A stretch of DNA of 64,000 bases from NCBI GenBank assembly GCA_031292145.1, contig JARLHR010000090.1, positions 1 to 64,000 of the forward strand, given 5' to 3'. The DNA is from Clostridium sp. (GTDB lineage: Bacteria > Bacillota > Clostridia > Clostridiales > Clostridiaceae). The notes beneath the pieces were generated by a model, which saw only the letters and a program-made list of their open reading frames with translations, was not told where the DNA came from and ran no database searches. Of this stretch, positions 1-64,000 are shown one piece after another. How positions within the stretch are numbered: the first letter of the stretch is position 1; each line of letters starts with the position of its first letter. A program made the position numbers and the translations under genes.

Positions 1-1490
1 ATAAGCTTGCCACTATCAGCTGTAGCGTATTTTACACTAAATGGCATGGCCTTATTAGATATTTTAAAATAAACTAATGCCGCGATTAATAGATTTAAAA
101 ACATTGCAATTAAATCTAAAATTATTGATGGGCCTTTCAATATTAAAAATACTGCAGATACAAATAAATAAACTGGTATTATCAATTTAAACAGCGTACC
201 TTTTATTGCTCCTTTTAATATTATCCCTGGATCTTTTATTGGTAATATCTTGTATACAAAAGCTCCCTTATAGGCATCACTATTATTTATATAAGCTGTA
301 CAGAAACATAGCAAAAATACAGTTAAATACATCCATAAATGTGCTTTCCCACCGTAGCTTGTCTGAATATTTTCCATGAAAGATTTTCTTCTTTCCATAA
401 AAACAAATAAAACCGGCAGAAATGCACCCATTGCAAGAGATGGATATACCTTAAGCTTGAAGTTTCTTTCTGTAGATATCATGTTTTTAGTAAATATAAA
501 CATACTCTTTTCAATGTTGTTCCTACAAACTAGACCAGCTATAAATTCTTTTCCTCTTCCCCCTATTTTGCTTACACTTCCTCCATTATCATTTAATTTT
601 TGAAGGTTCTTTTCAAAATAAGGTACTACTTTTATAATATAGAAAATAATTAACATAATTGGTCCTACTATAGCAAGTGCTGATAAAACCATTAAAAAAG
701 GCTGTTTATCACCGTCTATTAATATTCCAAATGGAGCTGCAAACCACATAGATGGAAGTAATGCATGCCATAACTTTGGTATATAATCAGTTTTCATACC
801 CACAATATCAAAAACTCTACCAATTAATTGATATCCAAATGCGAAAATAAATGCTAAAAATATTTGAAAATAGTTTATTATATCCTTTAGTTTTTCTCCA
901 TCAAAAAACTTTAAAACTAAAGTATATAAGAATGCTGTTATTACTATAACCATTAACGCTGACAAAATGTTTTCAATAGTAAATATTATAAAAAATAAAA
1001 TTCCGTATTTTATTGTACCGATAACTAAAGGAATTAAATTTAATGATAAGCATATTCCCATTAAATATATGCATATATGAGTAAGCTTTGCAGCATTAAA
1101 GGTTTTATTATCTATTGGCTTTGGTAATAGTATATTTTTCTCCTTTACATCTAATAAAACTGCTGAAAAATCTGATATCATAAGTGATACCATCATAAAT
1201 AAATTTATACCTGCAATCATATTAATATTTTGCAGTGCTGACATGTCATTCATCATTATGAATCCAATAAAAATGCTCATGAACGCATTAAACATCAATA
1301 GACGCATATAATTATTTTTATCTTCATCATCATTAGCTTTTTTATTATTAGCCATAACACTACTTACTCTGCGTCCATCCATAGTCAGTTTTATCTGCAA
1401 AATCATTCGCATAATATCGTAATTAACACCTGACTTTTTATATAATCCTTGAAATTTATCTAATAACTTTAATATTCTGAATTCCTTCAT
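1..1490 (-). CDS. ABC exporter permease subunit (partial, C-terminus off the left edge)
   Basis: Reading frame open from an ATG at 1490 to the window edge (about 496 residues seen). It is very hydrophobic, with clustered membrane segments around residues 65-120, 140-190, 205-225 and 255-290, separated by short charged loops, and more near the cut end. It follows the ABC ATPase at 1493-2278 with a 2-nt gap, and its ribosome site (GAGG) lies in the end of that gene, so the two are translationally coupled. The family looks like bacterial ABC-2-type exporters of unknown substrate. The substrate cannot be told from sequence. Confidence 0.8.
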   Translation of the reverse strand, partial: MKEFRILKLLDKFQGLYKKSGVNYDIMRMILQIKLTMDGRRVSSVMANNKKANDDEDKNNYMRLLMFNAFMSIFIGFIMMNDMSALQNINMIAGINLFMMVSLMISDFSAVLLDVKEKNILLPKPIDNKTFNAAKLTHICIYLMGICLSLNLIPLVIGTIKYGILFFIIFTIENILSALMVIVITAFLYTLVLKFFDGEKLKDIINYFQIFLAFIFAFGYQLIGRVFDIVGMKTDYIPKLWHALLPSMWFAAPFGILIDGDKQPFLMVLSALAIVGPIMLIIFYIIKVVPYFEKNLQKLNDNGGSVSKIGGRGKEFIAGLVCRNNIEKSMFIFTKNMISTERNFKLKVYPSLAMGAFLPVLFVFMERRKSFMENIQTSYGGKAHLWMYLTVFLLCFCTAYINNSDAYKGAFVYKILPIKDPGIILKGAIKGTLFKLIIPVYLFVSAVFLILKGPSIILDLIAMFLNLLIAALVYFKISNKAMPFSVKYATADSGKL

Positions 1491-1492
1491 AA

Positions 1493-2278
1493 CTATACCT
1501 CTTCAACTAAAGAAACAAATTCCTCAGCAATATGTTCATGTTCATTAAAGCCTGTCAATTGATTAAATATATCTTCTAAAGAATTTTCCGTTTTACTATT
1601 CTTGAGCTCTTCAAAACTTCCATCTGCAGCTATTTTTCCATTATTAATAAGTACAATTCTATCACTCACTTTTTCAACAACATCCATTATGTGTGAAGAA
1701 TAAAATATTGTTTTTCCTGATCTTGCAAGATTGCTCATGACCTCTTTAAATATCATTACACTATTAGCATCTAGTCCACTTAAAGGCTCATCAAAAAATA
1801 ATATATCTGGATTATGAATTAGACTACATATTATAAGAAGTTTCTGCTTCATACCTTTTGAATATGAAGATATCCTAGAATACATAGCCCCTTGAATTCC
1901 AAATAGCTTCATAAGCTTTTCTACTCTTTCAATAAGTTTTTTCTGCTCTAATTCATATATTCCACCTAAAAAGCTTATATACTCAAAAGCAGTTAAATTT
2001 TCATATATATCTGCAAGTTCTGGAACATAGCCTATTTTCTTTTTGTACTCTATACTCCCATCACTTATATCTTGTCCTAATATTTCTACCTTTCCTTCAT
2101 AACCTTCTAATATCCCAAGCATTATTTTTATAGTTGTGCTTTTACCTGCACCATTTGTTCCTATATATCCTATTATCTGTCCTCTTGGAATCTCTAAATT
2201 TATTCCATTAAGTACATAATTGCCTCCATAACTCATTCTAAGATCCTTAATTGATATTATACTTTCTAAACTATCCAT
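1493..2278 (-). CDS. ABC transporter ATP-binding protein
   Basis: 261-aa cytoplasmic ATPase. Walker A GTNGAGKST is near residue 40, signature SYSKGMKQKL near 138, Walker B ILFFDEPLSGLD near 160, and a switch His in YSSHIMD. The ribosome site AAGGGG precedes ATG 2278. Architecture is that of the single-domain ATPases of ABC-2 exporters (drug, antimicrobial peptide or lipid export). It pairs with the downstream permease. Substrate unknown. Confidence 0.93.
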   Translation of the reverse strand: MDSLESIISIKDLRMSYGGNYVLNGINLEIPRGQIIGYIGTNGAGKSTTIKIMLGILEGYEGKVEILGQDISDGSIEYKKKIGYVPELADIYENLTAFEYISFLGGIYELEQKKLIERVEKLMKLFGIQGAMYSRISSYSKGMKQKLLIICSLIHNPDILFFDEPLSGLDANSVMIFKEVMSNLARSGKTIFYSSHIMDVVEKVSDRIVLINNGKIAADGSFEELKNSKTENSLEDIFNQLTGFNEHEHIAEEFVSLVEEV

Positions 2279-2477
2279 GACTTTTATCCCCTTAAATATA
2301 TTACTTTTTTATTTAAATAGAATCCTTTCCATAAATATTCTATAAAATACAATTATATACTTTATTTTTATAAATTTCTACTATACTTCAAATTGTTGCA
2401 TTGTAATATTTTTACGCATATATATCAAAAGATATTTGAATTAATAACATAAAAATGTTATATTTGTTGCAAAAATA

Positions 2478-2520
2478 CCTAAGCATATTCAAAAGCATTG
2501 AAATGCACATGAAAGAAAAA
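2478..2520. repeat. Remnant of family-A dispersed repeat (ends only)
   Basis: Contains CTAAGCATATTCAAAA and GCACATGAAAGAAAA, which match the two termini of the family-A repeats at 15178, 18644 and 54770, with no interior. Probably an internally deleted copy. Confidence 0.4.
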
Positions 2521-2560
2521 ATCCTAGAGAACTCTTCACTTAAAGTGTTCTCTAGGATTT
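2518..2560 (-). terminator. Rho-independent terminator after msrB
   Basis: Perfect 14-bp arms (AAATCCTAGAGAAC and its complement) around a 15-nt loop. On the minus strand the stem is followed by a T-rich tail. It closes the msrB transcript. Confidence 0.85.
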
Positions 2561-2602
2561 CATTAAATGAATGCTATATATGATTTACAACATAATTATC
2601 CA

Positions 2603-3061
2603 TTACTTTTCTATTTTTAATAACTCTAAATACTCTTCATATCCTTCATCCCTCATTTTATCCATAGAAATAAATTTAAGCGCTGCAGAATTTATACAAT
2701 ATCTCAAGCCTCCAAGTTCCTCTGGTCCATCGGTAAATACATGACCTAAGTGAGCATCGCCTGTATTACTTCTAACTTCTGTTCTTGTCATACCATGGCT
2801 TTTATCTACTTTTTCCTTAATTACTTTTCTATTTATAGGCTTTGAAAAAGCAGGCCATCCGCAACCGGAATTAAACTTATCACAAGATAGAAATAATGGT
2901 TCTCCCGTTGTTATATCTACATAAATTCCTTTTTTATTAAAATTGTTATACTCATTGCTAAAAGGTGCTTCTGTTGCATTTTCTTGTGTTACTTTATACT
3001 GTAATTCAGTTAACTCTTCTTTTAATTGTTCTTTTGATTTTTTTATATAATTTTCAGTCAT
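2603..3061 (-). CDS. msrB: Peptide methionine-(R)-S-oxide reductase
   Basis: 152-aa cytosolic repair enzyme that reduces the R-epimer of methionine sulfoxide in proteins. Motifs seen: GCGWPAF (residues 66-72), [17 protein letters not shown] and the catalytic-Cys segment RYCINSAAL. The usual zinc CxxC pairs of many MsrB proteins are absent, so this is a zinc-free form. A charged N-terminal helix (about 25 residues) precedes the domain. No MsrA is fused or adjacent. Monocistronic, with its own terminator. Confidence 0.95.
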
Positions 3062-3370
3062 ATTATCACTTCCTAATTATTAGTAAATTTTTTATTCACT
3101 AGGCTTTTATATAAATTTTTTATTTGTAACCTTTACTTCCTTACCCTTAAACACAATGGCTAGTTCTAATATCTTATTTATATTTCTTTCTTCTAGCTCC
3201 GCCCTATAATTCTTCTCATATATTACCTTCTACTACCTTCTCCCCTCATTCACACAGACTATTCGTTCTTATATCAGTCAATAATTATATTATAGTAGTC
3301 TATTTTAAACAATAAAACAAAATGATAAAATAGCTACAGCTAATAATATATATCTTTATAAACCAAATAA

Positions 3371-3398
3371 AACCAAGGTTTATTCTTAAACCCTGGTT
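3371..3398 (-). terminator. Possible terminator
   Basis: 11-bp stem AACCAAGGTTT / AAACCCTGGTT (one G-T pair) with a 6-nt loop. On the minus strand it is followed by TTTTATTTGG. It lies about 200 nt past the HEAT-like gene and just past a possible 15-codon ORF. The rest of 3062-3598 shows no other gene. Confidence 0.5.
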
Positions 3399-3435
3399 CC
3401 ATTTAGAAATAAGTGTACTTATGGGGACTTTAAAA

Positions 3436-3483
3436 TCATTTTCGGAGTAATCCCCAAATATTATTGTTAAAATCATTTCCCAT
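3436..3483 (-). CDS. Possible 15-residue small protein or leader peptide
   Basis: ATG 3483 to TGA 3436 encodes MGNDFNNNIWGLLRK. It is preceded by a strong ribosome site (AGAGGTGATT, about 8 nt before the ATG) and followed 40 nt later by a hairpin. The strong site in an otherwise empty 536-bp gap is the only evidence; no homologue is known to me. Confidence 0.25.
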   Translation of the reverse strand: MGNDFNNNIWGLLRK

Positions 3484-3598
3484 GAGAATCACCTCTTTCA
3501 AATATTATTATGTACAATATTAAATTAAATATACCAACATCGCTGCTGTTAATTTATACCACAAGAAAAACTCACATCTATAAAATCATACTTTAGTA

Positions 3599-4327
3599 TC
3601 ATAAACAAGAAATTCTGCCACTAATTATATTCAAAGACCTTTTAGCCTCTTGTCTTATAGTTAATTTATTATCATTCTCTTCTATATTCATTAAAATATC
3701 TAAAACCACCTTATTATCAAAACTTTCAAAAGCCCTTACAATTTTCCACCTAACAATATCATCATCAATATACTGATTAAAACATAATATCAAATCCTCT
3801 AAAATACTTTTTCCATAGCAATTTTGATTATAAAAACAAATAAAACCTATTGCATCTATTGCTTCTCTAATCGCAATAATATTGTTTGTTTTTAATACAA
3901 CCATTAGCTCAGACAATACCTCAACACTCATATGCGCCAACGTTCTTGCAATTATATCTCTTGGAAGAGGATAACTTTTCTTATTGAATTCCTTGTTAGG
4001 CAATTCAGTATATTGATTGTTGCCTATAACGCCTAAATAGTTCACCATAATTTTAGCTGATTCTATAGAAGCCTTTGATAAAGCATTGCATAATTCAATT
4101 TTTGCATAAAGTTTCTTTTCATGTAAAAGCATATTACAAAATAAATTTATCATCTCATTATTAAGCTCACCTTCATTTGATAATAAATTTATTCCAATGG
4201 TTCTTTTATAAGCTTCTTTTGATTTTAGTAATTCTAATAATTCATTTTTACTGAAATGAGCATAATCATTCGTATCTTTTACATTTATATATCCACGACT
4301 TTTTAATTGTTCATTAGAACTTTTCAT
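3599..4327 (-). CDS. HEAT-repeat-like protein of unknown function
   Basis: 242 aa from ATG 4327; a GTG 9 nt earlier overlaps the ribosome site AAGGGTG and is less likely. No signal peptide or membrane segment. The sequence is all alpha-helical with helix pairs of about 30-40 residues resembling HEAT/PBS-lyase repeats (for example around residues 80-115, 140-165 and 190-235). Such proteins are usually scaffolds. It sits just downstream of the retron operon, with the retron terminator between them, so co-transcription is not implied. Function not recognised. Confidence 0.75.
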   Translation of the reverse strand: MKSSNEQLKSRGYINVKDTNDYAHFSKNELLELLKSKEAYKRTIGINLLSNEGELNNEMINLFCNMLLHEKKLYAKIELCNALSKASIESAKIMVNYLGVIGNNQYTELPNKEFNKKSYPLPRDIIARTLAHMSVEVLSELMVVLKTNNIIAIREAIDAIGFICFYNQNCYGKSILEDLILCFNQYIDDDIVRWKIVRAFESFDNKVVLDILMNIEENDNKLTIRQEAKRSLNIISGRISCL

Positions 4328-4605
4328 ATAAATCACCCTTAAATAAACCTTCTGTTATTCCATAATAAAACTCTCTAAACCCTGATGTTTCCTATAAATA
4401 TTTACATATTTTTATAGGTATATATGAAAATATGTAAATGTAAAAGTATTTTTCTTTAAATCTATGAACCTATGAAAATAGATTTATATAAACATTTTAA
4501 ACTACTTTTCTTTTTAACTATAAATATTTTTTCATACTTATCTATTAATTTCATGTATTAAGGCTTATATAATACAAATAAATACTTGTAAATATCTCAA
4601 TAAAA

Positions 4606-4642
4606 AAAGATTATCTTTTCTATAAAACAAAAGATAATCTTT
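4606..4642 (-). terminator. Terminator of the retron operon
   Basis: Perfect 14-bp arms AAAGATTATCTTTT / AAAAGATAATCTTT. On the minus strand they are followed by TTTTTTTATTG. It starts 8 nt beyond the a2 segment of the candidate retron RNA. Confidence 0.85.
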
Positions 4643-4649
4643 ATAAACT

Positions 4650-4846
4650 GATAGATTTCTTGCTAACTATTCTCCTATTTGGTTGTGACACTTCAGCGTA
4701 GCACCACTACTGTCACATAACCGAAGGCTCGGTTTTTAATGTGCACAGTAGTGGTAGCGCAGCGAATTGCGCGCAACCTGATGATGTGTATCTGACAAAT
4801 CTCCACCATGGCGCAACACCATAGTATAAAGGCCAAGAAACCTATC
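4650..4846 (-). ncRNA. Candidate retron msr-msd RNA
   Basis: Lies between the RT stop codon and the operon terminator. The ends pair: minus-strand GATAGGTTTCTTG (4846-4834) with CAAGAAATCTATC (4662-4650), 13 bp with one G-U, as expected for retron a1/a2. A G follows a1 directly as possible branch nucleotide. Inside: a short msr-like hairpin ATGGTG-TTG-CGCCAT (4822-4808), and a long msd-like hairpin with arms 4703-4718 and 4739-4755 (16 bp, one bulged base) capped by AACCGA/TCGGTT (4719-4734). A GGTTG/CAACC pair (4681-4685, 4774-4778) encloses it. The segment is clearly richer in G+C than its surroundings. A 69-codon frame over it (4945-4736) shows no protein character. The downstream position is inferred from structure only. 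Confidence 0.75.
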
Positions 4847-4959
4847 TGTAAATTCAATTTTTAATTCAGTTTCAGTATACCATATTATGGAACCAAATTC
4901 AATACCTTTTAAAAAACTCTCTACAATCACTTTTTTTAATTGCAAGTATTTTTTTACTA

Positions 4960-6465
4960 CTAATCCTTTATTAAATTCATCCCAACCTCAATGATATCTG
5001 CATATCTTTTACTATTAACACTCTTAACCCAAGAAACCATCCCACTAATTTCATTTACAGTCTTGGCAGGCACCTCTTCCCCATTGTTCTTAAGCTTATT
5101 AGCATTATAAATTGCAGCTCTTAATGTTTTTATCCATTTCTTTGGAACTCCAATTTCATCATTATTTATAACAATACCTGTTATGCATTGACGATTGTTT
5201 TTTCTAAGAAAGCGTGTTTTCTTTTGATTTATGTTAAGGCCTTCTTCACTTACTATTTTTGAAACCAGCCCCATGAATCTTCCAAGATTTAAATCCTTTG
5301 ATTCTTCTATGAAGCTAAAACTCATGTCATCTGCGTATCTAGTATAAATGCAATTATATTTTGAAGCCAGTCCACTTAGTCTTTTATCTAATTTTACGCA
5401 GATAATATTTGTGATCATCGGGCTTGCCGGTGAACCTTGAGGCAGAATTCTATCTGAAGTTTTAACATATTTTATTTCCCCCCTTACTTCTATTTGCATA
5501 CGCTCACAGTAGGTACATATCATAGCAAGTAAAGAAGAAATATAACCTGAATAGCCAAAGGCTTTAAACATTCCCCTAACTCTTTCAAAAGTAATTGTTG
5601 GGAAGAAGTCTTCAAGATCCATGTTGATTAACAACGCTGTATTTTCTCCATAAGGTTTATCTGCCATATGAGCCTTTGCCCCTGAAACAACTGATTTCCC
5701 ATGTAAAAAGCCGTGAGCATAATCTGATACTGGAACCTTTGATAAAATCCCCTCTAAAATTTTTCTTTGGGCATTTTTAAGTACTGATTTTGGTGCTGCA
5801 ATATTACGCTCCCCACCTTTTTTCTTAGGAATACTATATCTATGATAATGATCTACGGAAACTACATCTCTATGGTAAACTAAAAATCTTAACTTTTTGT
5901 ACTCAATCTCTAAAAATTCAGCTAAAGCTTTGTCATCTTTTATAATAGGCAAACCTTGTGCTGACAATTTATCTTCATTATTTTCCTTATCAAATAATAA
6001 ACCAGAATAACCTTTTCCTATAAAAACAATCCTATCAGCCTTTTCTTTTTGCCAAGCTTCAGTCTTTTGGATTTTTTCAAGGGCTCTTTTCTCTTTTATC
6101 TCTTTACGTCTTGCAATAGATTCTTCCATAATCGTTTTAGCTACATCAAGCCTTATTTTTTCATAATCCCAGGTTTCATCGTATTTTTTCTTAAGTTCAC
6201 GAAGCTTTTGATTTATTTTATCTTTTTCATCATATAAATCAGAAATGTCTTTAATTATTTTTTCGTAGTCCTTTATTAGAGCTTTTCTTTCTGCATATTC
6301 CTCTTTTGTTTCATTTTCCTGCCTTTCATAAGGCGTAGGTAAATTCTTTGGCCAAAATCCATATTCCTGCATTTTAATTAAGGTAAATTCTTTTTTACCC
6401 AGTTCATTTACTTGTTCTCTATAATCTTGTCTCTTATTTTTTGTATTATCTTGATTCTCAATCAT
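4960..6465 (-). CDS. Retron reverse transcriptase
   Basis: 501-aa RT that would copy the msd RNA into msDNA. Residues about 45-145 are charged and coiled-coil-like. The RT core follows: SIPKKKGGERNI (211-222), AHGF (250-253), motif A INMDLEDFFPTIT (Asp283), motif B LPQGSPASPM (341-350), catalytic YADD (377-380), and CITG (427-430), which corresponds to the VTG motif of retron RTs. It overlaps the upstream SWIM gene by 4 nt (ATGA). Retrons are tripartite anti-phage systems; the ARM + SWIM + RT set matches what I recall as retron type XIII. It is longer at the N-terminus than compact retron RTs of about 300-350 aa. Confidence 0.93.
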   Translation of the reverse strand: MIENQDNTKNKRQDYREQVNELGKKEFTLIKMQEYGFWPKNLPTPYERQENETKEEYAERKALIKDYEKIIKDISDLYDEKDKINQKLRELKKKYDETWDYEKIRLDVAKTIMEESIARRKEIKEKRALEKIQKTEAWQKEKADRIVFIGKGYSGLLFDKENNEDKLSAQGLPIIKDDKALAEFLEIEYKKLRFLVYHRDVVSVDHYHRYSIPKKKGGERNIAAPKSVLKNAQRKILEGILSKVPVSDYAHGFLHGKSVVSGAKAHMADKPYGENTALLINMDLEDFFPTITFERVRGMFKAFGYSGYISSLLAMICTYCERMQIEVRGEIKYVKTSDRILPQGSPASPMITNIICVKLDKRLSGLASKYNCIYTRYADDMSFSFIEESKDLNLGRFMGLVSKIVSEEGLNINQKKTRFLRKNNRQCITGIVINNDEIGVPKKWIKTLRAAIYNANKLKNNGEEVPAKTVNEISGMVSWVKSVNSKRYADIIEVGMNLIKD

Positions 6466-8270
6466 AATATTGTCTCCATAATATCATTTATTTTATATTC
6501 TCTTCCTACTTCTAGTTTTAATCTTGTAAACTTTGAAGAAATCAAGTATAAAGCAAGAATATGTGCACAAGGTGCTGAAATATTTCTAGGCCCCTTATTA
6601 AACTCTCTGCATTTACATTTCACTTTAGAAATCTGGCCATCTTCATCTATCATTAATTCTGTTTCTGTTAAATCATGTTCTCTATTATAATCCTCTGTTC
6701 CGCGAAACTTCCAATTCTTATATTTACTATTTGGCATTTTAAAGGAATGTTTAAAAATAAATTCATTATTGCTTGTCACACTTGCAGAGAAGTTGTCCAT
6801 ACTTTCCTTAATATGTTCTTTAACTTTATATTCCATTTCAGTTGTTTCATATAATTCCTTTGGAATAGGTGTATTACATAATCTTCTAAACCTTACTGTA
6901 TCATTTATTGGATCAAAATAACCTTCCCCACATTTTAATAGCATACCTATACCTGCTTTATTTGAAGACTTTGAATCTTCCCTTAAATTCTCATAAATAT
7001 TTTCCATTGATAAACAGCGTTTTTCTTTCATTAATTTATAAACTTTATCGTAGCTTCCATCTCCAATAAATCCGCCTAAGATATTAAAGGCAGTTCCTTT
7101 AACCCAGTCATTAGAAGACCATGAGGAAAAACCAATAGTCATTTTCATTGTTCCCATATCTGCTATAATAAATTGAGGCATTCCAAAACCAAGTAATCTC
7201 ACTTTAAAAGACTTAGCTAAAGGAATTAGTTTTTCTGCAACCAGCCAGCGCCTTCTGCCCCATATTTTCTCTTCTCTATATTTTTCACCGTTATATACTG
7301 CCTTTAAGGTAAGTTCACTACCAAAGGGTTCAAATACTATTTTTACTGGTTTTTTAGGCTCTAATACCCACTTCATATATCTTGGACCTTTTTGCTCCTT
7401 GTGCCTTCTTAAGAATGAACATATATCATAAATATCTACAGGCGATAATTCTATATCTATCCCACCTAGACTTGCTGCTGAAGAAACTTGATTAAAGCCC
7501 TTAATCCAAGTTTCAGGCAGGTCTATTTTCTTTTCCATATGTTCTGGAATTATTCCTGTATCTACTGTAAAACCTCCCGGATTAACAGATAATTTTACAT
7601 CATTGTAAGTACGAAATCTTTCAATTTCCTTTGCTAGTTTAGCTGAAAAATCTATATTAGTTGTACCTAACTTAGGCTCTTGAAGCAGCTCAAATTCTTC
7701 CATATCAATTGATAAACAGCCATAAGTAGATTCATCTAATGAAAAGGCTTCAAAGGAAACTTGATCTGGATGTACCGTTATTACTGGATCTAACACAAAC
7801 CAAAGGTCTAAATCTCTATCTTTTATAAATTTCCAAAATTCTCTCTCAAGCTTATAATAATCCTTCCATACATCGTGTTTATCAATTTCTTTCTTAATAT
7901 TATTTTTAACATCAATAAGCTTAGATATATCTGAATTGTTTTCATCTAATTTACTTAGTAATTCATTCATATCCTTACTTAAATTTTCTCTAACCTCAGG
8001 CAGATATTGCTCATGCTCTAAAATTCGTCTTTCAATTTCACCATCAAGCCATTCAAAAAACTCTACTCTTTCCTTTTTCTTTACACTCATATCTGAAACA
8101 ACAATTTCACGAAGCATAAGCATTGCATCTCTAAAAATAAGAGGGTGGTTTAATTTTCCTAAAAAAGATACTTGTTCGTCTCTAGAAAGATCAGGACTAA
8201 GTCCTAAAACTGTATCCTCTCCTTCATTAATACACATGGACGGACTTGCATATTTATAATTAACCTTCAA
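6462..8270 (-). CDS. SWIM zinc-finger retron accessory protein (WHSWIM-like)
   Basis: 602-aa soluble protein, likely a retron partner or effector. The C-terminus carries a SWIM zinc ligand set C552-x-C554-x13-C568-x-H570, a nucleic-acid or protein-binding finger. Residues about 90-130 look coiled-coil. The middle contains the segment WIKGFNQVSSAASLGG and many aromatic/basic strands but no catalytic motif I recognise. Start ATG 8270 overlaps the end of the ARM gene by 11 nt and the RT start overlaps its stop, so the three genes form one tightly coupled unit. Confidence 0.85.
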   Translation of the reverse strand: MKVNYKYASPSMCINEGEDTVLGLSPDLSRDEQVSFLGKLNHPLIFRDAMLMLREIVVSDMSVKKKERVEFFEWLDGEIERRILEHEQYLPEVRENLSKDMNELLSKLDENNSDISKLIDVKNNIKKEIDKHDVWKDYYKLEREFWKFIKDRDLDLWFVLDPVITVHPDQVSFEAFSLDESTYGCLSIDMEEFELLQEPKLGTTNIDFSAKLAKEIERFRTYNDVKLSVNPGGFTVDTGIIPEHMEKKIDLPETWIKGFNQVSSAASLGGIDIELSPVDIYDICSFLRRHKEQKGPRYMKWVLEPKKPVKIVFEPFGSELTLKAVYNGEKYREEKIWGRRRWLVAEKLIPLAKSFKVRLLGFGMPQFIIADMGTMKMTIGFSSWSSNDWVKGTAFNILGGFIGDGSYDKVYKLMKEKRCLSMENIYENLREDSKSSNKAGIGMLLKCGEGYFDPINDTVRFRRLCNTPIPKELYETTEMEYKVKEHIKESMDNFSASVTSNNEFIFKHSFKMPNSKYKNWKFRGTEDYNREHDLTETELMIDEDGQISKVKCKCREFNKGPRNISAPCAHILALYLISSKFTRLKLEVGREYKINDIMETIL

Positions 8271-11200
8271 TTAGTGCACTCTCCTTTCTTATCTTAACTA
8301 ATGTAGTAAGTGCTCTTTCTGAATCCACAATTATATTTGAACCTCCAATATCAAGCAGCATATTTTCAATTTCCTCTAACTTATCCTTATGCTTTAGTGC
8401 AAACTTAGGAATAATCTCATAAAGATTATCTTTACCTTTAGACACTTTATTGGGAAGGAACAATAAAGTCTTTATATAATACATGAAAAGTTCCTTATCA
8501 CCATTGCCTAAATTATTGATTATATCACCTGTCTTATTAGAAATATAAGCTTTGACCTCGCTGGATGTATGCTCTAACATTTGTTCTATAAATTCTTTAG
8601 GAATTAAATCCTTATATATTTCATCTAATTTTTTAAGTCCAAAAGAGTAAACTTTTTTTACAGGGGAATCAATTATAATTCCATGTAGTTTTCTTCTCTT
8701 TTCTTCAATAATATTACAAAAAATCTCTTCTGCTCTTTTATTAAGCATAGTTATATCTGATTCAAACATAATTAATAAAGTTGAAAATCTTGTGCTTAGC
8801 TCTTCAGTATTTTCCATAATAGCTCCAAATAATATATTTATCATTTTAGAAGAACCTGTTTCTAATATTCCTATGATTGCAGAATCCGGTGGAAGCTTCT
8901 TACTTTGAATTGCTTCTAATATGCAAATAATTTGTCTGCTTCTTTGTGAAATACCTGTATTTTTTGTTTCTATAGTAATTTTCTTAAGCAAAATATCTAA
9001 ATCTTCATAGGAAATTGAGAAAATCACCTCTTCTATAAATTCCTCTACCCAGGCTGGCATTTCTCCTCTGCTAAATACTTCTGATACCATACCTGAAATT
9101 AAATCTACTTTCTGATCTTCTGAAAAATCTTTAACTTTATTTGTAGATCCTAAAAGTAACTCTTTAATTTCCTCGGAAATATTAACTTTTTCACTTATAA
9201 ATTTATCACTGCTATTAATAATCTTTTTTACAAAATTACAATACTCAGTGTTATCTAAAGAAGATATACTTTCCTTAAACAAACTTGCCCACACATCGAT
9301 GTTCTCTAATAACATCAACTCTGCTATCTTGTCTTCTGAAAATGCGCCTCCCGTTCTATTAAAGAAATCTCTAGCTATATCACGAATTTCTTCGTTAGTA
9401 CTTTCCATTAAGGAAATCATTATTTCAACATTAAAGTCATTAACATCCTTTAATTTATTAGAAAGCTGTTCTTTAAACATATCTACAAGAGGTTTATAAG
9501 CACCTTCCGTTAAAGAAACTAGTTCCTTGTAAGACATTTTCTCAATTAAATCCTTAGTCTTTTCAGATTCCTTTAAAATGTAATAACAGGCTTTTAACAC
9601 TGGATTTATTTTTGCTTTGTCTGCAATATCTAATACATCCTGCAAATGATTATCCCAAATTTCTTTCATAAATTCATAGCGTCCTTGAAGTTTCATTAAT
9701 TGATCATTTGCCATCCAATTGCTTCTAGCCTGCCAATTATCCCAGCCAACAGGAGGTTTTTCCTTAAAATCATGGTATAAATAATACTTTAAAAACTCAT
9801 TAAATTGAAAGTTTCCACGGAATTTACACACATAATCATGCTCTGTATAGCTTGTTAAAAGCGCTTTTATAGCTTCTATAAACTTCTCCGGATCATTTTT
9901 GCTATAAAAATTTAAAATCCTTTGTGCATACCTTTTGTAATATTTTAATTCCTTAGTCTTTTCATTGCCTCTAAAGTAATAATTTAATCTTGGAGCATCT
10001 AAATAATAAGCTATTTTTCCAACAACACTAGCTAGTCCATATGTTTCTGCTTCCTGCAGAGTATTTTTAAGTTCCAGGCTTTTTAATACTACCCCATCAC
10101 TGTAAAGGCTTACTTTATAACGTTGAGAGCTTCTATACTCCACCCATTTACGCTGACTATAATCATATCTTCCTTGATATTCTCTAAGCATTCCTTGTAC
10201 AGCATATTTCCTATAAGCAGAACCCTCAAGTATTTTACCTTCTGGGATTTCCTCATCACCAATTCTAATAAGATGCAAATCCATATCTGGTAGAGAAGCT
10301 TTTATTAATTTTTCCCTTTCAGCTTTTAATTCTTCATCAAAAACTGTAGTGTATATCTTTGCACATCTTTTTACACCTTTTATATAACTTTCTTCAACCC
10401 ACTTTATGTCACTGTTTAAAATAGTTTTTGCATCTTCAATTAGTAAGTCATTATTTCTTTTTGCAAACTCTAAAAATAAACCACTTATTAATTCAGAGCT
10501 TCCTATTTTTAAAAGCATCTCATAAATATCCTTTGAAGGCTTCATTTCAATTAATTCATTTAATGCTTTCTTCCTCATATAAAGATTTTGATCACTTAAT
10601 AAGGTATACATAACTTCATAATACTTGCAAGAATCACCATTCAATTTCAAAATATTATTGGGATGTTTAACTAATTTAAAATCAACAAAATTAATATTCT
10701 TTTCTTCTATTATCTTTACATAATCCTCATAAGAATTTGATTTAAAATACGGAAGTACAATTTGCTCTTCACCAGTTAAATTTTTAAATTCCTTAACCCT
10801 ATAATTTTCATCCTTGCTCCAATAATTTTTTATCCCCGTTTTATAATACATTTTTGGCATATTATCCGCTTTGTCTTTATTGTAATATGAATTTCCCTCT
10901 ATGATTTTTACACTTTGAAAAGCTGGCAAATGCCCTTCTTTTCCTTTAAATACAGCATAACTAGTATATTTAACACTATCTTCAAGAATATTATTAATAG
11001 TTTGTCCATTATCTTCGGTACTTGCAAATTCTTGTTCACCATAAAGAATAAGAAGACTAGGATTATTATTTTCATCATATCCCCATAAAACCACATTTCT
11101 ATAAGGATTATATTCCTTTTTCCATACCCTCTTTTTTGCCTTTGTTCTTTCAACTAAGATGCTTTTCTCAGGTTTGTTTTCACTTATCTGTACTCCTTCA

Positions 11201-11271
11201 ACTTTTTCATCCTTAGATTTCAATAAAGAGAAAATTGATTTAAAAAAGCTATTATCTTTAAAACTTGACAT
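8260..11271 (-). CDS. Large ARM/HEAT-repeat-like retron accessory protein
   Basis: 1003-aa soluble protein, first gene of the retron operon. The N-terminus (about 1-60) is basic and low-complexity. Residues about 60-200 form a beta-rich region, then long stretches of paired helices (about 220-340 and 500-990) resemble armadillo/HEAT repeats. A segment near 365-385 (REYQGRYDYSQRKWVEYR) is unusually aromatic. No nuclease or ATPase motif seen. The ribosome site GAAGGTGG precedes ATG 11271. Its size and gene order fit the ARM component of type XIII retrons; role by association. Confidence 0.82.
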   Translation of the reverse strand: MSSFKDNSFFKSIFSLLKSKDEKVEGVQISENKPEKSILVERTKAKKRVWKKEYNPYRNVVLWGYDENNNPSLLILYGEQEFASTEDNGQTINNILEDSVKYTSYAVFKGKEGHLPAFQSVKIIEGNSYYNKDKADNMPKMYYKTGIKNYWSKDENYRVKEFKNLTGEEQIVLPYFKSNSYEDYVKIIEEKNINFVDFKLVKHPNNILKLNGDSCKYYEVMYTLLSDQNLYMRKKALNELIEMKPSKDIYEMLLKIGSSELISGLFLEFAKRNNDLLIEDAKTILNSDIKWVEESYIKGVKRCAKIYTTVFDEELKAEREKLIKASLPDMDLHLIRIGDEEIPEGKILEGSAYRKYAVQGMLREYQGRYDYSQRKWVEYRSSQRYKVSLYSDGVVLKSLELKNTLQEAETYGLASVVGKIAYYLDAPRLNYYFRGNEKTKELKYYKRYAQRILNFYSKNDPEKFIEAIKALLTSYTEHDYVCKFRGNFQFNEFLKYYLYHDFKEKPPVGWDNWQARSNWMANDQLMKLQGRYEFMKEIWDNHLQDVLDIADKAKINPVLKACYYILKESEKTKDLIEKMSYKELVSLTEGAYKPLVDMFKEQLSNKLKDVNDFNVEIMISLMESTNEEIRDIARDFFNRTGGAFSEDKIAELMLLENIDVWASLFKESISSLDNTEYCNFVKKIINSSDKFISEKVNISEEIKELLLGSTNKVKDFSEDQKVDLISGMVSEVFSRGEMPAWVEEFIEEVIFSISYEDLDILLKKITIETKNTGISQRSRQIICILEAIQSKKLPPDSAIIGILETGSSKMINILFGAIMENTEELSTRFSTLLIMFESDITMLNKRAEEIFCNIIEEKRRKLHGIIIDSPVKKVYSFGLKKLDEIYKDLIPKEFIEQMLEHTSSEVKAYISNKTGDIINNLGNGDKELFMYYIKTLLFLPNKVSKGKDNLYEIIPKFALKHKDKLEEIENMLLDIGGSNIIVDSERALTTLVKIRKESALIEG

Positions 11272-11327
11272 AGTAATAAACCACCTTCATTTTTTCATTT
11301 TAAGTTAGCCAACATCAGGGTTTTAAC

Positions 11328-11333
11328 ATTATA
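11328..11333 (-). promoter_or_regulatory. Possible -10 box of the retron operon
   Basis: TATAAT on the minus strand, 57 nt upstream of the ARM start. The best -35-like sequence (TTGTGA) is only 15 nt away, so this is tentative. Confidence 0.3.
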
Positions 11334-11442
11334 TTTACTCTTCAGCTTTCACAAAAGAATATACAATGCTATTTAAAAACTCTTATCCCATTTTTAACCT
11401 TTATTATTAAATTTTACACTATAATTGCATATTATTTCAATA

Positions 11443-11475
11443 AAAACTACCCAATTATTATAACTGAGTAGTTTT
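11443..11475 (-). terminator. Terminator after the chemoreceptor-like gene
   Basis: AAAACTAC / GTAGTTTT stem, extended by weaker pairs. On the minus strand it is followed by a T-rich tail. Confidence 0.7.
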
Positions 11476-11508
11476 GTATATCTCTGGATTTTTATTTTTT
11501 GCTTAAAT

Positions 11509-13041
11509 TTATTTAATAAGCTTATTCATATCATCGGCAACATTTCTAAGTTCATTAATATTGGCCTCTATTTCTTCACTTGTAGCAGCACTTTGAGCTA
11601 TTGCTTCTGTTATAATTTCATATTTTGATATTGTATTTTTTGTTATATTAACCACTTCTTCGTTAAACTCAACTACATTTTTAGTTTCTGAAAATAATGT
11701 AGTGGAAGCTTTATTTATTTCTATAATATTATTACTAAATACTTTTAAATTTAAATTCATATTAATCGACTCTTTAACTGTTTCGTTAATAATATTATTC
11801 CCTGCTTGAGATTTTTCGTTATTATGAGTCATTTGTTTTTGAACCATATTAATATTATTTTTTAATTCACCCACTATGGAACTTACCTGATTGAGTGATT
11901 CCTTTGTTCCTTCAGCTAACGTTCTTATTTCATCTGCCACTACTGCAAACCCTTTACCATATTCTCCTGCTCTCGCTGCCTCAATTGATGCATTTAAAGC
12001 AAGAAGATTTGTTTGTTCTGATATATCTCCGATAAGATTTAATATCTCATCTACTTGTGATGATTTTTGTTCCAGCTCTTTTGTAGATTTAAATGTATCT
12101 TCCATACTATTTTTTATATCTGTGATAATTGAAAGAGTTTCATTTAAAGATTGCTGATTTTTATCTGTACTCCTAATAAAATCCTTTATTTTATCCTCGC
12201 TATCTTTAGTTTTGTTAGCAACAATTTCATTAGCATTTAGTAAAGTGTTTAATATCTCTTTATTTTTATTGGATTTATTTAGCATTTCACTAGAATCTTT
12301 TGATATAACTTGACTTGTTCCCGAAACTTCTAAAAGTGAACTTGTTTGCTCTTCAATAGCTACACTCAAAGTTTCACTAGACACCAAAATATTACCAGAA
12401 ATTTCACCTATACTTTTAAATAAATCTAATAACTTTTGATTTTCTTCTCTAATTTGAATCTCCTTCTCCCCAATTGATTCTAATAGCTTAGATGCAAAAT
12501 ATACAACTATAAAAATTAATGCCAAGGTGATTATAATTGTAATTATTATCATAGCTGATTCTGCTACAAGAAGTTGGTTATCCTTAAAAATTGAAGGGTT
12601 ATTTACAAATACTATTATTTGACAAATAATACTTAAAACTATTGATGCTATAATCATCTTCACATCAAAAAATAAAGCTCCAAGAATAACAAAAAAGAAA
12701 ATTACAAGCCATAGTGAATTTAAATGCATTGTTAGGTTTAAATACAAATACTGAAAATATGTTATAAATAAAAGTACCCCTTTAGTAATATTGAATGCTT
12801 TTATATTAAAACCATTTTTAGTAATCGTGCATTTGTAGCACTTACGAAGTACTATACCATAGATACAAACAAATATTCCCAGCACAATTAAAGAATTTAC
12901 ACTTATATTGTCATTAAAACCAACTAATTTTAATCCGAAATAAAACATAAATGACAAAGTGCAACACAACATATAAATTATTAATACAGATTTAAGAGTC
13001 TTTTTATTAAAATTTATTAAGAAACTTTCTTTATTTTCCAC
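11509..13041 (-). CDS. Methyl-accepting chemotaxis-like transducer with multi-TM N-terminus
   Basis: 510 aa from GTG 13041, which has the site AGGGGGT upstream; a TTG 24 nt earlier has none. Residues about 20-185 hold five or six membrane helices and no large external sensor domain. A coiled-coil signalling domain follows, with the conserved MCP tip ([21 protein letters not shown], quoted in part: [17 protein letters not shown]) and [19 protein letters not shown]. It would signal to CheA/CheW. It lies 39 nt after the KAS III-like gene and shares its c-di-GMP riboswitch, so its level should depend on c-di-GMP. Ligand unknown; signal entry through the membrane helices is likely. Confidence 0.88.
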
Positions 13042-13080
13042 CTTATACCTACCCCCTGGACTCAAATAATTTTTTATAAT

Positions 13081-14067
13081 CTAATATTTATAAAGTAGTG
13101 CTATACTCTGACATCCTGCTCCAAATGTCCAAAACATTATGTAATCTCCCCTTTTAACTTGACCTTGTTTTATAGCTTCATATAATGCTATAAAAGGACT
13201 AGTAGTACCAGTATATCCATATTTATCACCTATATAGATACTCTTATCCTCATTTATATTCATAAGTTCTCTTATTTTTTTTACATTTGCAATTGCAAGC
13301 TGTGATAAACAAAACATACTAACATCATTCTTTGTTAACCCAGCATTTTTTATAATTCTTGTCATCATTTCTACAGCTGGATACATAAAAACTTCAGTAT
13401 CAAATGGAGTCCATTTTAAATAAAGTTCATCAATATCTCTTGATTTAAAGAAACTTGAAAAACCTTGACTTGGATACAGAACTTTATCACTAACCACTGT
13501 ATCTATATAATATTCAGTATCAATTATTCCACAATCATCATCTACCTTTTCTAAAACTATAGCACATGCAGCATGTCCATAATTTCCATAGCAAAGCTCA
13601 TTATTAGGATTAATTAGAGCATGATCATCATCACATCCAACAATCAATGCTCTTTTAGCATGCTTTGAAGACATTAAATAATTAGTTACATGTACTAAAG
13701 CAATAGCCATACCTGCACAATTTGCATTCATGTCAAAACACATGACATTTGCTCCCAAATTTAATTCCTTATGCAATAAAATTGATGTTGGCGGTGATAC
13801 ATACTCTGATAATATAGAAGAATAAACTAATACATCTATTTCACTACCACTTAAATTTGCTTTATCTAATACAGATTTTGAAACTTTTACAGCTAAAGAT
13901 AAGGTTGTCTCATCATCATCAAACATAAATCTCTTATCTCTTCCCATTACATCTACTAACAGATGCTTAATATCCTTATCTTGCTGTTCAAAATGCTTTA
14001 AATACATGTCATTTGAAACAACTTTCGACCCACGACAAACGTCAATACAACTTAATTTTATTCCCAT
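13081..14067 (-). CDS. Divergent KAS III (FabH)-like thiolase-fold protein
   Basis: 328 aa from ATG 14067 (site AAGGAG 7 nt before). The thiolase/KAS III fold is evident: nucleophile in NANCAG (Cys117) and C-terminal GAGCQSIAL. The other two catalytic KAS III residues are not conserved: the HQAN region reads SQLAIAN (Ser255 in place of His), and the GNTSAAS region reads GYTGTTS (Tyr285 in place of Asn). It is therefore unlikely to be the housekeeping condensing enzyme. An acyltransferase or acyl-binding role is possible. First gene behind the c-di-GMP riboswitch, in operon with the transducer. Confidence 0.8.
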   Translation of the reverse strand: MGIKLSCIDVCRGSKVVSNDMYLKHFEQQDKDIKHLLVDVMGRDKRFMFDDDETTLSLAVKVSKSVLDKANLSGSEIDVLVYSSILSEYVSPPTSILLHKELNLGANVMCFDMNANCAGMAIALVHVTNYLMSSKHAKRALIVGCDDDHALINPNNELCYGNYGHAACAIVLEKVDDDCGIIDTEYYIDTVVSDKVLYPSQGFSSFFKSRDIDELYLKWTPFDTEVFMYPAVEMMTRIIKNAGLTKNDVSMFCLSQLAIANVKKIRELMNINEDKSIYIGDKYGYTGTTSPFIALYEAIKQGQVKRGDYIMFWTFGAGCQSIALLYKY

Positions 14068-14130
14068 ATCAATCTCCTTAAACAATGTTATTTTTTAACA
14101 TATACACTTCTTGTTTTTCACAAATTAAAA

Positions 14131-14157
14131 GGCGCCCATTAGCTAATAACAGGCACC
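14131..14157 (-). terminator. Riboswitch expression-platform terminator
   Basis: Stem GGTGCC...GGCGCC extended by TGTTA/TAATG with loop TTAGC, then TTTTAATTT on the minus strand. It lies between the aptamer and the KAS III-like start, as expected for ligand-controlled attenuation. Confidence 0.8.
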
Positions 14158-14189
14158 AAAACAAACGTATCCATATTAATACTTACAAT

Positions 14190-14280
14190 TATTTTTGGCA
14201 ACCTGGCAATCATGGAAAATACATTTCTTTAGACCCATAGCTTTGTGACCTTACCTTTCGGTAAGTGTACTATTATCATT
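14190..14280 (-). ncRNA. Cyclic-di-GMP-I (GEMM) riboswitch aptamer
   Basis: The minus strand shows a TTACC-GAAA-GGTAA hairpin (GNRA tetraloop), then the conserved segment CACAAAGCTATGGGTCTAAA, a variable arm, and ATTGCCAGGTTGCC, which is the tetraloop-receptor arm of GEMM-I RNAs. It is followed by a terminator and the KAS III-like/transducer operon. Ligand assignment rests on family resemblance; a few GEMM variants bind cGAMP instead. Confidence 0.88.
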
Positions 14281-14396
14281 TTATATGTTATATATAATAT
14301 TACTTGTATTTTTTACAATTTTCAATAGCAATCCCAATATTTTTACAATTAATTTAATTTGATACAAATTCACATAGCTAATTCAAGTTTCTTTTT

Positions 14397-14510
14397 CTAA
14401 CATTGCAAATCTAAAATATCTTGAATCCCTTCTTCATAATTAACAAGGAACTCTCTTATTTGATTTTCTAGAGTCGTTTTGCTAAAACATGTATTATTTT
14501 GTAAGATAGA
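14397..14510 (-). pseudogene. Possible gene-end remnant
   Basis: A frame open to TAG at 14397 encodes TLENQIREFLVNYEEGI and similar helical residues, like the C-terminus of a regulator, but it has no start or ribosome site. It lies between the riboswitch and the GNAT gene terminator. Weak evidence. Confidence 0.2.
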
Positions 14511-14541
14511 AATGTCCTATAGCTTAGCTATAAGACATTTC
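14509..14541 (-). terminator. Hairpin at the end of the GNAT gene
   Basis: GAAATGTC-c-TATAGC / GCTATA-a-GACATTTC, loop TTA, overlapping the GNAT stop codon. The T-tail is weak (TATCTTAC). Confidence 0.5.
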
Positions 14542-14961
14542 TTGTAATATCAACCCACTTTTTTCAGATAAAAAAGTATCTCCCTTACATTGAAAACCAA
14601 CTTTCTTATAAAAATTAACTGTATCTAGTCTAGCATTTAAATATAAATAATTTATATTCTGATCTTTTGCTTTCTTAATATGGATTTTTAGCATTTCAAC
14701 TCCAATTCCTTTTTTTATATATTCCGGATTAACAACAACATTAGTAATTTTGCCCTTGCCATTTAAATCAGTCATTCTTGAATACGCTATAATTTTATCA
14801 TTATGTAACGCAACTAGGTGAAAGCTATTATTGTCTAATTCATCATAATCATATTTATTAATTTTACCATATGGCTTAAAAAGTATATTAAATCTCAAAT
14901 CTATTACTTCCTTAAACTTTTCATTTGTATAATCTATATATTCATATGCAATGTTATTCAT
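14524..14961 (-). CDS. GNAT-family N-acetyltransferase
   Basis: 145 aa. Acetyl-CoA binding motif A is VVVNPEYIKKGIGVEML (about 76-92), followed by YLNARLDTVNFYKKVGFQ. Overall it resembles ElaA-like/PA4866-type small acetyltransferases. Start ATG 14961 has a GAGAGGA site upstream. Monocistronic. Substrate unknown. Confidence 0.85.
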   Translation of the reverse strand: MNNIAYEYIDYTNEKFKEVIDLRFNILFKPYGKINKYDYDELDNNSFHLVALHNDKIIAYSRMTDLNGKGKITNVVVNPEYIKKGIGVEMLKIHIKKAKDQNINYLYLNARLDTVNFYKKVGFQCKGDTFLSEKSGLILQEMSYS

Positions 14962-15103
14962 AATTCCTCTCCTCTATTTCCTATTCTTTAGTTATATTAT
15001 ACAATATATTCAGTATTTTTTGCATAATTATTCATAACTTTTCTTAATAGGCTTGATTATTTATATATTTTTAATTCACTATAAAAATTATTCATACAAT
15101 ATT

Positions 15104-15110
15104 CATGTTA
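15104..15110 (+). promoter_or_regulatory. Possible sporulation (sigma-G-like) -10 element
   Basis: CATGTTA fits the CATnnTA -10 of forespore sigma-G promoters and lies upstream of the spoVA-type operon, but no clear -35 is visible. If used, the family-A repeat at 15178-15303 would be in the leader RNA. Confidence 0.25.
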
Positions 15111-15177
15111 TATATATCAGATAACATGAATTAAATTTAGGCTTATTGGTTAAAGTATCTTAGTAAACAAATTCATA

Positions 15178-15303
15178 AGGCATATGGAAGAAAATAATAA
15201 GTCCATGATGCGATGTATATTTCCCATCAGACAAGGAAGTATTTTTGCCTCATAGTGGCCTATTAGGTAAAAATGCTGACTTATTATTTTTTTGAATATG
15301 CCT
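15178..15303 (+). repeat. Family-A structured repeat, copy 1
   Basis: 126 bp with complementary ends AGGCATAT...ATATGCCT, next to AGAAAATAATAAGTC and GACTTATTATTTTTTTGA. The core holds CATCAGACAAGGAAG and CATAGTGGCCTATTAGG. It ends 7 nt before the ribosome site of the first spoVA-cluster gene. Same orientation as the copy at 18644. Confidence 0.85.
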
Positions 15304-15324
15304 AAGTATAAAGGAGACATTCAT

Positions 15325-15531
15325 ATGACCGTTGGTTCAAAAGTAAAGCAAACATTAGCCACCTTAAAAGGTTCTGAAGCTACTTTAAGAATGTATTCAC
15401 TGCAAGAACGTGATAAAGAAGCTAGAGCTGTTTATAGTGAGGCATTTCAAGAAATAAATAAAATTAAAATAGATTTAGAAAAAAGAGTAGGTATTGTGGA
15501 ATTTCAAGAACCACAATACAAAGGTAACTAA
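15325..15531 (+). CDS. DUF1657 small protein (spoVA-2mob cluster)
   Basis: 68 aa from ATG 15325 (site AAGGAG 8 nt before). Soluble helical hairpin with MTVGSKVKQTLATLKGSEAT and a C-terminal EFQEPQYKGN; the C-terminal EPQ motif recurs in the paralogue at 18322. DUF1657 proteins are encoded with extra spoVA operons in spore-formers. First gene of a six-gene operon. Confidence 0.88.
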   Translation: MTVGSKVKQTLATLKGSEATLRMYSLQERDKEARAVYSEAFQEINKIKIDLEKRVGIVEFQEPQYKGN

Positions 15532-15543
15532 GTGAGGTGGAAT

Positions 15544-16404
15544 ATGAATACTTGGTTAATATTATTATTTAATTCAATAATTTTATTTTTTTTAGCATTG
15601 CTTATAACAAAGTATATGAAGAAAAAAACTTTGTCTAGAGCTACCCCCTTTGATTTTATTTCCTACGCCGTTGTTGCTATTATAATTGCTTTAATTTCTT
15701 TAAATGTTGTTGATAATATTTACTTCGCACTAACTACACTAGTGGTTTGGGCACTAATGCCTCTTGCTTTGGATTTTGCCTCCATGAGGAGTAAGTGGGT
15801 ATATAACATAATACATGGTAAAGAAAGAGTATTGGTTAAAAACGGTAAGGTTATGGAAGATAACTTATCTAAAGAAAGAATTACAGGGCATGAATTCTTA
15901 CAAGAAATGCGTTCAAAAAAAGCATTTAACTTAGCTGATGTTGAATTTGCTGTAATGGAAGCAACCGGAGACATAAATATTAGTTTAAAGGCTGACAAAA
16001 AACCTGTAACCCCTCATGATTTAGGGAAAGATGTTTCATCTAAAGCTGAACCTCAAGCAGTCATTTTAGATGGGAATATTTTAAATGAAGGCCTTGTCAA
16101 TGCTGGATTAAACCGAGGTTGGCTTACAGCTCAATTAGAAATCAAAGGAGTTCAGCTTGAAAATGTTTTTCTTGGTCAAGTGGATTCTTCTGGTGACTTA
16201 TATGTCGATCTTTTTGACGATATGATAAAAGTACCTAAAACACAAATTAAAGAAATGTTGTACGCCAGCCTTCAAAAAACTCAGGCAGACCTTGTGTCTT
16301 TTTCTTTGGAAACAGAAGATAAAGCTGCAAAAGCCATGTACTCAAAAAATGCTAAAAAATTAGAAGAAGTAATGAAAAAATTAGAACCTTATTTATTACG
16401 TTAG
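15544..16404 (+). CDS. DUF421 (YetF-like) + DUF1657 membrane protein, 2Duf type
   Basis: 286 aa from ATG 15544 (site GAGGTGG). Three N-terminal membrane helices (about 3-22, 36-55, 57-80), a cytosolic DUF421 region (about 80-210) and a C-terminal DUF1657 domain (about 220-286) related to the small proteins at each end of the operon. This fusion matches the 2Duf protein of the B. subtilis spoVA-2mob element, reported as a main contributor to elevated spore heat resistance through the spore inner membrane. Effect here is inferred from family and context. Confidence 0.85.
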   Translation: MNTWLILLFNSIILFFLALLITKYMKKKTLSRATPFDFISYAVVAIIIALISLNVVDNIYFALTTLVVWALMPLALDFASMRSKWVYNIIHGKERVLVKNGKVMEDNLSKERITGHEFLQEMRSKKAFNLADVEFAVMEATGDINISLKADKKPVTPHDLGKDVSSKAEPQAVILDGNILNEGLVNAGLNRGWLTAQLEIKGVQLENVFLGQVDSSGDLYVDLFDDMIKVPKTQIKEMLYASLQKTQADLVSFSLETEDKAAKAMYSKNAKKLEEVMKKLEPYLLR

Positions 16405-16416
16405 AAGGTGAAATAA

Positions 16417-16896
16417 ATGTCAAATATGAAAAAGAAAAAATTAACCACAACTCAAATTCAATATAATGAATTAGCAACTAGTCTAGAACCAAAAAGACCG
16501 ATTCTAACCAATTGTATCAGAGCTTTTCTAATAGGTGGTACAATATGCACTATTGGTCAAGTTTTACAGTGGGCTTTTATAACATATTTTAATTTTGATG
16601 AAAAAACCTCAGTTGGTCCAACTTCTCTAGTTTTAATCTTTGCTGCTGCTTTACTTACTGGACTTGGAGTTTATGATCATCTTGCTCAATGGGCTGGAGC
16701 TGGATCAGCTGTTCCTATTACAGGTTTTGCTAATTCTATAGCATCTGCTTCAATTGAGCATAAAAGCGAAGGCTTTGTACTTGGAGTGGCTGGAAATATG
16801 TTTCAACTAGCTGGAGCAATTGTTGTTTATGGAGTTTTTGCTGCTTTTGTAGTCGCCACAATTAAGATGACAATAACATGGTTGGGGGCGATGTAA
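16417..16896 (+). CDS. spoVAC: Stage V sporulation protein AC
   Basis: 159 aa, four membrane helices (about 30-50, 65-85, 90-110, 125-155) with GVYDHLAQWAGAGSAVPITG, the conserved SpoVAC loop. Part of the SpoVA dipicolinic acid channel in the forespore inner membrane. Stop codon directly abuts the spoVAD start. Confidence 0.93.
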   Translation: MSNMKKKKLTTTQIQYNELATSLEPKRPILTNCIRAFLIGGTICTIGQVLQWAFITYFNFDEKTSVGPTSLVLIFAAALLTGLGVYDHLAQWAGAGSAVPITGFANSIASASIEHKSEGFVLGVAGNMFQLAGAIVVYGVFAAFVVATIKMTITWLGAM

Positions 16897-17898
16897 ATGC
16901 TTAAGGGGCATCAATCATGGATTTTTAATAATAGACCAACAATATTAGCTTCTGCAGCAGTTGGTGGTCCCTTTGAAGCTAATGGTGCTTTAGCCGATGA
17001 CTTCGACATACTTCATGAAGACTTATGGCTTGGGCAGGATAGTTATGAAAAGGCTGAAAAGACTCTTATGGAACACGCTTGTGAAAGGGCGATTCAAAAA
17101 TCAAAGGTAAAAAAAGAGGATATTAACTTTTTTTTTGGCGGTGACCTTATGAATCAAATTATCTCTAGCAGTTTTTCTGCTAGGACTTTGGGAATACCTT
17201 ACTTTGGAATTTTTGGTGCTTGTTCTAGTTCCATGGAAGGGTTAGCACTATCCGCTCAATTAATAGATAGTAACGCTGCTAAATATGTTCTAACCTCTGC
17301 AAGTAGTCATAATGCAGCTTCAGAAAAACAATTTAGATATCCTACTGATTATGGTGTACAGAAACCACCAACTGCCCAATGGACAGTAACAGGAGCTGGA
17401 GCTGCAGTACTCGGAGCACATGGCCACGGTCCTAAAGTCACCTCCGCAACTATAGGAAAAGTAATTGATATGGGAATATCAGACCCTTACAATATGGGGG
17501 CAGCCATGGCACCAGCTGCTGTAGATACCATTGAGGCTCATTTTAGAGATTTAAACATTGATGCATCCTATTATGATGTTATTGCCACTGGTGATTTAGG
17601 AAAGGTCGGACATGAAATTGCTAATGCTCTATTTGAAAAGCATGGTATAGAAATGCCTCGGCACATATTTACAGACTGTGGTCTTTTAATATATAAAAAA
17701 GATCAGCCAGTTTTTTCTGGCGGCAGCGGCTGCGGCTGCTCTGCTACTGTAACCTATGGGCATTTTCTTAATCGTATGCGAAAGGGAGAATTAAAGAGAA
17801 TATTAATTGTTGCAACTGGTGCTTTAATGTCTCCTATTTCCTTTCAGCAAAAGGAAAGTATACCTTGCATTGCCCATGCGGTTTCTATAGAAATGTAA
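16897..17898 (+). CDS. spoVAD: Stage V sporulation protein AD
   Basis: 333-aa thiolase-fold protein without thiolase function in the family; SpoVAD binds dipicolinic acid. Motifs: FGACSSSMEGLALS (about 107-120), LTSASSHNAASEKQFRYP (about 131-148) and GSGCGCSATVTYGH near residue 280. No gap from spoVAC, so likely coupled. Peripheral membrane protein on the forespore side. Confidence 0.95.
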   Translation: MLKGHQSWIFNNRPTILASAAVGGPFEANGALADDFDILHEDLWLGQDSYEKAEKTLMEHACERAIQKSKVKKEDINFFFGGDLMNQIISSSFSARTLGIPYFGIFGACSSSMEGLALSAQLIDSNAAKYVLTSASSHNAASEKQFRYPTDYGVQKPPTAQWTVTGAGAAVLGAHGHGPKVTSATIGKVIDMGISDPYNMGAAMAPAAVDTIEAHFRDLNIDASYYDVIATGDLGKVGHEIANALFEKHGIEMPRHIFTDCGLLIYKKDQPVFSGGSGCGCSATVTYGHFLNRMRKGELKRILIVATGALMSPISFQQKESIPCIAHAVSIEM

Positions 17899-17920
17899 AA
17901 AAGAAGGTGTGAGTTAAGTT

Positions 17921-18274
17921 ATGGAAAAATTTATTTTTGCATTTATAATAGGTGGTTTGATTTGTGTTATTGGGCAACTTATAATGGATACTTTAAAGAT
18001 TACCCCTGCACATACAACCTGTACGTTAGTTGTAATTGGAGCAATACTTGGAGGACTCGGCTTATATGATCCTTTGGTGAAGTTCGCAGGTGCAGGCGCA
18101 TTTATACCTATAAGCAGCTTTGGAAATACCCTTGTAACTGCTGCTCTAGCTGATGCTCAGGAAACAGGATTTATAGGCATTTTCACTGGTGTTTTAAAGA
18201 CTGTAAGTGCAGGAGTTTCCGCTGCAATAGTCTTTGGATTTATTTCTGCCATGGTATTTAAACCTAAAGGTTAA
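17921..18274 (+). CDS. spoVAE: Stage V sporulation protein AE (AEb type)
   Basis: 117 aa, three or four membrane helices, with GLYDPLVKFAGAGAFIPISS, the same loop type as SpoVAC. Site AAGAAGGTG precedes ATG 17921. Membrane subunit of the SpoVA channel. Confidence 0.92.
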   Translation: MEKFIFAFIIGGLICVIGQLIMDTLKITPAHTTCTLVVIGAILGGLGLYDPLVKFAGAGAFIPISSFGNTLVTAALADAQETGFIGIFTGVLKTVSAGVSAAIVFGFISAMVFKPKG

Positions 18275-18321
18275 TCATTCACTCTTCATTATTCATCCTT
18301 ACTTGAAAGGAGGTGAAAAAT

Positions 18322-18525
18322 ATGACTGTAGGAACTCAAATGCAAAAAGCAATTGCTGGAATACAAAGTGCTGCTGCTACAATGAAAACTTTCTCTTTAG
18401 AAACTGAAGATCAACAAGCTAAGAACGATTTTAAAATGATTGCAGAGCAACTTGATTCTTCATTAGAACTTTTAAAAGGAAGACAAAAATACATAGAGGA
18501 ACAAGAACCTCAATTTAAATCTTAA
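18322..18525 (+). CDS. DUF1657 small protein, second copy
   Basis: 67 aa from ATG 18322 (site AAAGGAGG). MTVGTQMQKAIAGIQSAAAT and EEQEPQFKS align with the protein at 15325 and with the tail of the 2Duf protein (SLETED motif shared). Last gene of the spoVA-type operon. Confidence 0.88.
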   Translation: MTVGTQMQKAIAGIQSAAATMKTFSLETEDQQAKNDFKMIAEQLDSSLELLKGRQKYIEEQEPQFKS

Positions 18526-18577
18526 TAAAAATGTATCCATCTACATGAAGTTTAAAAAGAAGAGGTTACATAACTGA

Positions 18578-18616
18578 AAAAGATGATTTCTGTACTTTTC
18601 AGAAATCATCTTTTTT
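18578..18616 (+). terminator. Terminator of the spoVA-type operon
   Basis: Perfect 15-bp stem AAAAGATGATTTCTG / CAGAAATCATCTTTT with a 7-nt loop and T6 on the plus strand. Confidence 0.9.
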
Positions 18617-18643
18617 AATGAATTATTCTTTTGAATTCGTATT

Positions 18644-18804
18644 AGGCACATGAAAATAAATAACAAGTCCAAAGTTGCCATGATTATTTTTCATCAGGCA
18701 AGGAGGCAAATTGCCCTCATAGCGGGCCTATCAGGTCAATTTGGCGACGAAGGATGATGGGAAATAAGCTGGCAAATGGACTTGTTATTTTTTTGAATGT
18801 GCCT
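18644..18804 (+). repeat. Family-A structured repeat, copy 2
   Basis: 161 bp, ends AGGCACAT...ATGTGCCT, then AATAACAAGTCC / GGACTTGTTATTTTTTTGA. Core CATCAGGCAAGGAGG, CATAGCGGGCCTATCAGG. The last base is shared with the stop codon of the ABC gene at 18804. Confidence 0.88.
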
Positions 18805-20588
18805 TAACCTTTAACTATCAAATTTTTATAATATCCATTCATATTCATAAGTGCATCATGATTCCCCACCTCTAAAACTTTACCATTTTTTAAAACAATT
18901 ATTATATCCGCATTTCTAATAGTTGAAAGTCTATGAGCAATTATAAGTGTAGTTCTTTCCTTTGCAATATTATCTATAGCTTTTTGAATTAATATTTCTG
19001 TTTGCGTATCAATATTTGCAGTAGCTTCATCCAGTACAAATATTGATGGGTTATGGGCAATTGCCCTCGCAAAGGATAGTAGCTGCCTTTCTCCGGCTGA
19101 GAAGCTACTTCCCCTTTCCATAACAGGTTCGTTAATTCCTTTTTCAAAGCTATCTGTAACTTCTTTGGCATGGGAAATTTCTAAAGCCTTCTCTATTTTA
19201 AGTTTTTCAATGGTGTCATTTAATGTAATATTTTTTTCAATTGTTCCTGAAAATAAAAATACGTCTTGAAGTACTACTGATATATTTTTTCTAAGATCTC
19301 TTTTTTTTATATTATTAATATTTATACCATCAATTAAAATTTCACCCTTTTGCACTTTATAAAATCCACTAACAAGACTTATTATTGTGGTCTTTCCTGC
19401 ACCTGTCTCTCCAACAAAAGCGGCTGTTTGTCCTTTAGATATCTTGAAACTTACATCTCTTAGAATCCACTCCTTATCATTATAAGAAAACCATACATTT
19501 TTAAACTCTATATTTCCTTCAAAGCGATCAATATTAATTCCCGAATCTAAATCTTCTAGATTTTCTTCTTCGTCAAGTAATTCAAATATCCTGTCAGCAG
19601 ATACTAGTGCTGATTGAATCGTAGTATAATTATCTGCCATATCGGAAATTGGAGTGAAAAATTGTTTTATATAAGTTGTGAATGCATATAATACACCTAT
19701 GCTTAAAGTTTGATTGGAAATTTTGCTCATACCATACCATATTAAAATAGCTACAGCTAAACTTTGAAATACATCTGCTGCTGGTTTTAAAAAGCTATTC
19801 ATCCATACTTGAAATAATGTAGCCTTAAAATATTCATTATTTAGCTCCTCAAATGCATCCTTTTTTTCCTTTTCTCCATGAAATATCTGTATAATTTTCA
19901 TTCCTGATATATTTTCAGCCATGAAACCATTTATTTTTCCAATTAAGCTCTTCATTCTTACAAAATTTCTTTTTATTCTTGTCTTTAAAACAAATACTAT
20001 CCCAAACATTAATGGAACTACACAAAAAGAAATCAAGGCAAGCTCAGCATTAATTATCACCATTGCATATATTATCCCAAATATCAAAAATACATCTTGA
20101 AAAAGGCTGATTAAAACATCTGTATACATTTCACTTAACGCTTCTACATCATTAGTAGCCTTTGTTATTAAGCTTCCAGATGAAGTTTTATCTAACACTC
20201 CAATCGGTAGTAATTGAATAGTTCTAAATACTTTCCCTCTTAACGTCTTCATTATATCTTGTCCCACTTTATTTATTAATGTCACTTGGACAATAGAAAA
20301 GAACCCGCCTACAACTACTACTGCAAAATATAATAATCCCATGGTTGTTATTGAATATAATCCCTTTTGCTTAACATGTTTTGTTAGAAAATCATCAATT
20401 ACTAATTTTAAAATATATGGCTTCATCAATTGAACTCCAATTACTAAAATTACACATATACATGCTAAAGTAACCTTTTTTTTATAAGGCAGCATTAATT
20501 TTAACAATCTTCTTAAACTTTGAGTCTTAGGAGGCTTCATTTCCGAAATTATCGTCTTCTTCTTTGAATTGAGATTTGTAAATATCAT
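18804..20588 (-). CDS. ABC exporter half-transporter, consensus ATPase site partner
   Basis: 594 aa from ATG 20588 (site GGGGGC); ATG 20543 is an alternative. Six membrane helices (about 40-320) plus an ATPase: Walker A GETGAGKTT, atypical signature FSAGERQ, Walker B IFVLDEATANID with the catalytic Glu, AHRLSTI. It overlaps the upstream half-transporter by about 60 nt and should form a heterodimer with it (MdlAB/BmrCD/TM287-288 type multidrug or lipid exporter). Substrate unknown. Confidence 0.9.
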   Translation of the reverse strand: MIFTNLNSKKKTIISEMKPPKTQSLRRLLKLMLPYKKKVTLACICVILVIGVQLMKPYILKLVIDDFLTKHVKQKGLYSITTMGLLYFAVVVVGGFFSIVQVTLINKVGQDIMKTLRGKVFRTIQLLPIGVLDKTSSGSLITKATNDVEALSEMYTDVLISLFQDVFLIFGIIYAMVIINAELALISFCVVPLMFGIVFVLKTRIKRNFVRMKSLIGKINGFMAENISGMKIIQIFHGEKEKKDAFEELNNEYFKATLFQVWMNSFLKPAADVFQSLAVAILIWYGMSKISNQTLSIGVLYAFTTYIKQFFTPISDMADNYTTIQSALVSADRIFELLDEEENLEDLDSGINIDRFEGNIEFKNVWFSYNDKEWILRDVSFKISKGQTAAFVGETGAGKTTIISLVSGFYKVQKGEILIDGININNIKKRDLRKNISVVLQDVFLFSGTIEKNITLNDTIEKLKIEKALEISHAKEVTDSFEKGINEPVMERGSSFSAGERQLLSFARAIAHNPSIFVLDEATANIDTQTEILIQKAIDNIAKERTTLIIAHRLSTIRNADIIIVLKNGKVLEVGNHDALMNMNGYYKNLIVKG

Positions 20589-22281
20589 AATATTGCCCCC
20601 TTTTTTCAATCAATTCTAAATGTGTACCTCTCTCAAATATCTTTCCATTATCAAGAACTATAATTTCATCAGCATCCATAACTTGTGATATTCTGTGCGC
20701 TATTATTATTGAAGTTTTGTTTTCTCTAGCTTTACGTAAATTTTCAAGAATTTTTGTTTCTGTAATAGTATCTACTGCTGAAAGAGCATCATCCAATAAA
20801 AGTATCTCAGGATTTTTAATTAAAGCCCTTGCAATAGAAATCCTCTGTTTTTGTCCCCCAGATATATTAATTCCTCTTTCCCCTATAACTGTCTCAAAAC
20901 TATTGGGGAAATTCATGATACTTTCAAATATACAGCTATTTTTTGCTGCATCTACAACTTCTTCATGTTTATATATCTGTTTGAAAAATTTTATATTATC
21001 TGATATTGAAGCTTTAAATAAAAAATTATCTTGTGGAACAAAACCAAAATCCTCTCTGAGCGTCTTTAATGAATAATCATTTATATCTATTCCATTAAAA
21101 AATATAGTTTCCCTTGGAACATTATACATTCTTAATAATAAATTTACTAAGGTACTTTTACCTGAACCTGTCTTCCCTATAATTCCTAAGGTATGTCCTT
21201 TAGGAATTATTAAATTTATATTATTTAATACTGGTTCTTTTGAACCCGGATATGAAAAAGATAGATTTCTTATTTCTATATCACCCTCAGGAGAGGATTT
21301 TATAGAATTCAAAGGCTCTTTTATGTGTGATTCAGTGCTAAATATCTCGTTTAACCTATTTAAGGAAGCCATGCCCCTTTGAAATATTGTAATAACACGC
21401 CCTATTGAAATTATAGGAGCCATTATCATTGTAAGATATCCATTAAAAGCAATAAAATCCCCCAATGAAATCTCACTTTTTAAAACCATGCTCCCTCCAA
21501 GAATAAGATTCAATACAAAGCTTATTGTAAAACATATCTCAATTAATGGCGATAAATAAGACGATATCCGCACCATATCTAAGTTTGATTTTGCCATCGC
21601 TTCATTTAGTTCTTCAAAATTTTTAACTTCATCATCTTCTTGGACATACGCCTTAATTACCCTAATTCCATTTATATTTTCCTGTACCCTATCTGAAATT
21701 AATCCAAAGTTTTCTTGAACCTTGTTAAAACGCTTACGAACAATTTTCCCAATCTTAAACATTATAAATATAATAAATGGTATAGGTATTAATGATAAAA
21801 GAGTAACACTCCAATTTATAGCTTTTGACATTGAATAAATTGATATAACACATAATACAATTCCATTTATAGACATTGCTGTTGCAGGCCCAAAAGTCAT
21901 TCTTACTGCATTTATATCATTTATAGCATAAGCGATTAAATCGCCTGTTTTTCTTGTTATATAAAATTCATGAGATAACTCTTGAAAATGACTAAAAAGT
22001 TCTTCTCTTAGCTTACATTCTAGGCTTCGTGCATTTCCAATTATAAGATTTCTCCATATATAACAACTTGCAAATGTGCCAAAAGCAATAAGAAGCATGA
22101 AACCAATATTTACATATACAGATTTTACATCAAAATTATTTGCCTTCAAAATATCAATTGTACTTCCAAGTATCTTAGGGAAAATGGTTTGAATATATGA
22201 TGCAAGCAGCATAAATATTATTCCAACCAAATATGAAACTTTATGTTGTTTTATAAAATTAATTAATATCTTTTTACCCAT
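20527..22281 (-). CDS. ABC exporter half-transporter with degenerate Walker B
   Basis: 584 aa from ATG 22281 (site GGAGGTG). Six membrane helices, Walker A GKTGSGKST, canonical signature ISGGQKQR, but Walker B reads ILLLDDALSAVD: Asp replaces the catalytic Glu. One degenerate and one consensus site is typical of heterodimeric exporters, supporting pairing with the 18804-20588 product. Lies 70 nt after a LacI-type regulator and probably shares its transcript. Confidence 0.9.
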   Translation of the reverse strand: MGKKILINFIKQHKVSYLVGIIFMLLASYIQTIFPKILGSTIDILKANNFDVKSVYVNIGFMLLIAFGTFASCYIWRNLIIGNARSLECKLREELFSHFQELSHEFYITRKTGDLIAYAINDINAVRMTFGPATAMSINGIVLCVISIYSMSKAINWSVTLLSLIPIPFIIFIMFKIGKIVRKRFNKVQENFGLISDRVQENINGIRVIKAYVQEDDEVKNFEELNEAMAKSNLDMVRISSYLSPLIEICFTISFVLNLILGGSMVLKSEISLGDFIAFNGYLTMIMAPIISIGRVITIFQRGMASLNRLNEIFSTESHIKEPLNSIKSSPEGDIEIRNLSFSYPGSKEPVLNNINLIIPKGHTLGIIGKTGSGKSTLVNLLLRMYNVPRETIFFNGIDINDYSLKTLREDFGFVPQDNFLFKASISDNIKFFKQIYKHEEVVDAAKNSCIFESIMNFPNSFETVIGERGINISGGQKQRISIARALIKNPEILLLDDALSAVDTITETKILENLRKARENKTSIIIAHRISQVMDADEIIVLDNGKIFERGTHLELIEKRGQYYDIYKSQFKEEDDNFGNEAS

Positions 22282-22351
22282 ATAGCACCTCCAATTTGAA
22301 GTTATAACTAAAAGTGAGTCTGATTTCCTTTCTTCAAAAAACACCATGCTT

Positions 22352-23344
22352 TCACTTCATATATCTTTTAACTGAATCTCTTTCAACTAGAACACTGTTT
22401 ATTGTAATATTCTCATAAGGTTTATGAGGATTGCCAATTCCTTTTAAAAGAAGGGAAACTGCAACCTCACATGCATAATCAATATTTAATTCTAAAGTTG
22501 TTAGGGCTGGTATGGATAAGGACGACATTTCTGTATTTCCACTACCAATAACAGATATATCATTCGGTACTTTTATGCCATTTTCATATAAGAACTTTAT
22601 AAGTTTTATAGCTGTATAATCCCATTGACATATCATAGCTGTTGGCGAATCCTTACTATTTATTAAGCTAAGAATCTTTTCTTCAAAATTTTCCTCATAT
22701 ATAAAAAATTCCTCTCTTACTTCTAGCTCATAATCTTCTAAAGCTGAAGTTATACCAATCACTTTTTCTTTATTTTTATATACGCTGCTATTTCCTAAAA
22801 ATCCGATTTGTGTATGACCATTTTTAATCAAGTGCTCACATTGCTTATATCCACCATTATTAAAATTATACCAAACACTATCACAATCAAACGAAGGAGA
22901 ATAGCCAGTATAAAAAACTTGATTCTTGATTTTATTGGAAATAAAATTTACATATTCATTTTTAAATCTACCTATAAATATAATCCCATCAAAATGAATT
23001 CCTTTTTGAATTTTATATGGCAAATAAAGTTCATCTTGATGATCCTTATCTACGAATTCCAAATCATACTCACACCCCGATTTTTGAATTGCTCTTTCAA
23101 TTCCTTGAACCATATGACTATAATTACTCGTATCTTGTACAAATGGTTTTTGATGAAGCACTAAAATTTTTATATCATGATTACTTTTAACTTTGAAATA
23201 CCCCATTTCTTTTGCTTTACATATAATTTTATTTCTTAGTTCATCACTCACTCCAGCTTGGCCTGAAAGTGCTCTGCTTACAGAAATTGTTGAGACTTCA
23301 AGAACTTTAGCTATATCTGAAATTTTAACTTTATCACTTTTCAT
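22352..23344 (-). CDS. LacI-family transcriptional regulator
   Basis: 330 aa from ATG 23344 (site TAGGAGGTG). N-terminal HTH: KISDIAKVLEVSTISVSRALSG (quoted part VSTISVSRALSG). A periplasmic-binding-like sensor domain follows (about 60-325) with IPNDISVIGSGN-like elements. First gene of an apparent operon with the two ABC half-exporters, an unusual partner set for a LacI regulator. Likely autoregulated through the palindrome at 23404-23442. Effector probably a sugar or nucleoside; not identifiable. Confidence 0.88.
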   Translation of the reverse strand: MKSDKVKISDIAKVLEVSTISVSRALSGQAGVSDELRNKIICKAKEMGYFKVKSNHDIKILVLHQKPFVQDTSNYSHMVQGIERAIQKSGCEYDLEFVDKDHQDELYLPYKIQKGIHFDGIIFIGRFKNEYVNFISNKIKNQVFYTGYSPSFDCDSVWYNFNNGGYKQCEHLIKNGHTQIGFLGNSSVYKNKEKVIGITSALEDYELEVREEFFIYEENFEEKILSLINSKDSPTAMICQWDYTAIKLIKFLYENGIKVPNDISVIGSGNTEMSSLSIPALTTLELNIDYACEVAVSLLLKGIGNPHKPYENITINSVLVERDSVKRYMK

Positions 23345-23403
23345 AAGATACACCTCCTAAATTTATTTATCTTATCAGTTCATTATTACGTTAATAAATT
23401 AGC

Positions 23404-23442
23404 AATATTACGTTATATTTTCAAAATATATAACGCAATATT
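23404..23442. promoter_or_regulatory. Palindrome upstream of the lacI-type gene (operator candidate)
   Basis: AATATTACGTTATATTTT and AAAATATATAACGCAATATT form an imperfect inverted repeat about 60 nt upstream of the regulator start. A likely operator or promoter-overlapping site. Confidence 0.5.
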
Positions 23443-23528
23443 ATAATTATACTAAAGTTATGAATTATAGTAAACATATTGAATAAACTCTGTGTAAACT
23501 TCTAACCTACCTAAAACATAATCAAAAA

Positions 23529-23585
23529 AAGCATTTCGTTAATGTACAATCTGCCTTAAAGCAGTTTTATATCAACGAAATGCTT
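23529..23585 (-). terminator. Terminator of the efflux/MarR operon
   Basis: Outer stem AAGCATTTCGTT / AACGAAATGCTT with an inner CTGC/GCAG hairpin. T7 follows on the minus strand. Confidence 0.8.
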
Positions 23586-23631
23586 ATTTATAATTCATAG
23601 GTACAATCAAAGAATGCTAGTTCATTGTACC

Positions 23632-24114
23632 TTATTCATTTTCATTTAATAATATACTAAATTGTCTTAATCCATGAATCATCTTTTCTACATCTTCTGG
23701 CTCAGTATTCTTTATAGACTCAGATATGAAATCACCCATAAATTCTTTTTTCATTTTACATATATCATTATCTTTTTTAAATTCTTCAGAAATTGATAAC
23801 TTTACAATTCTACGATTATCTTTTGGAATTTCTCTTGTTACAACACCTTGTTTTTCTAAACGGTCAACTATACCTGAAACTGTACTTTTAGTTAAACCCA
23901 TATGCTCGCTTAAAGCATGGAGAGTTATTGACGGCATTACATGTAAATGAAATATAACGCCTAACTGCTGAGCCGTAAATCCATATTTCTTTGCGCTTTT
24001 CTCAAATTTAGAACTAAGAGCTTTTTTAATACTTCTAAATATTTCAATTATCTCATCTGCTTGTTTTTGAACTAATTCATCATTTGTATTAGGTAAATTT
24101 TTTTGAAAACTCAC
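23632..24114 (-). CDS. MarR-family regulator
   Basis: 160 aa from GTG 24114; a GTG 9 nt earlier overlaps the site AGGAAGG. Winged helix with LSEHMGLTKSTVSGIVDRLE and the wing DNRRIVKLSIS. Last gene of the efflux operon, 32 nt after the MFS gene; expected to repress that operon until a drug-like ligand binds. Confidence 0.9.
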   Translation of the reverse strand: MSFQKNLPNTNDELVQKQADEIIEIFRSIKKALSSKFEKSAKKYGFTAQQLGVIFHLHVMPSITLHALSEHMGLTKSTVSGIVDRLEKQGVVTREIPKDNRRIVKLSISEEFKKDNDICKMKKEFMGDFISESIKNTEPEDVEKMIHGLRQFSILLNENE

Positions 24115-24146
24115 TATATTCACCTTCCTAATTTAAGTTTCCGATT

Positions 24147-25670
24147 TTATCTTTTAGTTCTCATGAATAAAGTTAAAATCAAAGCTGCTGCTACTGCTAC
24201 TACTGTTACTGTAACAGCATATGCCATACCATCTACAGCTGCCTGCCCTTGTATTATTTGCGTCAAATTAGATACAGCAGTGACTTTAGCCAAACTTTGC
24301 GACATACCTGAATGCATATATAATTTTGTTAGTGTACTTATCATATCATTTGATGCCTTATTATAAACATTAATTTGTTCTGCTAATTTAGCATAATTGT
24401 AATCGCTTCTTCCTTGCATAAGTGTAGACATTATAGTTACACTAAGTGCACCTGCAACCTGTCTTACAGTATTATTAAGAGCTGATGCCCTTGAAACTAA
24501 TTCTTTTTTTACAGCATTCATTCCAGCAGTACTAATCGGCATCATAGCAAGCCCTAACCCAACCCCTCTGATGCTGGTAATTAATATTATATACTCTTTA
24601 CTTGAATTCATGTTTATAGCATTTGCAAGTTCATAAGAAGTAATACCTAATATTATAAGTCCAGGTATTACAAGTGGTTTTGGACCAAATTTATCAAACA
24701 AACTACCACTTACAGGCATGAGAACTCCCATTACCAAAGCAGAAGGTAACATAATAAGACCAGCCTCCATAGGCGTATAACCTCTTATGTTTTGTAAAAA
24801 CATCGGCAATATGTATGATGATCCCATAAGTGCCAACGTTAAAACGCTAGTTATCATTAAACTTATACTAAAATCAAACAGCTTAAGAACGCGTAAATCT
24901 AATAAAGGATTTGGATGTGTAAGCTCATTTACTATAAATAATATAAGACTTAGAATACCAAGAGTCATTAGTATTGGATTCTCTAACTTGGTCCAATCAA
25001 TTGTAGAACCTTCCCCAAGTACATATAATACACTTACTAATCCAATTGTGACAGATAAGAATCCTATTATATCAAAGCCTTTAAGCGGCTTTCTTTCCGA
25101 ATCTTTTAATAAAATTCCTCCCAATATTACTCCTACTACGCCTATAGGAACATTAACATTAAAAATCATTCTCCAATCCAGCTTTTCAATAATAAATCCA
25201 CCAAGTGTTGGTCCTATAGCAGGTGCAGCCATCGCTGCTATTCCCCAGAATCCAAGAGCAAGACCTATCTTTTCTCTAGGAAATAAACTATATATTATCG
25301 ACATTCCTACTGGCATTATCATACCACCACCAATTGCTTGAAGTACACGGAATCCTATCATAGTTCCCCCACTCCAAGCAAATCCGCATAATAATGATCC
25401 CAACGAAAACATCCCTAAAGCAAACATATATATTTTTTTAGCTCCAAAAGTATCCTGAAGATACCCTGTTAATGGTATAATAGCTCCCAATGTTAATGAG
25501 TAAGCTGTTATTATCCATTTAGCATCATCTACTGGCATACCAAAAACAGCCATCATCTTAGGAAGAGCAATATTAACTATACTACTATCAAGTATAGACA
25601 TAAAGGTTCCTATTACAACTACCCCTAGTCCTAACCAACTATTTAACAACCCATGTTTATTCTCTTCCAT
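24147..25670 (-). CDS. DHA2-family (EmrB/QacA-like) drug efflux MFS transporter
   Basis: 507 aa, about 14 membrane helices. Motifs: LDSSIVNIALPKM (motif D1), GFRVLQAIGGGMIMPVG (motif C/B region) and GYLQDTFGAKKIY (motif A). Proton-driven export with the membrane-fusion partners upstream. Site GAGGTGAT before ATG 25670. Confidence 0.93.
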   Translation of the reverse strand: MEENKHGLLNSWLGLGVVVIGTFMSILDSSIVNIALPKMMAVFGMPVDDAKWIITAYSLTLGAIIPLTGYLQDTFGAKKIYMFALGMFSLGSLLCGFAWSGGTMIGFRVLQAIGGGMIMPVGMSIIYSLFPREKIGLALGFWGIAAMAAPAIGPTLGGFIIEKLDWRMIFNVNVPIGVVGVILGGILLKDSERKPLKGFDIIGFLSVTIGLVSVLYVLGEGSTIDWTKLENPILMTLGILSLILFIVNELTHPNPLLDLRVLKLFDFSISLMITSVLTLALMGSSYILPMFLQNIRGYTPMEAGLIMLPSALVMGVLMPVSGSLFDKFGPKPLVIPGLIILGITSYELANAINMNSSKEYIILITSIRGVGLGLAMMPISTAGMNAVKKELVSRASALNNTVRQVAGALSVTIMSTLMQGRSDYNYAKLAEQINVYNKASNDMISTLTKLYMHSGMSQSLAKVTAVSNLTQIIQGQAAVDGMAYAVTVTVVAVAAALILTLFMRTKR

Positions 25671-25684
25671 AATATATCACCTCA

Positions 25685-26338
25685 TTATTTAACATGAATC
25701 TTAATAACTGCATTAGTTCCTGGAAGTATTTTAGTATCAAATTTATCTAGCTCAATCTTTACTGGTATTCTTTGAACTACTTTTGTAAATGTACCACTTG
25801 TAGATGATGGTAAAAGTGATAAAGCTGAATTTGCAGCTTCTCCTATAGATTTAACTTTTCCAGTAAATTTTTGTGAATCATATTCATCTATAGTAATCTC
25901 AACTGGTTGTCCAATTTTTACTTTTCCTAGTTTCGTTTCTTCGATATTTGCAGTTACATATAACTTACTAGGATCTATTAAAGTAATAAAACTTTGACCT
26001 GCTGCTAAAAGTTCTCCAACTGTTCCTTGCTTTTTTACAACTACACCGTCAACAGGTGACCTCATCAAGGCTTGTTCAACACTTGTATCTGGGAGTCCAT
26101 TCATATCTTGACGCCCTAATATTTCATTTTTGGTAACTGTATCTCCCTCATCCACATTAAGTTCTAATAATTTACCTGAAATTTGAGGCGTTACACTAAC
26201 TAAATCCGCACTAACTGTTGCATCGTCAGTTGAAACATAATATGTATTTTCATACCAATAATAAGATACTATACCACCTAATGCTACCACAATTGTTATT
26301 AAAATTCCAATAATTAATAATTTACGTTTTTCCTTCAT
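25685..26338 (-). CDS. EmrA/HlyD-like membrane-fusion protein, short form
   Basis: 217 aa. One N-terminal membrane helix (about 7-26), then a biotinyl-lipoyl-like domain (STDDATVSADLVSVTPQISG) and a beta-barrel domain. The coiled-coil hairpin is nearly absent (a loop at DMNGLPDTSVEQAL), as in Gram-positive EmrA-like proteins. Lies 15 nt before the MFS gene. Confidence 0.88.
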   Translation of the reverse strand: MKEKRKLLIIGILITIVVALGGIVSYYWYENTYYVSTDDATVSADLVSVTPQISGKLLELNVDEGDTVTKNEILGRQDMNGLPDTSVEQALMRSPVDGVVVKKQGTVGELLAAGQSFITLIDPSKLYVTANIEETKLGKVKIGQPVEITIDEYDSQKFTGKVKSIGEAANSALSLLPSSTSGTFTKVVQRIPVKIELDKFDTKILPGTNAVIKIHVK

Positions 26339-26357
26339 TTCAAAATCACCTCTTCTC

Positions 26358-27347
26358 TTATTCTTTTAGTCCAACTTCTGCCAACATTCCTGGTTTTAAC
26401 TGGGACTTTGGATCAGATAAAGTTACTTTAACTAAAACATTTCTACTTTGAGAATTTAACTTAGTATTTATCACTGATATTTTTCCATCAAATTCTGTAT
26501 TATCTACTTCAGCTACTTTAACAACCACATCTTGTCCCTCCTGAAGTTGACCTACAACATCTAATGGTGCATAAGCATTTACACATAAAGCATCCGCATT
26601 AGATATTGAAGCCAGAGTTACACCTGGAGAAGCCATTTCACCAACATTAATACTTTTAGCATTTACCACACCTGAAATTGGCGATGTAATTACTCCATTA
26701 CTTAATGCTGTTTGTGCAGTTTTTAAAGCTGCCTGTGCTTGTTCAACTTGAGCCTTATAAACATCTATGCTTGTTTCTGTTGCACCCTCTTTAAGCATAT
26801 TCAACTGTTCTTCTGCAGATTTTTTCTGCGCTTCTGCTGCTACAAGCTGCTGCTGTGCAGCTTCTAATTGTTGCTGAGTATTTGCACCTGCTTCAACTAA
26901 AGCTTTTGTACGTTCATAATTTTTATTTGCAACGTCATAACTTTCATTTGCACTATCCAATGCTGCTTGTGCCTGATCAATTTGTTCAGGACGTGTACTG
27001 TTCATAGCATTAGTTAAAGTGGCATTTGCAGTATTTACTGCTGCTTGAGCTTGATCTACTTGTGCCTGTAAATCTTGTGTGTCCAATTTAATAACGGCAT
27101 CTCCTGCATTTACCTTTGCACCAATATCAACTAAAACTTCTGAAACTCTAGCTGAGATTTTTGAAGCTATATTTACTTGATCATCTGAATCAATTTTTCC
27201 TGCCATAATATATTTATTTTTAGTTTGGCCCGTAGTATTTTCAGTGGTTTTAGAAACATTATTTAAATTTGAACTATTAGTTGAACTACAACCACTTATA
27301 CTTAACATTGCTACTATCACTAAGCCAACTAACATAGTCTTTTTCAT
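26358..27347 (-). CDS. HlyD-family membrane-fusion lipoprotein
   Basis: 329 aa from ATG 27347 (site AAGGGGG). Signal peptide with lipobox LSISGC (Cys about 20). Lipoyl-like halves flank a long coiled coil (about 90-190; repeated AQAAL/QAQAA helices), then a barrel with NVGEMASPGVTLASI. It joins a second fusion protein and an MFS pump. Two fusion proteins for one pump is uncommon. First gene of the operon. Confidence 0.9.
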   Translation of the reverse strand: MKKTMLVGLVIVAMLSISGCSSTNSSNLNNVSKTTENTTGQTKNKYIMAGKIDSDDQVNIASKISARVSEVLVDIGAKVNAGDAVIKLDTQDLQAQVDQAQAAVNTANATLTNAMNSTRPEQIDQAQAALDSANESYDVANKNYERTKALVEAGANTQQQLEAAQQQLVAAEAQKKSAEEQLNMLKEGATETSIDVYKAQVEQAQAALKTAQTALSNGVITSPISGVVNAKSINVGEMASPGVTLASISNADALCVNAYAPLDVVGQLQEGQDVVVKVAEVDNTEFDGKISVINTKLNSQSRNVLVKVTLSDPKSQLKPGMLAEVGLKE

Positions 27348-27363
27348 ATTAATCCCCCTTATG

Positions 27364-27389
27364 CGAATAATTTTCACACTTATTGTTCG
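27364..27389. promoter_or_regulatory. Candidate MarR operator
   Basis: CGAATAAT-N10-ATTGTTCG, 7 of 8 positions complementary, between the -10 box and the lipoprotein start. Position fits a repressor site. Confidence 0.5.
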
Positions 27390-27405
27390 TATACTGACAT
27401 TTATC

Positions 27406-27434
27406 ATTATATACCTAATAATTTAAATCTTCAA
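27406..27434 (-). promoter_or_regulatory. Promoter of the efflux operon
   Basis: On the minus strand: -35 TTGAAG, 17-nt spacer, -10 TATAAT, about 60 nt upstream of the lipoprotein start. Confidence 0.7.
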
Positions 27435-27539
27435 GAAAAATATTCTATAAAATCTGCTAAAATTTATTACCTTACTAAAAGGTAGAGTTTTAATGCTTAA
27501 TATATATTAGATAATCTAAAAATTTAACGGAACATAAAA

Positions 27540-27561
27540 CCGTACTATTTTCACAGTACGG
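27540..27561 (-). terminator. Terminator after the MarR gene at 27629
   Basis: CCGTACT / AGTACGG stem, 8-nt loop, TTTTATG on the minus strand. Confidence 0.75.
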
Positions 27562-27628
27562 CTAAATCTTTTATTTACAAATATTCCTTTGTATAAAATA
27601 CACAAGATATTTATTTCAAATATAAATA

Positions 27629-28078
27629 TTACCTCTTTGAAATATTATCTCCTATTTTTTTTATAAATTTTAAAAATTCTTCTCTTTCCTCATAAGTATC
27701 TAGAGATGTTATTATCTTCCCGTAGACTTCTTCTTCAAATTTAATATGCTCATCCTGTACTATTTTACCTTGTTCAGTAAGTTCTAATCTATAAGATCTC
27801 CTATCTCTTTTACTAATAGCTCTAGAAATAAGGTTACGTTTTTCTAATCTATCAATTATACTAGTTAGCGTACTTTTAGGAAGATTTAAAACTTCTATAA
27901 TATCTTTTATAATAACATCTTCTTTTTCAGAAATAATTCTAATAATAGCAAGCTCTGTAGTACTTATTTCTTTCATATTTTTATATTTTGCTTCTGTTTC
28001 TTTGTAATTAGATTCTGTAAGCATACGATGCCATAATCTATTTAATTCATTAACTTGTCTTTTGCACTCTTTATCCAT
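27629..28078 (-). CDS. MarR-family regulator
   Basis: 149 aa. Winged helix with IEVLNLPKSTLTSIIDRLEK and wing KRDRRSYRLELTEQG. Twenty nt after the methyltransferase gene. Probably autoregulates the two-gene unit through the 47-bp palindrome upstream. Confidence 0.9.
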   Translation of the reverse strand: MDKECKRQVNELNRLWHRMLTESNYKETEAKYKNMKEISTTELAIIRIISEKEDVIIKDIIEVLNLPKSTLTSIIDRLEKRNLISRAISKRDRRSYRLELTEQGKIVQDEHIKFEEEVYGKIITSLDTYEEREEFLKFIKKIGDNISKR

Positions 28079-28097
28079 ATTGTCACTCCAAAATTTG

Positions 28098-28730
28098 TTA
28101 TGATTTATTTATTATTTTAGCATTAATCGCAAAACTCTTACAATTTATTTTTTTAAAGTTAAATGATTCAAAGCCACATTTTATCAAAAGTTCTTCTATT
28201 TCTTTCTTTGAATATATTTTATAATCACCATTATTAGATATTTTAAAGAATATATTTAGTGCTTGTCTAAAAATTACTAGTGCTGTTGGATCTCCGATAA
28301 TTAATGTTCCTGTCCTCTTTAATACCCTTTTTATTTCTAATAAAACTTTTTCCGGATTTGGGTAATGGTGAAAGGATGCATTACATACAACAACATCAAA
28401 GGAATCCTCTTCCCATGGAATATATTCTGAATCGCCTATCTTTAGTTCAGCCTTATTCCCAAGATTTTTCCTAGCTGTTTGAATCATGTTTTCTGAGATA
28501 TCCAATCCATATAGACTCAAATCATTATTTGCAACTAGCCTCCTCAAAACATTTCCCGTACCGCATCCAACATCTAATATTTTTTTAGGTTTTGCTTTCA
28601 TTATCCTACTAACAATTTCATCATACATTGGAGCTACAAATTTTCCATCTCCACGCTCATCATAAATTTCAGCCTGCTTATTATAATTCATCTTTGAATT
28701 TTCCTTAAAAATATTTTTATTACTTTCCAT
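28098..28730 (-). CDS. Class I SAM-dependent methyltransferase
   Basis: 210 aa from ATG 28730 (site GGAGGG). SAM-binding motif ILDVGCGTGNVLRRL (about 52-66), later DVVVCNASFHHYPNPEKVL and GTLIIGDP. Resembles UbiE/Methyltransf_11 small-molecule methyltransferases. In operon with a MarR regulator, so the substrate may be a small toxic compound (inference). Confidence 0.88.
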   Translation of the reverse strand: MESNKNIFKENSKMNYNKQAEIYDERGDGKFVAPMYDEIVSRIMKAKPKKILDVGCGTGNVLRRLVANNDLSLYGLDISENMIQTARKNLGNKAELKIGDSEYIPWEEDSFDVVVCNASFHHYPNPEKVLLEIKRVLKRTGTLIIGDPTALVIFRQALNIFFKISNNGDYKIYSKKEIEELLIKCGFESFNFKKINCKSFAINAKIINKS

Positions 28731-28753
28731 ATTAATCCCTCCACCAAACAATA

Positions 28754-28800
28754 ATACTATAAATGTATAGTACTATATTCGTACTATACATTTATAGTAT
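28754..28800. promoter_or_regulatory. Perfect 47-bp palindrome, operator candidate
   Basis: Two perfectly complementary 20-nt arms (ATACTATAAATGTATAGTAC and its complement) around a 7-nt spacer, 23 nt upstream of the methyltransferase start. Includes TATAGTAT, usable as a -10. Likely MarR binding region. Confidence 0.6.
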
Positions 28801-28892
28801 TACTTTGTTAATTAAAATTCAACCATTTTTTGTATATTTTTTATCTAACTAATATATATAACCGTGCCACCATCACAGCCACGTTTTTCATT

Positions 28893-29050
28893 AGGAATCC
28901 GAAAGAAAATAACAAGTCAAAGATTCTGATGATATTTTGCACTAGGCGAAGAACCATAACCCGCTCATAGCTAGCTATATAAGGGTTGTGGTGATAAAGC
29001 ATATCACAAAACAAACCAGAATATGACTGGTTATTTTCATGAAGATCCCT
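28893..29050 (+). repeat. Family-B structured repeat, copy 1
   Basis: 158 bp. Starts AGGAATCCGAAAGAAAATAA and ends GACTGGTTATTTTCATGAAG then ATCCCT. Same plan as family A (AGAAAATAACAAGTC, GGCGAAGAA, CTCATAGC) with a different terminal sequence. Near-identical layout to 48246-48402. Confidence 0.85.
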
Positions 29051-29138
29051 TATTTATACATATAAAATTTTATCTAAAATAATTATTTATAAATCATTTA
29101 CAGTTTCCTTAACATATTTCTGTTAATTGTTTTATGTT

Positions 29139-29294
29139 TTATGATCTATCTTCCCATTTTCTTTTTGCTTTCATTACATTTTCTATACTAAGATGTGTTT
29201 CTTGTAATATTTCCCCCATTCCACAGCCTTTATCAAGCATTTCCTTCGCTTTTTCCATAGCGCTTTCATGTTCACCTTTTTTCAATTCGCTCAT
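29139..29294 (-). CDS. 51-aa helical protein
   Basis: ATG 29294 to TAA 29139 with a strong site AAAGGAGG. Residues such as GEHESAMEKAKEMLDKGCGM and ILQETHLSIENVMKAK form two charged helices. It resembles the C-terminal tail of Rpn/PD-(D/E)XK transposase-like nucleases, so it may be a stand-alone relative or a relic with its own start. Function unknown. Confidence 0.65.
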   Translation of the reverse strand: MSELKKGEHESAMEKAKEMLDKGCGMGEILQETHLSIENVMKAKRKWEDRS

Positions 29295-29402
29295 TAGAAA
29301 ATTCCTCCTTTATATTATATTTAATTTGAAATTTAGTATAACCTCAAAGGTAAATTATTATTCTAATAATAAGATGTTTAGCTATTAGATAAAATCGATG
29401 AA

Positions 29403-29463
29403 AATCACAAAATTATAGAAGAAGTATCATTAACTTATTCTCTTCCTCTATAATTTTGTGATT
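29403..29463 (-). terminator. Terminator of the ula/pentose operon
   Basis: 17-bp perfect arms AATCACAAAATTATAGA and complement with a partly paired loop. On the minus strand followed by TTTTCATC. Confidence 0.75.
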
Positions 29464-29481
29464 ATTTTCTATTATATTATG

Positions 29482-30129
29482 TTATTTATTAAATGCTTTA
29501 TCGTAATCTGCTAAAAACTTTTCAATACCTGCATCTGTAAGTGGATGTTTTATCATTTGCATAATTACATTGTATGGTATTGTAGCTATATCAGAACCTG
29601 CCTTAGCACATTCTAATACATGAATTGGATTTCTAACACTTGCTGAAATAATTTCTGTTTCTATTCCATGAACACTAAATATTTCTGCAATATCTTCAAT
29701 TAATGTAATTCCAGTACTTCCAATATCATCTAATCTTCCCAGAAATGGACTTACATAACTAGCACCTGCTCTTGCTGCAAGTAATGCTTGAACTGCCGAG
29801 AAAATTAAAGTTACATTTGTCTTAATCCCTTCTTTGCTTATAATACTTACAGCTTTTAAGCCTTCTTCACACATTGGAATTTTAACAACCATATTTTTGT
29901 GAATTTTAGCTATTTCACGTGCTTCCTTAACCATTCCATCACATTCCATAGAAATAACTTCTCCACTAATTGGTCCATCAACTATACTTGTGATTTCTTG
30001 TATTACTTCATTAAAATCCCTACCTTCTTTTGCTATAAGGGATGGATTAGTTGTTACCCCACAGATAACGCCTAAAGCATTGGCTTTCTTTATTTCCTCT
30101 ATATTAGCTGTATCTACAAACATTTTCAT
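29482..30129 (-). CDS. Transaldolase / fructose-6-phosphate aldolase-like
   Basis: 215 aa from ATG 30129. TIM-barrel of the small TalC/FSA class: [26 protein letters not shown], Schiff-base Lys in MVVKIPMC (about 85), [20 protein letters not shown] and [11 protein letters not shown]. Last gene of the ascorbate-type operon; with the split transketolase it connects pentose phosphates to fructose-6-P and glyceraldehyde-3-P. Confidence 0.92.
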
Positions 30130-30180
30130 TATGAACACTCTCCCTGTTTTAAAATATATTTTATTATTTATTTTTGATCA

Positions 30181-30285
30181 TTTACAGAATCATCCATCAA
30201 AATTCCAAGAAACCGAAACACAATATGTTACTTATTTCGGTAAGTTACACATAATTCTAAGTTTTAGTTTGGATATCTATTTCCC
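30181..30285 (+). repeat. Half copy of superfamily C/D repeat
   Basis: 30181-30245 matches the right arm of the 61755 element (AGAATCA..CATC..AATTCC..CACAATATGTTACTTATTTC). It continues with TTCGGTAAGTTACACATAA...GGATATCTAT, the right terminus of family-C copies. The left half is missing. The terminal CTA supplies the stop codon of the transketolase gene. Confidence 0.7.
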
Positions 30286-31206
30286 TAATATCTTATTTAC
30301 TTCTTCAATGATAGCTTCACTTGTAAGCTTATACTTTTTCATTAATTCATCTGGAGTTCCCGATTCTCCAAAGGTATCTTTTATTCCAACCATTTTTACA
30401 AGCGTAGGAAATTCATCGCATACTACTTCTGATACCATAGCTCCAAGTCCACCTATAATTGAATGTTCTTCTGCTGTAACTATTCCTTTAGTTTCTTTTG
30501 CAGCTTTTATGATTATTTCTCTATCTATTGGCTTAATAGTTGAAATGTTTATAACTCTCGCTTTAACACCTTGGCTCTCTAATGTTTTTGAAGCTTCAAT
30601 AGCTTTTTGAACCATCATCCCTGTTGCAATAATAGCTACATCGTTACCTTCTCTTATTTGAACACCCTTACCTATTTCAAACTTATAATTTTCATCAAAT
30701 ATATCTTCTGTATTACATCTTCCAAATCTCAAATATACAGGGCCATCAAATTCTGCTGCTACCTTTGTTGCAGCCATTGCTTCTCTATGGTCTGCTGGAA
30801 CTATTACAGTCATGTTAGGAAGTGAATTCATAAGTGCAATATCTTCAATTGATTCATGCGAACCACCATCTTCTCCAACTGTTATTCCTGCATGAGTTGC
30901 TGCTATTTTAACATTTACCTTTGGATAACAGATTGAATTTCTTATTATTTCAAAAGCTCTTCCTGTTGCAAAAACTGCAAATGTACTAGCGAAAGGTATA
31001 TTTCCTACATTTGCAAACCCTGCTGCCATCCCCATTAAATTTTGTTCTGCAATTCCTGCATTAAAAAATCTATCTTTAAATTCTAATTTAAATCCATTTG
31101 TCTTTGTTGACTTAGAAAGATCAGCATCAAGTACCACAACTTTCTCGTTTTCACGTCCTAGTTCAACTAAAGCCATACCGTATGACTCTCTTGTAGCTTT
31201 TCCCAT
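30277..31206 (-). CDS. Transketolase, C-terminal subunit
   Basis: 309 aa. Pyrimidine-binding and C-terminal domains: VVLDADLSKSTKTNGF, FFNAGIAEQNLMGMAAG (with catalytic Glu), THAGITVGEDGGSHESIED. Works with the subunit at 31256 as a two-piece thiamine-diphosphate transketolase, common in Clostridia. Lies 50 nt after it. Confidence 0.95.
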   Translation of the reverse strand: MGKATRESYGMALVELGRENEKVVVLDADLSKSTKTNGFKLEFKDRFFNAGIAEQNLMGMAAGFANVGNIPFASTFAVFATGRAFEIIRNSICYPKVNVKIAATHAGITVGEDGGSHESIEDIALMNSLPNMTVIVPADHREAMAATKVAAEFDGPVYLRFGRCNTEDIFDENYKFEIGKGVQIREGNDVAIIATGMMVQKAIEASKTLESQGVKARVINISTIKPIDREIIIKAAKETKGIVTAEEHSIIGGLGAMVSEVVCDEFPTLVKMVGIKDTFGESGTPDELMKKYKLTSEAIIEEVNKILGK

Positions 31207-31255
31207 TTATTTAATCCTCCTTTTATTATGCTATTAGATCCAAAATTGAATCTAA

Positions 31256-32071
31256 TTAACCCATAATATCTTTTATAGCTTGTTCTTTTTCTTCCTTATT
31301 TGGAGCTTGGCCATGCCATCCAGCTTGATTCTCCATAAAGCTAACTCCACTGCCTTTTACTGTCTTAGCAATTACTACAGTTGGTTTTCCTTGAACTTTA
31401 CCTAAATTTGAAAATGCTTCGTCAATTTTATCAAAGTCATTTCCATCTTCACAATAAACCACGTTCCAGCCAAAGCTTTCAAATTTTTTATCTAATGGTG
31501 CAATCCCCATTACTTCTTCATTTTTTCCATCAATTTGAAGACCATTATAATCAACAATTGCAATTAAGTTATCTAATTTATAATGAGCTGCCGCCATTGA
31601 AGCTTCCCAAACTAATCCTTCTTGAAGCTCTCCATCCCCTAGAAGTACATATACTTTTGCATTATTTTTTTGATTTCTAAGACCTAAAGCCATACCCACT
31701 GCATTTGATATTCCTTGTCCAAGTGACCCTGCGGAAACATCAACACCTGATATATGTTTAGAATCTGGGTGTCCTTGAAGAAGTGCTCCTATTTTTCTAA
31801 GCTTGTTTAATTCTTCTTTTGGGAAATATCCCTTTTCTGCAAGTACAGCATAAAGTGCTGGAGCTGCATGTCCTTTACTTAAAACAAATCTGTCTCTATT
31901 AATGTACTTAGGATTTTCAACTTCTACATTCATTTTTTCATAGTATAAATAAGTTATTATATCTGCACAAGACAGTGAACCTCCTGGATGTCCTGACTTT
32001 GCTTCATAAATCATTTCAATAATATTTTTTTTAATCTCCTTTGATAAAGAAATCAATTCTTGTTTATTCAT
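31256..32071 (-). CDS. Transketolase, N-terminal subunit
   Basis: 271 aa from ATG 32071. Thiamine-diphosphate domain: SGHPGGSLSCADI, RDRFVLSKGHAAPALYA, and GDGELQEG...NLIAIVDYNGLQ (GDG-N27-N type motif). Complements the C-terminal subunit downstream. In the ascorbate-type operon it would use xylulose-5-phosphate made by UlaF. Confidence 0.95.
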   Translation of the reverse strand: MNKQELISLSKEIKKNIIEMIYEAKSGHPGGSLSCADIITYLYYEKMNVEVENPKYINRDRFVLSKGHAAPALYAVLAEKGYFPKEELNKLRKIGALLQGHPDSKHISGVDVSAGSLGQGISNAVGMALGLRNQKNNAKVYVLLGDGELQEGLVWEASMAAAHYKLDNLIAIVDYNGLQIDGKNEEVMGIAPLDKKFESFGWNVVYCEDGNDFDKIDEAFSNLGKVQGKPTVVIAKTVKGSGVSFMENQAGWHGQAPNKEEKEQAIKDIMG

Positions 32072-32117
32072 CTTTTCACCAACCAATCTATCGCATTTGA
32101 ATACTTATAATCCTCTT

Positions 32118-32963
32118 CTAACCTAATGCTTTTTTAAACTTTTCGTCCATAAATAGTTTTGCATTTTTAATTACATCTTTCCAATCTTCATTTCCTATAT
32201 ACCAAAACTCTGCAGTAAACTTTCTTACTCCAAGCTCCCATGATTTTTTTATAATTTCTTCAAAATTTACATGTCCAGTACCAAAAGTAATTTCTCTGAA
32301 TTTCCCTGGTACAGTTTCTTTTAAGTGAACTGCTGCAATATGACCCTTTCCCTTTGAAAAATCCTCTGATGCACTACTTCCACATTCTAAGGTTGCATTG
32401 GTTACATTTCCACAGTCGGGATAAATTTGAAGATAAGGAGAATCAACTAATTTAACAAATTCCATAGCCTTCTCAACAGTATTCATAAAGTCAGTTTCCA
32501 TTGTTTCAAAAGCAAGAATTACACCCTTACTAGCGGCAATTTCAACAGCTTTTTTTAAATTTTCTTCAAAGTACTTTCTTGTTGTTTCATTTCCTTCTTC
32601 ATAATAAACATCATATCCAGCTAATTGAATTATTTTTATTCCTAAATCATCAGCAAACTCAATAGCTTTCCTCATTATTTCCATTCCCTTATTCCTAATA
32701 TTTTCATCCATGCTTCCTAATGGATATTTTCTATGTCCGCTAAGACACATAGTTCTAATTTCAACCCCAGACTTAAACATTAATTCAATAAGGGCTCTTT
32801 TATCACCTTTAGACATATATAATCTTGATAACTTTTCTTCTGTTTCATCTATGCTTATTTCAACAGTATCAAAGCCACACTCTTTTGCACAATTCAACTT
32901 TTCTTCCCAAGTCAAATAGTTTGGCATAGATTTCTCATATAATCCTAAACTATACTCTTTCAT
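32118..32963 (-). CDS. ulaE: L-ribulose-5-phosphate 3-epimerase (L-xylulose-5-P epimerase)
   Basis: 281 aa, TIM-barrel of the UlaE/SgbU family: YSLGLYEKSMPN, TVEISIDETEEKL, MCLSGHRKYPLGS, LAFETMETDFM and YPDCGNV, with metal ligands Glu, Asp and His expected. Converts L-xylulose-5-P to L-ribulose-5-P. Lies 15 nt after ulaF. Confidence 0.94.
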   Translation of the reverse strand: MKEYSLGLYEKSMPNYLTWEEKLNCAKECGFDTVEISIDETEEKLSRLYMSKGDKRALIELMFKSGVEIRTMCLSGHRKYPLGSMDENIRNKGMEIMRKAIEFADDLGIKIIQLAGYDVYYEEGNETTRKYFEENLKKAVEIAASKGVILAFETMETDFMNTVEKAMEFVKLVDSPYLQIYPDCGNVTNATLECGSSASEDFSKGKGHIAAVHLKETVPGKFREITFGTGHVNFEEIIKKSWELGVRKFTAEFWYIGNEDWKDVIKNAKLFMDEKFKKALG

Positions 32964-32977
32964 AAGCTCACCTCTTT

Positions 32978-33670
32978 CTAATTTTGTCCATAATAAGCAT
33001 TTGGCCCATGTTTTCTTTTAAAATGCTTTTCTATTAAATCTTGTGGCATTTGCTTTGCAGTATGATTACTTAAAAGTTCAGTGTTTAATGCCATCATTGC
33101 CACTTCTTCAAGTACAACTGCATTATGAACAGCATCTAATGCATCTTTTCCCCATGTAAAAGGTCCATGATTTTTTACTAAAACTGCTGGTACATGACTT
33201 GGATTTAAATGATTAAATGTCTCTACAATGACGCCACCAGTATTGTATTCATAATTGCTGTTTATCTCTTCCTTAGTCATGTCTCTTGTGCAAGGTATCT
33301 CATTATAGAAATAATCTGCCTGCGTTGTACCGTATGGAGTAATACTCTTCCCTGCTTGTGCAAATATAGTTGCATATCTTGAATGAGTATGAACAATTCC
33401 TCCAATATCATGAAAATCATTATATAATTTCATGTGAGTTGGTGTATCTGAGGATGGTTTATATTTTCCTTCTACTACATTTCCATCTAAATCTACTACA
33501 ACCATATCTTCTGGCTTCATAACTTCGTATTCCACACCAGATGGCTTAATTACAAAAAGTCCTTTTTCTCTATCTATAGCTGAAACATTTCCCCATGTAA
33601 AAGTTACAAGATTATATTTTGGTAAAAGCATATTTGCTTCATAAACTTTTTTCTTCAATTCTTCTAACAT
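32978..33670 (-). CDS. ulaF: L-ribulose-5-phosphate 4-epimerase
   Basis: 230 aa, class II aldolase fold of the AraD/UlaF/SgbE group. [30 protein letters not shown] and zinc ligands in [23 protein letters not shown]. Gives D-xylulose-5-P for transketolase. Context favours UlaF over arabinose AraD. Site GGAGGGG upstream. Confidence 0.93.
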
Positions 33671-33753
33671 TTAGGCCCCTCCACTTTCTTATTTTTCTTA
33701 TCACTTTAATCGGAATTAATTTTATATCTATGTCTAATTTACTATAAATTTTA

Positions 33754-33780
33754 AGCATGGATTTTTATATTAGCCATGCT
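33754..33780 (-). terminator. Possible terminator or processing hairpin before ulaF
   Basis: AGCATGG / CCATGCT with a 13-nt loop; the minus-strand tail is only AAAATTT. It lies between the unknown beta-propeller-like gene and ulaF in a 230-nt gap. May reduce or process read-through. Confidence 0.35.
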
Positions 33781-33902
33781 CACAAATCTTAATATATATT
33801 TAATTCCAATCAATCATTTTCTGCAAAATATTTATTTTAATATATATTACTTTTGTCATGGATATATATTTTTGAATTATTTATAAAATATAAGTTACTC
33901 CC

Positions 33903-34931
33903 TTACTCCCTTACTACTGTATATACTGCAGCTTCATTCTTTGTATGGTTAGCCGAAACAATTAAATCACAATCTTTCAAATTGATAACTGTCACATTTG
34001 CTGGACCAGAACCTTTTTCGATAATTGTTTCTTGACATTTTCCATCAACCCATTGAATATAGAATAATTCAGAATCTACACGTCTTACTCCACCAACAAA
34101 ACTTGGTACACCGCATAGGGTTGTCCCTACCAAAGTATGAGCAAAATCAATTTCATGTGGATAATTATAAATTTCAGTATACTTTCCATCAATAAGCTTA
34201 TAAATCTTCATTGAATTTCCATGAAATGGTTCAATAGTCATCAATTCATCTTGACCATCACCATCTAAATCACACCAAGCAACTTCACTAATTCTACCTT
34301 CCATTAGATGATTAACTTGCCATTCTCCATCTTTGCTTGGGATTACTTCAAATACTCCTTGATCACATCCAAAAGTACCACGTGGTTTTCCATCTACCAT
34401 ATGATGAGTATAACCATGATTTCTATATAAATCTTTTTTAAGAACTTTTAGATCCAATCCATTGGTTGGCACTTCTGGTAATCTACCATAATATATAGTT
34501 CCCGGATGGTTCCAATCATCTTTAGATGCTTTTAAATCAGCTATTGTAGCTGTAACAACATAGATTTCTCCATCAACATCCCATACATCAAAACGATGTA
34601 AATATGGTAATTTAATAACAGTTTCAATAACCCATTCACCATCTACTAAATGTCCCCATACTAAACGAGCACTACTTGGACTCTCTTTTAAATAGAAGTC
34701 ACGAACAGCTAAAAATTCATTTTTTCGATTTGGAATAGGAATAATTGACATACATCCTCCACCATTATCCCAAACTGTTTGACGATGATTAAAATCTTTA
34801 CCACTATATGCATAACAAGGATATCCCTTTTCTTCAGAAGCTACGAACAAATTCAACTCATCATCTATCTCCATATAACTTGCTGAATATGCACGATACA
34901 TTTCATCCAAGTGCTTTTTTATAATTTTCAT
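33903..34931 (-). CDS. Unknown beta-propeller-like (FG-GAP/VCBS-type) cytosolic protein in the ula operon
   Basis: 342 aa, no signal peptide. Rich in Trp, Tyr and Asp-Gly turns; blades such as RLVWGHLVDGEWVIETVIK and a calcium-loop-like DLDGDGQDELMTIEPFHG near residue 225 resemble FG-GAP/VCBS repeats. His-rich segments (RNHGYTHHMVDGKPRG, EPFHGNS) could hold a metal or active site. It sits between ulaB and ulaF, so it probably acts on the same substrate or an upstream derivative (inference). No enzyme family recognised with confidence. Confidence 0.8.
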   Translation of the reverse strand: MKIIKKHLDEMYRAYSASYMEIDDELNLFVASEEKGYPCYAYSGKDFNHRQTVWDNGGGCMSIIPIPNRKNEFLAVRDFYLKESPSSARLVWGHLVDGEWVIETVIKLPYLHRFDVWDVDGEIYVVTATIADLKASKDDWNHPGTIYYGRLPEVPTNGLDLKVLKKDLYRNHGYTHHMVDGKPRGTFGCDQGVFEVIPSKDGEWQVNHLMEGRISEVAWCDLDGDGQDELMTIEPFHGNSMKIYKLIDGKYTEIYNYPHEIDFAHTLVGTTLCGVPSFVGGVRRVDSELFYIQWVDGKCQETIIEKGSGPANVTVINLKDCDLIVSANHTKNEAAVYTVVRE

Positions 34932-35051
34932 ATTCCATTCACCTCAACTCACATTTATCTATCTTAATTTCCATCTTTTCCATAAATAAAAAACTTCTAT
35001 ATTTTCCTTATTTGATAAACATATTTGCTAAATCTTAAGTGAATATCTTAA

Positions 35052-35242
35052 CTAGAAATAATAAATATTTTTATGCAGAAGGCATTTGAAAATGAGCTGT
35101 TAAAGGTTCTTAGTTGTAGGTTGTTCCACTTTAGCTTGTCACACTGAAAGTGGGAGCAAGCTAAATTGGGTACAACCTGCAACTTAGAACCTTCAGCGAT
35201 ATTTTCATAGTCCTTCAGAATAAAAATATTTATGATTTCGGT
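35052..35242 (+). repeat. Family-C structured repeat, copy 1
   Basis: 191 bp with outer arms ATAAATATTTTTAT / ATAAAAATATTTAT (CTAGAAAT on the left end, ATTTCGGT on the right). Inside: GCATTTGAAAAT / ATTTTCATAGTCC and a long inner stem AAGGTTCTTAGTTGTAGGTTGT against ACAACCTGCAACTTAGAACC (arms quoted in part). Fills most of the 350-bp gap 34932-35281. Confidence 0.85.
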
Positions 35243-35281
35243 AAGTTACCATCTAAATCTTGCACTGTTTATCTATGTGAT

Positions 35282-35575
35282 CTATTTTTTATTTACTACT
35301 TGTGCTAAAATCTTTTCTTCCATTTCTTGTTCTGATAAGATATTTTTTAATCCTATTATTATAGTTCCTGATTCTTCTGCTCTTTTAAAGTTTGATTTTA
35401 ATACTTCAGAGCAAAATACAACGTCAAAACTTGATGCTTGGCTTTTAGCTTCCCCTACACTATTATGTTGAACTGTTACATCAATACCTAATTTTTTGAA
35501 CACTTTATTTATTTTCATCTTTATTATTTGGCTTGAACCCATTCCACTCCCACAAGCTGCAATTACTTTTAACAT
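35282..35575 (-). CDS. ulaB: PTS ascorbate-type IIB component
   Basis: 97 aa from ATG 35575; an ATG 12 nt earlier abuts the site AAAAGG too closely. Phospho-Cys in AACGSGMGSS (Cys7). Takes phosphate from IIA and passes it to the sugar at IIC. Confidence 0.92.
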   Translation of the reverse strand: MLKVIAACGSGMGSSQIIKMKINKVFKKLGIDVTVQHNSVGEAKSQASSFDVVFCSEVLKSNFKRAEESGTIIIGLKNILSEQEMEEKILAQVVNKK

Positions 35576-35666
35576 ATTAACACACATCCTTTTTATTTAT
35601 TTTCTTTTAAAATATCAATTTAATTTTGGTTTATACTATAAATGTTATATAAGAAATTATGTTGGT

Positions 35667-35703
35667 ATCTAAGTTGTAATAATTTGAAAATTACAACTTA
35701 GAT
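35667..35703. other. Perfect hairpin between ulaA and ulaB
   Basis: 14-bp perfect arms ATCTAAGTTGTAAT / ATTACAACTTAGAT, 9-nt loop, inside the operon. No T-tail on the minus strand; it may be a processing or stability element setting IIC:IIB ratios. Confidence 0.55.
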
Positions 35704-35738
35704 TTTATATTTCTATTAATTACCTAACTTATTCAATT

Positions 35739-37193
35739 TTATGCTTTTTCTACTTCACTTAGATACTCATCGTAGTCTTCTGCTATTTTAAAATAGCCTT
35801 TTTTATTTCTAAGATATTGGAATTGTGGTATTGCAAGCAATGCTATAACTGCAAGTCCAAATCCTACGTATGTGAAGTTCTTCATCAAAACTCCAATTAC
35901 TGGCCATACTGTATCAAAATCAAAGTTTCCATGCCATCCACCAAATTGTGCTAACCCAAAATAGTAAGCTGCAAATGCTCCACCTAGTACTTGAATAATT
36001 CCTGATGCAAAAGGAATTATCATAGCTGCTTTTAATCCACCTTTTCTATTTGCAAATACTGCAAATGTTGCATTATCAAAAAATACTGGTACGAAACCTG
36101 TAATTATTAATACTGGACTATGGAATACTACTAATCCTATTATTGATATAAATTGTCCTAATGCTCCAAATAAGAATCCAATTGTTACTGCATTAGCATG
36201 ACCGAATCCATATGTTGCTGCACAGTCAACAGCTGGCATTGATCCTGGTAAAAGTTTATTTGAAATACCTTGGAATGATTCAGTAAGTTCTCCAACGAAC
36301 ATTTTAACTCCAAGTTGTAATATACTTAAGTAAACTGCAAAATCCAATGATTTTTCCATTATATAAAATATAAAACTTCTATCTGCTGCAAAGCCTGTGT
36401 CTATTTTATGCAATAAGTCTGGTCCTAATATTCCCATAATTATTCCGAAGAAGAACATCATTAGTACACCAGTTGCAACAACGTTATCATTAAATATTGC
36501 TAAAAATCCTGGTAATTCAAGATGTTCAATTGATTTTTCCTTATTACCAATTTTTCCCGCAATTTTGTCTGTAAGCCAAATTCCAAACATTTGTTGATGC
36601 CCAACTGCAAATCCGCCACCTTCAGTTAATTCTTGTGTAGCTTCAACTGTAAGGTTTGATGATACTGCCCAATAAGCGCCAAGTAACAATCCAAGCATAA
36701 TTACTGCTTGTGTATCTATTATATTTGGGAAACAGAATAATACCATCCATAAGGCTGTTGAAGATTGTTGAACCATTATGTGACCTGTAATAAATACTGT
36801 TCTTACTTTTGTAACTTTTCTAAACATTACTAATACTATGTTAAAAATAAATGCTATTAATAGTACTATCATCATAAGTGAAAAGGATCTACCTATATTT
36901 TCTATAGCTGATTGTGCTGCTGTTTGACCAAAATAAGGATCAATAACTGCAGCTGTTAAATTAAAACGATCTTTTAATCCTGCTAGTATTGGACGGAAGT
37001 TGCTTACAAGTCCTCCAGATGCTACATTTAAAATTAAATAACCAACTATTGCTTTTATAAAACCTGCTATTGCTTCATAAATTGGACGTCTTAACAATAA
37101 GTAACCTATAAGTACTATAAAACCTACAAAAAATGCTGGATTTGTTAAAACATTCACTTGGAAAAATTTCCATATACCCAATAATATCTCCAT
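35739..37193 (-). CDS. ulaA: PTS ascorbate-specific IIC permease
   Basis: 484 aa, about 11 membrane helices. Strong likeness to E. coli UlaA along its length: GYLLLRRPIYEAIAGFIKAI, VRTVFITGHIMVQQSS, GFAVGHQQMFGIWL, HDN-type IFNDNVVATG, GSMPAVDCAATYGFGHANA, PVFFDNATFAVFANRKGG. Imports and phosphorylates L-ascorbate (vitamin C) in the family. C-terminus ends in a charged tail. Confidence 0.95.
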   Translation of the reverse strand: MEILLGIWKFFQVNVLTNPAFFVGFIVLIGYLLLRRPIYEAIAGFIKAIVGYLILNVASGGLVSNFRPILAGLKDRFNLTAAVIDPYFGQTAAQSAIENIGRSFSLMMIVLLIAFIFNIVLVMFRKVTKVRTVFITGHIMVQQSSTALWMVLFCFPNIIDTQAVIMLGLLLGAYWAVSSNLTVEATQELTEGGGFAVGHQQMFGIWLTDKIAGKIGNKEKSIEHLELPGFLAIFNDNVVATGVLMMFFFGIIMGILGPDLLHKIDTGFAADRSFIFYIMEKSLDFAVYLSILQLGVKMFVGELTESFQGISNKLLPGSMPAVDCAATYGFGHANAVTIGFLFGALGQFISIIGLVVFHSPVLIITGFVPVFFDNATFAVFANRKGGLKAAMIIPFASGIIQVLGGAFAAYYFGLAQFGGWHGNFDFDTVWPVIGVLMKNFTYVGFGLAVIALLAIPQFQYLRNKKGYFKIAEDYDEYLSEVEKA

Positions 37194-37281
37194 TTTAATT
37201 CCTCCTACTTTTTATAAAATTATTTATAATTTTCCTTTGATTTATAGGGCTTTTCTTTTGATAAATTTAAACGTTCATAAT

Positions 37282-37743
37282 TTATACAGCCTTAGCTTTC
37301 AACATTTCAACTATTGCTTCTAAATCTTCTTTACATTCTGCTGCAAGCAATTTGTCAACTACTGCTTCATCTTCAACTAAACCAACCATGTTAGATAAAT
37401 TTTGTAAATGTACTTCATTATTTGTTGAAGCTAATACAAAAAATAATCGAGCATCTTGTTCTGGATCATCACTAAAATGAACCGGATTTTTAGTTCTCAT
37501 AAAACACATTGCTGTTTCATTAACACCTACAACCCCTTCTTGTGCATGTGGAATGCAGATATTTGGTGCTATAACTATGTATGGTCCATATTTTTTTACA
37601 TTTGATATTATTGCATCTACATACGCTTCTTCTATAGCTCCGTCATTTATTAAAGGTTTACAAGAAGCTTGAATTGCATCTTCCCAATTTTCAAAACCTT
37701 CATGGAATGAGATTCTATTTTTATCAATTAATTCCTTTAACAT
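37282..37743 (-). CDS. ulaC: PTS IIA component (ascorbate/mannitol-fructose type)
   Basis: 153 aa, phospho-His in NICIPHAQEGVVG (about His65). Receives phosphate from HPr and passes it to UlaB. Between ulaG and ulaA. Confidence 0.93.
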   Translation of the reverse strand: MLKELIDKNRISFHEGFENWEDAIQASCKPLINDGAIEEAYVDAIISNVKKYGPYIVIAPNICIPHAQEGVVGVNETAMCFMRTKNPVHFSDDPEQDARLFFVLASTNNEVHLQNLSNMVGLVEDEAVVDKLLAAECKEDLEAIVEMLKAKAV

Positions 37744-37804
37744 TATTATTTTTCCTCCTTATTATTTGTGTAGAGGGTTAACCTTTAACCCTCTATGAAT
37801 TCTA

Positions 37805-38869
37805 TTATAACATTGATTTAAATGGTAGATCTGGTTCTATTGCAAATGCATCATGGAATCCTCTATCATGGTGATATTGCATTTTATCCTTATCGTTTGG
37901 ATAAACGAATTTACCGCCAACTTCCCAAATAAATGGTTTGAATTTATATTGTAGTCTATATTTTCTCATATTCCATAAAGTTATAATTTCTTGTGTATCA
38001 GCCATAAAATTTGTCCAGATATCATGATGGAACGGAATAATAACTTCAGTGTTTAAGCATTCAGCCATTCTTAACATATCAATAGATGTCATTTTATCTG
38101 TCATACCTCTTGGATTTTCACCAAATGATCCCAATGCAACATCGATTTTATGATCATTACCATGTTTTGCATAGTAGTTAGAATAATGTGAATCACCACT
38201 ATGATATAAGTTACCACCTGGAGTTTTAAAAAGATAATTTACAGCTAACTTATCCATATCTCTTGGCATTTTATCTTTTAATGTTGTACCTTTTGGAGCT
38301 GTAACAAGCTCAGTACGGTCAAAAGAATCAAGTGCAACAATTTCTGTATCTTTAATTTTCACTACATCACCAGGTTTTACAACTACACACTGTTCTTCTG
38401 GAACTCCCCAGCCTAACCAAATATCTACACAAGCTTGTGGTCCAATAAACTTAACATCTTTAGAACAATTTTGAATTACTGCTGCAGCCACATTGGCATC
38501 AATGTGATCACTATGATCGTGTGTAGCTAAAATCGCATCAACTTCTTTAATTTTAAAAGGATCAATAACACAAACCGAGTTTCTTAAATTCGGTTGCATT
38601 GCTACACAACCAATCATTCTTTGATGTTGATGTTGCGATGCCATCAATGGATTTGCTTTTGTTTTCTTTCCTGAATTAACCCATAAATCAACGCATATAT
38701 TTGCATTTCCTTCTGATTTAAGCCATATACCTGTACATCCTAACCACCACATTGCAAATGTACCTGGTTTTACTTCTTCTTGTTCTATTTCTTCATTAAG
38801 CCATGTACCCCATTCTGGAAATGTGTTTAATATCCAAGACTCTCTTGTAATTTCATTTACTTTTGCCAT
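37805..38869 (-). CDS. ulaG: L-ascorbate-6-phosphate lactonase
   Basis: 354 aa from ATG 38869 (site GGAGAG). Metallo-beta-lactamase fold; metal motif HDHSDH (117-122), further FHHDIW and [12 protein letters not shown]. Matches Ula[21 protein letters not shown]. Hydrolyses ascorbate-6-P to 3-keto-L-gulonate-6-P. First gene of the operon, read from the divergent promoter at 39038-39066. Confidence 0.95.
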
Positions 38870-39037
38870 TTTAATCTCTCCTTTATAAATAATATTAATT
38901 AATTCCTCTTTAATTTTTATTGTTTTTACAAAATCCAAAATGTTTTAATAACTAATTTATCTTTTGTAAAATTTATCATTTTACCGTTTTGAACTTTGTG
39001 ATTTATTTTTTGATTTTTTCGTTCTGTTCATGTTTTT

Positions 39038-39066
39038 ATAATACACCAACAATTCAAAAAGTTCAA
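39038..39066 (-). promoter_or_regulatory. ula operon promoter with operator
   Basis: Minus strand -35 TTGAAC (39066-39061), 17-nt spacer, -10 TATTAT (39043-39038). The -35 is embedded in TTGAACTTTTTGAA (39066-39053), a 14-nt element repeated in mirror orientation for the regulator promoter. Confidence 0.75.
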
Positions 39067-39113
39067 CCTTTTTTTGAATATTTTTATCATTTTATTTTTT
39101 TTGATCATTTTTA

Positions 39114-39142
39114 TTGAACTTTTTGAACGTTTGTATTATAAT
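39114..39142 (+). promoter_or_regulatory. Promoter/operator of the DeoR-type regulator gene
   Basis: Plus strand -35 TTGAAC (39114-39119), 17-nt spacer, -10 TATAAT (39137-39142), within TTGAACTTTTTGAA (39114-39127). A third partial site TTTTGAACTTTG is near 38987. Confidence 0.78.
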
Positions 39143-39247
39143 TGTTTTAGATTGATAATAATAATGATTATTTAAATGATAAATCATTGCCTCAATTGAA
39201 AATATTCTATAATTATATTCATAACATAAAAAGGAGGAGCGATTAAA

Positions 39248-40042
39248 ATGAAAAAGAACCAAGGTATTGTATCTAAAAGAAGAGAAAGAATTTTAGATTA
39301 TCTCACTACTAACGAAACAATCAACACCAATGAGTTAGCAGAAAAGCTAAACATATCTCCTCTTACATTAAGAAGAGACTTGCAAGCGTTAGACGACGAA
39401 GGTTTAATAGTAAGATATTATGGCGGTGCAAAATTAGCAACTGATTCTGATAATACTGGTGATTTAAGTTCAGATAAAGATACATCCGATTCAGAATTTA
39501 TTAAGAAAAAGCATGCGATTGCAAAATATGCAGCTGAAATAATTAACGATGGAGATACGATATTCATAAATTCCAGCTCAACGGCGCTTTTAATATTAGA
39601 ATATTTAGGCGATAAACGAGTTTATGTTGTTACAAACAATGGCAAAGCTCTGCAATCAACTATAGGTCCTAATATCGAATTAGTTTTGACTGGTGGGCAA
39701 GTATATGAAAGGAAGCAATCTTTAATTGGTGAATTTGCTACTTATATTCTTTCTAAAATAACTGCTGATAAATGTTTTTTAGGTGTAAGCGGTATAGCTT
39801 GTGATTCAGGCATTAGCACATCAGTTCTTCAAGAGACCTTAGTTAACCATGAAATGATAAATCGTTGCAGCGGACCCGTTTATATTCTTGCTGACAGTAC
39901 TAAAGTAGGAAGACATCATAATTTTTCTAGCGGTGATATAAGTGAAGTATCTCATTTAATAACAGATTCTAATATTAAGGACAGCGATATAGAAGAATTC
40001 GAAGAAAAAGGTATTACTGTAATAAAAGTAGCTGATGAATAA
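39248..40042 (+). CDS. DeoR/GlpR-family regulator of the ula operon
   Basis: 264 aa. N-terminal HTH: NTNELAEKLNISPLTLRRDL followed by VRYYGGA; C-terminal sugar-phosphate sensor (DeoRC) with FINSSSTALLILEYL, NNGKALQS and GVSGIACDSGIS. Divergent from ulaG, symmetrical operators between them. Likely an UlaR-like repressor released by a pathway phosphate. Site AAAGGAGG precedes ATG 39248. Confidence 0.9.
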   Translation: MKKNQGIVSKRRERILDYLTTNETINTNELAEKLNISPLTLRRDLQALDDEGLIVRYYGGAKLATDSDNTGDLSSDKDTSDSEFIKKKHAIAKYAAEIINDGDTIFINSSSTALLILEYLGDKRVYVVTNNGKALQSTIGPNIELVLTGGQVYERKQSLIGEFATYILSKITADKCFLGVSGIACDSGISTSVLQETLVNHEMINRCSGPVYILADSTKVGRHHNFSSGDISEVSHLITDSNIKDSDIEEFEEKGITVIKVADE

Positions 40043-40157
40043 ATTCATTTCAAACAATAAGCATTAGTATATCTTTCATTACTACTTTACTTAGAATTTA
40101 TCTTTTGAAATTCTTTAAAACACTATTCGTCTATCCAGTTTTCAAAAATCTACTAAC

Positions 40158-40207
40158 AAAAAGCAGAAGAAGGTTTATACTATAATATATAACCTCTTCC
40201 GCTTTTT
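40158..40207. terminator. Bidirectional terminator between regulator and G1PDH genes
   Basis: AAAAAGCaGAAGAaGGTT / AACCTCTTCCGCTTTTT, T5 on the plus strand and a T-run on the minus. Confidence 0.8.
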
Positions 40208-40226
40208 CTATTATATAACACCACTT

Positions 40227-40244
40227 ATTTTTTTGAATGTGCCT
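40227..40244 (+). repeat. Family-A right-end remnant
   Basis: ATTTTTTTGAATGTGCCT, identical to the right end of family-A copy 2. The left part is missing. Confidence 0.55.
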
Positions 40245-40252
40245 AATAACTT

Positions 40253-41314
40253 CTATATCAATATATATCTTAAAATTTCATCCTCATCAACAATCTTCTT
40301 AGCAAATACCCTATTTTCGTCAACATGAATATAAGTGTATCTATTAGGTTTTATTGATGGAGAAATATCTATAGCTTTCTTAAAGTCTTCTTTTCTCATC
40401 TTTAAAGTTTTAACATATTCAAAAAAACCAGTTTCCTTTAATACTTTAGATATTCTTTCAAACCTATGATTTTGTACCTTAGACATAATATAAGTTGCAA
40501 TTCCAACTTGTATACCATGCAGCTGTGGCACTTCAAGAAATTTATCTAATGCGTGAGAAATTAAATGTTCAGAACCTGAAGCCGGAGAGCTATCTCCTGC
40601 TATCTCCATAGAAATACCATTTAAAGTTAATGAGTCTACTAACTCTTTCAAAAATAAATCATCCTTAATAGTTTTAAATTCAGTTCTCACAAAACTATTT
40701 ACTGCCTTTTTAGAAATCATAGTTGCAAAGTCATCAATAACTACCTTTCCATGTTCCTCTTCAAATTTCCAATCATATAAGGCCGTAATATTTGATACTA
40801 AATCTCCAATTCCTGAATATATAAATTTCTCCGGTGCTCCTTTAATAACATCAATATCTACTATTATTCCATAAGGAGTTTTAGCTGGAAGGGACATACG
40901 TCTTCCATTGACCAAAAGTGAAGCTCCAGCACTTGAAAACCCATCATTTGAAGTTGAAGTTGGTATACTAATAAAAGGTAACTTTTTTAGAAAACTCATA
41001 TATTTTACTGCATCTATAACCTTTCCTCCGCCCACTCCAATTAGCGCCTCAACATCATTTGATATCGCAAAAGCTTTTGTGCTAATTTCTTCAAATTTAA
41101 TATCAGAAATAGTTTCCACCTTTGAAATTTCAATATTAACTTCTTTTAAAGAGTTGCGTATAGCCTCTCCAAATAATTCTTCTATACCCTCTCCAAAATA
41201 TATCGAAACCTTTTGAAACATGGTTTTCTTAATTAAAGTCCCTACATTATTAATATTTCCCTTCCCTACTTCTAGAATTGAAGGAATTGCTATTCTATGA
41301 ATTGAAGTTTTCAT
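40253..41314 (-). CDS. Glycerol-1-phosphate dehydrogenase-like (EgsA/AraM group)
   Basis: 353 aa, iron-type alcohol dehydrogenase fold: NAD-binding GVGGGKVIDAVKY, IPTSTSNDGFSSAGAS, metal ligands in GSEHLISHALD and QLHGIQVG. Closest to the sn-glycerol-1-phosphate dehydrogenase family (archaeal G1PDH, B. subtilis AraM). Expected reaction: dihydroxyacetone-P + NAD(P)H to sn-glycerol-1-P. No heptaprenylglyceryl-P synthase (PcrB) gene nearby. Single gene. Confidence 0.85.
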   Translation of the reverse strand: MKTSIHRIAIPSILEVGKGNINNVGTLIKKTMFQKVSIYFGEGIEELFGEAIRNSLKEVNIEISKVETISDIKFEEISTKAFAISNDVEALIGVGGGKVIDAVKYMSFLKKLPFISIPTSTSNDGFSSAGASLLVNGRRMSLPAKTPYGIIVDIDVIKGAPEKFIYSGIGDLVSNITALYDWKFEEEHGKVVIDDFATMISKKAVNSFVRTEFKTIKDDLFLKELVDSLTLNGISMEIAGDSSPASGSEHLISHALDKFLEVPQLHGIQVGIATYIMSKVQNHRFERISKVLKETGFFEYVKTLKMRKEDFKKAIDISPSIKPNRYTYIHVDENRVFAKKIVDEDEILRYILI

Positions 41315-41544
41315 CCTTTTTTTCCTCCCTAATACAATTGATCTATATAATTTATTAATATCTATAATAGTTTTTTAATCTAAATAAGAAATTATATTAA
41401 AATATATTATAAACTTAATGTTACCCATATAATAATTATATTTCAATTTTTAAATATAATTATGTATTCTTAACATAATATCATTAATTATCATGCTAAA
41501 CTAATTATAACTGGTAATTTTTTCTTATTCAATATAATTAAATA

Positions 41545-41606
41545 GATATCTAGACTAGAAATCTTTTGTACAATTTCGGTTGTCCATCGTATTAAGTCTA
41601 TGTATA
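41545..41606 (+). repeat. Collapsed family-C/D repeat remnant
   Basis: TATCTAGACTAGAAATC joined almost directly to AATTTCGGTTGTCCATCGTA: both termini of the C/D superfamily without the interior. The rest of 41315-41606 shows nothing else. Confidence 0.55.
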
Positions 41607-41918
41607 CTATTTTAGATCATTAACGACCTTATTTATTTTATCAGCTTTATCTAAAGCTTGAGTCCATAATTCTTTTGAAGGAATCATTTTTTCTACTGCT
41701 GTATAAGTTTCTTTCACTCCAGGTATGTTAACTAGATTTGTACTTTGAATAGACATTAACAAAAAGTAGCACACCCCTATTATAGCAACTGTTTTTATAA
41801 GACCACTTATAGCTTTTATCACAATATATACTGCAATTATAGCAACTGCTGCTAAGACTATAGTGTTGGTTGTTAGATGAACTGGTGCTTTATTTAGTAT
41901 ATCGTTTATTTGTTCCAT
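41607..41918 (-). CDS. Small membrane protein of unknown function
   Basis: 103 aa from ATG 41918 (site AAGGAGG). Two adjoining membrane helices (about 18-58: VAIIAVYIVIKAISGLIK, VAIIGVCYFLLMSIQ) then a charged C-terminus. No known family. Confidence 0.7.
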   Translation of the reverse strand: MEQINDILNKAPVHLTTNTIVLAAVAIIAVYIVIKAISGLIKTVAIIGVCYFLLMSIQSTNLVNIPGVKETYTAVEKMIPSKELWTQALDKADKINKVVNDLK

Positions 41919-42029
41919 TTGTAATTCCTCCTTGCCATGGATACTTACAGCATCCATCTTGATTAATTGATATATTTTATTATAACATATTATAATATTA
42001 TAGCCTTATTATCAACTCTTTTTACTTTA

Positions 42030-42064
42030 GGCATATTCAAAAAAATAACAATTTCATATGCCTT
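42030..42064. repeat. Collapsed family-A remnant
   Basis: AGGCATATTCAAAAAAATAACA...CATATGCCTTA: both family-A ends with only a few bases between. The flanking 41958-42312 gap holds another remnant and no gene. Confidence 0.5.
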
Positions 42065-42225
42065 AATCCATAATTCACATGACAATTATATATCTGAGAG
42101 ACATATTTCCTATATACTTATATATTTTTATATTTAATATGTAACAGTCACACATATTTAACATAAATTGATTATATAACTCTTTATACTATGCTGCTAA
42201 TGTCTATTACTAGTTAATATTATGT

Positions 42226-42298
42226 TTAGGCACAATAAAAAAACAATAGACCAGTATGCTTGTCTGTTATTTTCTTTCATTACCTTAATAGAATTTTT
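42226..42298. repeat. Family-A-like remnant
   Basis: TAGGCACAATAAAAAAACAATAGACCAGTATGCTTGTCTGTTATTTTCTTTCATTACC (quoted elements: TAGGCACAATAAAAAAACA; GTCTGTTATTTTCTTTCAT). Similar to the degenerate copy at 50517. Confidence 0.4.
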
Positions 42299-42312
42299 AG
42301 AAGGTGATTTTA

Positions 42313-43638
42313 TTGAGTGAAATAATAACTCCAAATAGTGATAAGTATGAACAAGCTCGCCAAGAATGGAATAGATCAATTCAAAAATATCCATGCGCAA
42401 TTGTATATTGTGAAAGTTATAAAGATGTTAGTACTGCTATTCGTTTTGCTTGTAAAAATAATATCCCCCTTAGAATTCGTTCTGGTGGACACAATTATGA
42501 AGGATATTCTATAGCTAATAAAGCCCTTATTATCGATGTTAGTAAATTAAATAAAATTCAAATAAATTATGATGAGAACACAGTTACCATCCAAGGTGGC
42601 GTTAATAATAGCCAGCTTTATAATTTCATTTCTTCAAAAGGCTATCCATTTCCCGGAGGTGCTTGTCCAACTGTAGGTGTTAGTGGATATGCCCTAGGAG
42701 GAGGCTGGGGATATTCATGTAGATATTTAGGCCTTGGCTGTGATAGTTTAGTAGAAATTAAGTTAATTAATTATAAAGGTAATCTTATAACTGCTGATGA
42801 ATATGTAAATTCAGATTTATTTTGGGCTTGCCGTGGTGCTGGTGGTGGAAACTTTGGCGTAATTGTTTCAATGACCTTCAAATTGCCACCAAAAGTTGGA
42901 AAAGTAACATTATTTGAAATCCATTGCTCTAATGAATCAAAAGCTATTCAGATTGAGTTTTTAAATACTTGGCAAAAGTGGATTATAACTGCCGATCCTA
43001 GAATAAATATGAATGGTGGCTTATATAATACTAAATCTGATGGTAAGTATATTCATTGTCGAGGGTTATTTTATGGAACACCTGATGAATTACAATCTAT
43101 ATTAAAACCTTTTAAAAGCATTAAAGGCGTTGATATAAGCGCTGAATATCTTTCATTTTTAGCTGCCATTAATAAGATTGGTTCATCATACCCGCCTTTT
43201 GAGTATTTTAAATCAACAGGTAGATTTGTTTATAAATGTTATACTTTAAATGAAATAGAGGATATCGTAGATATAGTAAATCAAGAAAGACCTGCTGGTT
43301 CTATATTAACTTCAGCAAATATATATGGACTAGGCGGTAAAGTAAGTGAAGTTAATAAATTTGATACTGCTTTTTACTATAGAAAAGCACGTTATATTCT
43401 ATCAATTCAATCAGTATGGGAGTCAAATGAATACAAACCTGAAAATGTAGAGTGGGTAAATAAAAACTTTAACTATATTTATAGTATAACAAATGGATCT
43501 TATATAAACTTTCCATTCTTCCCTCTTCCTAGTTATGAACATGATTATTATGGACAAAACGTAAATGCTCTTCAATGTATTAAGTGTAAATATGATCCTT
43601 ATAATGTATTTATGTTTCAACAGGGAATAAAATATTAA
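42313..43638 (+). CDS. FAD-linked oxidase, berberine-bridge-enzyme type
   Basis: 441 aa from TTG 42313 (site GAAGGTGA); the GTG at 42304 overlaps that site. FAD-binding domain with both covalent flavin sites of the bicovalent family: His60 in RIRSGGHNYEGYS and Cys118 in GGACPTVGVSGYALGGG. C-terminal BBE domain KYDPYNVFMFQQGI. No signal peptide. Family members oxidise sugars or secondary metabolites, usually with O2, which is notable in a clostridial genome. Single gene with its own terminator. Confidence 0.9.
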   Translation: MSEIITPNSDKYEQARQEWNRSIQKYPCAIVYCESYKDVSTAIRFACKNNIPLRIRSGGHNYEGYSIANKALIIDVSKLNKIQINYDENTVTIQGGVNNSQLYNFISSKGYPFPGGACPTVGVSGYALGGGWGYSCRYLGLGCDSLVEIKLINYKGNLITADEYVNSDLFWACRGAGGGNFGVIVSMTFKLPPKVGKVTLFEIHCSNESKAIQIEFLNTWQKWIITADPRINMNGGLYNTKSDGKYIHCRGLFYGTPDELQSILKPFKSIKGVDISAEYLSFLAAINKIGSSYPPFEYFKSTGRFVYKCYTLNEIEDIVDIVNQERPAGSILTSANIYGLGGKVSEVNKFDTAFYYRKARYILSIQSVWESNEYKPENVEWVNKNFNYIYSITNGSYINFPFFPLPSYEHDYYGQNVNALQCIKCKYDPYNVFMFQQGIKY

Positions 43639-43656
43639 AAACAATTTTATTAATAG

Positions 43657-43685
43657 AACCCCACTTAGTACTACTGCGTGGGGTT
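43657..43685 (+). terminator. Terminator after the FAD oxidase
   Basis: AACCCCAC / GTGGGGTT stem then TATTTCAG. Can serve both strands. Confidence 0.75.
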
Positions 43686-43747
43686 TATTTCAGTGCTAAT
43701 ATCTACTAAAATTTTACCAACTTCATCGCATAAACTACTTTAAATCA

Positions 43748-43939
43748 CTATTCTATTGGTTTCTTTGGAATAATCAATACGCAAAGTATATATAAAAGTA
43801 TCCCAGAACCCGCGCAAATTACCAAAGCTGCATAACCAAGCCTCACCAGGGTAGAATCAATACCAAAAAATTCAGCAATCCCTCCGCATACACCTGCTAA
43901 CTTTTTATCTGTTGAAGATAAATAAAGTTTCTTTTCCAT
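43748..43939 (-). CDS. PspC-domain membrane protein
   Basis: 63 aa: KKLAGVCGGIAEFFGIDSTL then a membrane helix (about 36-58). A single PspC domain, often linked to membrane stress. Site AAGGGGGG before ATG 43939. Confidence 0.9.
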   Translation of the reverse strand: MEKKLYLSSTDKKLAGVCGGIAEFFGIDSTLVRLGYAALVICAGSGILLYILCVLIIPKKPIE

Positions 43940-44104
43940 TAATAATCCCCCCTTAATTTTATTACATTATTAGGCATATAAAATTCTATCACTTATCAGT
44001 ATTTTATCATTCCATAAGTCAAGGCATATTTACCTACTACAATTACTTAAAACTGTATATATATATTATATTTTTAAAATTATATTAAATTCATTATTTT
44101 AATA

Positions 44105-45346
44105 TTAGGTAACTTTTAGTTTCATTTTATATATAAATAAAGGTATCATGAGCAAAATTATTATAGCACCACAAGCAACAAATCCTATTCTTGCATTAAA
44201 ATGCTCAGCAAACAATCCAGCATAAAGATTTCCAAATGGCGTAGAACCCGCAAAAACTAAAGTGTATACACTCATTACTCTACCACGATATTCATTGCTT
44301 GAATTAAGCTGCAAAGCTGAATTCGCACTAGACGTAAAAGTAATAAAAAAGAACCCAGTAATTGCAAGAAATATTCCCGTTAATATATAAACATTAGTGT
44401 AACCAGTAATAATTAATGAAGCTGCAACGATAAAAGGCACAACGTAAATAACAACCTTTTTAGGTCCTGATTTACTTAAAGTGGCTATAAACATAGCACC
44501 TAAAAATGATCCAAAACCCATAAAAGACATTAAAATCCCAAAACCAGCTTCATTTTGCTTTAGTATTTCTTTTGCAAAAACAGGAACAAGGACATTAAAA
44601 TTAGGAACAAATGTCCCTATTATTGCTAGTATTAATATAGTGTTTAAAAGAATTTTCTTATGGTAAATATATTTAAGTCCATCCTTAATTTCTTCTAATA
44701 CCTTCCTATTATTTTTTTGAGCTTTTCTTTCTACTGGATTTAGCTTAATAAAAAATAAACTTATCAAAACAGCACCAAAACTTATTGCATTTGCAAAAAA
44801 GCAAATTGCAATCCCTGCATACCCCATCACTATTCCAGCAATTGCAGGACCTATAATTCTTGCCAAATTAAAGACCATAGAATTTAACGCAATTGCATTC
44901 ATTAAATCTTCTTTACCTACAAGCTCTATAATTATTGATTGACGTGAAGGCATATCAATTGTATTTACTATTCCAAGAGCTGTAGACATAATCAATATAT
45001 GCCAATATTCTACTTTTCCTGTCCATACTAATATTGCAAGTATTAAAGTAATTACAAGTGAAGCCGATTGAGTAAATAACAAAATTTTCTTCTTTGAAAA
45101 TTTATCAATAATTACTCCTGCAAACAATGATAATATTAACATTGGTGTAAATTGAACTATTCCAATTAAACTTAACAAAAATGGTGAATTGGTTAAGGTA
45201 TATGCAAGCCATGGTTGAGCTATATTTTGCATCCAAGTACCTATTAAAGAAACACACATTCCAATCCAATAATATCTAAAATTTTTATGCTTAAGTGCAA
45301 TAAAAGGATTATTAAATGTTTTTTTAATATCATTTGTAATATTCAT
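44105..45346 (-). CDS. MFS transporter (DHA3/EntS-like)
   Basis: 413 aa, 12 membrane helices. FRYYWIGMCVSLIGTWMQNI, motif GVIIDKFSKKKILL, and DMPSRQSIIIELVG, typical of the MFS_3/EntS group of exporters (siderophore, macrolide). Single gene; substrate unknown. Confidence 0.88.
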   Translation of the reverse strand: MNITNDIKKTFNNPFIALKHKNFRYYWIGMCVSLIGTWMQNIAQPWLAYTLTNSPFLLSLIGIVQFTPMLILSLFAGVIIDKFSKKKILLFTQSASLVITLILAILVWTGKVEYWHILIMSTALGIVNTIDMPSRQSIIIELVGKEDLMNAIALNSMVFNLARIIGPAIAGIVMGYAGIAICFFANAISFGAVLISLFFIKLNPVERKAQKNNRKVLEEIKDGLKYIYHKKILLNTILILAIIGTFVPNFNVLVPVFAKEILKQNEAGFGILMSFMGFGSFLGAMFIATLSKSGPKKVVIYVVPFIVAASLIITGYTNVYILTGIFLAITGFFFITFTSSANSALQLNSSNEYRGRVMSVYTLVFAGSTPFGNLYAGLFAEHFNARIGFVACGAIIILLMIPLFIYKMKLKVT

Positions 45347-45561
45347 AAACTATCTCTCTTTCATTTTTATTTTTCCTAAATCAAATAATGCCACTTTCTA
45401 GATAAATTACTTTAGCAGCAGAATTTTACTTTCAAATCAACATATTTCACAAAACATGTCAAGTACTCCCCCCCAAATTTATTTATAAATGTAATTTTTG
45501 TATAAATAAATTATACATCTTTTTAACTATCAAGTGTATGCTCTTTATTTTAATATAATAA

Positions 45562-45589
45562 AGGCCCTCTGTTTAAACACAGAGGGCCT
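45562..45589. terminator. Terminator after the APC permease
   Basis: AGGCCCTCTGT / ACAGAGGGCCT perfect 11-bp arms; minus-strand tail TTTATTATATT. Confidence 0.85.
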
Positions 45590-45623
45590 AGATATCAATA
45601 ATATATGCAAACATTTAAAATAT

Positions 45624-47027
45624 CTATTTACTATTCTTTTTTGCTAAATAAGGCATAATTAAACCTAAACCAAGTAGCACAAACGGAGTTATAATATTAA
45701 GCACCAATTGGAATTTATCTTGTGTATACATACCTCCAATGCATGCAAAAGCAGTAAATGCAAAGCACCATGCTCCAAATATCATTCCTAGTGTCTTATT
45801 TTTTATAAAATGATACTCTGGGTTAAATTTTTCTCCTGCTTTTTTTAGTGCAATATATGCAACAAATACCCACAAATAACGAAGAGGCATACATACTGCA
45901 TTTAATTTTACTAACCACTTAACTAGCTCGTCCACATTTCCAATACCAAAAGCTGGCACAATAATTAAAATTGATACAATAACTAATATAAGCTTATGTC
46001 CATTTGTATATGCTCCATACTTATTTTTTTCAAACATTTTTTCTGGAATGAAATTTTTATCTGCACTATCAAGTAACATACGTAAAGGTGCATCAATTGA
46101 TATAATCAATACCGCAAACTGTCCAATCATATTTGTAATAGCATATATAACGACAAACAAATTACCTAAGTGATAATATTCTCCTAGCTTTTGGAATGCA
46201 TAATATGCACCATTTGTCATTAAATCATTAGGAACATTATTTGAATCAAACATCATTCCAAGTGAAACTGTACCTAAAATTGCACATACAGCAACCATAA
46301 TTGCAAGTGCAATCATACCTTTTGAAAATCCTTTTTCTGGATCTTTCATTTCATTAACATAAGGTGATATCTTTTCACAGCCACCAACTGCAAAAACTAA
46401 AATAGATAAACTTGTAAAAAATTTTACATCAAAAGTAGGCATAAAAGTTTTTAAAGACCAATCTATAGAATTTAAATGTGCATCGGTAATTGCAGGCGCT
46501 GCTACCATTAAAACAATAAATAAAATAGACATTACGAACATAGATGTTCCTGCAAGTGCAGCTAATTTTTTTAATGGATTTAATCCTCTTGAAGCAATAT
46601 AAAGTCCGATTATAAAAATTACTAAGCATGCGAATTGCATCATTCTCGGGTCTATACTACTAATTCTTTTATCTTGGAAAATAGCCCAGCTTGTTGCAAT
46701 AATAAACCCTGATGGTTTTTGTGAAATATAAGGCATATGAACTACCCAATATGTCCATCCAGCATAGTATGCAATTTTAGGACCTATAGTTTCATTAATC
46801 CATGAACTAACCCCACCTCCAAAATCTTTAAAGGCAGATCCTAATTCTCCTACCATTAGTGCATATGGTACAAAATAAATAGCAAAAATTATAATCCAAG
46901 CTATGATTGCTTTTAAACCATTATATTCTGAGAAACCATTAATAACATTCCCGAATCCCCATACTGCTGAAAATGCCATGAATGCTAAGGTATACCAAAG
47001 AATCTTTTTATCATTTCTTTCTGACAT
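45624..47027 (-). CDS. APC-family amino acid permease
   Basis: 467 aa, about 12 membrane helices. N-terminal FMAFSAVWGFGNVINGFSEY replaces the usual GSGIF loop; AVGGCEKISPYVNEMKDPEK is the conserved TM6-loop of amino-acid/GABA-type exchangers. Substrate unknown. Confidence 0.88.
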   Translation of the reverse strand: MSERNDKKILWYTLAFMAFSAVWGFGNVINGFSEYNGLKAIIAWIIIFAIYFVPYALMVGELGSAFKDFGGGVSSWINETIGPKIAYYAGWTYWVVHMPYISQKPSGFIIATSWAIFQDKRISSIDPRMMQFACLVIFIIGLYIASRGLNPLKKLAALAGTSMFVMSILFIVLMVAAPAITDAHLNSIDWSLKTFMPTFDVKFFTSLSILVFAVGGCEKISPYVNEMKDPEKGFSKGMIALAIMVAVCAILGTVSLGMMFDSNNVPNDLMTNGAYYAFQKLGEYYHLGNLFVVIYAITNMIGQFAVLIISIDAPLRMLLDSADKNFIPEKMFEKNKYGAYTNGHKLILVIVSILIIVPAFGIGNVDELVKWLVKLNAVCMPLRYLWVFVAYIALKKAGEKFNPEYHFIKNKTLGMIFGAWCFAFTAFACIGGMYTQDKFQLVLNIITPFVLLGLGLIMPYLAKKNSK

Positions 47028-47203
47028 ATTTTTTCTTACTCCTATCCTTAAATTTTAAATATTTATATTAAAATAATATATTATCACTTGAAAATTGTAT
47101 ATACATTCGACAAAATTAGATATATTTAAATTATATTACTAACTTAATTAAAATATGAATTAATAAAACAACTAGAAATTTGCCCTATGCGACAATGAAG
47201 TAA

Positions 47204-47248
47204 AAAAATAAACCACGTAGGTTCTCAAAACCCACACGGCTTATTTTT
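47204..47248. terminator. Terminator of the repeat-protein gene
   Basis: AAAAATAA-CC-CGT / ACACGG-TTATTTTT imperfect stem; T-run on both strands. Confidence 0.65.
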
Positions 47249-47253
47249 AATAC

Positions 47254-48126
47254 TTAAACTGTTCCATTTGTTGTTTTTGCTGCTTTAGCAGCCTTCGCTT
47301 CTTGACGAGCTTCTTTTATTTTGGTTCTTGCGTCTTTATTACTAAGACCTGTAACATCTACTCCAAGTTTTGTTGCTTGAGCATCAATTATCTTAGTTCT
47401 TGCTTGTTCGCCAGTTAGTCCTGTAATATCAATTCCTAATTTAGATGCTTGATCAACAAGTTTTTGAGTTACTTCTTGTTTTTTTGCTTCATTAACTTCT
47501 TTAATTTTAGCTTTTATTTGATCATTTGTTAATCCTGCAATATCAATTCCTAACTTTGTTGCCCTTGCTTGTAGTATTTTAGCATTTGCTTCATCCTTTG
47601 TTAATCCTGTGATGTCAATTCCTAATTTCGCTGCTTCTGCTAGCCTTATTTTATCCCTTGCCTGTTCATTTGTTAATCCTGTAATATCAACTCCTAGCTT
47701 TGCTGCCCTTGCGGTAAGTTTTTTAGTAGCTTTTGCTTCACGCGCCTCTTTCATTTTAGCTTTTATTTGATCATTTGTTAAACCTGTAATATCAATTCCT
47801 AGCTTTGTTGCCCTTGCTTGTAATATTTTAGTATTTGCTTCATCCTTTGTTAATCCTGCGATGTCAATTCCTAATTTTGCTGCTTCTGCCAGTCTTATTT
47901 TATCTCTTGCCTGTTCATTTGTTAATCCAGTAATGTCTACTCCAAGCTTTGCTGCCTTTTTAGCAAGCTTTTGTTGTATTTCTTCTTGTGTTAATTGTTT
48001 TGTTTGAGTTTGTGCTGTATTAGTTGTTTGACTTTGTGAAGCTGACTGTTCCGCAAAAGCTGGAACAATACTTGACATTCCAATTATAGCCGCAATAGCA
48101 ATACCTAATATTTTATTCTTTTTCAT
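47254..48126 (-). CDS. Secreted protein of eight 24-residue tandem repeats
   Basis: 290 aa. Signal peptide (about 1-25, ends VPAFAEQ), then a Gln/Thr linker (QSQTTNTAQTQTKQ). Eight units of the pattern AxKLGIDITGLTxxxAxxKI follow from about residue 60 to 275. Units 1-3 and 4-6 are near copies, so a three-unit block was duplicated. Highly charged, helical, no cell-wall anchor. Similar secreted proteins with LGIDITGLT repeats occur in Clostridium; function unknown. Site AAGGAG precedes ATG 48126. Confidence 0.88.
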   Translation of the reverse strand: MKKNKILGIAIAAIIGMSSIVPAFAEQSASQSQTTNTAQTQTKQLTQEEIQQKLAKKAAKLGVDITGLTNEQARDKIRLAEAAKLGIDIAGLTKDEANTKILQARATKLGIDITGLTNDQIKAKMKEAREAKATKKLTARAAKLGVDITGLTNEQARDKIRLAEAAKLGIDITGLTKDEANAKILQARATKLGIDIAGLTNDQIKAKIKEVNEAKKQEVTQKLVDQASKLGIDITGLTGEQARTKIIDAQATKLGVDVTGLSNKDARTKIKEARQEAKAAKAAKTTNGTV

Positions 48127-48245
48127 ATTAATCCACTCCTTAACACCTTATAATTTACTAATGTAAAAATCTATTTGTAATTCAGTAATAACTGGTTGCA
48201 AATACATAATAAGACCCTTTTGTGAAATTTATGTGAAATATGCTT

Positions 48246-48402
48246 AGGGATCTGAAAGAAAATAACAAGTCAAATATTCTGAGGATATTTTGCGCTAATC
48301 GAAGAACCATACCCCACACGTAGTGAGCCATTTAAGTGTTGTGGTGATAAAGCATGGCACAAAATAAACCAGAACATGACTGGTTATTTTTTGAAGATCC
48401 CT
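48246..48402 (+). repeat. Family-B structured repeat, copy 2
   Basis: 157 bp, AGGGATCTGAAAGAAAATAA at the left and TTGAAGATCCCT at the right. Internal CATACCCCAC...GTGTTGTGG stem differs from the matching stem in copy 1 but still pairs. Ends 4 nt before the kinase stop codon. Confidence 0.85.
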
Positions 48403-48406
48403 TATC

Positions 48407-49813
48407 TTAACTTGGTATCTCTAAAGAAAATTTTACACCATCTTCAATATTATCCACCTTAACAGTGCCACCATGAAGATCAACTATCAATTTCACTATT
48501 GATAGCCCAATTCCATGTCCTCCATATTTTCTTGATCTAGCTTTATCTATTCTGTAGCATACATCCCAAATTTTATTTAGTTCTTCCTGATGTATATTCT
48601 CTCCAGTATTATAAACACTTATTCTAATTTTATTTTCTTCATTTTTCACAACAACCTCTATAACTTTTTTCTCATTTACATAATCAATTGCATTTGTAAT
48701 AAAATTATTTATAGCTTTTTCAAGCATATCTCTATCTGCCGACACTATATAATTTTTCACGCAATTTAAATTAAAATTGATATTCTTTTCATGAAATGCA
48801 GGAGTAAATCTTTCAATAATTTTCGACATTAATTCGTCAATATTAAAAGTTGTAATGTTTAACTTAATCATTCCACCTTCTATCATGGAATAATTTAAAA
48901 GTTCCTTTACTAGTTTATCCATTCTATCACATTCGTCCACTAAAATAGTGCAATATTTATCCATCTTTTCCTTATCATCAGCCACGCCATATTTTAATCC
49001 TTCTGCATAACCTTTAATTATTCCTATAGGAGTTTTTAATTCATGGGACATATTCCTTATAAGATCCTTTTTGCTTTCCACATCTTGCTTTAACTCATTA
49101 ATACTGGAGTTTAATTTATGTGAAATTTTATTTATGCTATTTCCCAATCTTCCAATCTCATCCTCTGACATAACATTTATTACTTTATCAAATTCAAGAT
49201 TTGAAATATTTTCCGCAACATTACTCATTTGTACAATTGGTTTTGTTATTTTGCTCGAAAAAATAAGTATAAATATAGAACCAATAATAATCACTATTAA
49301 ACCTGCAATAATATAAAATTCATTTGCAATTACAACACTTTGATGAATACTCTTAACAGATTTTATCAAAATAATATAATCTTCATCATTTATTTTCGAA
49401 ACAAAAACCAATCTAGTATTTTGAGCATTTTCCTTTTCATCAATATAATATACATATTTTTTCAAAAGTTTTTTTTCATTATCCAGAATATCCTTCCTAA
49501 GATGTCTTGATAAACTCTTTTCTTCATCAGATGATTTTTTCCAAAGAGAATTATATTGTATATTAAAATCTTTATTAACTATTATGGCATTTATACCCTC
49601 TACATTTTGTATTATATCTGCATACTCAAAATTAGTCCCTTTACTATTAATATACTCATCTTTGATTTTTTCACTTTCTGATATTAGTACACCTTTATTT
49701 TTATAAATATAATAAGATTCCAAAAATATTGAATTTAAAAGCATGCCACTTAGAACCAGAGAAATCATCAATATCAAAAATATGAAAAATAATTTCGTTT
49801 TAATTGTCTTCAT
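48407..49813 (-). CDS. Sensor histidine kinase
   Basis: 468 aa from ATG 49813. Two membrane helices (about 8-28 and 160-185) flank an extracytoplasmic sensor of about 130 residues; HAMP (about 185-240), H-box MSHELKTPIGIIKGYAEGL, N, G1 and G2 boxes (NFITNAIDYV, YGGHGIGLSIV). Its start overlaps the response-regulator stop. Likely senses an envelope signal; the L,D-transpeptidase just upstream hints at cell-wall control (inference). Confidence 0.93.
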   Translation of the reverse strand: MKTIKTKLFFIFLILMISLVLSGMLLNSIFLESYYIYKNKGVLISESEKIKDEYINSKGTNFEYADIIQNVEGINAIIVNKDFNIQYNSLWKKSSDEEKSLSRHLRKDILDNEKKLLKKYVYYIDEKENAQNTRLVFVSKINDEDYIILIKSVKSIHQSVVIANEFYIIAGLIVIIIGSIFILIFSSKITKPIVQMSNVAENISNLEFDKVINVMSEDEIGRLGNSINKISHKLNSSINELKQDVESKKDLIRNMSHELKTPIGIIKGYAEGLKYGVADDKEKMDKYCTILVDECDRMDKLVKELLNYSMIEGGMIKLNITTFNIDELMSKIIERFTPAFHEKNINFNLNCVKNYIVSADRDMLEKAINNFITNAIDYVNEKKVIEVVVKNEENKIRISVYNTGENIHQEELNKIWDVCYRIDKARSRKYGGHGIGLSIVKLIVDLHGGTVKVDNIEDGVKFSLEIPS

Positions 49814-50486
49814 AATCATCTACCTCAAACATATAGCCGCTTCCTCTTACTGTTTTTATATAATTCCCTTGCATTAAAAGTTTAGCTCTTAAGGTTTTTA
49901 TATGAGTATCTATGGTTCTTATATCTCCATCGAAATCATATCCCCATATTTTATTTAATATTTGATCTCTCGTTAATACAGTATTTATGTTTTTAGAAAA
50001 ATAAATAAGAAGATTATATTCCTTCGGATTTAACTTAATTTCTAAATCTTCTATTATTACCTTATGAGTTCCTTGATTTATTTTTATTTTTCCAACAATA
50101 AATTCATTGGATATTTCCTTTTTTATTTTTTTAGCAAGATTATTTAGACGAGCAACAAATATCTCATAACTAAAAGGTTTTCCAATATAATCATCAGCTC
50201 CATTCTTAAGTCCTAAAACTTCATGTTTTTCATCTCCTAATGCCGTAAGCATCAGAACTGGCACTTCTGAATTTTCTCTAATTTCTTTAAGAACTTCCCA
50301 TCCATCATATACTGGCATCATTACATCTAATATAACTAAATCAATATCATTTTGGCTAAAAAATATATCAATTGCTTCTTTTCCATCACATGCTTCAACT
50401 GGAATATATCCTTCTTTCCCTATAATATCGCATACAAGCTCCCTAAAAACATTATCATCTTCTGCAATAAGAATCTTAATCCCCAT
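49800..50486 (-). CDS. OmpR-family response regulator
   Basis: 228 aa from ATG 50486 (site GGAAGGTG). Receiver: phospho-Asp in LVILDVMMPVYDGW, acidic pair AEDDN, Lys in GKPF. C-terminal winged helix TLRAKLLMQGNYIKTVRGSG. Partner of the overlapping kinase gene. Confidence 0.95.
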   Translation of the reverse strand: MGIKILIAEDDNVFRELVCDIIGKEGYIPVEACDGKEAIDIFFSQNDIDLVILDVMMPVYDGWEVLKEIRENSEVPVLMLTALGDEKHEVLGLKNGADDYIGKPFSYEIFVARLNNLAKKIKKEISNEFIVGKIKINQGTHKVIIEDLEIKLNPKEYNLLIYFSKNINTVLTRDQILNKIWGYDFDGDIRTIDTHIKTLRAKLLMQGNYIKTVRGSGYMFEVDDYEDN

Positions 50487-50516
50487 CTCTTCACCTTCCC
50501 TAAAGCACAATCAAGA

Positions 50517-50622
50517 AAATAATAAGGCACATTATGAAAAATAGGCTTGTCAGATAGACTTGTTATTTTTTTAAAGTGCCTAAGCAAGCATACTGGTCTA
50601 TTCTTATCTTGATTGTGCCTAA
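50517..50622. repeat. Degenerate family-A repeat
   Basis: GAAAATAATAAGGCACATTATG...GACTTGTTATTTTTTTAAAGTGCCT with a shortened core (GAAAAATAGGCTTGTCAGATAG), followed by a second partial end TCTTGATTGTGCCTAAT. Confidence 0.6.
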
Positions 50623-50633
50623 TATAAAAAATT

Positions 50634-50670
50634 AAAGCAGGATAAGACTTTTTTCATCTAATCCTGCTTT
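50634..50670 (-). terminator. Terminator after the L,D-transpeptidase
   Basis: AAAGCAGGATaAGA / TCTaATCCTGCTTT, 9-nt loop; minus-strand tail AATTTTTTAT. Confidence 0.8.
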
Positions 50671-50748
50671 TATATTAGCATAACTTTACTTATATATACC
50701 ATTAAATAGTATTACAATTTTATTAACAAATATAAATTTAATATTACC

Positions 50749-52140
50749 TTACTCATTGTATACTACAATTGGAGTACCTGGTTGAATATTCTCGAATATT
50801 GTCTTTGCTAAATTATATGGACAATTCACGCAACCATGCGAACCACTTGTCATATAAATATTTCCACCAAACACACCATTCCTCCAACTTGCATCGTGAA
50901 GTCCAATATTTCCATTAAAAGGCATCCAATAGTCAACTGCCGAACTATAATCTTCTCCTTTTAATGTCGCATTTTTTTCTTTATAATTTAAAACATAAGT
51001 TCCTGCTGGTGTTCCTGTATTATTACTTACATTTCCAGTAACTACATCACCATCTACAACAAGGGCTCCATTTTTATAAAACCATACATGCTGTTTAGTA
51101 AGATCAACTTCTACATATGTATCACCAATATCATTAGCTCCCTGAACTGCAGCCTTTTGTATGTAAGCTGGTTCCTTAGTAATATCTTGTCCAGCTTTTA
51201 TTTCCTCAATTAAATCTTTAACTTCCTGAGATTTATTAACAATCCAGCCATAATTCCCCCCGCTGACTTGTACTGTTTTTTTAGAAGTTGTAACAAAATT
51301 TCTTGTATTAGCAAAAGTATTAAAAATGCTGGCTATTTTATTTACATAACTCTTAACTTTATCCTCATTAAACGTAACTTCCATATTTTCATTCACACCA
51401 AGCCAATCGTGAATTGTAGATCCATCTAAAACTTCTGTTTTTCCATTAGAATTATATGTAATCTTTAAATTAACATATTTATCAACGATATCTTTAGCAT
51501 TTAATACTTCCTGCGATTGTGAATTATATTTTGGATTTTCATAACAGTTACTTGAAGATAAATCCAAAGATGTTTTTCCATTAATAACTGCATCTGCTAT
51601 ACTATCATGTAATGCATCCTTATTTATTTTATTTCCAGCGACTTCTTCTACAATTTTATAGCCCCCAGTAGTATATTCTAAACTGGCACTCTGTGGATTA
51701 GTTACTTTTTTATTATTAACACATGAAAGATTTCCAATTACTTTGTTTAGTGAATCTTCATCATAAGTAACTATTTGAGCTGATTCTGAACTGTCTTTTT
51801 TTAATAATGTGGAAATCCATGCAAAAGGATTTTGATTCTTCTTTAATTCATTGATTTTTTCATCATTATATTTTAATCCAATATCGGCAGCTTTAATTTG
51901 CTCCTTTTCATCTCCTCTCTCTTGTAATTCTAGCGTGTATTTCTGCATTTGAGAAGACAGCTCATTTTCAGCTCCCTCAACAGTCTTACCTCCAACATTA
52001 ATGCCATCAATTTTAGTTCCAAAATGAAAATGATTCACGGAATATAAGGACATACCTAAATACGCAGCAGCTAAAATACTTGTAGAAATTATAACACTGG
52101 GTATAACCATGCTGCGTTTATTACTTCTTTTTCTTCTCAT
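50749..52140 (-). CDS. L,D-transpeptidase with VanW-type peptidoglycan-binding domain
   Basis: 463 aa from ATG 52140. N-terminal membrane anchor (about 12-32), then two PG_binding_4 (VanW-like) modules (about 60-310), then a YkuD catalytic domain (about 345-463) with GLHDASW and SGSHGCVNCP (catalytic Cys). Forms 3-3 peptidoglycan cross-links outside the membrane. Upstream of, and read in the same direction as, the two-component system. Confidence 0.93.
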   Translation of the reverse strand: MRRKRSNKRSMVIPSVIISTSILAAAYLGMSLYSVNHFHFGTKIDGINVGGKTVEGAENELSSQMQKYTLELQERGDEKEQIKAADIGLKYNDEKINELKKNQNPFAWISTLLKKDSSESAQIVTYDEDSLNKVIGNLSCVNNKKVTNPQSASLEYTTGGYKIVEEVAGNKINKDALHDSIADAVINGKTSLDLSSSNCYENPKYNSQSQEVLNAKDIVDKYVNLKITYNSNGKTEVLDGSTIHDWLGVNENMEVTFNEDKVKSYVNKIASIFNTFANTRNFVTTSKKTVQVSGGNYGWIVNKSQEVKDLIEEIKAGQDITKEPAYIQKAAVQGANDIGDTYVEVDLTKQHVWFYKNGALVVDGDVVTGNVSNNTGTPAGTYVLNYKEKNATLKGEDYSSAVDYWMPFNGNIGLHDASWRNGVFGGNIYMTSGSHGCVNCPYNLAKTIFENIQPGTPIVVYNE

Positions 52141-52256
52141 GATACTTACTCCCTTCATATGCTATTATACTAAAAAATTCAGCTTAATAATATATGTTTT
52201 TTCTCCAAAAATAGTCACCTAAAATAAAAATCCCCACCTTAATTTGTCATATCTTC

Positions 52257-53984
52257 TTATATCATACTTTTACAATATTCTGCAATAGCATTTGCAGCCG
52301 TCATTCCAGTAACTACTGATCCCTGTATCCAACCATGTGTTAAAGAAATATGTTCTCCCGCAAAATACACCTTATTATCATATTCTGCTTTTTCCATTGC
52401 ATATGAAAAGAGTTTTTGCTGCTCAGGAGTAAAATAACAAAATGCGCCATAAAAACCTTTTTTCCTATTCCAATCAACAGTTTTACTATCTACTACTACA
52501 GAATCTAGATATCCCTTTTTAAGACCATGAACAGCTTCAACTTGTCTTTTTATTTCATCATATCGTGCGTTATCATCTAAATTTCCTACACGTATTCCAT
52601 CTAGATTTAAATTGTAGGACGCTATCATTACTCCTGCTTGAGTATTTACTCTATTAGCTGTTCTATTAAGAACATTTTCATTATTTATTTTCTCAATGCT
52701 TTCAATATCATTATGACTTGGGTACCATATTGTTTCAATTGGTAAATCTGTGCTTGATCCTCCTCCAATTATCTTTTCATTTTCATTCCCATTTTCCCAA
52801 AAACGTTCATTGCACATAAATATAGTTTTTTGAGAAGATGTATAAAAAACTTCCTTTATAGCCTGCATTTTTTCTTGGCTAAACATGGGATATATATTTA
52901 TATTTCTAAGACTAGAAAAAGGAATTGAGCAAATAACAAAATCAAAATCCTGATTAAAGATTTCTAGAGATTTTTCATCTTTATATTCAATTACCACACT
53001 TCTAGGTGAATTCACTTTATATATACCTGTCACCGTTTTTCCATTTGCCCAAGTAAATTCCCCTAAATCTTGCTCATATATATTAATGTATTCCTTTGGA
53101 TTATTAGATAATAAAGATTTATAAAAAGCAAGCGGCAATTTATCTGTTCCACCGGATATTTCATATCTATAAGCATAATCTACAGTATACTCTTCAATTA
53201 AATTTTCGGAATAACTATTATAATAAAAACAACCAAGAAAAGGTGCTACTCCCGAAATTAGTTCTATTGCCCCCTCACTTAACCCCATTTTTTCAAGTAC
53301 TTTTCGTATTCCAAAACTCCCCAAATACTCAATAGTCATAGAGTATTCTTGCTTTACTTGCAATAATTCTTTTCTTATAGCCGGACTTATCTTATATAGG
53401 TTACTCGCTAATGCATTATCAATCAACTTTTGCCAAGGAGTGCTTCTTTCTCTTGGTGTTAAATTAAATTCTGGATAAATCTTTTCCATAACACTTTTAC
53501 CTTGAGAATCATTTCTTGCACGTTTATTTCTAACATAAATAAATGCATTTTCATTATTTTGAATGAATGGTCTTGTTTTTAAACCAAAAAGGTTTATATA
53601 ATGCCATATAGCTTCATGGGATACTGGTATTCGCATAGCTCCAAGCTCTCCATAAAATCTTTTATCTTTATCAAAATAATAAGTATAAATTCTACCTCCA
53701 ATGCGCTTTTCCTCAGTTTCGAAAATTGTAATATCAAATCCTAATTTTCTAAGTTCAAAAGCAGAAGAAAGACCAGCAATGCCTCCCCCAATTATTCCAA
53801 CCTTAATCCCTTTACAACTTCCTGGCCTTAAAATTGTTGTTATATCCTTAGGCGGACTAAGTAATTCAACTAAATTATCAAAATCCTCCATGCGATTTAC
53901 TTTTTCTAAAGTCATTCTCAACATTTTATATCTTTCTTCATCAGTAGGATTATCTGGCTGGATAAAATTATTTCCTATGGCCAA
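52257..53984 (-). CDS. Flavin monoamine oxidase / L-amino acid oxidase-like
   Basis: 575 aa from TTG 53984 (site AAGGAG). Dinucleotide fold GIIGGGIAGLSSAFELRKLG (about 62-81), then GGRIYTYYF; C-terminal FAD motif KVYFAGEHISLTHGW and GSVVTGMTAANAIAEY. Amine oxidases of this group use O2 and release H2O2. In an anaerobe the acceptor may differ. No signal peptide. Substrate unknown (amino acid or amine). Confidence 0.9.
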   Translation of the reverse strand: MAIGNNFIQPDNPTDEERYKMLRMTLEKVNRMEDFDNLVELLSPPKDITTILRPGSCKGIKVGIIGGGIAGLSSAFELRKLGFDITIFETEEKRIGGRIYTYYFDKDKRFYGELGAMRIPVSHEAIWHYINLFGLKTRPFIQNNENAFIYVRNKRARNDSQGKSVMEKIYPEFNLTPRERSTPWQKLIDNALASNLYKISPAIRKELLQVKQEYSMTIEYLGSFGIRKVLEKMGLSEGAIELISGVAPFLGCFYYNSYSENLIEEYTVDYAYRYEISGGTDKLPLAFYKSLLSNNPKEYINIYEQDLGEFTWANGKTVTGIYKVNSPRSVVIEYKDEKSLEIFNQDFDFVICSIPFSSLRNINIYPMFSQEKMQAIKEVFYTSSQKTIFMCNERFWENGNENEKIIGGGSSTDLPIETIWYPSHNDIESIEKINNENVLNRTANRVNTQAGVMIASYNLNLDGIRVGNLDDNARYDEIKRQVEAVHGLKKGYLDSVVVDSKTVDWNRKKGFYGAFCYFTPEQQKLFSYAMEKAEYDNKVYFAGEHISLTHGWIQGSVVTGMTAANAIAEYCKSMI

Positions 53985-54095
53985 ATAAATTCAGCTCCTT
54001 ATAACATAATTCATATACTTAAATATATTACTAAGTTATAAGCAAAATACTAATATTTTTTTATCTGGCAAAATTGTTGGTTCGAACATAAATAT

Positions 54096-54119
54096 AAGGT
54101 AATCCTGATGAATTACCTT
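54096..54119 (-). terminator. Short terminator
   Basis: AAGGTAAT / ATTACCTT, 8-nt loop, after the 54129 gene. Confidence 0.55.
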
Positions 54120-54128
54120 TTATTCACA

Positions 54129-54746
54129 TTAATCTACTTTTCTAAATTTAACTTCAAATTTTTCCTTTACGTTCACTATTTTAATATTTAAATTATTAAG
54201 CAATTTATCTAAGCTTTTTATTTGATTAATATACTTTATATTATTCTTTTCAATTATTTTTTTAATCATTTTAATTATATCTGATTTTTCTTCACTGCTT
54301 AGCCTAATTCTCTTTGTTATATATTCTCTGTTTATATAAATTAAAGTAGTCCAAATTTGTTCCTCTACTATTTTGTTGACATCCATTAACACCCATGTAA
54401 AATCTTTTCTTCTTGAATTTTCTGGATATGCTTCTTTAAAGAATTTTATAAAACTACTTTCTTTCTTAGGCTCTTTTACACTAACATATTTTCCAAGTTG
54501 TGCTTTTAATTGATTTTTCAAAAACATAATAGTATTAGGTTTAATTTCACCTGCCATCCTATCAATGCTATCATAAATTAAATTATAAGTATCTTGAATT
54601 TTTTCAGGATTAATACCATCCTTTTTGAGTACTTTAGTGATATCTATATACTCTAATATATTTTTCTTACAATTCAATTCCTTGTCATACAGCCTTTTCC
54701 ATATTTCATCTGCACTTAAGTTTTCTAATATAATATTTTCTTCCAT
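54129..54746 (-). CDS. Helical protein of unknown function
   Basis: 205 aa, charged, Lys/Ile/Asn-rich, no membrane segment. Helices around 10-45, 55-90, 120-150 and 155-200. Aromatic cluster FIKFFKEAYPENSRRKDFTW near 100-119. No family recognised. Separate from the amine-oxidase gene by a terminator. Confidence 0.75.
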   Translation of the reverse strand: MEENIILENLSADEIWKRLYDKELNCKKNILEYIDITKVLKKDGINPEKIQDTYNLIYDSIDRMAGEIKPNTIMFLKNQLKAQLGKYVSVKEPKKESSFIKFFKEAYPENSRRKDFTWVLMDVNKIVEEQIWTTLIYINREYITKRIRLSSEEKSDIIKMIKKIIEKNNIKYINQIKSLDKLLNNLNIKIVNVKEKFEVKFRKVD

Positions 54747-54769
54747 AAATTTAACCTCATTCTTTTATT

Positions 54770-54930
54770 AGGCACATGAAAGAAAATAACAAATCCAAAA
54801 TGCCATGATTATTTTTCATCAGGCAAGGAAGTAGATTGGTCTCATAGCGGGCCTATTAGGGCAATCTGCTGACGTAGCATGATGGAAAATAGGCTTGGCA
54901 GATGGACTTGTTATTTTTTTGATTGTGCCT
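54770..54930 (+). repeat. Family-A structured repeat, copy 3
   Basis: 161 bp, AGGCACATGAAAGAAAATAA...GACTTGTTATTTTTTTGATT then GTGCCT. Core ATCAGGCAAGGAAG, CATAGCGGGCCTATTAGG, GCAATCTGC / GCAGAT. About 85% like copy 2 by eye. Confidence 0.88.
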
Positions 54931-54954
54931 TATATATTTACTTTTGATTTTCTT

Positions 54955-55287
54955 TTACTCTTTCATATGTTCAATATATTTTTCTCCCCATATTGAAATA
55001 CTGTCCAATACAGATTTAAACTCCTTACCTATATTTGTTAAAGAATACTCTACTTTTGGAGGGACTTGAGGAAACACATAACGCTTCACTAAACCATACT
55101 CTTCCAAACTACGAAGTTGCTTTGTAAGTGTTGCTTGAGTTAACTCTGGCAACAATCTTTGCAATTCTCCGAATCGAAGGGTTCCTGTACTTAAATTATG
55201 TAAAATTACAACTGCCCATTTACCTGCTATAATTTTTTGGGCTGTTACAAACGGACATTTTCCAAACAAATCATATTTCTCTTCCAT
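54955..55287 (-). CDS. HxlR-family regulator
   Basis: 110 aa. HxlR signature KCPFVTAQKIIAGKWAVVIL, winged helix RFGELQRLLPELTQATLTKQ, wing PPKVEYSLTNIG. Cys near residue 11 may sense redox or electrophiles. Divergent from the flavin-oxidase-like gene at 55417. Confidence 0.92.
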   Translation of the reverse strand: MEEKYDLFGKCPFVTAQKIIAGKWAVVILHNLSTGTLRFGELQRLLPELTQATLTKQLRSLEEYGLVKRYVFPQVPPKVEYSLTNIGKEFKSVLDSISIWGEKYIEHMKE

Positions 55288-55307
55288 AAAAACCTCCTTT
55301 AGTATAT

Positions 55308-55330
55308 TTTATGATACTATGTATCATAAA
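55308..55330. promoter_or_regulatory. Palindrome in the hxlR divergent region
   Basis: TTTATGATAC-TAT-GTATCATAAA, perfect 10-bp arms, 21 nt before the regulator start. A second inverted pair GTACTT...AAGTAC spans 55336-55376. Operator candidates. Confidence 0.6.
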
Positions 55331-55416
55331 TAATCGTACTTGAAATAAATTTTATATAATCATACTATTTAAGTACATAATAATTTTATCATATTAAAAT
55401 AAAAGGAGCAATTTAA

Positions 55417-55812
55417 ATGAATGAAGTATTAGAATTTTTAACTACAAATCCAATTTTTTACCTATCCACAATTGATGGTGATCAAGCTAGAGTTCGTCCT
55501 TTTGGCGCTGTAATATCATATGAAGGGAAATTATATTTTTGCACAAATAACACAAAATCTGTTTTTAAACAATTAATCACAAATCCTAAAGTTGAGATTT
55601 CTACTACATCTCAAAAAGGTGAATGGATTCGTTTAACTGGAAAAGCTGTTGTTGATTCTCGTCATGAAGTTAAAGTCGCAATGCTTGAATCTATGCCAAG
55701 TCTAAAAAATATGTATAGTGCAGATGATGATATTTTCGAAGTATTTTATCTTACAGATGCAGTTGCAACAATTAACTCTTTTAGTGGCAAATCAAAGACA
55801 TTTAATTTTTAA
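55417..55812 (+). CDS. Pyridoxamine-5'-phosphate-oxidase-like flavoprotein
   Basis: 131 aa, split-barrel flavin-binding fold: FLTTNPIFYLSTIDGDQARV, FGAVISYEGKLYFCTNNTKS, ISTTSQKGEWIRLTGKAV. Resembles FMN-binding nitroreductase/NimA-type proteins of anaerobes. Divergent hxlR neighbour is the likely regulator. Site AAAGGAG before ATG 55417. Confidence 0.88.
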   Translation: MNEVLEFLTTNPIFYLSTIDGDQARVRPFGAVISYEGKLYFCTNNTKSVFKQLITNPKVEISTTSQKGEWIRLTGKAVVDSRHEVKVAMLESMPSLKNMYSADDDIFEVFYLTDAVATINSFSGKSKTFNF

Positions 55813-55839
55813 TAAATTCTTCTCAAACCACCGCAAAAT

Positions 55840-55872
55840 GAGCGTAATATCACAATATATGATACTACGCTC
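55840..55872 (+). terminator. Terminator after the flavoprotein gene
   Basis: GAGCGTAaTATCA / TGATAcTACGCTC, then GTTTTTTAT. Confidence 0.85.
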
Positions 55873-55957
55873 GTTTTTTATAGATATACAATTTAATATT
55901 TGGACTTATAACTTGAATTATTATGAAATCATACTAAACTTTGAGTATATATCTACA

Positions 55958-56150
55958 CTAGAAATCAAATACATTTGTGTGTAGCAGGCATTTGAAAATT
56001 TCGATGCTAAAAGCACTTAATGGGAGCTTGTTCCACATTAGCTTGTCACACTGAAAGTGGGAGCAAGCTAATGTGGATGCAAGCTCCGATTTAGTGCTTT
56101 CAGCGAAATTTTCATAGTCCTGCGTAACACAAATGTATTTGATTTCGGTA
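55958..56150 (+). repeat. Family-C structured repeat, copy 2
   Basis: 193 bp; outer arms GAAATCAAATACATTTGTGT / ACACAAATGTATTTGATTTC are perfect. Inner arms AAAGCACTTAATGGGAGCTTG and CAAGCTCC-GATTTAGTGCTTT plus CACATTAGCTTG/CAAGCTAATGTG. Right-flank module TTCGGTAGATTATCACATAA continues to about 56190. Confidence 0.88.
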
Positions 56151-56197
56151 GATTATCACATAAGTCCAGAATATGCTTTGGTTATCTATAATTTAAC

Positions 56198-57883
56198 CTA
56201 ATTTGATTTGTAGTGAACATGCAATAACTCATGAACTCTATCTTTCAATATTCCTGAATATAAAGAATCCATTAATGGATTATCATCAGAACGACTTATG
56301 CTTTTCATTTTATCCGCTTTATAAAGTCCGGCACCACGTTTTAACTTCTCTTCTGTTTTGGCAAATGGTTGTCCAGCGCCACAAATGCATCCACCTGGAC
56401 ACGCCATAACTTCAACAAAATCATAATGTACCTCACCAGCTTTTATCTTTTTTATAATATTATCCGCATTTTTAAGTCCACTCACTATTGCAATTTTTAT
56501 TTCGCGCTCAAGTGCAGTAACGACAGCTTCTTTAACACCTTCCATGCCTCTAACATTTTTAAATGCAAGTGCACGTAATGCTGGAATTGTTTGATCACTT
56601 AAAACCTTACGAATAACAGCTTCGGTAACACCACCTGTTACTCCAAATATAACACCAGCTCCACTACAGCTTTGAAATGGGCTATCTAGTGCTTCAGGCT
56701 CTAACTCAGAAAATGTAATTCCTGATTCATTTATCATATTAATAAATTCTTGTGTGGTTACTACATAATCCACATCCGGAACTCCATTATTTTTAAATTC
56801 GTCTCTGTTTGCTTCAAATTTCTTTGCTGAACAAGGCATAATTGCTACGCTTACAAGCTTTTTATCATCCTCTTTATAATGTTCCTTTATTACAGCAGCA
56901 AACATTTCCATTGGTGACTTACAACTTGAAACATTTTTCATTAAGTCTGGGTAAGTATTTTGCACATAATTTACCCATGCCGGGCAACAAGATGTAAACA
57001 ATGGCAGCTTTTCATTATTCTGAAGCTTTGAAACAAACTCATTTGTTTCCTCAATAACTGTGAGATCTGCTCCTACTGATGTATCAAAAACCTTATCAAA
57101 TCCCATTTTTCTAAGAGCTGCTGCCATTTTACCCATTGCATTTCTACCATCATCTTCTCCTAATTGCTCACTTAAGCCTACTCTTACAGCAGGAGCAATT
57201 TGAACTACTACTCGTTTGTTTTCATCATTTAGTTCTTCCCAAAGCTTATTTGTATTACTCCTTATTACAATAGCACCAGTAGGACAAACTGCTGCACATT
57301 GTCCACAAGAAACACAATTAGAGTGTCCTATAGGTTCATCAAATGCTGTAGTTACAGTCATTTTTGAACCTCTACCTACGAAATCAATTGCTCCAACATT
57401 TTGCACTTCTTCACATACTCTAACACAATCACCGCATAAAATACATTTACTTTTATTTCTTACAATAGCAACAGACGATTCATCTAATTCAACTTCTTTG
57501 GCTGTATTTGGAAATCTAACATTAGTAATACCAAATCGTTTTGCTAATTCTTGCAACTTACAAGCTCCACTTTGTTGACAAGTTGTACAATCTCTACAGT
57601 GATTTGCAAGCAATAGTTCAAGAATATTTTTCCTATACTTTCTTAATCTTGGTGTATTTGTGTATATCTCCATTCCTGCCTTAGGAGGAGTAGAACATGC
57701 AGCTTCTATACCCCCATGTTTGTTTTCCACCATACACATACGGCAAGCACCGTAAACTGAAAGCTCTGAATAGAAACAAAATGTAGGTAATTCAATACCA
57801 GCTTTTCTAACTAACTCCAAAATGTTTTTTTCATCTTTGATTTCTACAGGTACATTATCTATAGTCATAAATTGTCCGCGCAT
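56198..57883 (-). CDS. hydA: [FeFe]-hydrogenase catalytic subunit (HydA/HndD type)
   Basis: 561 aa. N-terminal [2Fe-2S] ferredoxin domain (CFYSELSVYGACRMC), His-ligand cluster (H95, CRDCTTCQQSGAC), two [4Fe-4S] sites (CILCGDCVRVC; CVSCGQCAAVC), then the H-cluster domain with TSCCPAW (297-303), MPCSAKK (349-355) and ACPGGCICGAGQP. With HydB and HydC it should evolve H2 from NADH, possibly by electron confurcation with ferredoxin. No C-terminal [2Fe-2S] extension as in Thermotoga HydA. Site GGAGGATT before ATG 57883. Confidence 0.95.
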   Translation of the reverse strand: MRGQFMTIDNVPVEIKDEKNILELVRKAGIELPTFCFYSELSVYGACRMCMVENKHGGIEAACSTPPKAGMEIYTNTPRLRKYRKNILELLLANHCRDCTTCQQSGACKLQELAKRFGITNVRFPNTAKEVELDESSVAIVRNKSKCILCGDCVRVCEEVQNVGAIDFVGRGSKMTVTTAFDEPIGHSNCVSCGQCAAVCPTGAIVIRSNTNKLWEELNDENKRVVVQIAPAVRVGLSEQLGEDDGRNAMGKMAAALRKMGFDKVFDTSVGADLTVIEETNEFVSKLQNNEKLPLFTSCCPAWVNYVQNTYPDLMKNVSSCKSPMEMFAAVIKEHYKEDDKKLVSVAIMPCSAKKFEANRDEFKNNGVPDVDYVVTTQEFINMINESGITFSELEPEALDSPFQSCSGAGVIFGVTGGVTEAVIRKVLSDQTIPALRALAFKNVRGMEGVKEAVVTALEREIKIAIVSGLKNADNIIKKIKAGEVHYDFVEVMACPGGCICGAGQPFAKTEEKLKRGAGLYKADKMKSISRSDDNPLMDSLYSGILKDRVHELLHVHYKSN

Positions 57884-57887
57884 TGTA

Positions 57888-59762
57888 TTAATCCTCCTTT
57901 ATAGCTTTAAATGGGCAAGTTTCTATACAAGCACCACATTTTATACACTTATCTTTATTAATTGTAAATGGTTCTTTAATCTTGCCTGAAATTGCTTCAA
58001 CCGGACAAACTTTTGAGCATTTTGAGCATCCCTTACATATATCTGAATCAATAACTATTGTTTTAAGCTTTTGACATGTCTTTGATGGACATTTTTTATC
58101 AACAATATGAGTTATATACTCATCACGGAAATTCTTAATAGTACTAACAACTGGTGATGGTGCTGTCTTTCCAAGTCCACAAAGAGCTGTTGATGATATA
58201 GTATCTGCAAGGTCTAGTAACATATCTATATCTTCTAATTTACCGTTACCTGCAACAATTCCTTCAAGAATTTCAAGCATTCTCTTTGTACCTTCACGAC
58301 AAGGAACACATTTTCCACAAGACTCATTTTTTGTAAAGTTCATAAAGAATCTTGCAACTTCAACCATGCAGGTATCTTCATCCATAACTACAAGGCCACC
58401 TGAACCTATCATTGCACCCGCCTTTTTCAGCGAATCAAAATCTAATGGTAAATCAAGATGTTCTGATATAAGACATCCGCCAGATGGACCACCTATTTGT
58501 ACAGCCTTAAACTTTTTGCCTCCTCTTATTCCTCCACCTATATCAAAAATTACTTCTCTTAAGGTTGTCCCCATTGGTACCTCAATAAGACCTGTATTTT
58601 CAATGTTTCCTGTTAGAGCAAAGGCTTTTGTACCAGGGCTATTTTCAGGTCCAATAGATCTATACCATTCAGCACCTTTATTAATAACTATAGGTACATT
58701 AGCAAAGGTTTCAACGTTATTAAGAACTGTTGGTTTACCAAAAAGTCCTTGTTCTACGGTTCTTGGTGGTTTTACTCTTGGCATTCCTCTTTTCCCTTCT
58801 ATGGAAGCAGTAAGAGCGCTTCCTTCACCGCATACAAAAGCACCAGCACCTTTATTAATTTGGATGTCAAAGCTGAAATCAGTTCCTAAAATATTTTTTC
58901 CGAGTATTCCACACTTTCTTGATTGTTCTATAGCATTAGAAAGTCTGCTTACAGCCAATGGATACTCAGCACGAACATATATATATCCTTTTTGCGCACC
59001 ACAAGCGACACCGGCAATCATCATTCCTTCAAGCATTCTGTGAGGATCTCCCTCCATTACACTTCTATCCATAAATGCACCTGGGTCACCTTCGTCACCA
59101 TTACAAACAATGTATTTTATTTCTTCCTTTTGACGTTTTACTTGAGACCACTTGCGTCCTGCAGGGAATCCACCGCCTCCACGACCTCTTAAATTTGACT
59201 CCTCGATTTGCTTAATAACTTCATCAGAATCCATATCAAATAATACCTTTTCAAAAGCTGAATATCCATCTATTGCAAAATACTCCTCTATTGAAGTAGA
59301 ATCGATTTGTCCACAATGTTCAAGCGCAAGCCTAGTTTGTTTTTCATAAAACGGTATCTCTTCTTGTTTTCTGTATATTTCGCCGTTTTTAGTATATGCA
59401 AGTCTTTCAACACATTCGTCCTTTATTATAGTTTTATCTAAAATTTCTTCGCAATCCTCTACCTTGACCTTTATATATAGATATCCAAAAGGTTCTATTT
59501 TCACTAATGGACCCATTTCACAAAATCCATGGCATCCACTTTTTTTAATTCCAACAGTTTCATCATGTGGTTCTTTTTCTAGTGTTACTTGACAATCTAT
59601 ATCTTTTTCTTTCATTAACCTTAGAAACTCATCATAAATTTCTAAAGAACCACCTGCAACACAACCAGTACCAGCACAAATAAGAATTTTCTTTTTTTGC
59701 TTTTGAAATCCGATTTTATAAGAATTCCTAATATTAATTAAATCATTTCTATTAAGAAGCAT
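57888..59762 (-). CDS. hydB: Hydrogenase NuoF-like NADH/FMN subunit
   Basis: 624 aa. N-terminal thioredoxin-like [2Fe-2S] domain (CAGTGCVAGGS, CHGFCEMGP), NuoF core with FMN/NAD motifs (NLRGRGGGGFPAGRKW, CNGDEGDPGAFMDR), [4Fe-4S] motif ESCGKCVPCREGTKR, and two C-terminal [4Fe-4S] sets (CKGCSKCSKVCPVEAI; CIKCGACIETCPFKAI). Diaphorase of the multimeric hydrogenase. Four nt before hydA. Confidence 0.95.
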   Translation of the reverse strand: MLLNRNDLINIRNSYKIGFQKQKKKILICAGTGCVAGGSLEIYDEFLRLMKEKDIDCQVTLEKEPHDETVGIKKSGCHGFCEMGPLVKIEPFGYLYIKVKVEDCEEILDKTIIKDECVERLAYTKNGEIYRKQEEIPFYEKQTRLALEHCGQIDSTSIEEYFAIDGYSAFEKVLFDMDSDEVIKQIEESNLRGRGGGGFPAGRKWSQVKRQKEEIKYIVCNGDEGDPGAFMDRSVMEGDPHRMLEGMMIAGVACGAQKGYIYVRAEYPLAVSRLSNAIEQSRKCGILGKNILGTDFSFDIQINKGAGAFVCGEGSALTASIEGKRGMPRVKPPRTVEQGLFGKPTVLNNVETFANVPIVINKGAEWYRSIGPENSPGTKAFALTGNIENTGLIEVPMGTTLREVIFDIGGGIRGGKKFKAVQIGGPSGGCLISEHLDLPLDFDSLKKAGAMIGSGGLVVMDEDTCMVEVARFFMNFTKNESCGKCVPCREGTKRMLEILEGIVAGNGKLEDIDMLLDLADTISSTALCGLGKTAPSPVVSTIKNFRDEYITHIVDKKCPSKTCQKLKTIVIDSDICKGCSKCSKVCPVEAISGKIKEPFTINKDKCIKCGACIETCPFKAIKED

Positions 59763-59763
59763 A

Positions 59764-60240
59764 TTATTTTTCCTCCTTAAGAGTATTTAAAAGCTCCATT
59801 GCTTTTTCTGGAGTCATAGATCCATATACTTTATCATTTACAGTCATGGCAGGTGCAAGTCCACATGCGCCAAGACACGAAACCGTTTCTAAGCTAAACA
59901 GTAAATCATCAGTTGTATTTTTAATTTCTGAAAGATTTAATTCTTTTCTTAGCTTGTCTAATATCGGTATGGACTTTCTAACATGACAAGCAGTGCCATC
60001 ACATACTTTTATTACAAATTTACCTTTAGGTTCTAAAGAAAAGTTTTCATAAAAAGTTGCTACACTGTAAATTTTAGCTCTACTTATGCCAAGCTTTTCT
60101 GAAAGATATACGAATGCTTCTTTAGGCAAATATCTGTAAGTTTCTTGGGTATCCTGCAATATTGCAATAATATTGCAGGCATCATGGTTATATTTTGTCA
60201 ATATAGTATCTAAGTTACTGTAGTTAAAAGAATTACACAT
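59764..60240 (-). CDS. hydC: Hydrogenase NuoE-like subunit
   Basis: 158 aa, thioredoxin-like [2Fe-2S] protein: KVCDGTACHVRKS and TVSCLGACGLAPAMTVNDKVYG. First gene of hydCBA; 1 nt before hydB. Site AAGGAGG. Confidence 0.94.
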   Translation of the reverse strand: MCNSFNYSNLDTILTKYNHDACNIIAILQDTQETYRYLPKEAFVYLSEKLGISRAKIYSVATFYENFSLEPKGKFVIKVCDGTACHVRKSIPILDKLRKELNLSEIKNTTDDLLFSLETVSCLGACGLAPAMTVNDKVYGSMTPEKAMELLNTLKEEK

Positions 60241-60336
60241 TTCTTAGCCTCCTTGCAATTGTTTTCAGGTACATAATAATTATATATTACTTTATTTTCA
60301 GAAAAATCACAATATTTTCACAAAAATATTTTCCAG

Positions 60337-60390
60337 ACTTGCACTATATGTCACAATACGTTCCATGATTTAATATATTTTCGTGCAAGT
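60337..60390. promoter_or_regulatory. Widely spaced inverted repeat upstream of hydC
   Basis: ACTTGCAC...GTGCAAGT, perfect 8-nt arms 38 nt apart, about 100 nt upstream of hydC. May be a regulator site or hairpin; no canonical Rex site was found. Confidence 0.35.
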
Positions 60391-60507
60391 TATTATAATA
60401 AAGCTATTTAAGTCACATGAAAGTGTTAACTTACGCAAGAATTCATAAAAAGCCACCATATATATAAATTCCATCATCAGTGGTTCTTTTTTTTTTATAT
60501 TGATTTT

Positions 60508-60539
60508 ATTACAATGTATATTGTAATATACATTGTAAT
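60508..60539. promoter_or_regulatory. Perfect palindrome upstream of alr
   Basis: ATTACAATGTATA-TTGTAA-TATACATTGTAAT, 13-bp perfect arms, 54 nt before the alr start. Operator-like. Confidence 0.55.
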
Positions 60540-60592
60540 TTATAAATCAGTATAAAAATTTTAGTTTAAATAATAATTGTGAGGATATATAA

Positions 60593-61756
60593 ATGGAAAA
60601 ATTACTTAGACCTGTATATGCAGAAATAGATTTAGATGCAATAGCTTATAATATGAAAAATATTAAAACCTTAGCTAAAGATAAAGAAGTAATCGCAGTG
60701 GTTAAAGCTGATTGTTATGGTCATGGAGCTTTAGATGTTGTTCCTACATTACTAGAAAATGGTGCTTCTAGACTTGCTGTTGCAGTTTTAACCGAAGGAA
60801 TTGAGCTTAGAAATAATAATATTAATGCTCCTATAATGATACTTGGATATACACCTCTTCATTTAGGTGAAGAATTAATAAAATATGATATAGAACAAAC
60901 TGTTTATGATTTAGATTATGCAACGGAATTATCTAACATAGCATTAACTCTTAATAAAAAAGCTAAAATTCATATAGCAATGGATACTGGTATGGGAAGA
61001 ATAGGCTTTCTTACAACCCCAAAGGCACTTAATGATGTTGCTTCAATCTGCTCATTAAAAGGACTAGATGTTCTTGGTATATTTACTCACTTTTCTACAT
61101 CAGACGAAAAGGACAAAGAATATACATATGAACAATTTCAAAAATTTACAAATTTTACATCTGAACTACTAAAGCTTGGAATAGAAATACCTATTAAACA
61201 TGCATCCAATAGTGGCGCAATTATTGATATGCCAGAAACTTATTTAGATGCTGTTAGGGCTGGAATTATACTTTATGGGTATTATCCATCGAATGAAGTT
61301 AAAAAAGAAAATCTTTCTTTAAAACCAGCATTAACTTTAAAGGCTAGTATAACACGAATTCAAGAAATGGATAAGGATATGTATATAAGCTATGGAAGAA
61401 CTTTTAAAACTAATAGAAAAAGTTTGATTGCAACTCTTCCTATAGGTTACGCAGATGGTTATTCAAGATTATTTGCTAAAGATGCTAAGGTAATTATAAA
61501 TGGAAAATTTGCTCCAGTAGTCGGCAGAATATGCATGGATCAATGCATGATAGATGTGACAGACATTGATGGAGATATACAAGTTGGAGATGAAGTTATA
61601 CTTCTTGGCGAACAAGGTAATTTAAAATTTAATGCAGATAATATAGCAGAAGTTATGGGAACAATTAATTACGAAATACTTTGTATGCTTAAATATAGAG
61701 TTCCTAGAGTTTATATTAAAAATGGAAAAATTGTAAAAGTGCATAATTACCTTTAA
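60593..61756 (+). CDS. alr: Alanine racemase
   Basis: 387 aa. PLP Lys38 in [11 protein letters not shown], substrate Tyr in [15 protein letters not shown], and [13 protein letters not shown]. Makes D-alanine for peptidoglycan. Site GTGAGGAT before ATG 60593. Convergent with no operon partner. Confidence 0.96.
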
Positions 61757-62062
61757 GGCTTATGTGGTGACTAACCGAAATAAGTAACATATTGTGTTCG
61801 GGTTTCTAAGGAATTAAGATGGGTGATTCTAGGAACAGAAGTTGTACCCAAAAAGCTTGCCTCAAAAGACAAGCTTTTGAACAAGCATTTTGGAAAATTA
61901 AAAGGAAACTCGACTCACTTCGTTCCCTGAGTAAGTTCAATTGACCAAATCATAGATTTGGAATTTCACTTAAGAATCACACCATCTTAATTCCTAATGA
62001 AACACTTCACACAACATGTTACTTATTTCTAGTATAGTGATTCACCAAAACTTAGGCAATAA
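61755..62062 (-). repeat. Family-D large inverted-repeat element
   Basis: About 300 bp with about 60-bp imperfect terminal arms: CGAAATAAGTAACATATTGT...GGAATTAAGATGG...TGATTCT against AGAATCACACCATCTTAATTCC...ACAACATGTTACTTATTTC (quoted in parts). The outer ends match family C in opposite orientation (TAGTCACCACATAAG module). Interior has CTCGACTCACTTCGTTCCCTGAG and smaller hairpins. No ORF. Covers most of the gap after alr. Confidence 0.8.
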
Positions 62063-62121
62063 TATTTATTTATAATAGCCACACCTAATACACAATTTAG
62101 ATATCTACGACACATATAAAT

Positions 62122-62718
62122 TCACTCATTATTATGGCTATGCCACAAACATTCTGATATATTTATTTCTGAGAAATTTGCTTCAAAGGAGGAATTGGAT
62201 GGACTACATGCATATATTCCAAAATTAATCTCAGCACTTCCTTCAAATAAGTGAAAGATTCTCATTTGCTTAAATACTTTTCCATCGGCAGAATTTTCAA
62301 TGCAGAAATCACTTTCTCTGCGGCTTAATCTATAATACATCGAATTAATACTACCATCAATATCAGTTGTAGCCCAATCTGAAAATCCATTATTGGTGAC
62401 TACACTTCCTAATCTTTGACACTTTTCATCTTCATATTCTATAGAAGCTTTAAACCAATTATCGCTATTTTGATATATAATAACTCCACATTGATCAAAT
62501 TGCTTCTTACTATTAAAATCAGTTCTAATAGTAAAAGAAAAATGCTTTTCGTCAGTTTTCATTAATAATGCAGGTGCATTATCATTTCTAAAGCCATAAT
62601 AAGTTCTTTGCCAAAAATCTGTATTAGGTTCAGTTGTAATAGTGATTTCACTGTTACTTATCTCCCATTTTTTAGGTTTATAAATCCAAAAAGCCTTTTC
62701 AATATCAAAGTTAAACAT
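62122..62718 (-). CDS. DUF1349 (concanavalin-like) protein
   Basis: 198 aa, beta-sandwich. Sequence FWQRTYYGFRNDNAPALLMK, QFDQCGVIIYQNSDNWFKAS, SNSSFEANFSEINIS are typical of DUF1349/YpdB-like regulators of unknown role, possibly carbohydrate-linked. Site AGGAGGAG before ATG 62718. Adjacent to a glucosidase gene but separated by a repeat. Confidence 0.88.
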   Translation of the reverse strand: MFNFDIEKAFWIYKPKKWEISNSEITITTEPNTDFWQRTYYGFRNDNAPALLMKTDEKHFSFTIRTDFNSKKQFDQCGVIIYQNSDNWFKASIEYEDEKCQRLGSVVTNNGFSDWATTDIDGSINSMYYRLSRRESDFCIENSADGKVFKQMRIFHLFEGSAEINFGIYACSPSNSSFEANFSEINISECLWHSHNNE

Positions 62719-62866
62719 GATTAATTTCTCCTCCTAAAAAATTCCTATTATTAATTATATGCTTTTCGCAAGTAGATCATTATATCAGTGCCATTAATTT
62801 ATATGATTGTATTTATATATATATCAAATTCATAAGTTTGATTTATAATTAGAAGGTATTTCCATA

Positions 62867-63060
62867 CTAGAAATTCCATACATTTTTGTGAAACAGGCAT
62901 TTGAAATTGAGCCGTGAAGGTTCTTAGCGCGAGGTTGTACCATTTACTGCTTGTCATAATTTTATATTTGGAGCATGCAGAAATGGGCACAACCTTGTGC
63001 TTAGAACCTTCCAGTGAAAATTTCATAGTCCTGTGGAACAAAAATGTATGAAATTTCGGT
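62867..63060 (+). repeat. Family-C structured repeat, copy 3
   Basis: 194 bp; outer arms GAAATTCCATACATTTTTGT / ACAAAAATGTATGAAATTTC. Inner arms AAGGTTCTTAGCGCGAGGTTGT and ACAACCTTGTGCTTAGAACCTT. Right-flank module continues to about 63103, just before the glucosidase stop codon. Confidence 0.87.
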
Positions 63061-63109
63061 AGGTCACAACATAAGTCTAAGTTCACATTTGCATATCTAT
63101 AAGTAGCAT

Positions 63110-64000
63110 CTATATTGAAAATTTATAAATTCTACTTTCATAAGGCTTTAATTCTATATTATCTATCGCATCATTTACATCTACATCATAATTTGAAATT
63201 AAAAGTTCTCTGTGTTTAATTTCAGCTTGTTGATCATATTTAAGTACTGCATTGTTTTGTGTAAAATTACATATTACCAACAACTTTTCATTTTCTAAAG
63301 TTCTTGTATATATAAATATTTCTTTATTATCTTCTAATATTAGATCATATTTCCCATACACAACTACTGGATTTGATTTTCTAATTTGAATTAACTTCTT
63401 ATAGTAATTAAATATAGAATTAGGGTCATTTAATTGTGATTTAGCATTTATTTCTTTATAATTTGGATTTACCTTTATCCAAGGCTTGCCACTCGTAAAT
63501 CCTCCATTTTCACTATCATCCCATTGCATTGGTGTACGTGCATTATCTCTTCCCTTTGCGTAAATTGACTCCATTATTTGTTCATGAGTATAGCCTTTTT
63601 CTTTTCTTTCTTTATACATGTTAATACTCTCTATGTCTTTATATTCACTAAGACTTTCAAATCTTACATTAGTCATACCGAGTTCTTCACCTTGATATAT
63701 ATAAGGCGTTCCCTTCATTCCATGTAATAATGTAGCAAGCATTTTTGCACTTTCTACTCTATATTCTTTATCATTTCCCCATCTAGAAACTATTCTCGGT
63801 AAATCATGATTATTCCAAAATAAACTGTTCCAGCCTTTTCCCTCTAATTCTACTTGCCATCTTGATAATGCTCTCTTTAAATCTAATAACTCTAATGGCT
63901 TTAAATCCCATTTTTCTTTGTTTGGCTGTTGATCTAATAAAATGTGTTCAAATTGAAATATCATACTAAGTTCATTATCATCTGGATTTGAATATTGTTT
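63110..64000 (-). CDS. GH13 alpha-glucosidase / oligo-1,6-glucosidase (partial, N-terminus off the right edge)
   Basis: Frame stays open from the stop at 63110 to 64000; the first in-window Met (63964) is preceded by in-frame NPDDNELS, so it is not the start. Seen: catalytic-region NHDLPRIVSRWGNDKEYR (GH13 motif with the His-Asp pair), GTPYIYQGEELGMTNV, ARTPMQWDDSENGGFTSGKPW. Typical of GH13_31 enzymes that hydrolyse isomaltose-type or trehalose-6-P-type substrates. C-terminal beta-domain complete. Confidence 0.93.
   Translation of the reverse strand, partial: KQYSNPDDNELSMIFQFEHILLDQQPNKEKWDLKPLELLDLKRALSRWQVELEGKGWNSLFWNNHDLPRIVSRWGNDKEYRVESAKMLATLLHGMKGTPYIYQGEELGMTNVRFESLSEYKDIESINMYKERKEKGYTHEQIMESIYAKGRDNARTPMQWDDSENGGFTSGKPWIKVNPNYKEINAKSQLNDPNSIFNYYKKLIQIRKSNPVVVYGKYDLILEDNKEIFIYTRTLENEKLLVICNFTQNNAVLKYDQQAEIKHRELLISNYDVDVNDAIDNIELKPYESRIYKFSI

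Follow-up and report, generated by a model that had tools for sequence, protein, structure and literature searches.

The operon and the RNA behind it

The window analysed here, a stretch of 64,000 nucleotides from Clostridium sp. (assembly GCA_031292145.1, contig JARLHR010000090.1), carries on its minus strand, from 11271 to 4960, genes for an ARM-like protein, a SWIM-finger protein and a reverse transcriptase (RT), every gene overlapping its successor, and behind the RT a structured RNA. The gene coordinates agree with the head-to-tail overlap described in a first-pass annotation of this DNA. The features are the following:

8260–11271, minus strand: ARM/HEAT-like, WGR-type protein, 1003 aa, presumed effector (PADLOC WGR_XIII, HEAT-ARM_XIII)
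6462–8270, minus strand: SWIM-finger protein, 602 aa (PADLOC SWIM_XIII, E 6e-182)
4960–6465, minus strand: retron reverse transcriptase, 501 aa (PADLOC RT_XIII, E 5e-161; Pfam RVT_1, E 1e-23)
4874–4902, minus strand: promoter-like site of the ncRNA, TTGAAT-17 nt-TATACT with TG before the -10, between RT and RNA (promoter scan)
4650–4846, minus strand: msr-msd-like ncRNA, a1 to a2 (model R1 match 4639–4853, E 2e-53, the window copy being itself among those used to build R1; covariation)
4834–4846, minus strand: a1 arm (helix 1 of alignment A2)
4833, minus strand: candidate priming guanosine, first base past a1 (assigned by position)
4805–4825, minus strand: short msr hairpin SL1 (helix 2 of A2, 99.8% of cells paired)
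4664–4790, minus strand: msd, predicted msDNA template of about 127 nt (limits taken via the alignment from archaeal msd-only fragments in bins G396 and G078)
4701–4757, minus strand: fast-diversifying msd stem and loop (helix 6)
4650–4662, minus strand: a2 arm (helix 1 of A2)
about 4602–4642, minus strand: terminator-like hairpin and T run (by eye)

The gene content had earlier been likened to that of retron type XIII, and PADLOC bears this out for the RT and the SWIM protein, which match strongly and cover most of the RT_XIII and SWIM_XIII model length. The effector models are matched only in part, with the ARM-like protein reaching WGR_XIII at E 1e-17 over part of the profile and HEAT-ARM_XIII at E 2e-5, a weak effector match. 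In a Pfam search no family scored above cut-off on the ARM-like protein, and the SWIM protein met Pfam SWIM at E 0.007, under that family's cut-off. An ARM-like homologue occurs in relatives with the gene order of the window. The RT contains the motifs YADD, QGSP, AHGF...AKAH and ITG (AHGFLHGKSVVSGAKAH among them); we take AHGFLHGKSVVSGAKAH and ITG to be the counterparts of the retron NAxxH and VTG motifs.

Type XIII is reportedly part of the retron classification of Mestre et al. 2020. The window resembles the PADLOC type in its RT and SWIM protein, in a WGR/ARM-like effector and in a gene order common to relatives. It differs from 17 non-clostridial loci, which hold a similarly built RNA between SWIM and RT: in the window these two genes overlap by 4 nt and the RNA lies behind the RT, outside the operon, leaving no RNA between them. 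This position is not counted as a bar to type XIII membership. A passage of PMC11953036 reports a PADLOC-called 'retron type XIII' from Variovorax.

Within the RNA, the 13-bp end pairing noticed at first pass (4834–4846 with 4650–4662) is identical with the conserved consensus helix 1, and the short and the long hairpin seen in the 197-nt segment were found again at 4825–4805 and about 4780–4681. A terminator had also been proposed; a hairpin with T run is visible by eye, but it is absent from the list of the pattern scan. Terminator-like features stand, again by eye, behind several relatives' RNA copies. The predicted fold of the 201-nt RNA has an energy of −75.6 kcal/mol (z = −5.6), with 0 of 200 shuffles equally stable. 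Only 6 of 360 frames (six frames in each of 60 copies) are free of stops, which rules out a coding role; a listed 69-aa ORF at 4736–4945 overlaps the RNA and was not considered a gene. No Rfam family fell on the RNA at either the gathering or a relaxed threshold; the single sub-threshold match, to a miRNA model, falls on the terminator.

Conservation and placement among relatives

The model search proposed with the first-pass annotation was done with R1, built from 21 copies and run over the window and 78 RT loci. It yielded 60 copies, 39 of them outside the building set, including copies downstream of the RT in relatives. In alignment A2, 40 of the 51 consensus pairs show changes on both sides. 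Helix 1 (a1/a2) pairs in 97.0% of cells with 59 distinct sequences and double changes in 12 of its 13 pairs; for helix 6, the msd stem, the figures are 96.8% and 15 of 15 pairs. Double-change cells number 617, compared with 160 (sd 11) in shuffles and 68–112 in slid controls, all counted on an alignment itself fitted to the structure. The base past a1 is G in 60 of 60 copies, within GGC in 25 of 28 downstream-type and GGU in 31 of 32 divergent-type copies; canonical AGC does not occur at this place. As judged from this covariation and distribution, the RNA behind the RT is a real conserved a1-SL1-msd-a2 RNA tied to this RT family.

Among 56 related loci, 24 have the RNA behind the RT and in the same orientation, and in 22 it precedes the operon and runs on the other strand. 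In three genomes the only copies found are on other contigs, a placement that could be a binning fault because several rows are metagenome bins. Seven loci (L020, L021, L027, L033, L035, L038, L046) yielded no RNA in the locus or the searched genome; contig ends cut L021, L027, L035, L038 and L046 on the expected RNA side, L020 and L033 are not so explained, and the genome-wide search covered genomes other than those of L027, L035, L038 and L046. In the RT tree the non-clostridial rows form one clade (100/100) and the window's branch another (100/100), although the long branch between these two big clades, and hence the root, may be unsafe according to a tool warning. The divergent rows fall into one nested clade (100/99). 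On this tree, RNA positions follow RT relationships, where all 22 non-clostridial rows had been pre-labelled 'between' and 17 have the SWIM gene upstream. Among the observations that the earlier annotation named as speaking against its reading, two concern conservation in related loci. As to loss of the a1/a2 pairing or the hairpins, both are conserved instead. As to a conserved ncRNA ahead of the ARM gene, one does exist, but it belongs to a nested other clade, runs on the strand opposite to the operon and is this very RNA in a new place.

All 10 genomes of the window's genus that carry the RT (E ≤ 1e-100) also carry the RNA; of the 68 genomes, 53 lack both and five have the RNA alone, as remnants (Fisher p 1e-8, kinship ignored). 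A profile search for RNAs of similar build gave a match immediately before the RT in each of the 22 non-clostridial loci; 17 of these are the profile's building set, L059 and L061 match strongly, and L062, L075 and L078 weakly or in part. Model R2 hardly recognised the RNAs of these non-clostridial loci (L072 scored E 0.006; two matches in L078, at E 0.3 and 3.2, are not RNA-like), and the non-clostridial profile found no clostridial RNA at E ≤ 1. Since the models hardly cross-recognise, the case for homology between the two groups is one of place, layout and short motifs in common. Model R3 lacks the variable stem (14 pairs) and thus scores mostly sequence.

Phage or plasmid carriage was considered and rejected. 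Among 50,697 records of phages and 72,556 of plasmids, the RNA had no match at E ≤ 0.01; at E ≤ 1e-50 the RT hit no phage record and a single plasmid record (Methylobacterium, 32%). The viral_contigs set held 47 RT relatives, all at ≤ 35% identity. A literature search of titles, abstract starts and term counts returned no type XIII RNA, retron RNA arrays or archaeal msd copies, the classification paper and the PADLOC RNA models lying outside its scope.

A probable separate RNA gene

In a standard retron, as a review describes it (PMC6868368), a single polycistronic cassette carries the msr-msd ahead of the RT, and the priming G stands in AGC or variants, including CAGC, GAGC and ACGC. Like the Eco1/Ec86 cassette, the locus combines paired ends, a short msr hairpin and a long msd hairpin with a single RT. 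It departs from that cassette in an RNA behind or away from the RT and in GGC or GGU past a1.

The first-pass annotation had placed the RNA simply at the 3' end of the operon mRNA. On that account the RNA would be cut out of the message and the promoter-like site would go unused. In its favour are the 24 of 56 loci in which the RNA follows the RT in the same orientation, and the window itself, where the pattern scan lists no terminator reading in the RNA's direction between the RT gene and the RNA. The layout of the promoter-like site is nevertheless conserved: the scan, which took the best site in 80 nt without shuffled control, put it 21–32 nt ahead of a1 in 17 of the 24 downstream-type loci, 16 of which have TTGA in the -35 (seven loci, two of them archaeal, do not fit), and in all 22 divergent loci it found TTGAC(A/T)-16 preceding the first copy. 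Moreover, the RNA diverges from the operon in those 22 loci, unlinked copies exist, and L085 and L086 keep a complete RNA and promoter-like site with the RT gone. We thus regard excision from the operon mRNA as improbable, and the earlier claim is not supported in that form. Because the promoter-like site is conserved and the RNA also occurs on the strand opposite the operon, at a distance from it or in its absence, it reads better, as far as sequence can tell, as a separate gene. Operon read-through into the RNA may occur.

An RNA with its own promoter and strong structure would suit an sRNA as well, and an attenuator or antitoxin RNA of the system might likewise be imagined in place of a template for reverse transcription. 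We give this very little credence: the RNA shows the paired ends and the short and long hairpins of a retron RNA, an RNA of similar build is matched immediately before the RT in all 22 non-clostridial loci, and msd-only DNA fragments nearly identical to resident copies imply cDNA. The locus is very probably a complete type XIII retron, a DNA-making defence system, from a clostridial/Asgard branch in which the msr-msd RNA has become a separate gene. In relatives this RNA appears to have changed place, to have multiplied into arrays whose hairpins differ or, in archaeal genomes, to survive as bare DNA fragments.

Archaeal fragments, arrays and the msd stem

Seven msd-only fragments, set in unrelated DNA, occur in the two archaeal bins G396 and G078, which also carry a type XIII-like RT and full RNA copies. 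They are up to 121/121 identical to a full copy resident in the same genome. The five G396 fragments with both ends readable lie inside positions 58–186 of the 213-nt unit (placement product about 4e-6, a rough figure). In the window's genus there were no msd-only fragments; 12 places in 68 genomes are all at full-length copies. The archaeal fragments look like integrated msDNA and would then mark its likely limits. Recombination of DNA, or capture by another element, could instead have scattered them. An inverted stem piece in the flank of L118, seen by eye, would fit such an origin, and the older archaeal copies L109, L115, L117 and L131 seem to keep msr traces and may be decayed full copies; the description of all older fragments as msd-only was dropped for at least these four. 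The five G396 fragments, however, are confined to their interval and never include a1, SL1 or a2, and both resident full copies served as sources, which makes recombination or capture unlikely. Msd-like DNA in chromosomes has a reported precedent, as Lampson and Rice (1997) are said to have described msDNA-like repeats in the Nannocystis exedens chromosome and to have proposed possible retrotransposition. Both cases concern chromosomal sequences resembling msDNA; the archaeal bins differ in holding a type XIII-like RT, full copies and near-identical msd-only fragments together.

Six loci hold RNA arrays of 2–6 copies each, in which the msd stems differ beyond what their framework predicts; one relative with such an array, L060, is a complete chromosome. 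Stem identity inside arrays is 0.33 on average; at framework identities of 0.85–0.90, binned on the framework alone, it is 0.27 in arrays and 0.58 between genomes. These bins replaced a comparison by overall identity, which is biased because the stem itself counts in the bin; the contrast stays, but is smaller.

We may picture the retron at work as follows. The a1/a2 pairing would set guanosine 4833 beside the template end just before a2; the RT would prime there and copy about 127 nt (4664–4790) into a hairpin msDNA that stays with it. By analogy with retrons generally, the RT–msDNA complex, probably with SWIM and WGR parts, would keep the ARM protein inactive, and a phage product damaging or occupying the msDNA hairpin would free it. 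Phage factors would read the stem, where the copies differ from one another. To our knowledge, the signal that retron msDNA senses has been worked out for only a minority of types. As a tentative proposal, which we think possible rather than probable, one RT might serve a movable repertoire of template RNAs, with arrays of up to six units giving mixed msDNA hairpins that each bait a different phage factor, and with archaeal msDNA giving rise to the chromosomal msd-only copies. Just as tentatively, the msr and outer msd of these arrays, which in two loci stand behind one shared promoter, would be held near constant while msd stems are diversified with pairing preserved.

Separation of the RNA gene from the operon suggests that, in nature, a retron RT can work on RNAs supplied in trans. 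The integrated msd fragments of archaeal genomes, if they are such, would be a genomic record of msDNA, useful for finding its ends before biochemistry. The arrays, in which the msd stem changes and the presumed RT-binding parts do not, offer natural matched sets for testing the purpose of the stem.

The operon and its RNA

By the anatomy of its RT and its RNA, the system in the window is, as read from sequence, a retron, and by gene content it belongs to type XIII.

Features of the retron in the window
11271-8260, minus strand: ARM-like protein, 1003 aa, overlapping the SWIM gene
8270-6462, minus strand: SWIM protein, 602 aa, overlapping the RT gene
6465-4960, minus strand: RT, 501 aa, overlapping the SWIM gene
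4902-4874, minus strand: promoter-like site of the ncRNA, from a sigma-A-type scan
4846-4650, minus strand: msr-msd-like RNA (ncRNA)

Among the PADLOC profiles, RT_XIII and SWIM_XIII are matched by the window proteins over most of the profile length, and the ARM-like protein gives partial matches to WGR_XIII and HEAT-ARM_XIII. In Pfam, the RT matches RVT_1, the SWIM finger stays below the cut-off and the ARM protein has no family above it. The RT carries the motifs YADD, QGSP, AHGFLHGKSVVSGAKAH and ITG. Behind the ncRNA lies a HEAT-repeat-like gene (3599-4336, minus strand; weak Pfam HEAT_2 match, E 8e-5, below cut-off; no PADLOC match), and a c-di-GMP-I riboswitch (14194-14281, minus strand; Rfam RF01051, E 3e-13) precedes the gene at 14085-13081.

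The ends of the ncRNA, a1 and a2, pair over 13 bp and enclose one short and one long hairpin; no family of Rfam 15 fits it. An RT search of a bacterial and archaeal genome set yielded 78 distinct loci among the best 80 of 452 stretches encoding a relative. The covariance model R1 is based on 21 ncRNA copies: the window's own plus 20 that come from 19 loci of this set. Searched against the window and all 78 loci, R1 recovered 60 copies with E no higher than 1e-14, of which 39 had played no part in its construction; two weaker matches (E 0.003 and 0.03) were left out. With the 60 rows aligned by fitting them to the structure of R1, 96.2% of the cells are paired and 40 of 51 pairs show changes on both sides. 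Double-change cells number 617, versus 160 (sd 11) after shuffling and 68-112 with partners slid by 1-3 columns. The paired ends and hairpins described in the first-pass annotation are thus conserved in relatives. At one locus (L016, 11540-11763), a2 seems by eye to be directly preceded by an insertion of two additional small hairpins. The window's own genome also holds a second RT behind a PRTase-CE gene (L081, contig C162, 23-2424; 343 aa, 38% identity, RVT_1), which probably represents another retron type and where the R1 search found no ncRNA.

Position, promoter-like sites and probable loss

Of the 78 loci, 56 belong to the window's branch (L001-L054, L056 and L060; two are from Lokiarchaeal bins), and the remaining 22 come from other phyla, with RT identity of 34-38%. 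Within the window's branch, the ncRNA follows the RT on the same strand in 24 loci, mostly within 300 nt, with larger gaps of about 0.8 kb (L045), 1.4 kb (L004), 2.5 kb (L051) and 3.2 kb (L017). In 22 further loci (divergent type) it sits upstream of the ARM gene and is encoded on the other strand, and in ten R1 found none within the locus. Genome searches for six of these ten located the sole copies on other contigs in L018, L029 and L050, each with one RT match (E <= 1e-40), and no ncRNA in the whole searched genome for L020, L021 and L033. On two contigs with unlinked copies (L093, L095), the copy is embedded among other genes that extend for kilobases in both directions, and a third (L094) ends 320 nt past its second copy. 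Because those genomes are metagenome bins, the unlinked copies could reflect a binning fault.

In ncRNA position the window differs from non-clostridial type XIII members. In all 22 loci of other phyla, a different RNA of similar build gives a match just before the RT (in L062, L075 and L078 a weak or partial one); it sits between SWIM and RT in 17 and occurs as two tandem copies in L061, L064 and L065. In an RT tree of 77 rows, the 22 other-phyla rows form one clade (100/100) and 55 window-branch rows another (100/100). Every divergent row falls within one nested clade (100/99, 29 rows), together with three unlinked rows and four without ncRNA. As the root is a midpoint, the tree does not give the direction of the positional change. 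Some RTs carry an extra C-terminal domain in the same open frame, namely TerD (E 2e-30; L014, 10001-12085) or BRCT (E 1e-6; L108, 9129-11378). In two Lokiarchaeal bins, the ARM-type effector (L012, 3209-8245; L017, 4053-8243) has long N-terminal leucine-rich repeats, of which Pfam finds none in the window's protein.

The ncRNA has its own promoter-like site, conserved across loci. In 17 of the 24 downstream loci, the best-scoring sigma-A-type site is 21-32 nt ahead of a1, nearly always with a 17-nt spacer and in 16 of the 17 with TTGA in the -35 element; the other seven (L012, L016, L017, L034, L045, L052 and L053, with L012 and L017 from archaeal bins) differ in layout. In all 22 divergent loci, the first copy is preceded at 8-20 nt before a1 by a TTGAC(A/T)-16-TATAAT-like site. 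The scan took the best site of 80 nt per copy without a shuffled control, and its weight rests on the sameness of the sites; a looser scan of the window stretch gave five sites versus 2.8 expected.

Among 68 genomes of the genus, 15 have the ncRNA (E <= 0.001) and ten the RT (E <= 1e-100); all ten RT genomes have both, in G032 on different contigs. The five genomes with ncRNA alone hold remnants: a complete ncRNA with promoter-like site beside an 83-aa SWIM gene piece (L085, L086), or decayed ncRNA (L082, L083, L084), in L082 with SWIM pieces. A GNAT gene near the window's operon (14961-14524) also lies near four of the five remnants, at 67-77% identity; with this shared neighbor, loss of the retron from that very site is probable. 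In genome G021 (contig C63, 40925-42493), the RT match is split into two parts whose query ranges overlap, as an interrupted gene would give, and the ncRNA is intact.

Arrays and msd fragments

More than one copy occurs in six of the 46 loci with ncRNA: six in L041, four in L060, three in L012 (one degenerate) and two each in L026, L048 and L053. A promoter-like site stands only before the first copy in L041 and L060 (score 13.2, versus 8.0-9.7 for those that follow), spacers between copies are near-constant at 32-38 nt and a terminator-like hairpin, seen by eye, stands behind the last; these arrays are hence likely read as one long transcript. L026 and L048 likewise have the site at the first copy only, L053 and L094 at each copy.

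Within arrays, mean identity is 0.90 for msr, 0.88 for outer msd and 0.33 for the msd stem (27 copy pairs), ranging for the stem from 0.23 (L026, L060) to 0.73 (L048), and the stems keep pairing despite this divergence. Compared with single copies between genomes at matched identity of the framework, i.e., the ncRNA outside the variable stem, stem identity within arrays was 0.31 versus 0.54 at 0.80-0.85 (6 versus 88 pairs), 0.27 versus 0.58 at 0.85-0.90 (13 versus 43), 0.47 versus 0.78 at 0.90-0.95 (6 versus 28) and 0.37 versus 0.78 at 0.95 and over (2 versus 4), with overlapping ranges and non-independent pairs. L041 and L060 have one stem nearly in common (98% alike); others are different.

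Among 147 genomes related to the Lokiarchaeal bin G078 (bin of L017), ten gave matches to the ncRNA model R2. Model R3, which lacks the variable stem and scores mostly sequence, matched at 28 places, in 12 of the 392 genomes related to G396. Among the genes on contigs L012, L097 and L118 are archaeal or Asgard-type ones that we take to be markers of archaea (PPS_PS; a Ras-type GTPase and Roadblock; TBP). The 28 places comprise seven full copies (three in G072, two each in G078 and G396), seven fresh fragments and 14 older places. Fresh fragments of G396 lie on six other contigs and span positions 61-181, 58-184, 59-186, 72-179, 73-176 and 77-177 of the 213-nt unit, the last clipped by a contig end; one is identical to resident copy 1 (121/121), another nearly so to copy 2 (127/128). 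A further 46-nt piece in G396 is hairpin tip only, and the G078 fragment (60-175) is 97% like its full copy. R3 found no msd-only fragments in the window's genus.

The simplest reading of the fresh msd-only fragments is integrated msDNA. The template in the window would hence span about 4790-4664, starting beside a2 and opposite the base behind a1; known retrons likewise start there. At least four of the 14 older places (L109, L115, L117, L131) keep msr traces and could be full copies in decay; of the others, most start near CATAC and finish near GTTA. The RT (E <= 1e-30) was absent in seven of eight genomes checked for older places, the eighth being G396, with G359 and G528 outside the RT search. 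SWIM was found in four of 12 genomes, in G367 as a short piece only.

Two pairs of old ncRNA-derived sequences in different archaeal genomes have, by eye, matching flanks (L109 2661-2791 and L115 386-516; L116 1780-1908 and L132 79-207) and would be shared old insertions or copies. Near 2100 in L118, an msd-only fragment is flanked on its right by what looks, by eye, like an inverted hairpin-stem piece, as if from template switching or rearrangement. In L119 (139-357), an archaeal bin contig, an old msd fragment (229-357) directly adjoins a tRNA-Leu gene (139-223). The literature search, with most subscription journals outside its coverage, found no account of an RNA of type XIII, of arrays or of msd copies in archaea; msDNA-like repeats in a chromosome reportedly have a precedent in Nannocystis.

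A proposed mechanism

Genome comparison establishes which genes are present, how the RNA folds, that it is linked to the RT, that promoter-like sites are conserved and that arrays exist, and beside this we propose the following course. The RT would prime from G4833 and make an msDNA hairpin about 127 nt long. Restraint and release are proposed because retrons in general are described to work so: by analogy, the complex of RT and msDNA might restrain the ARM protein, and phage attack would then lead to its release.
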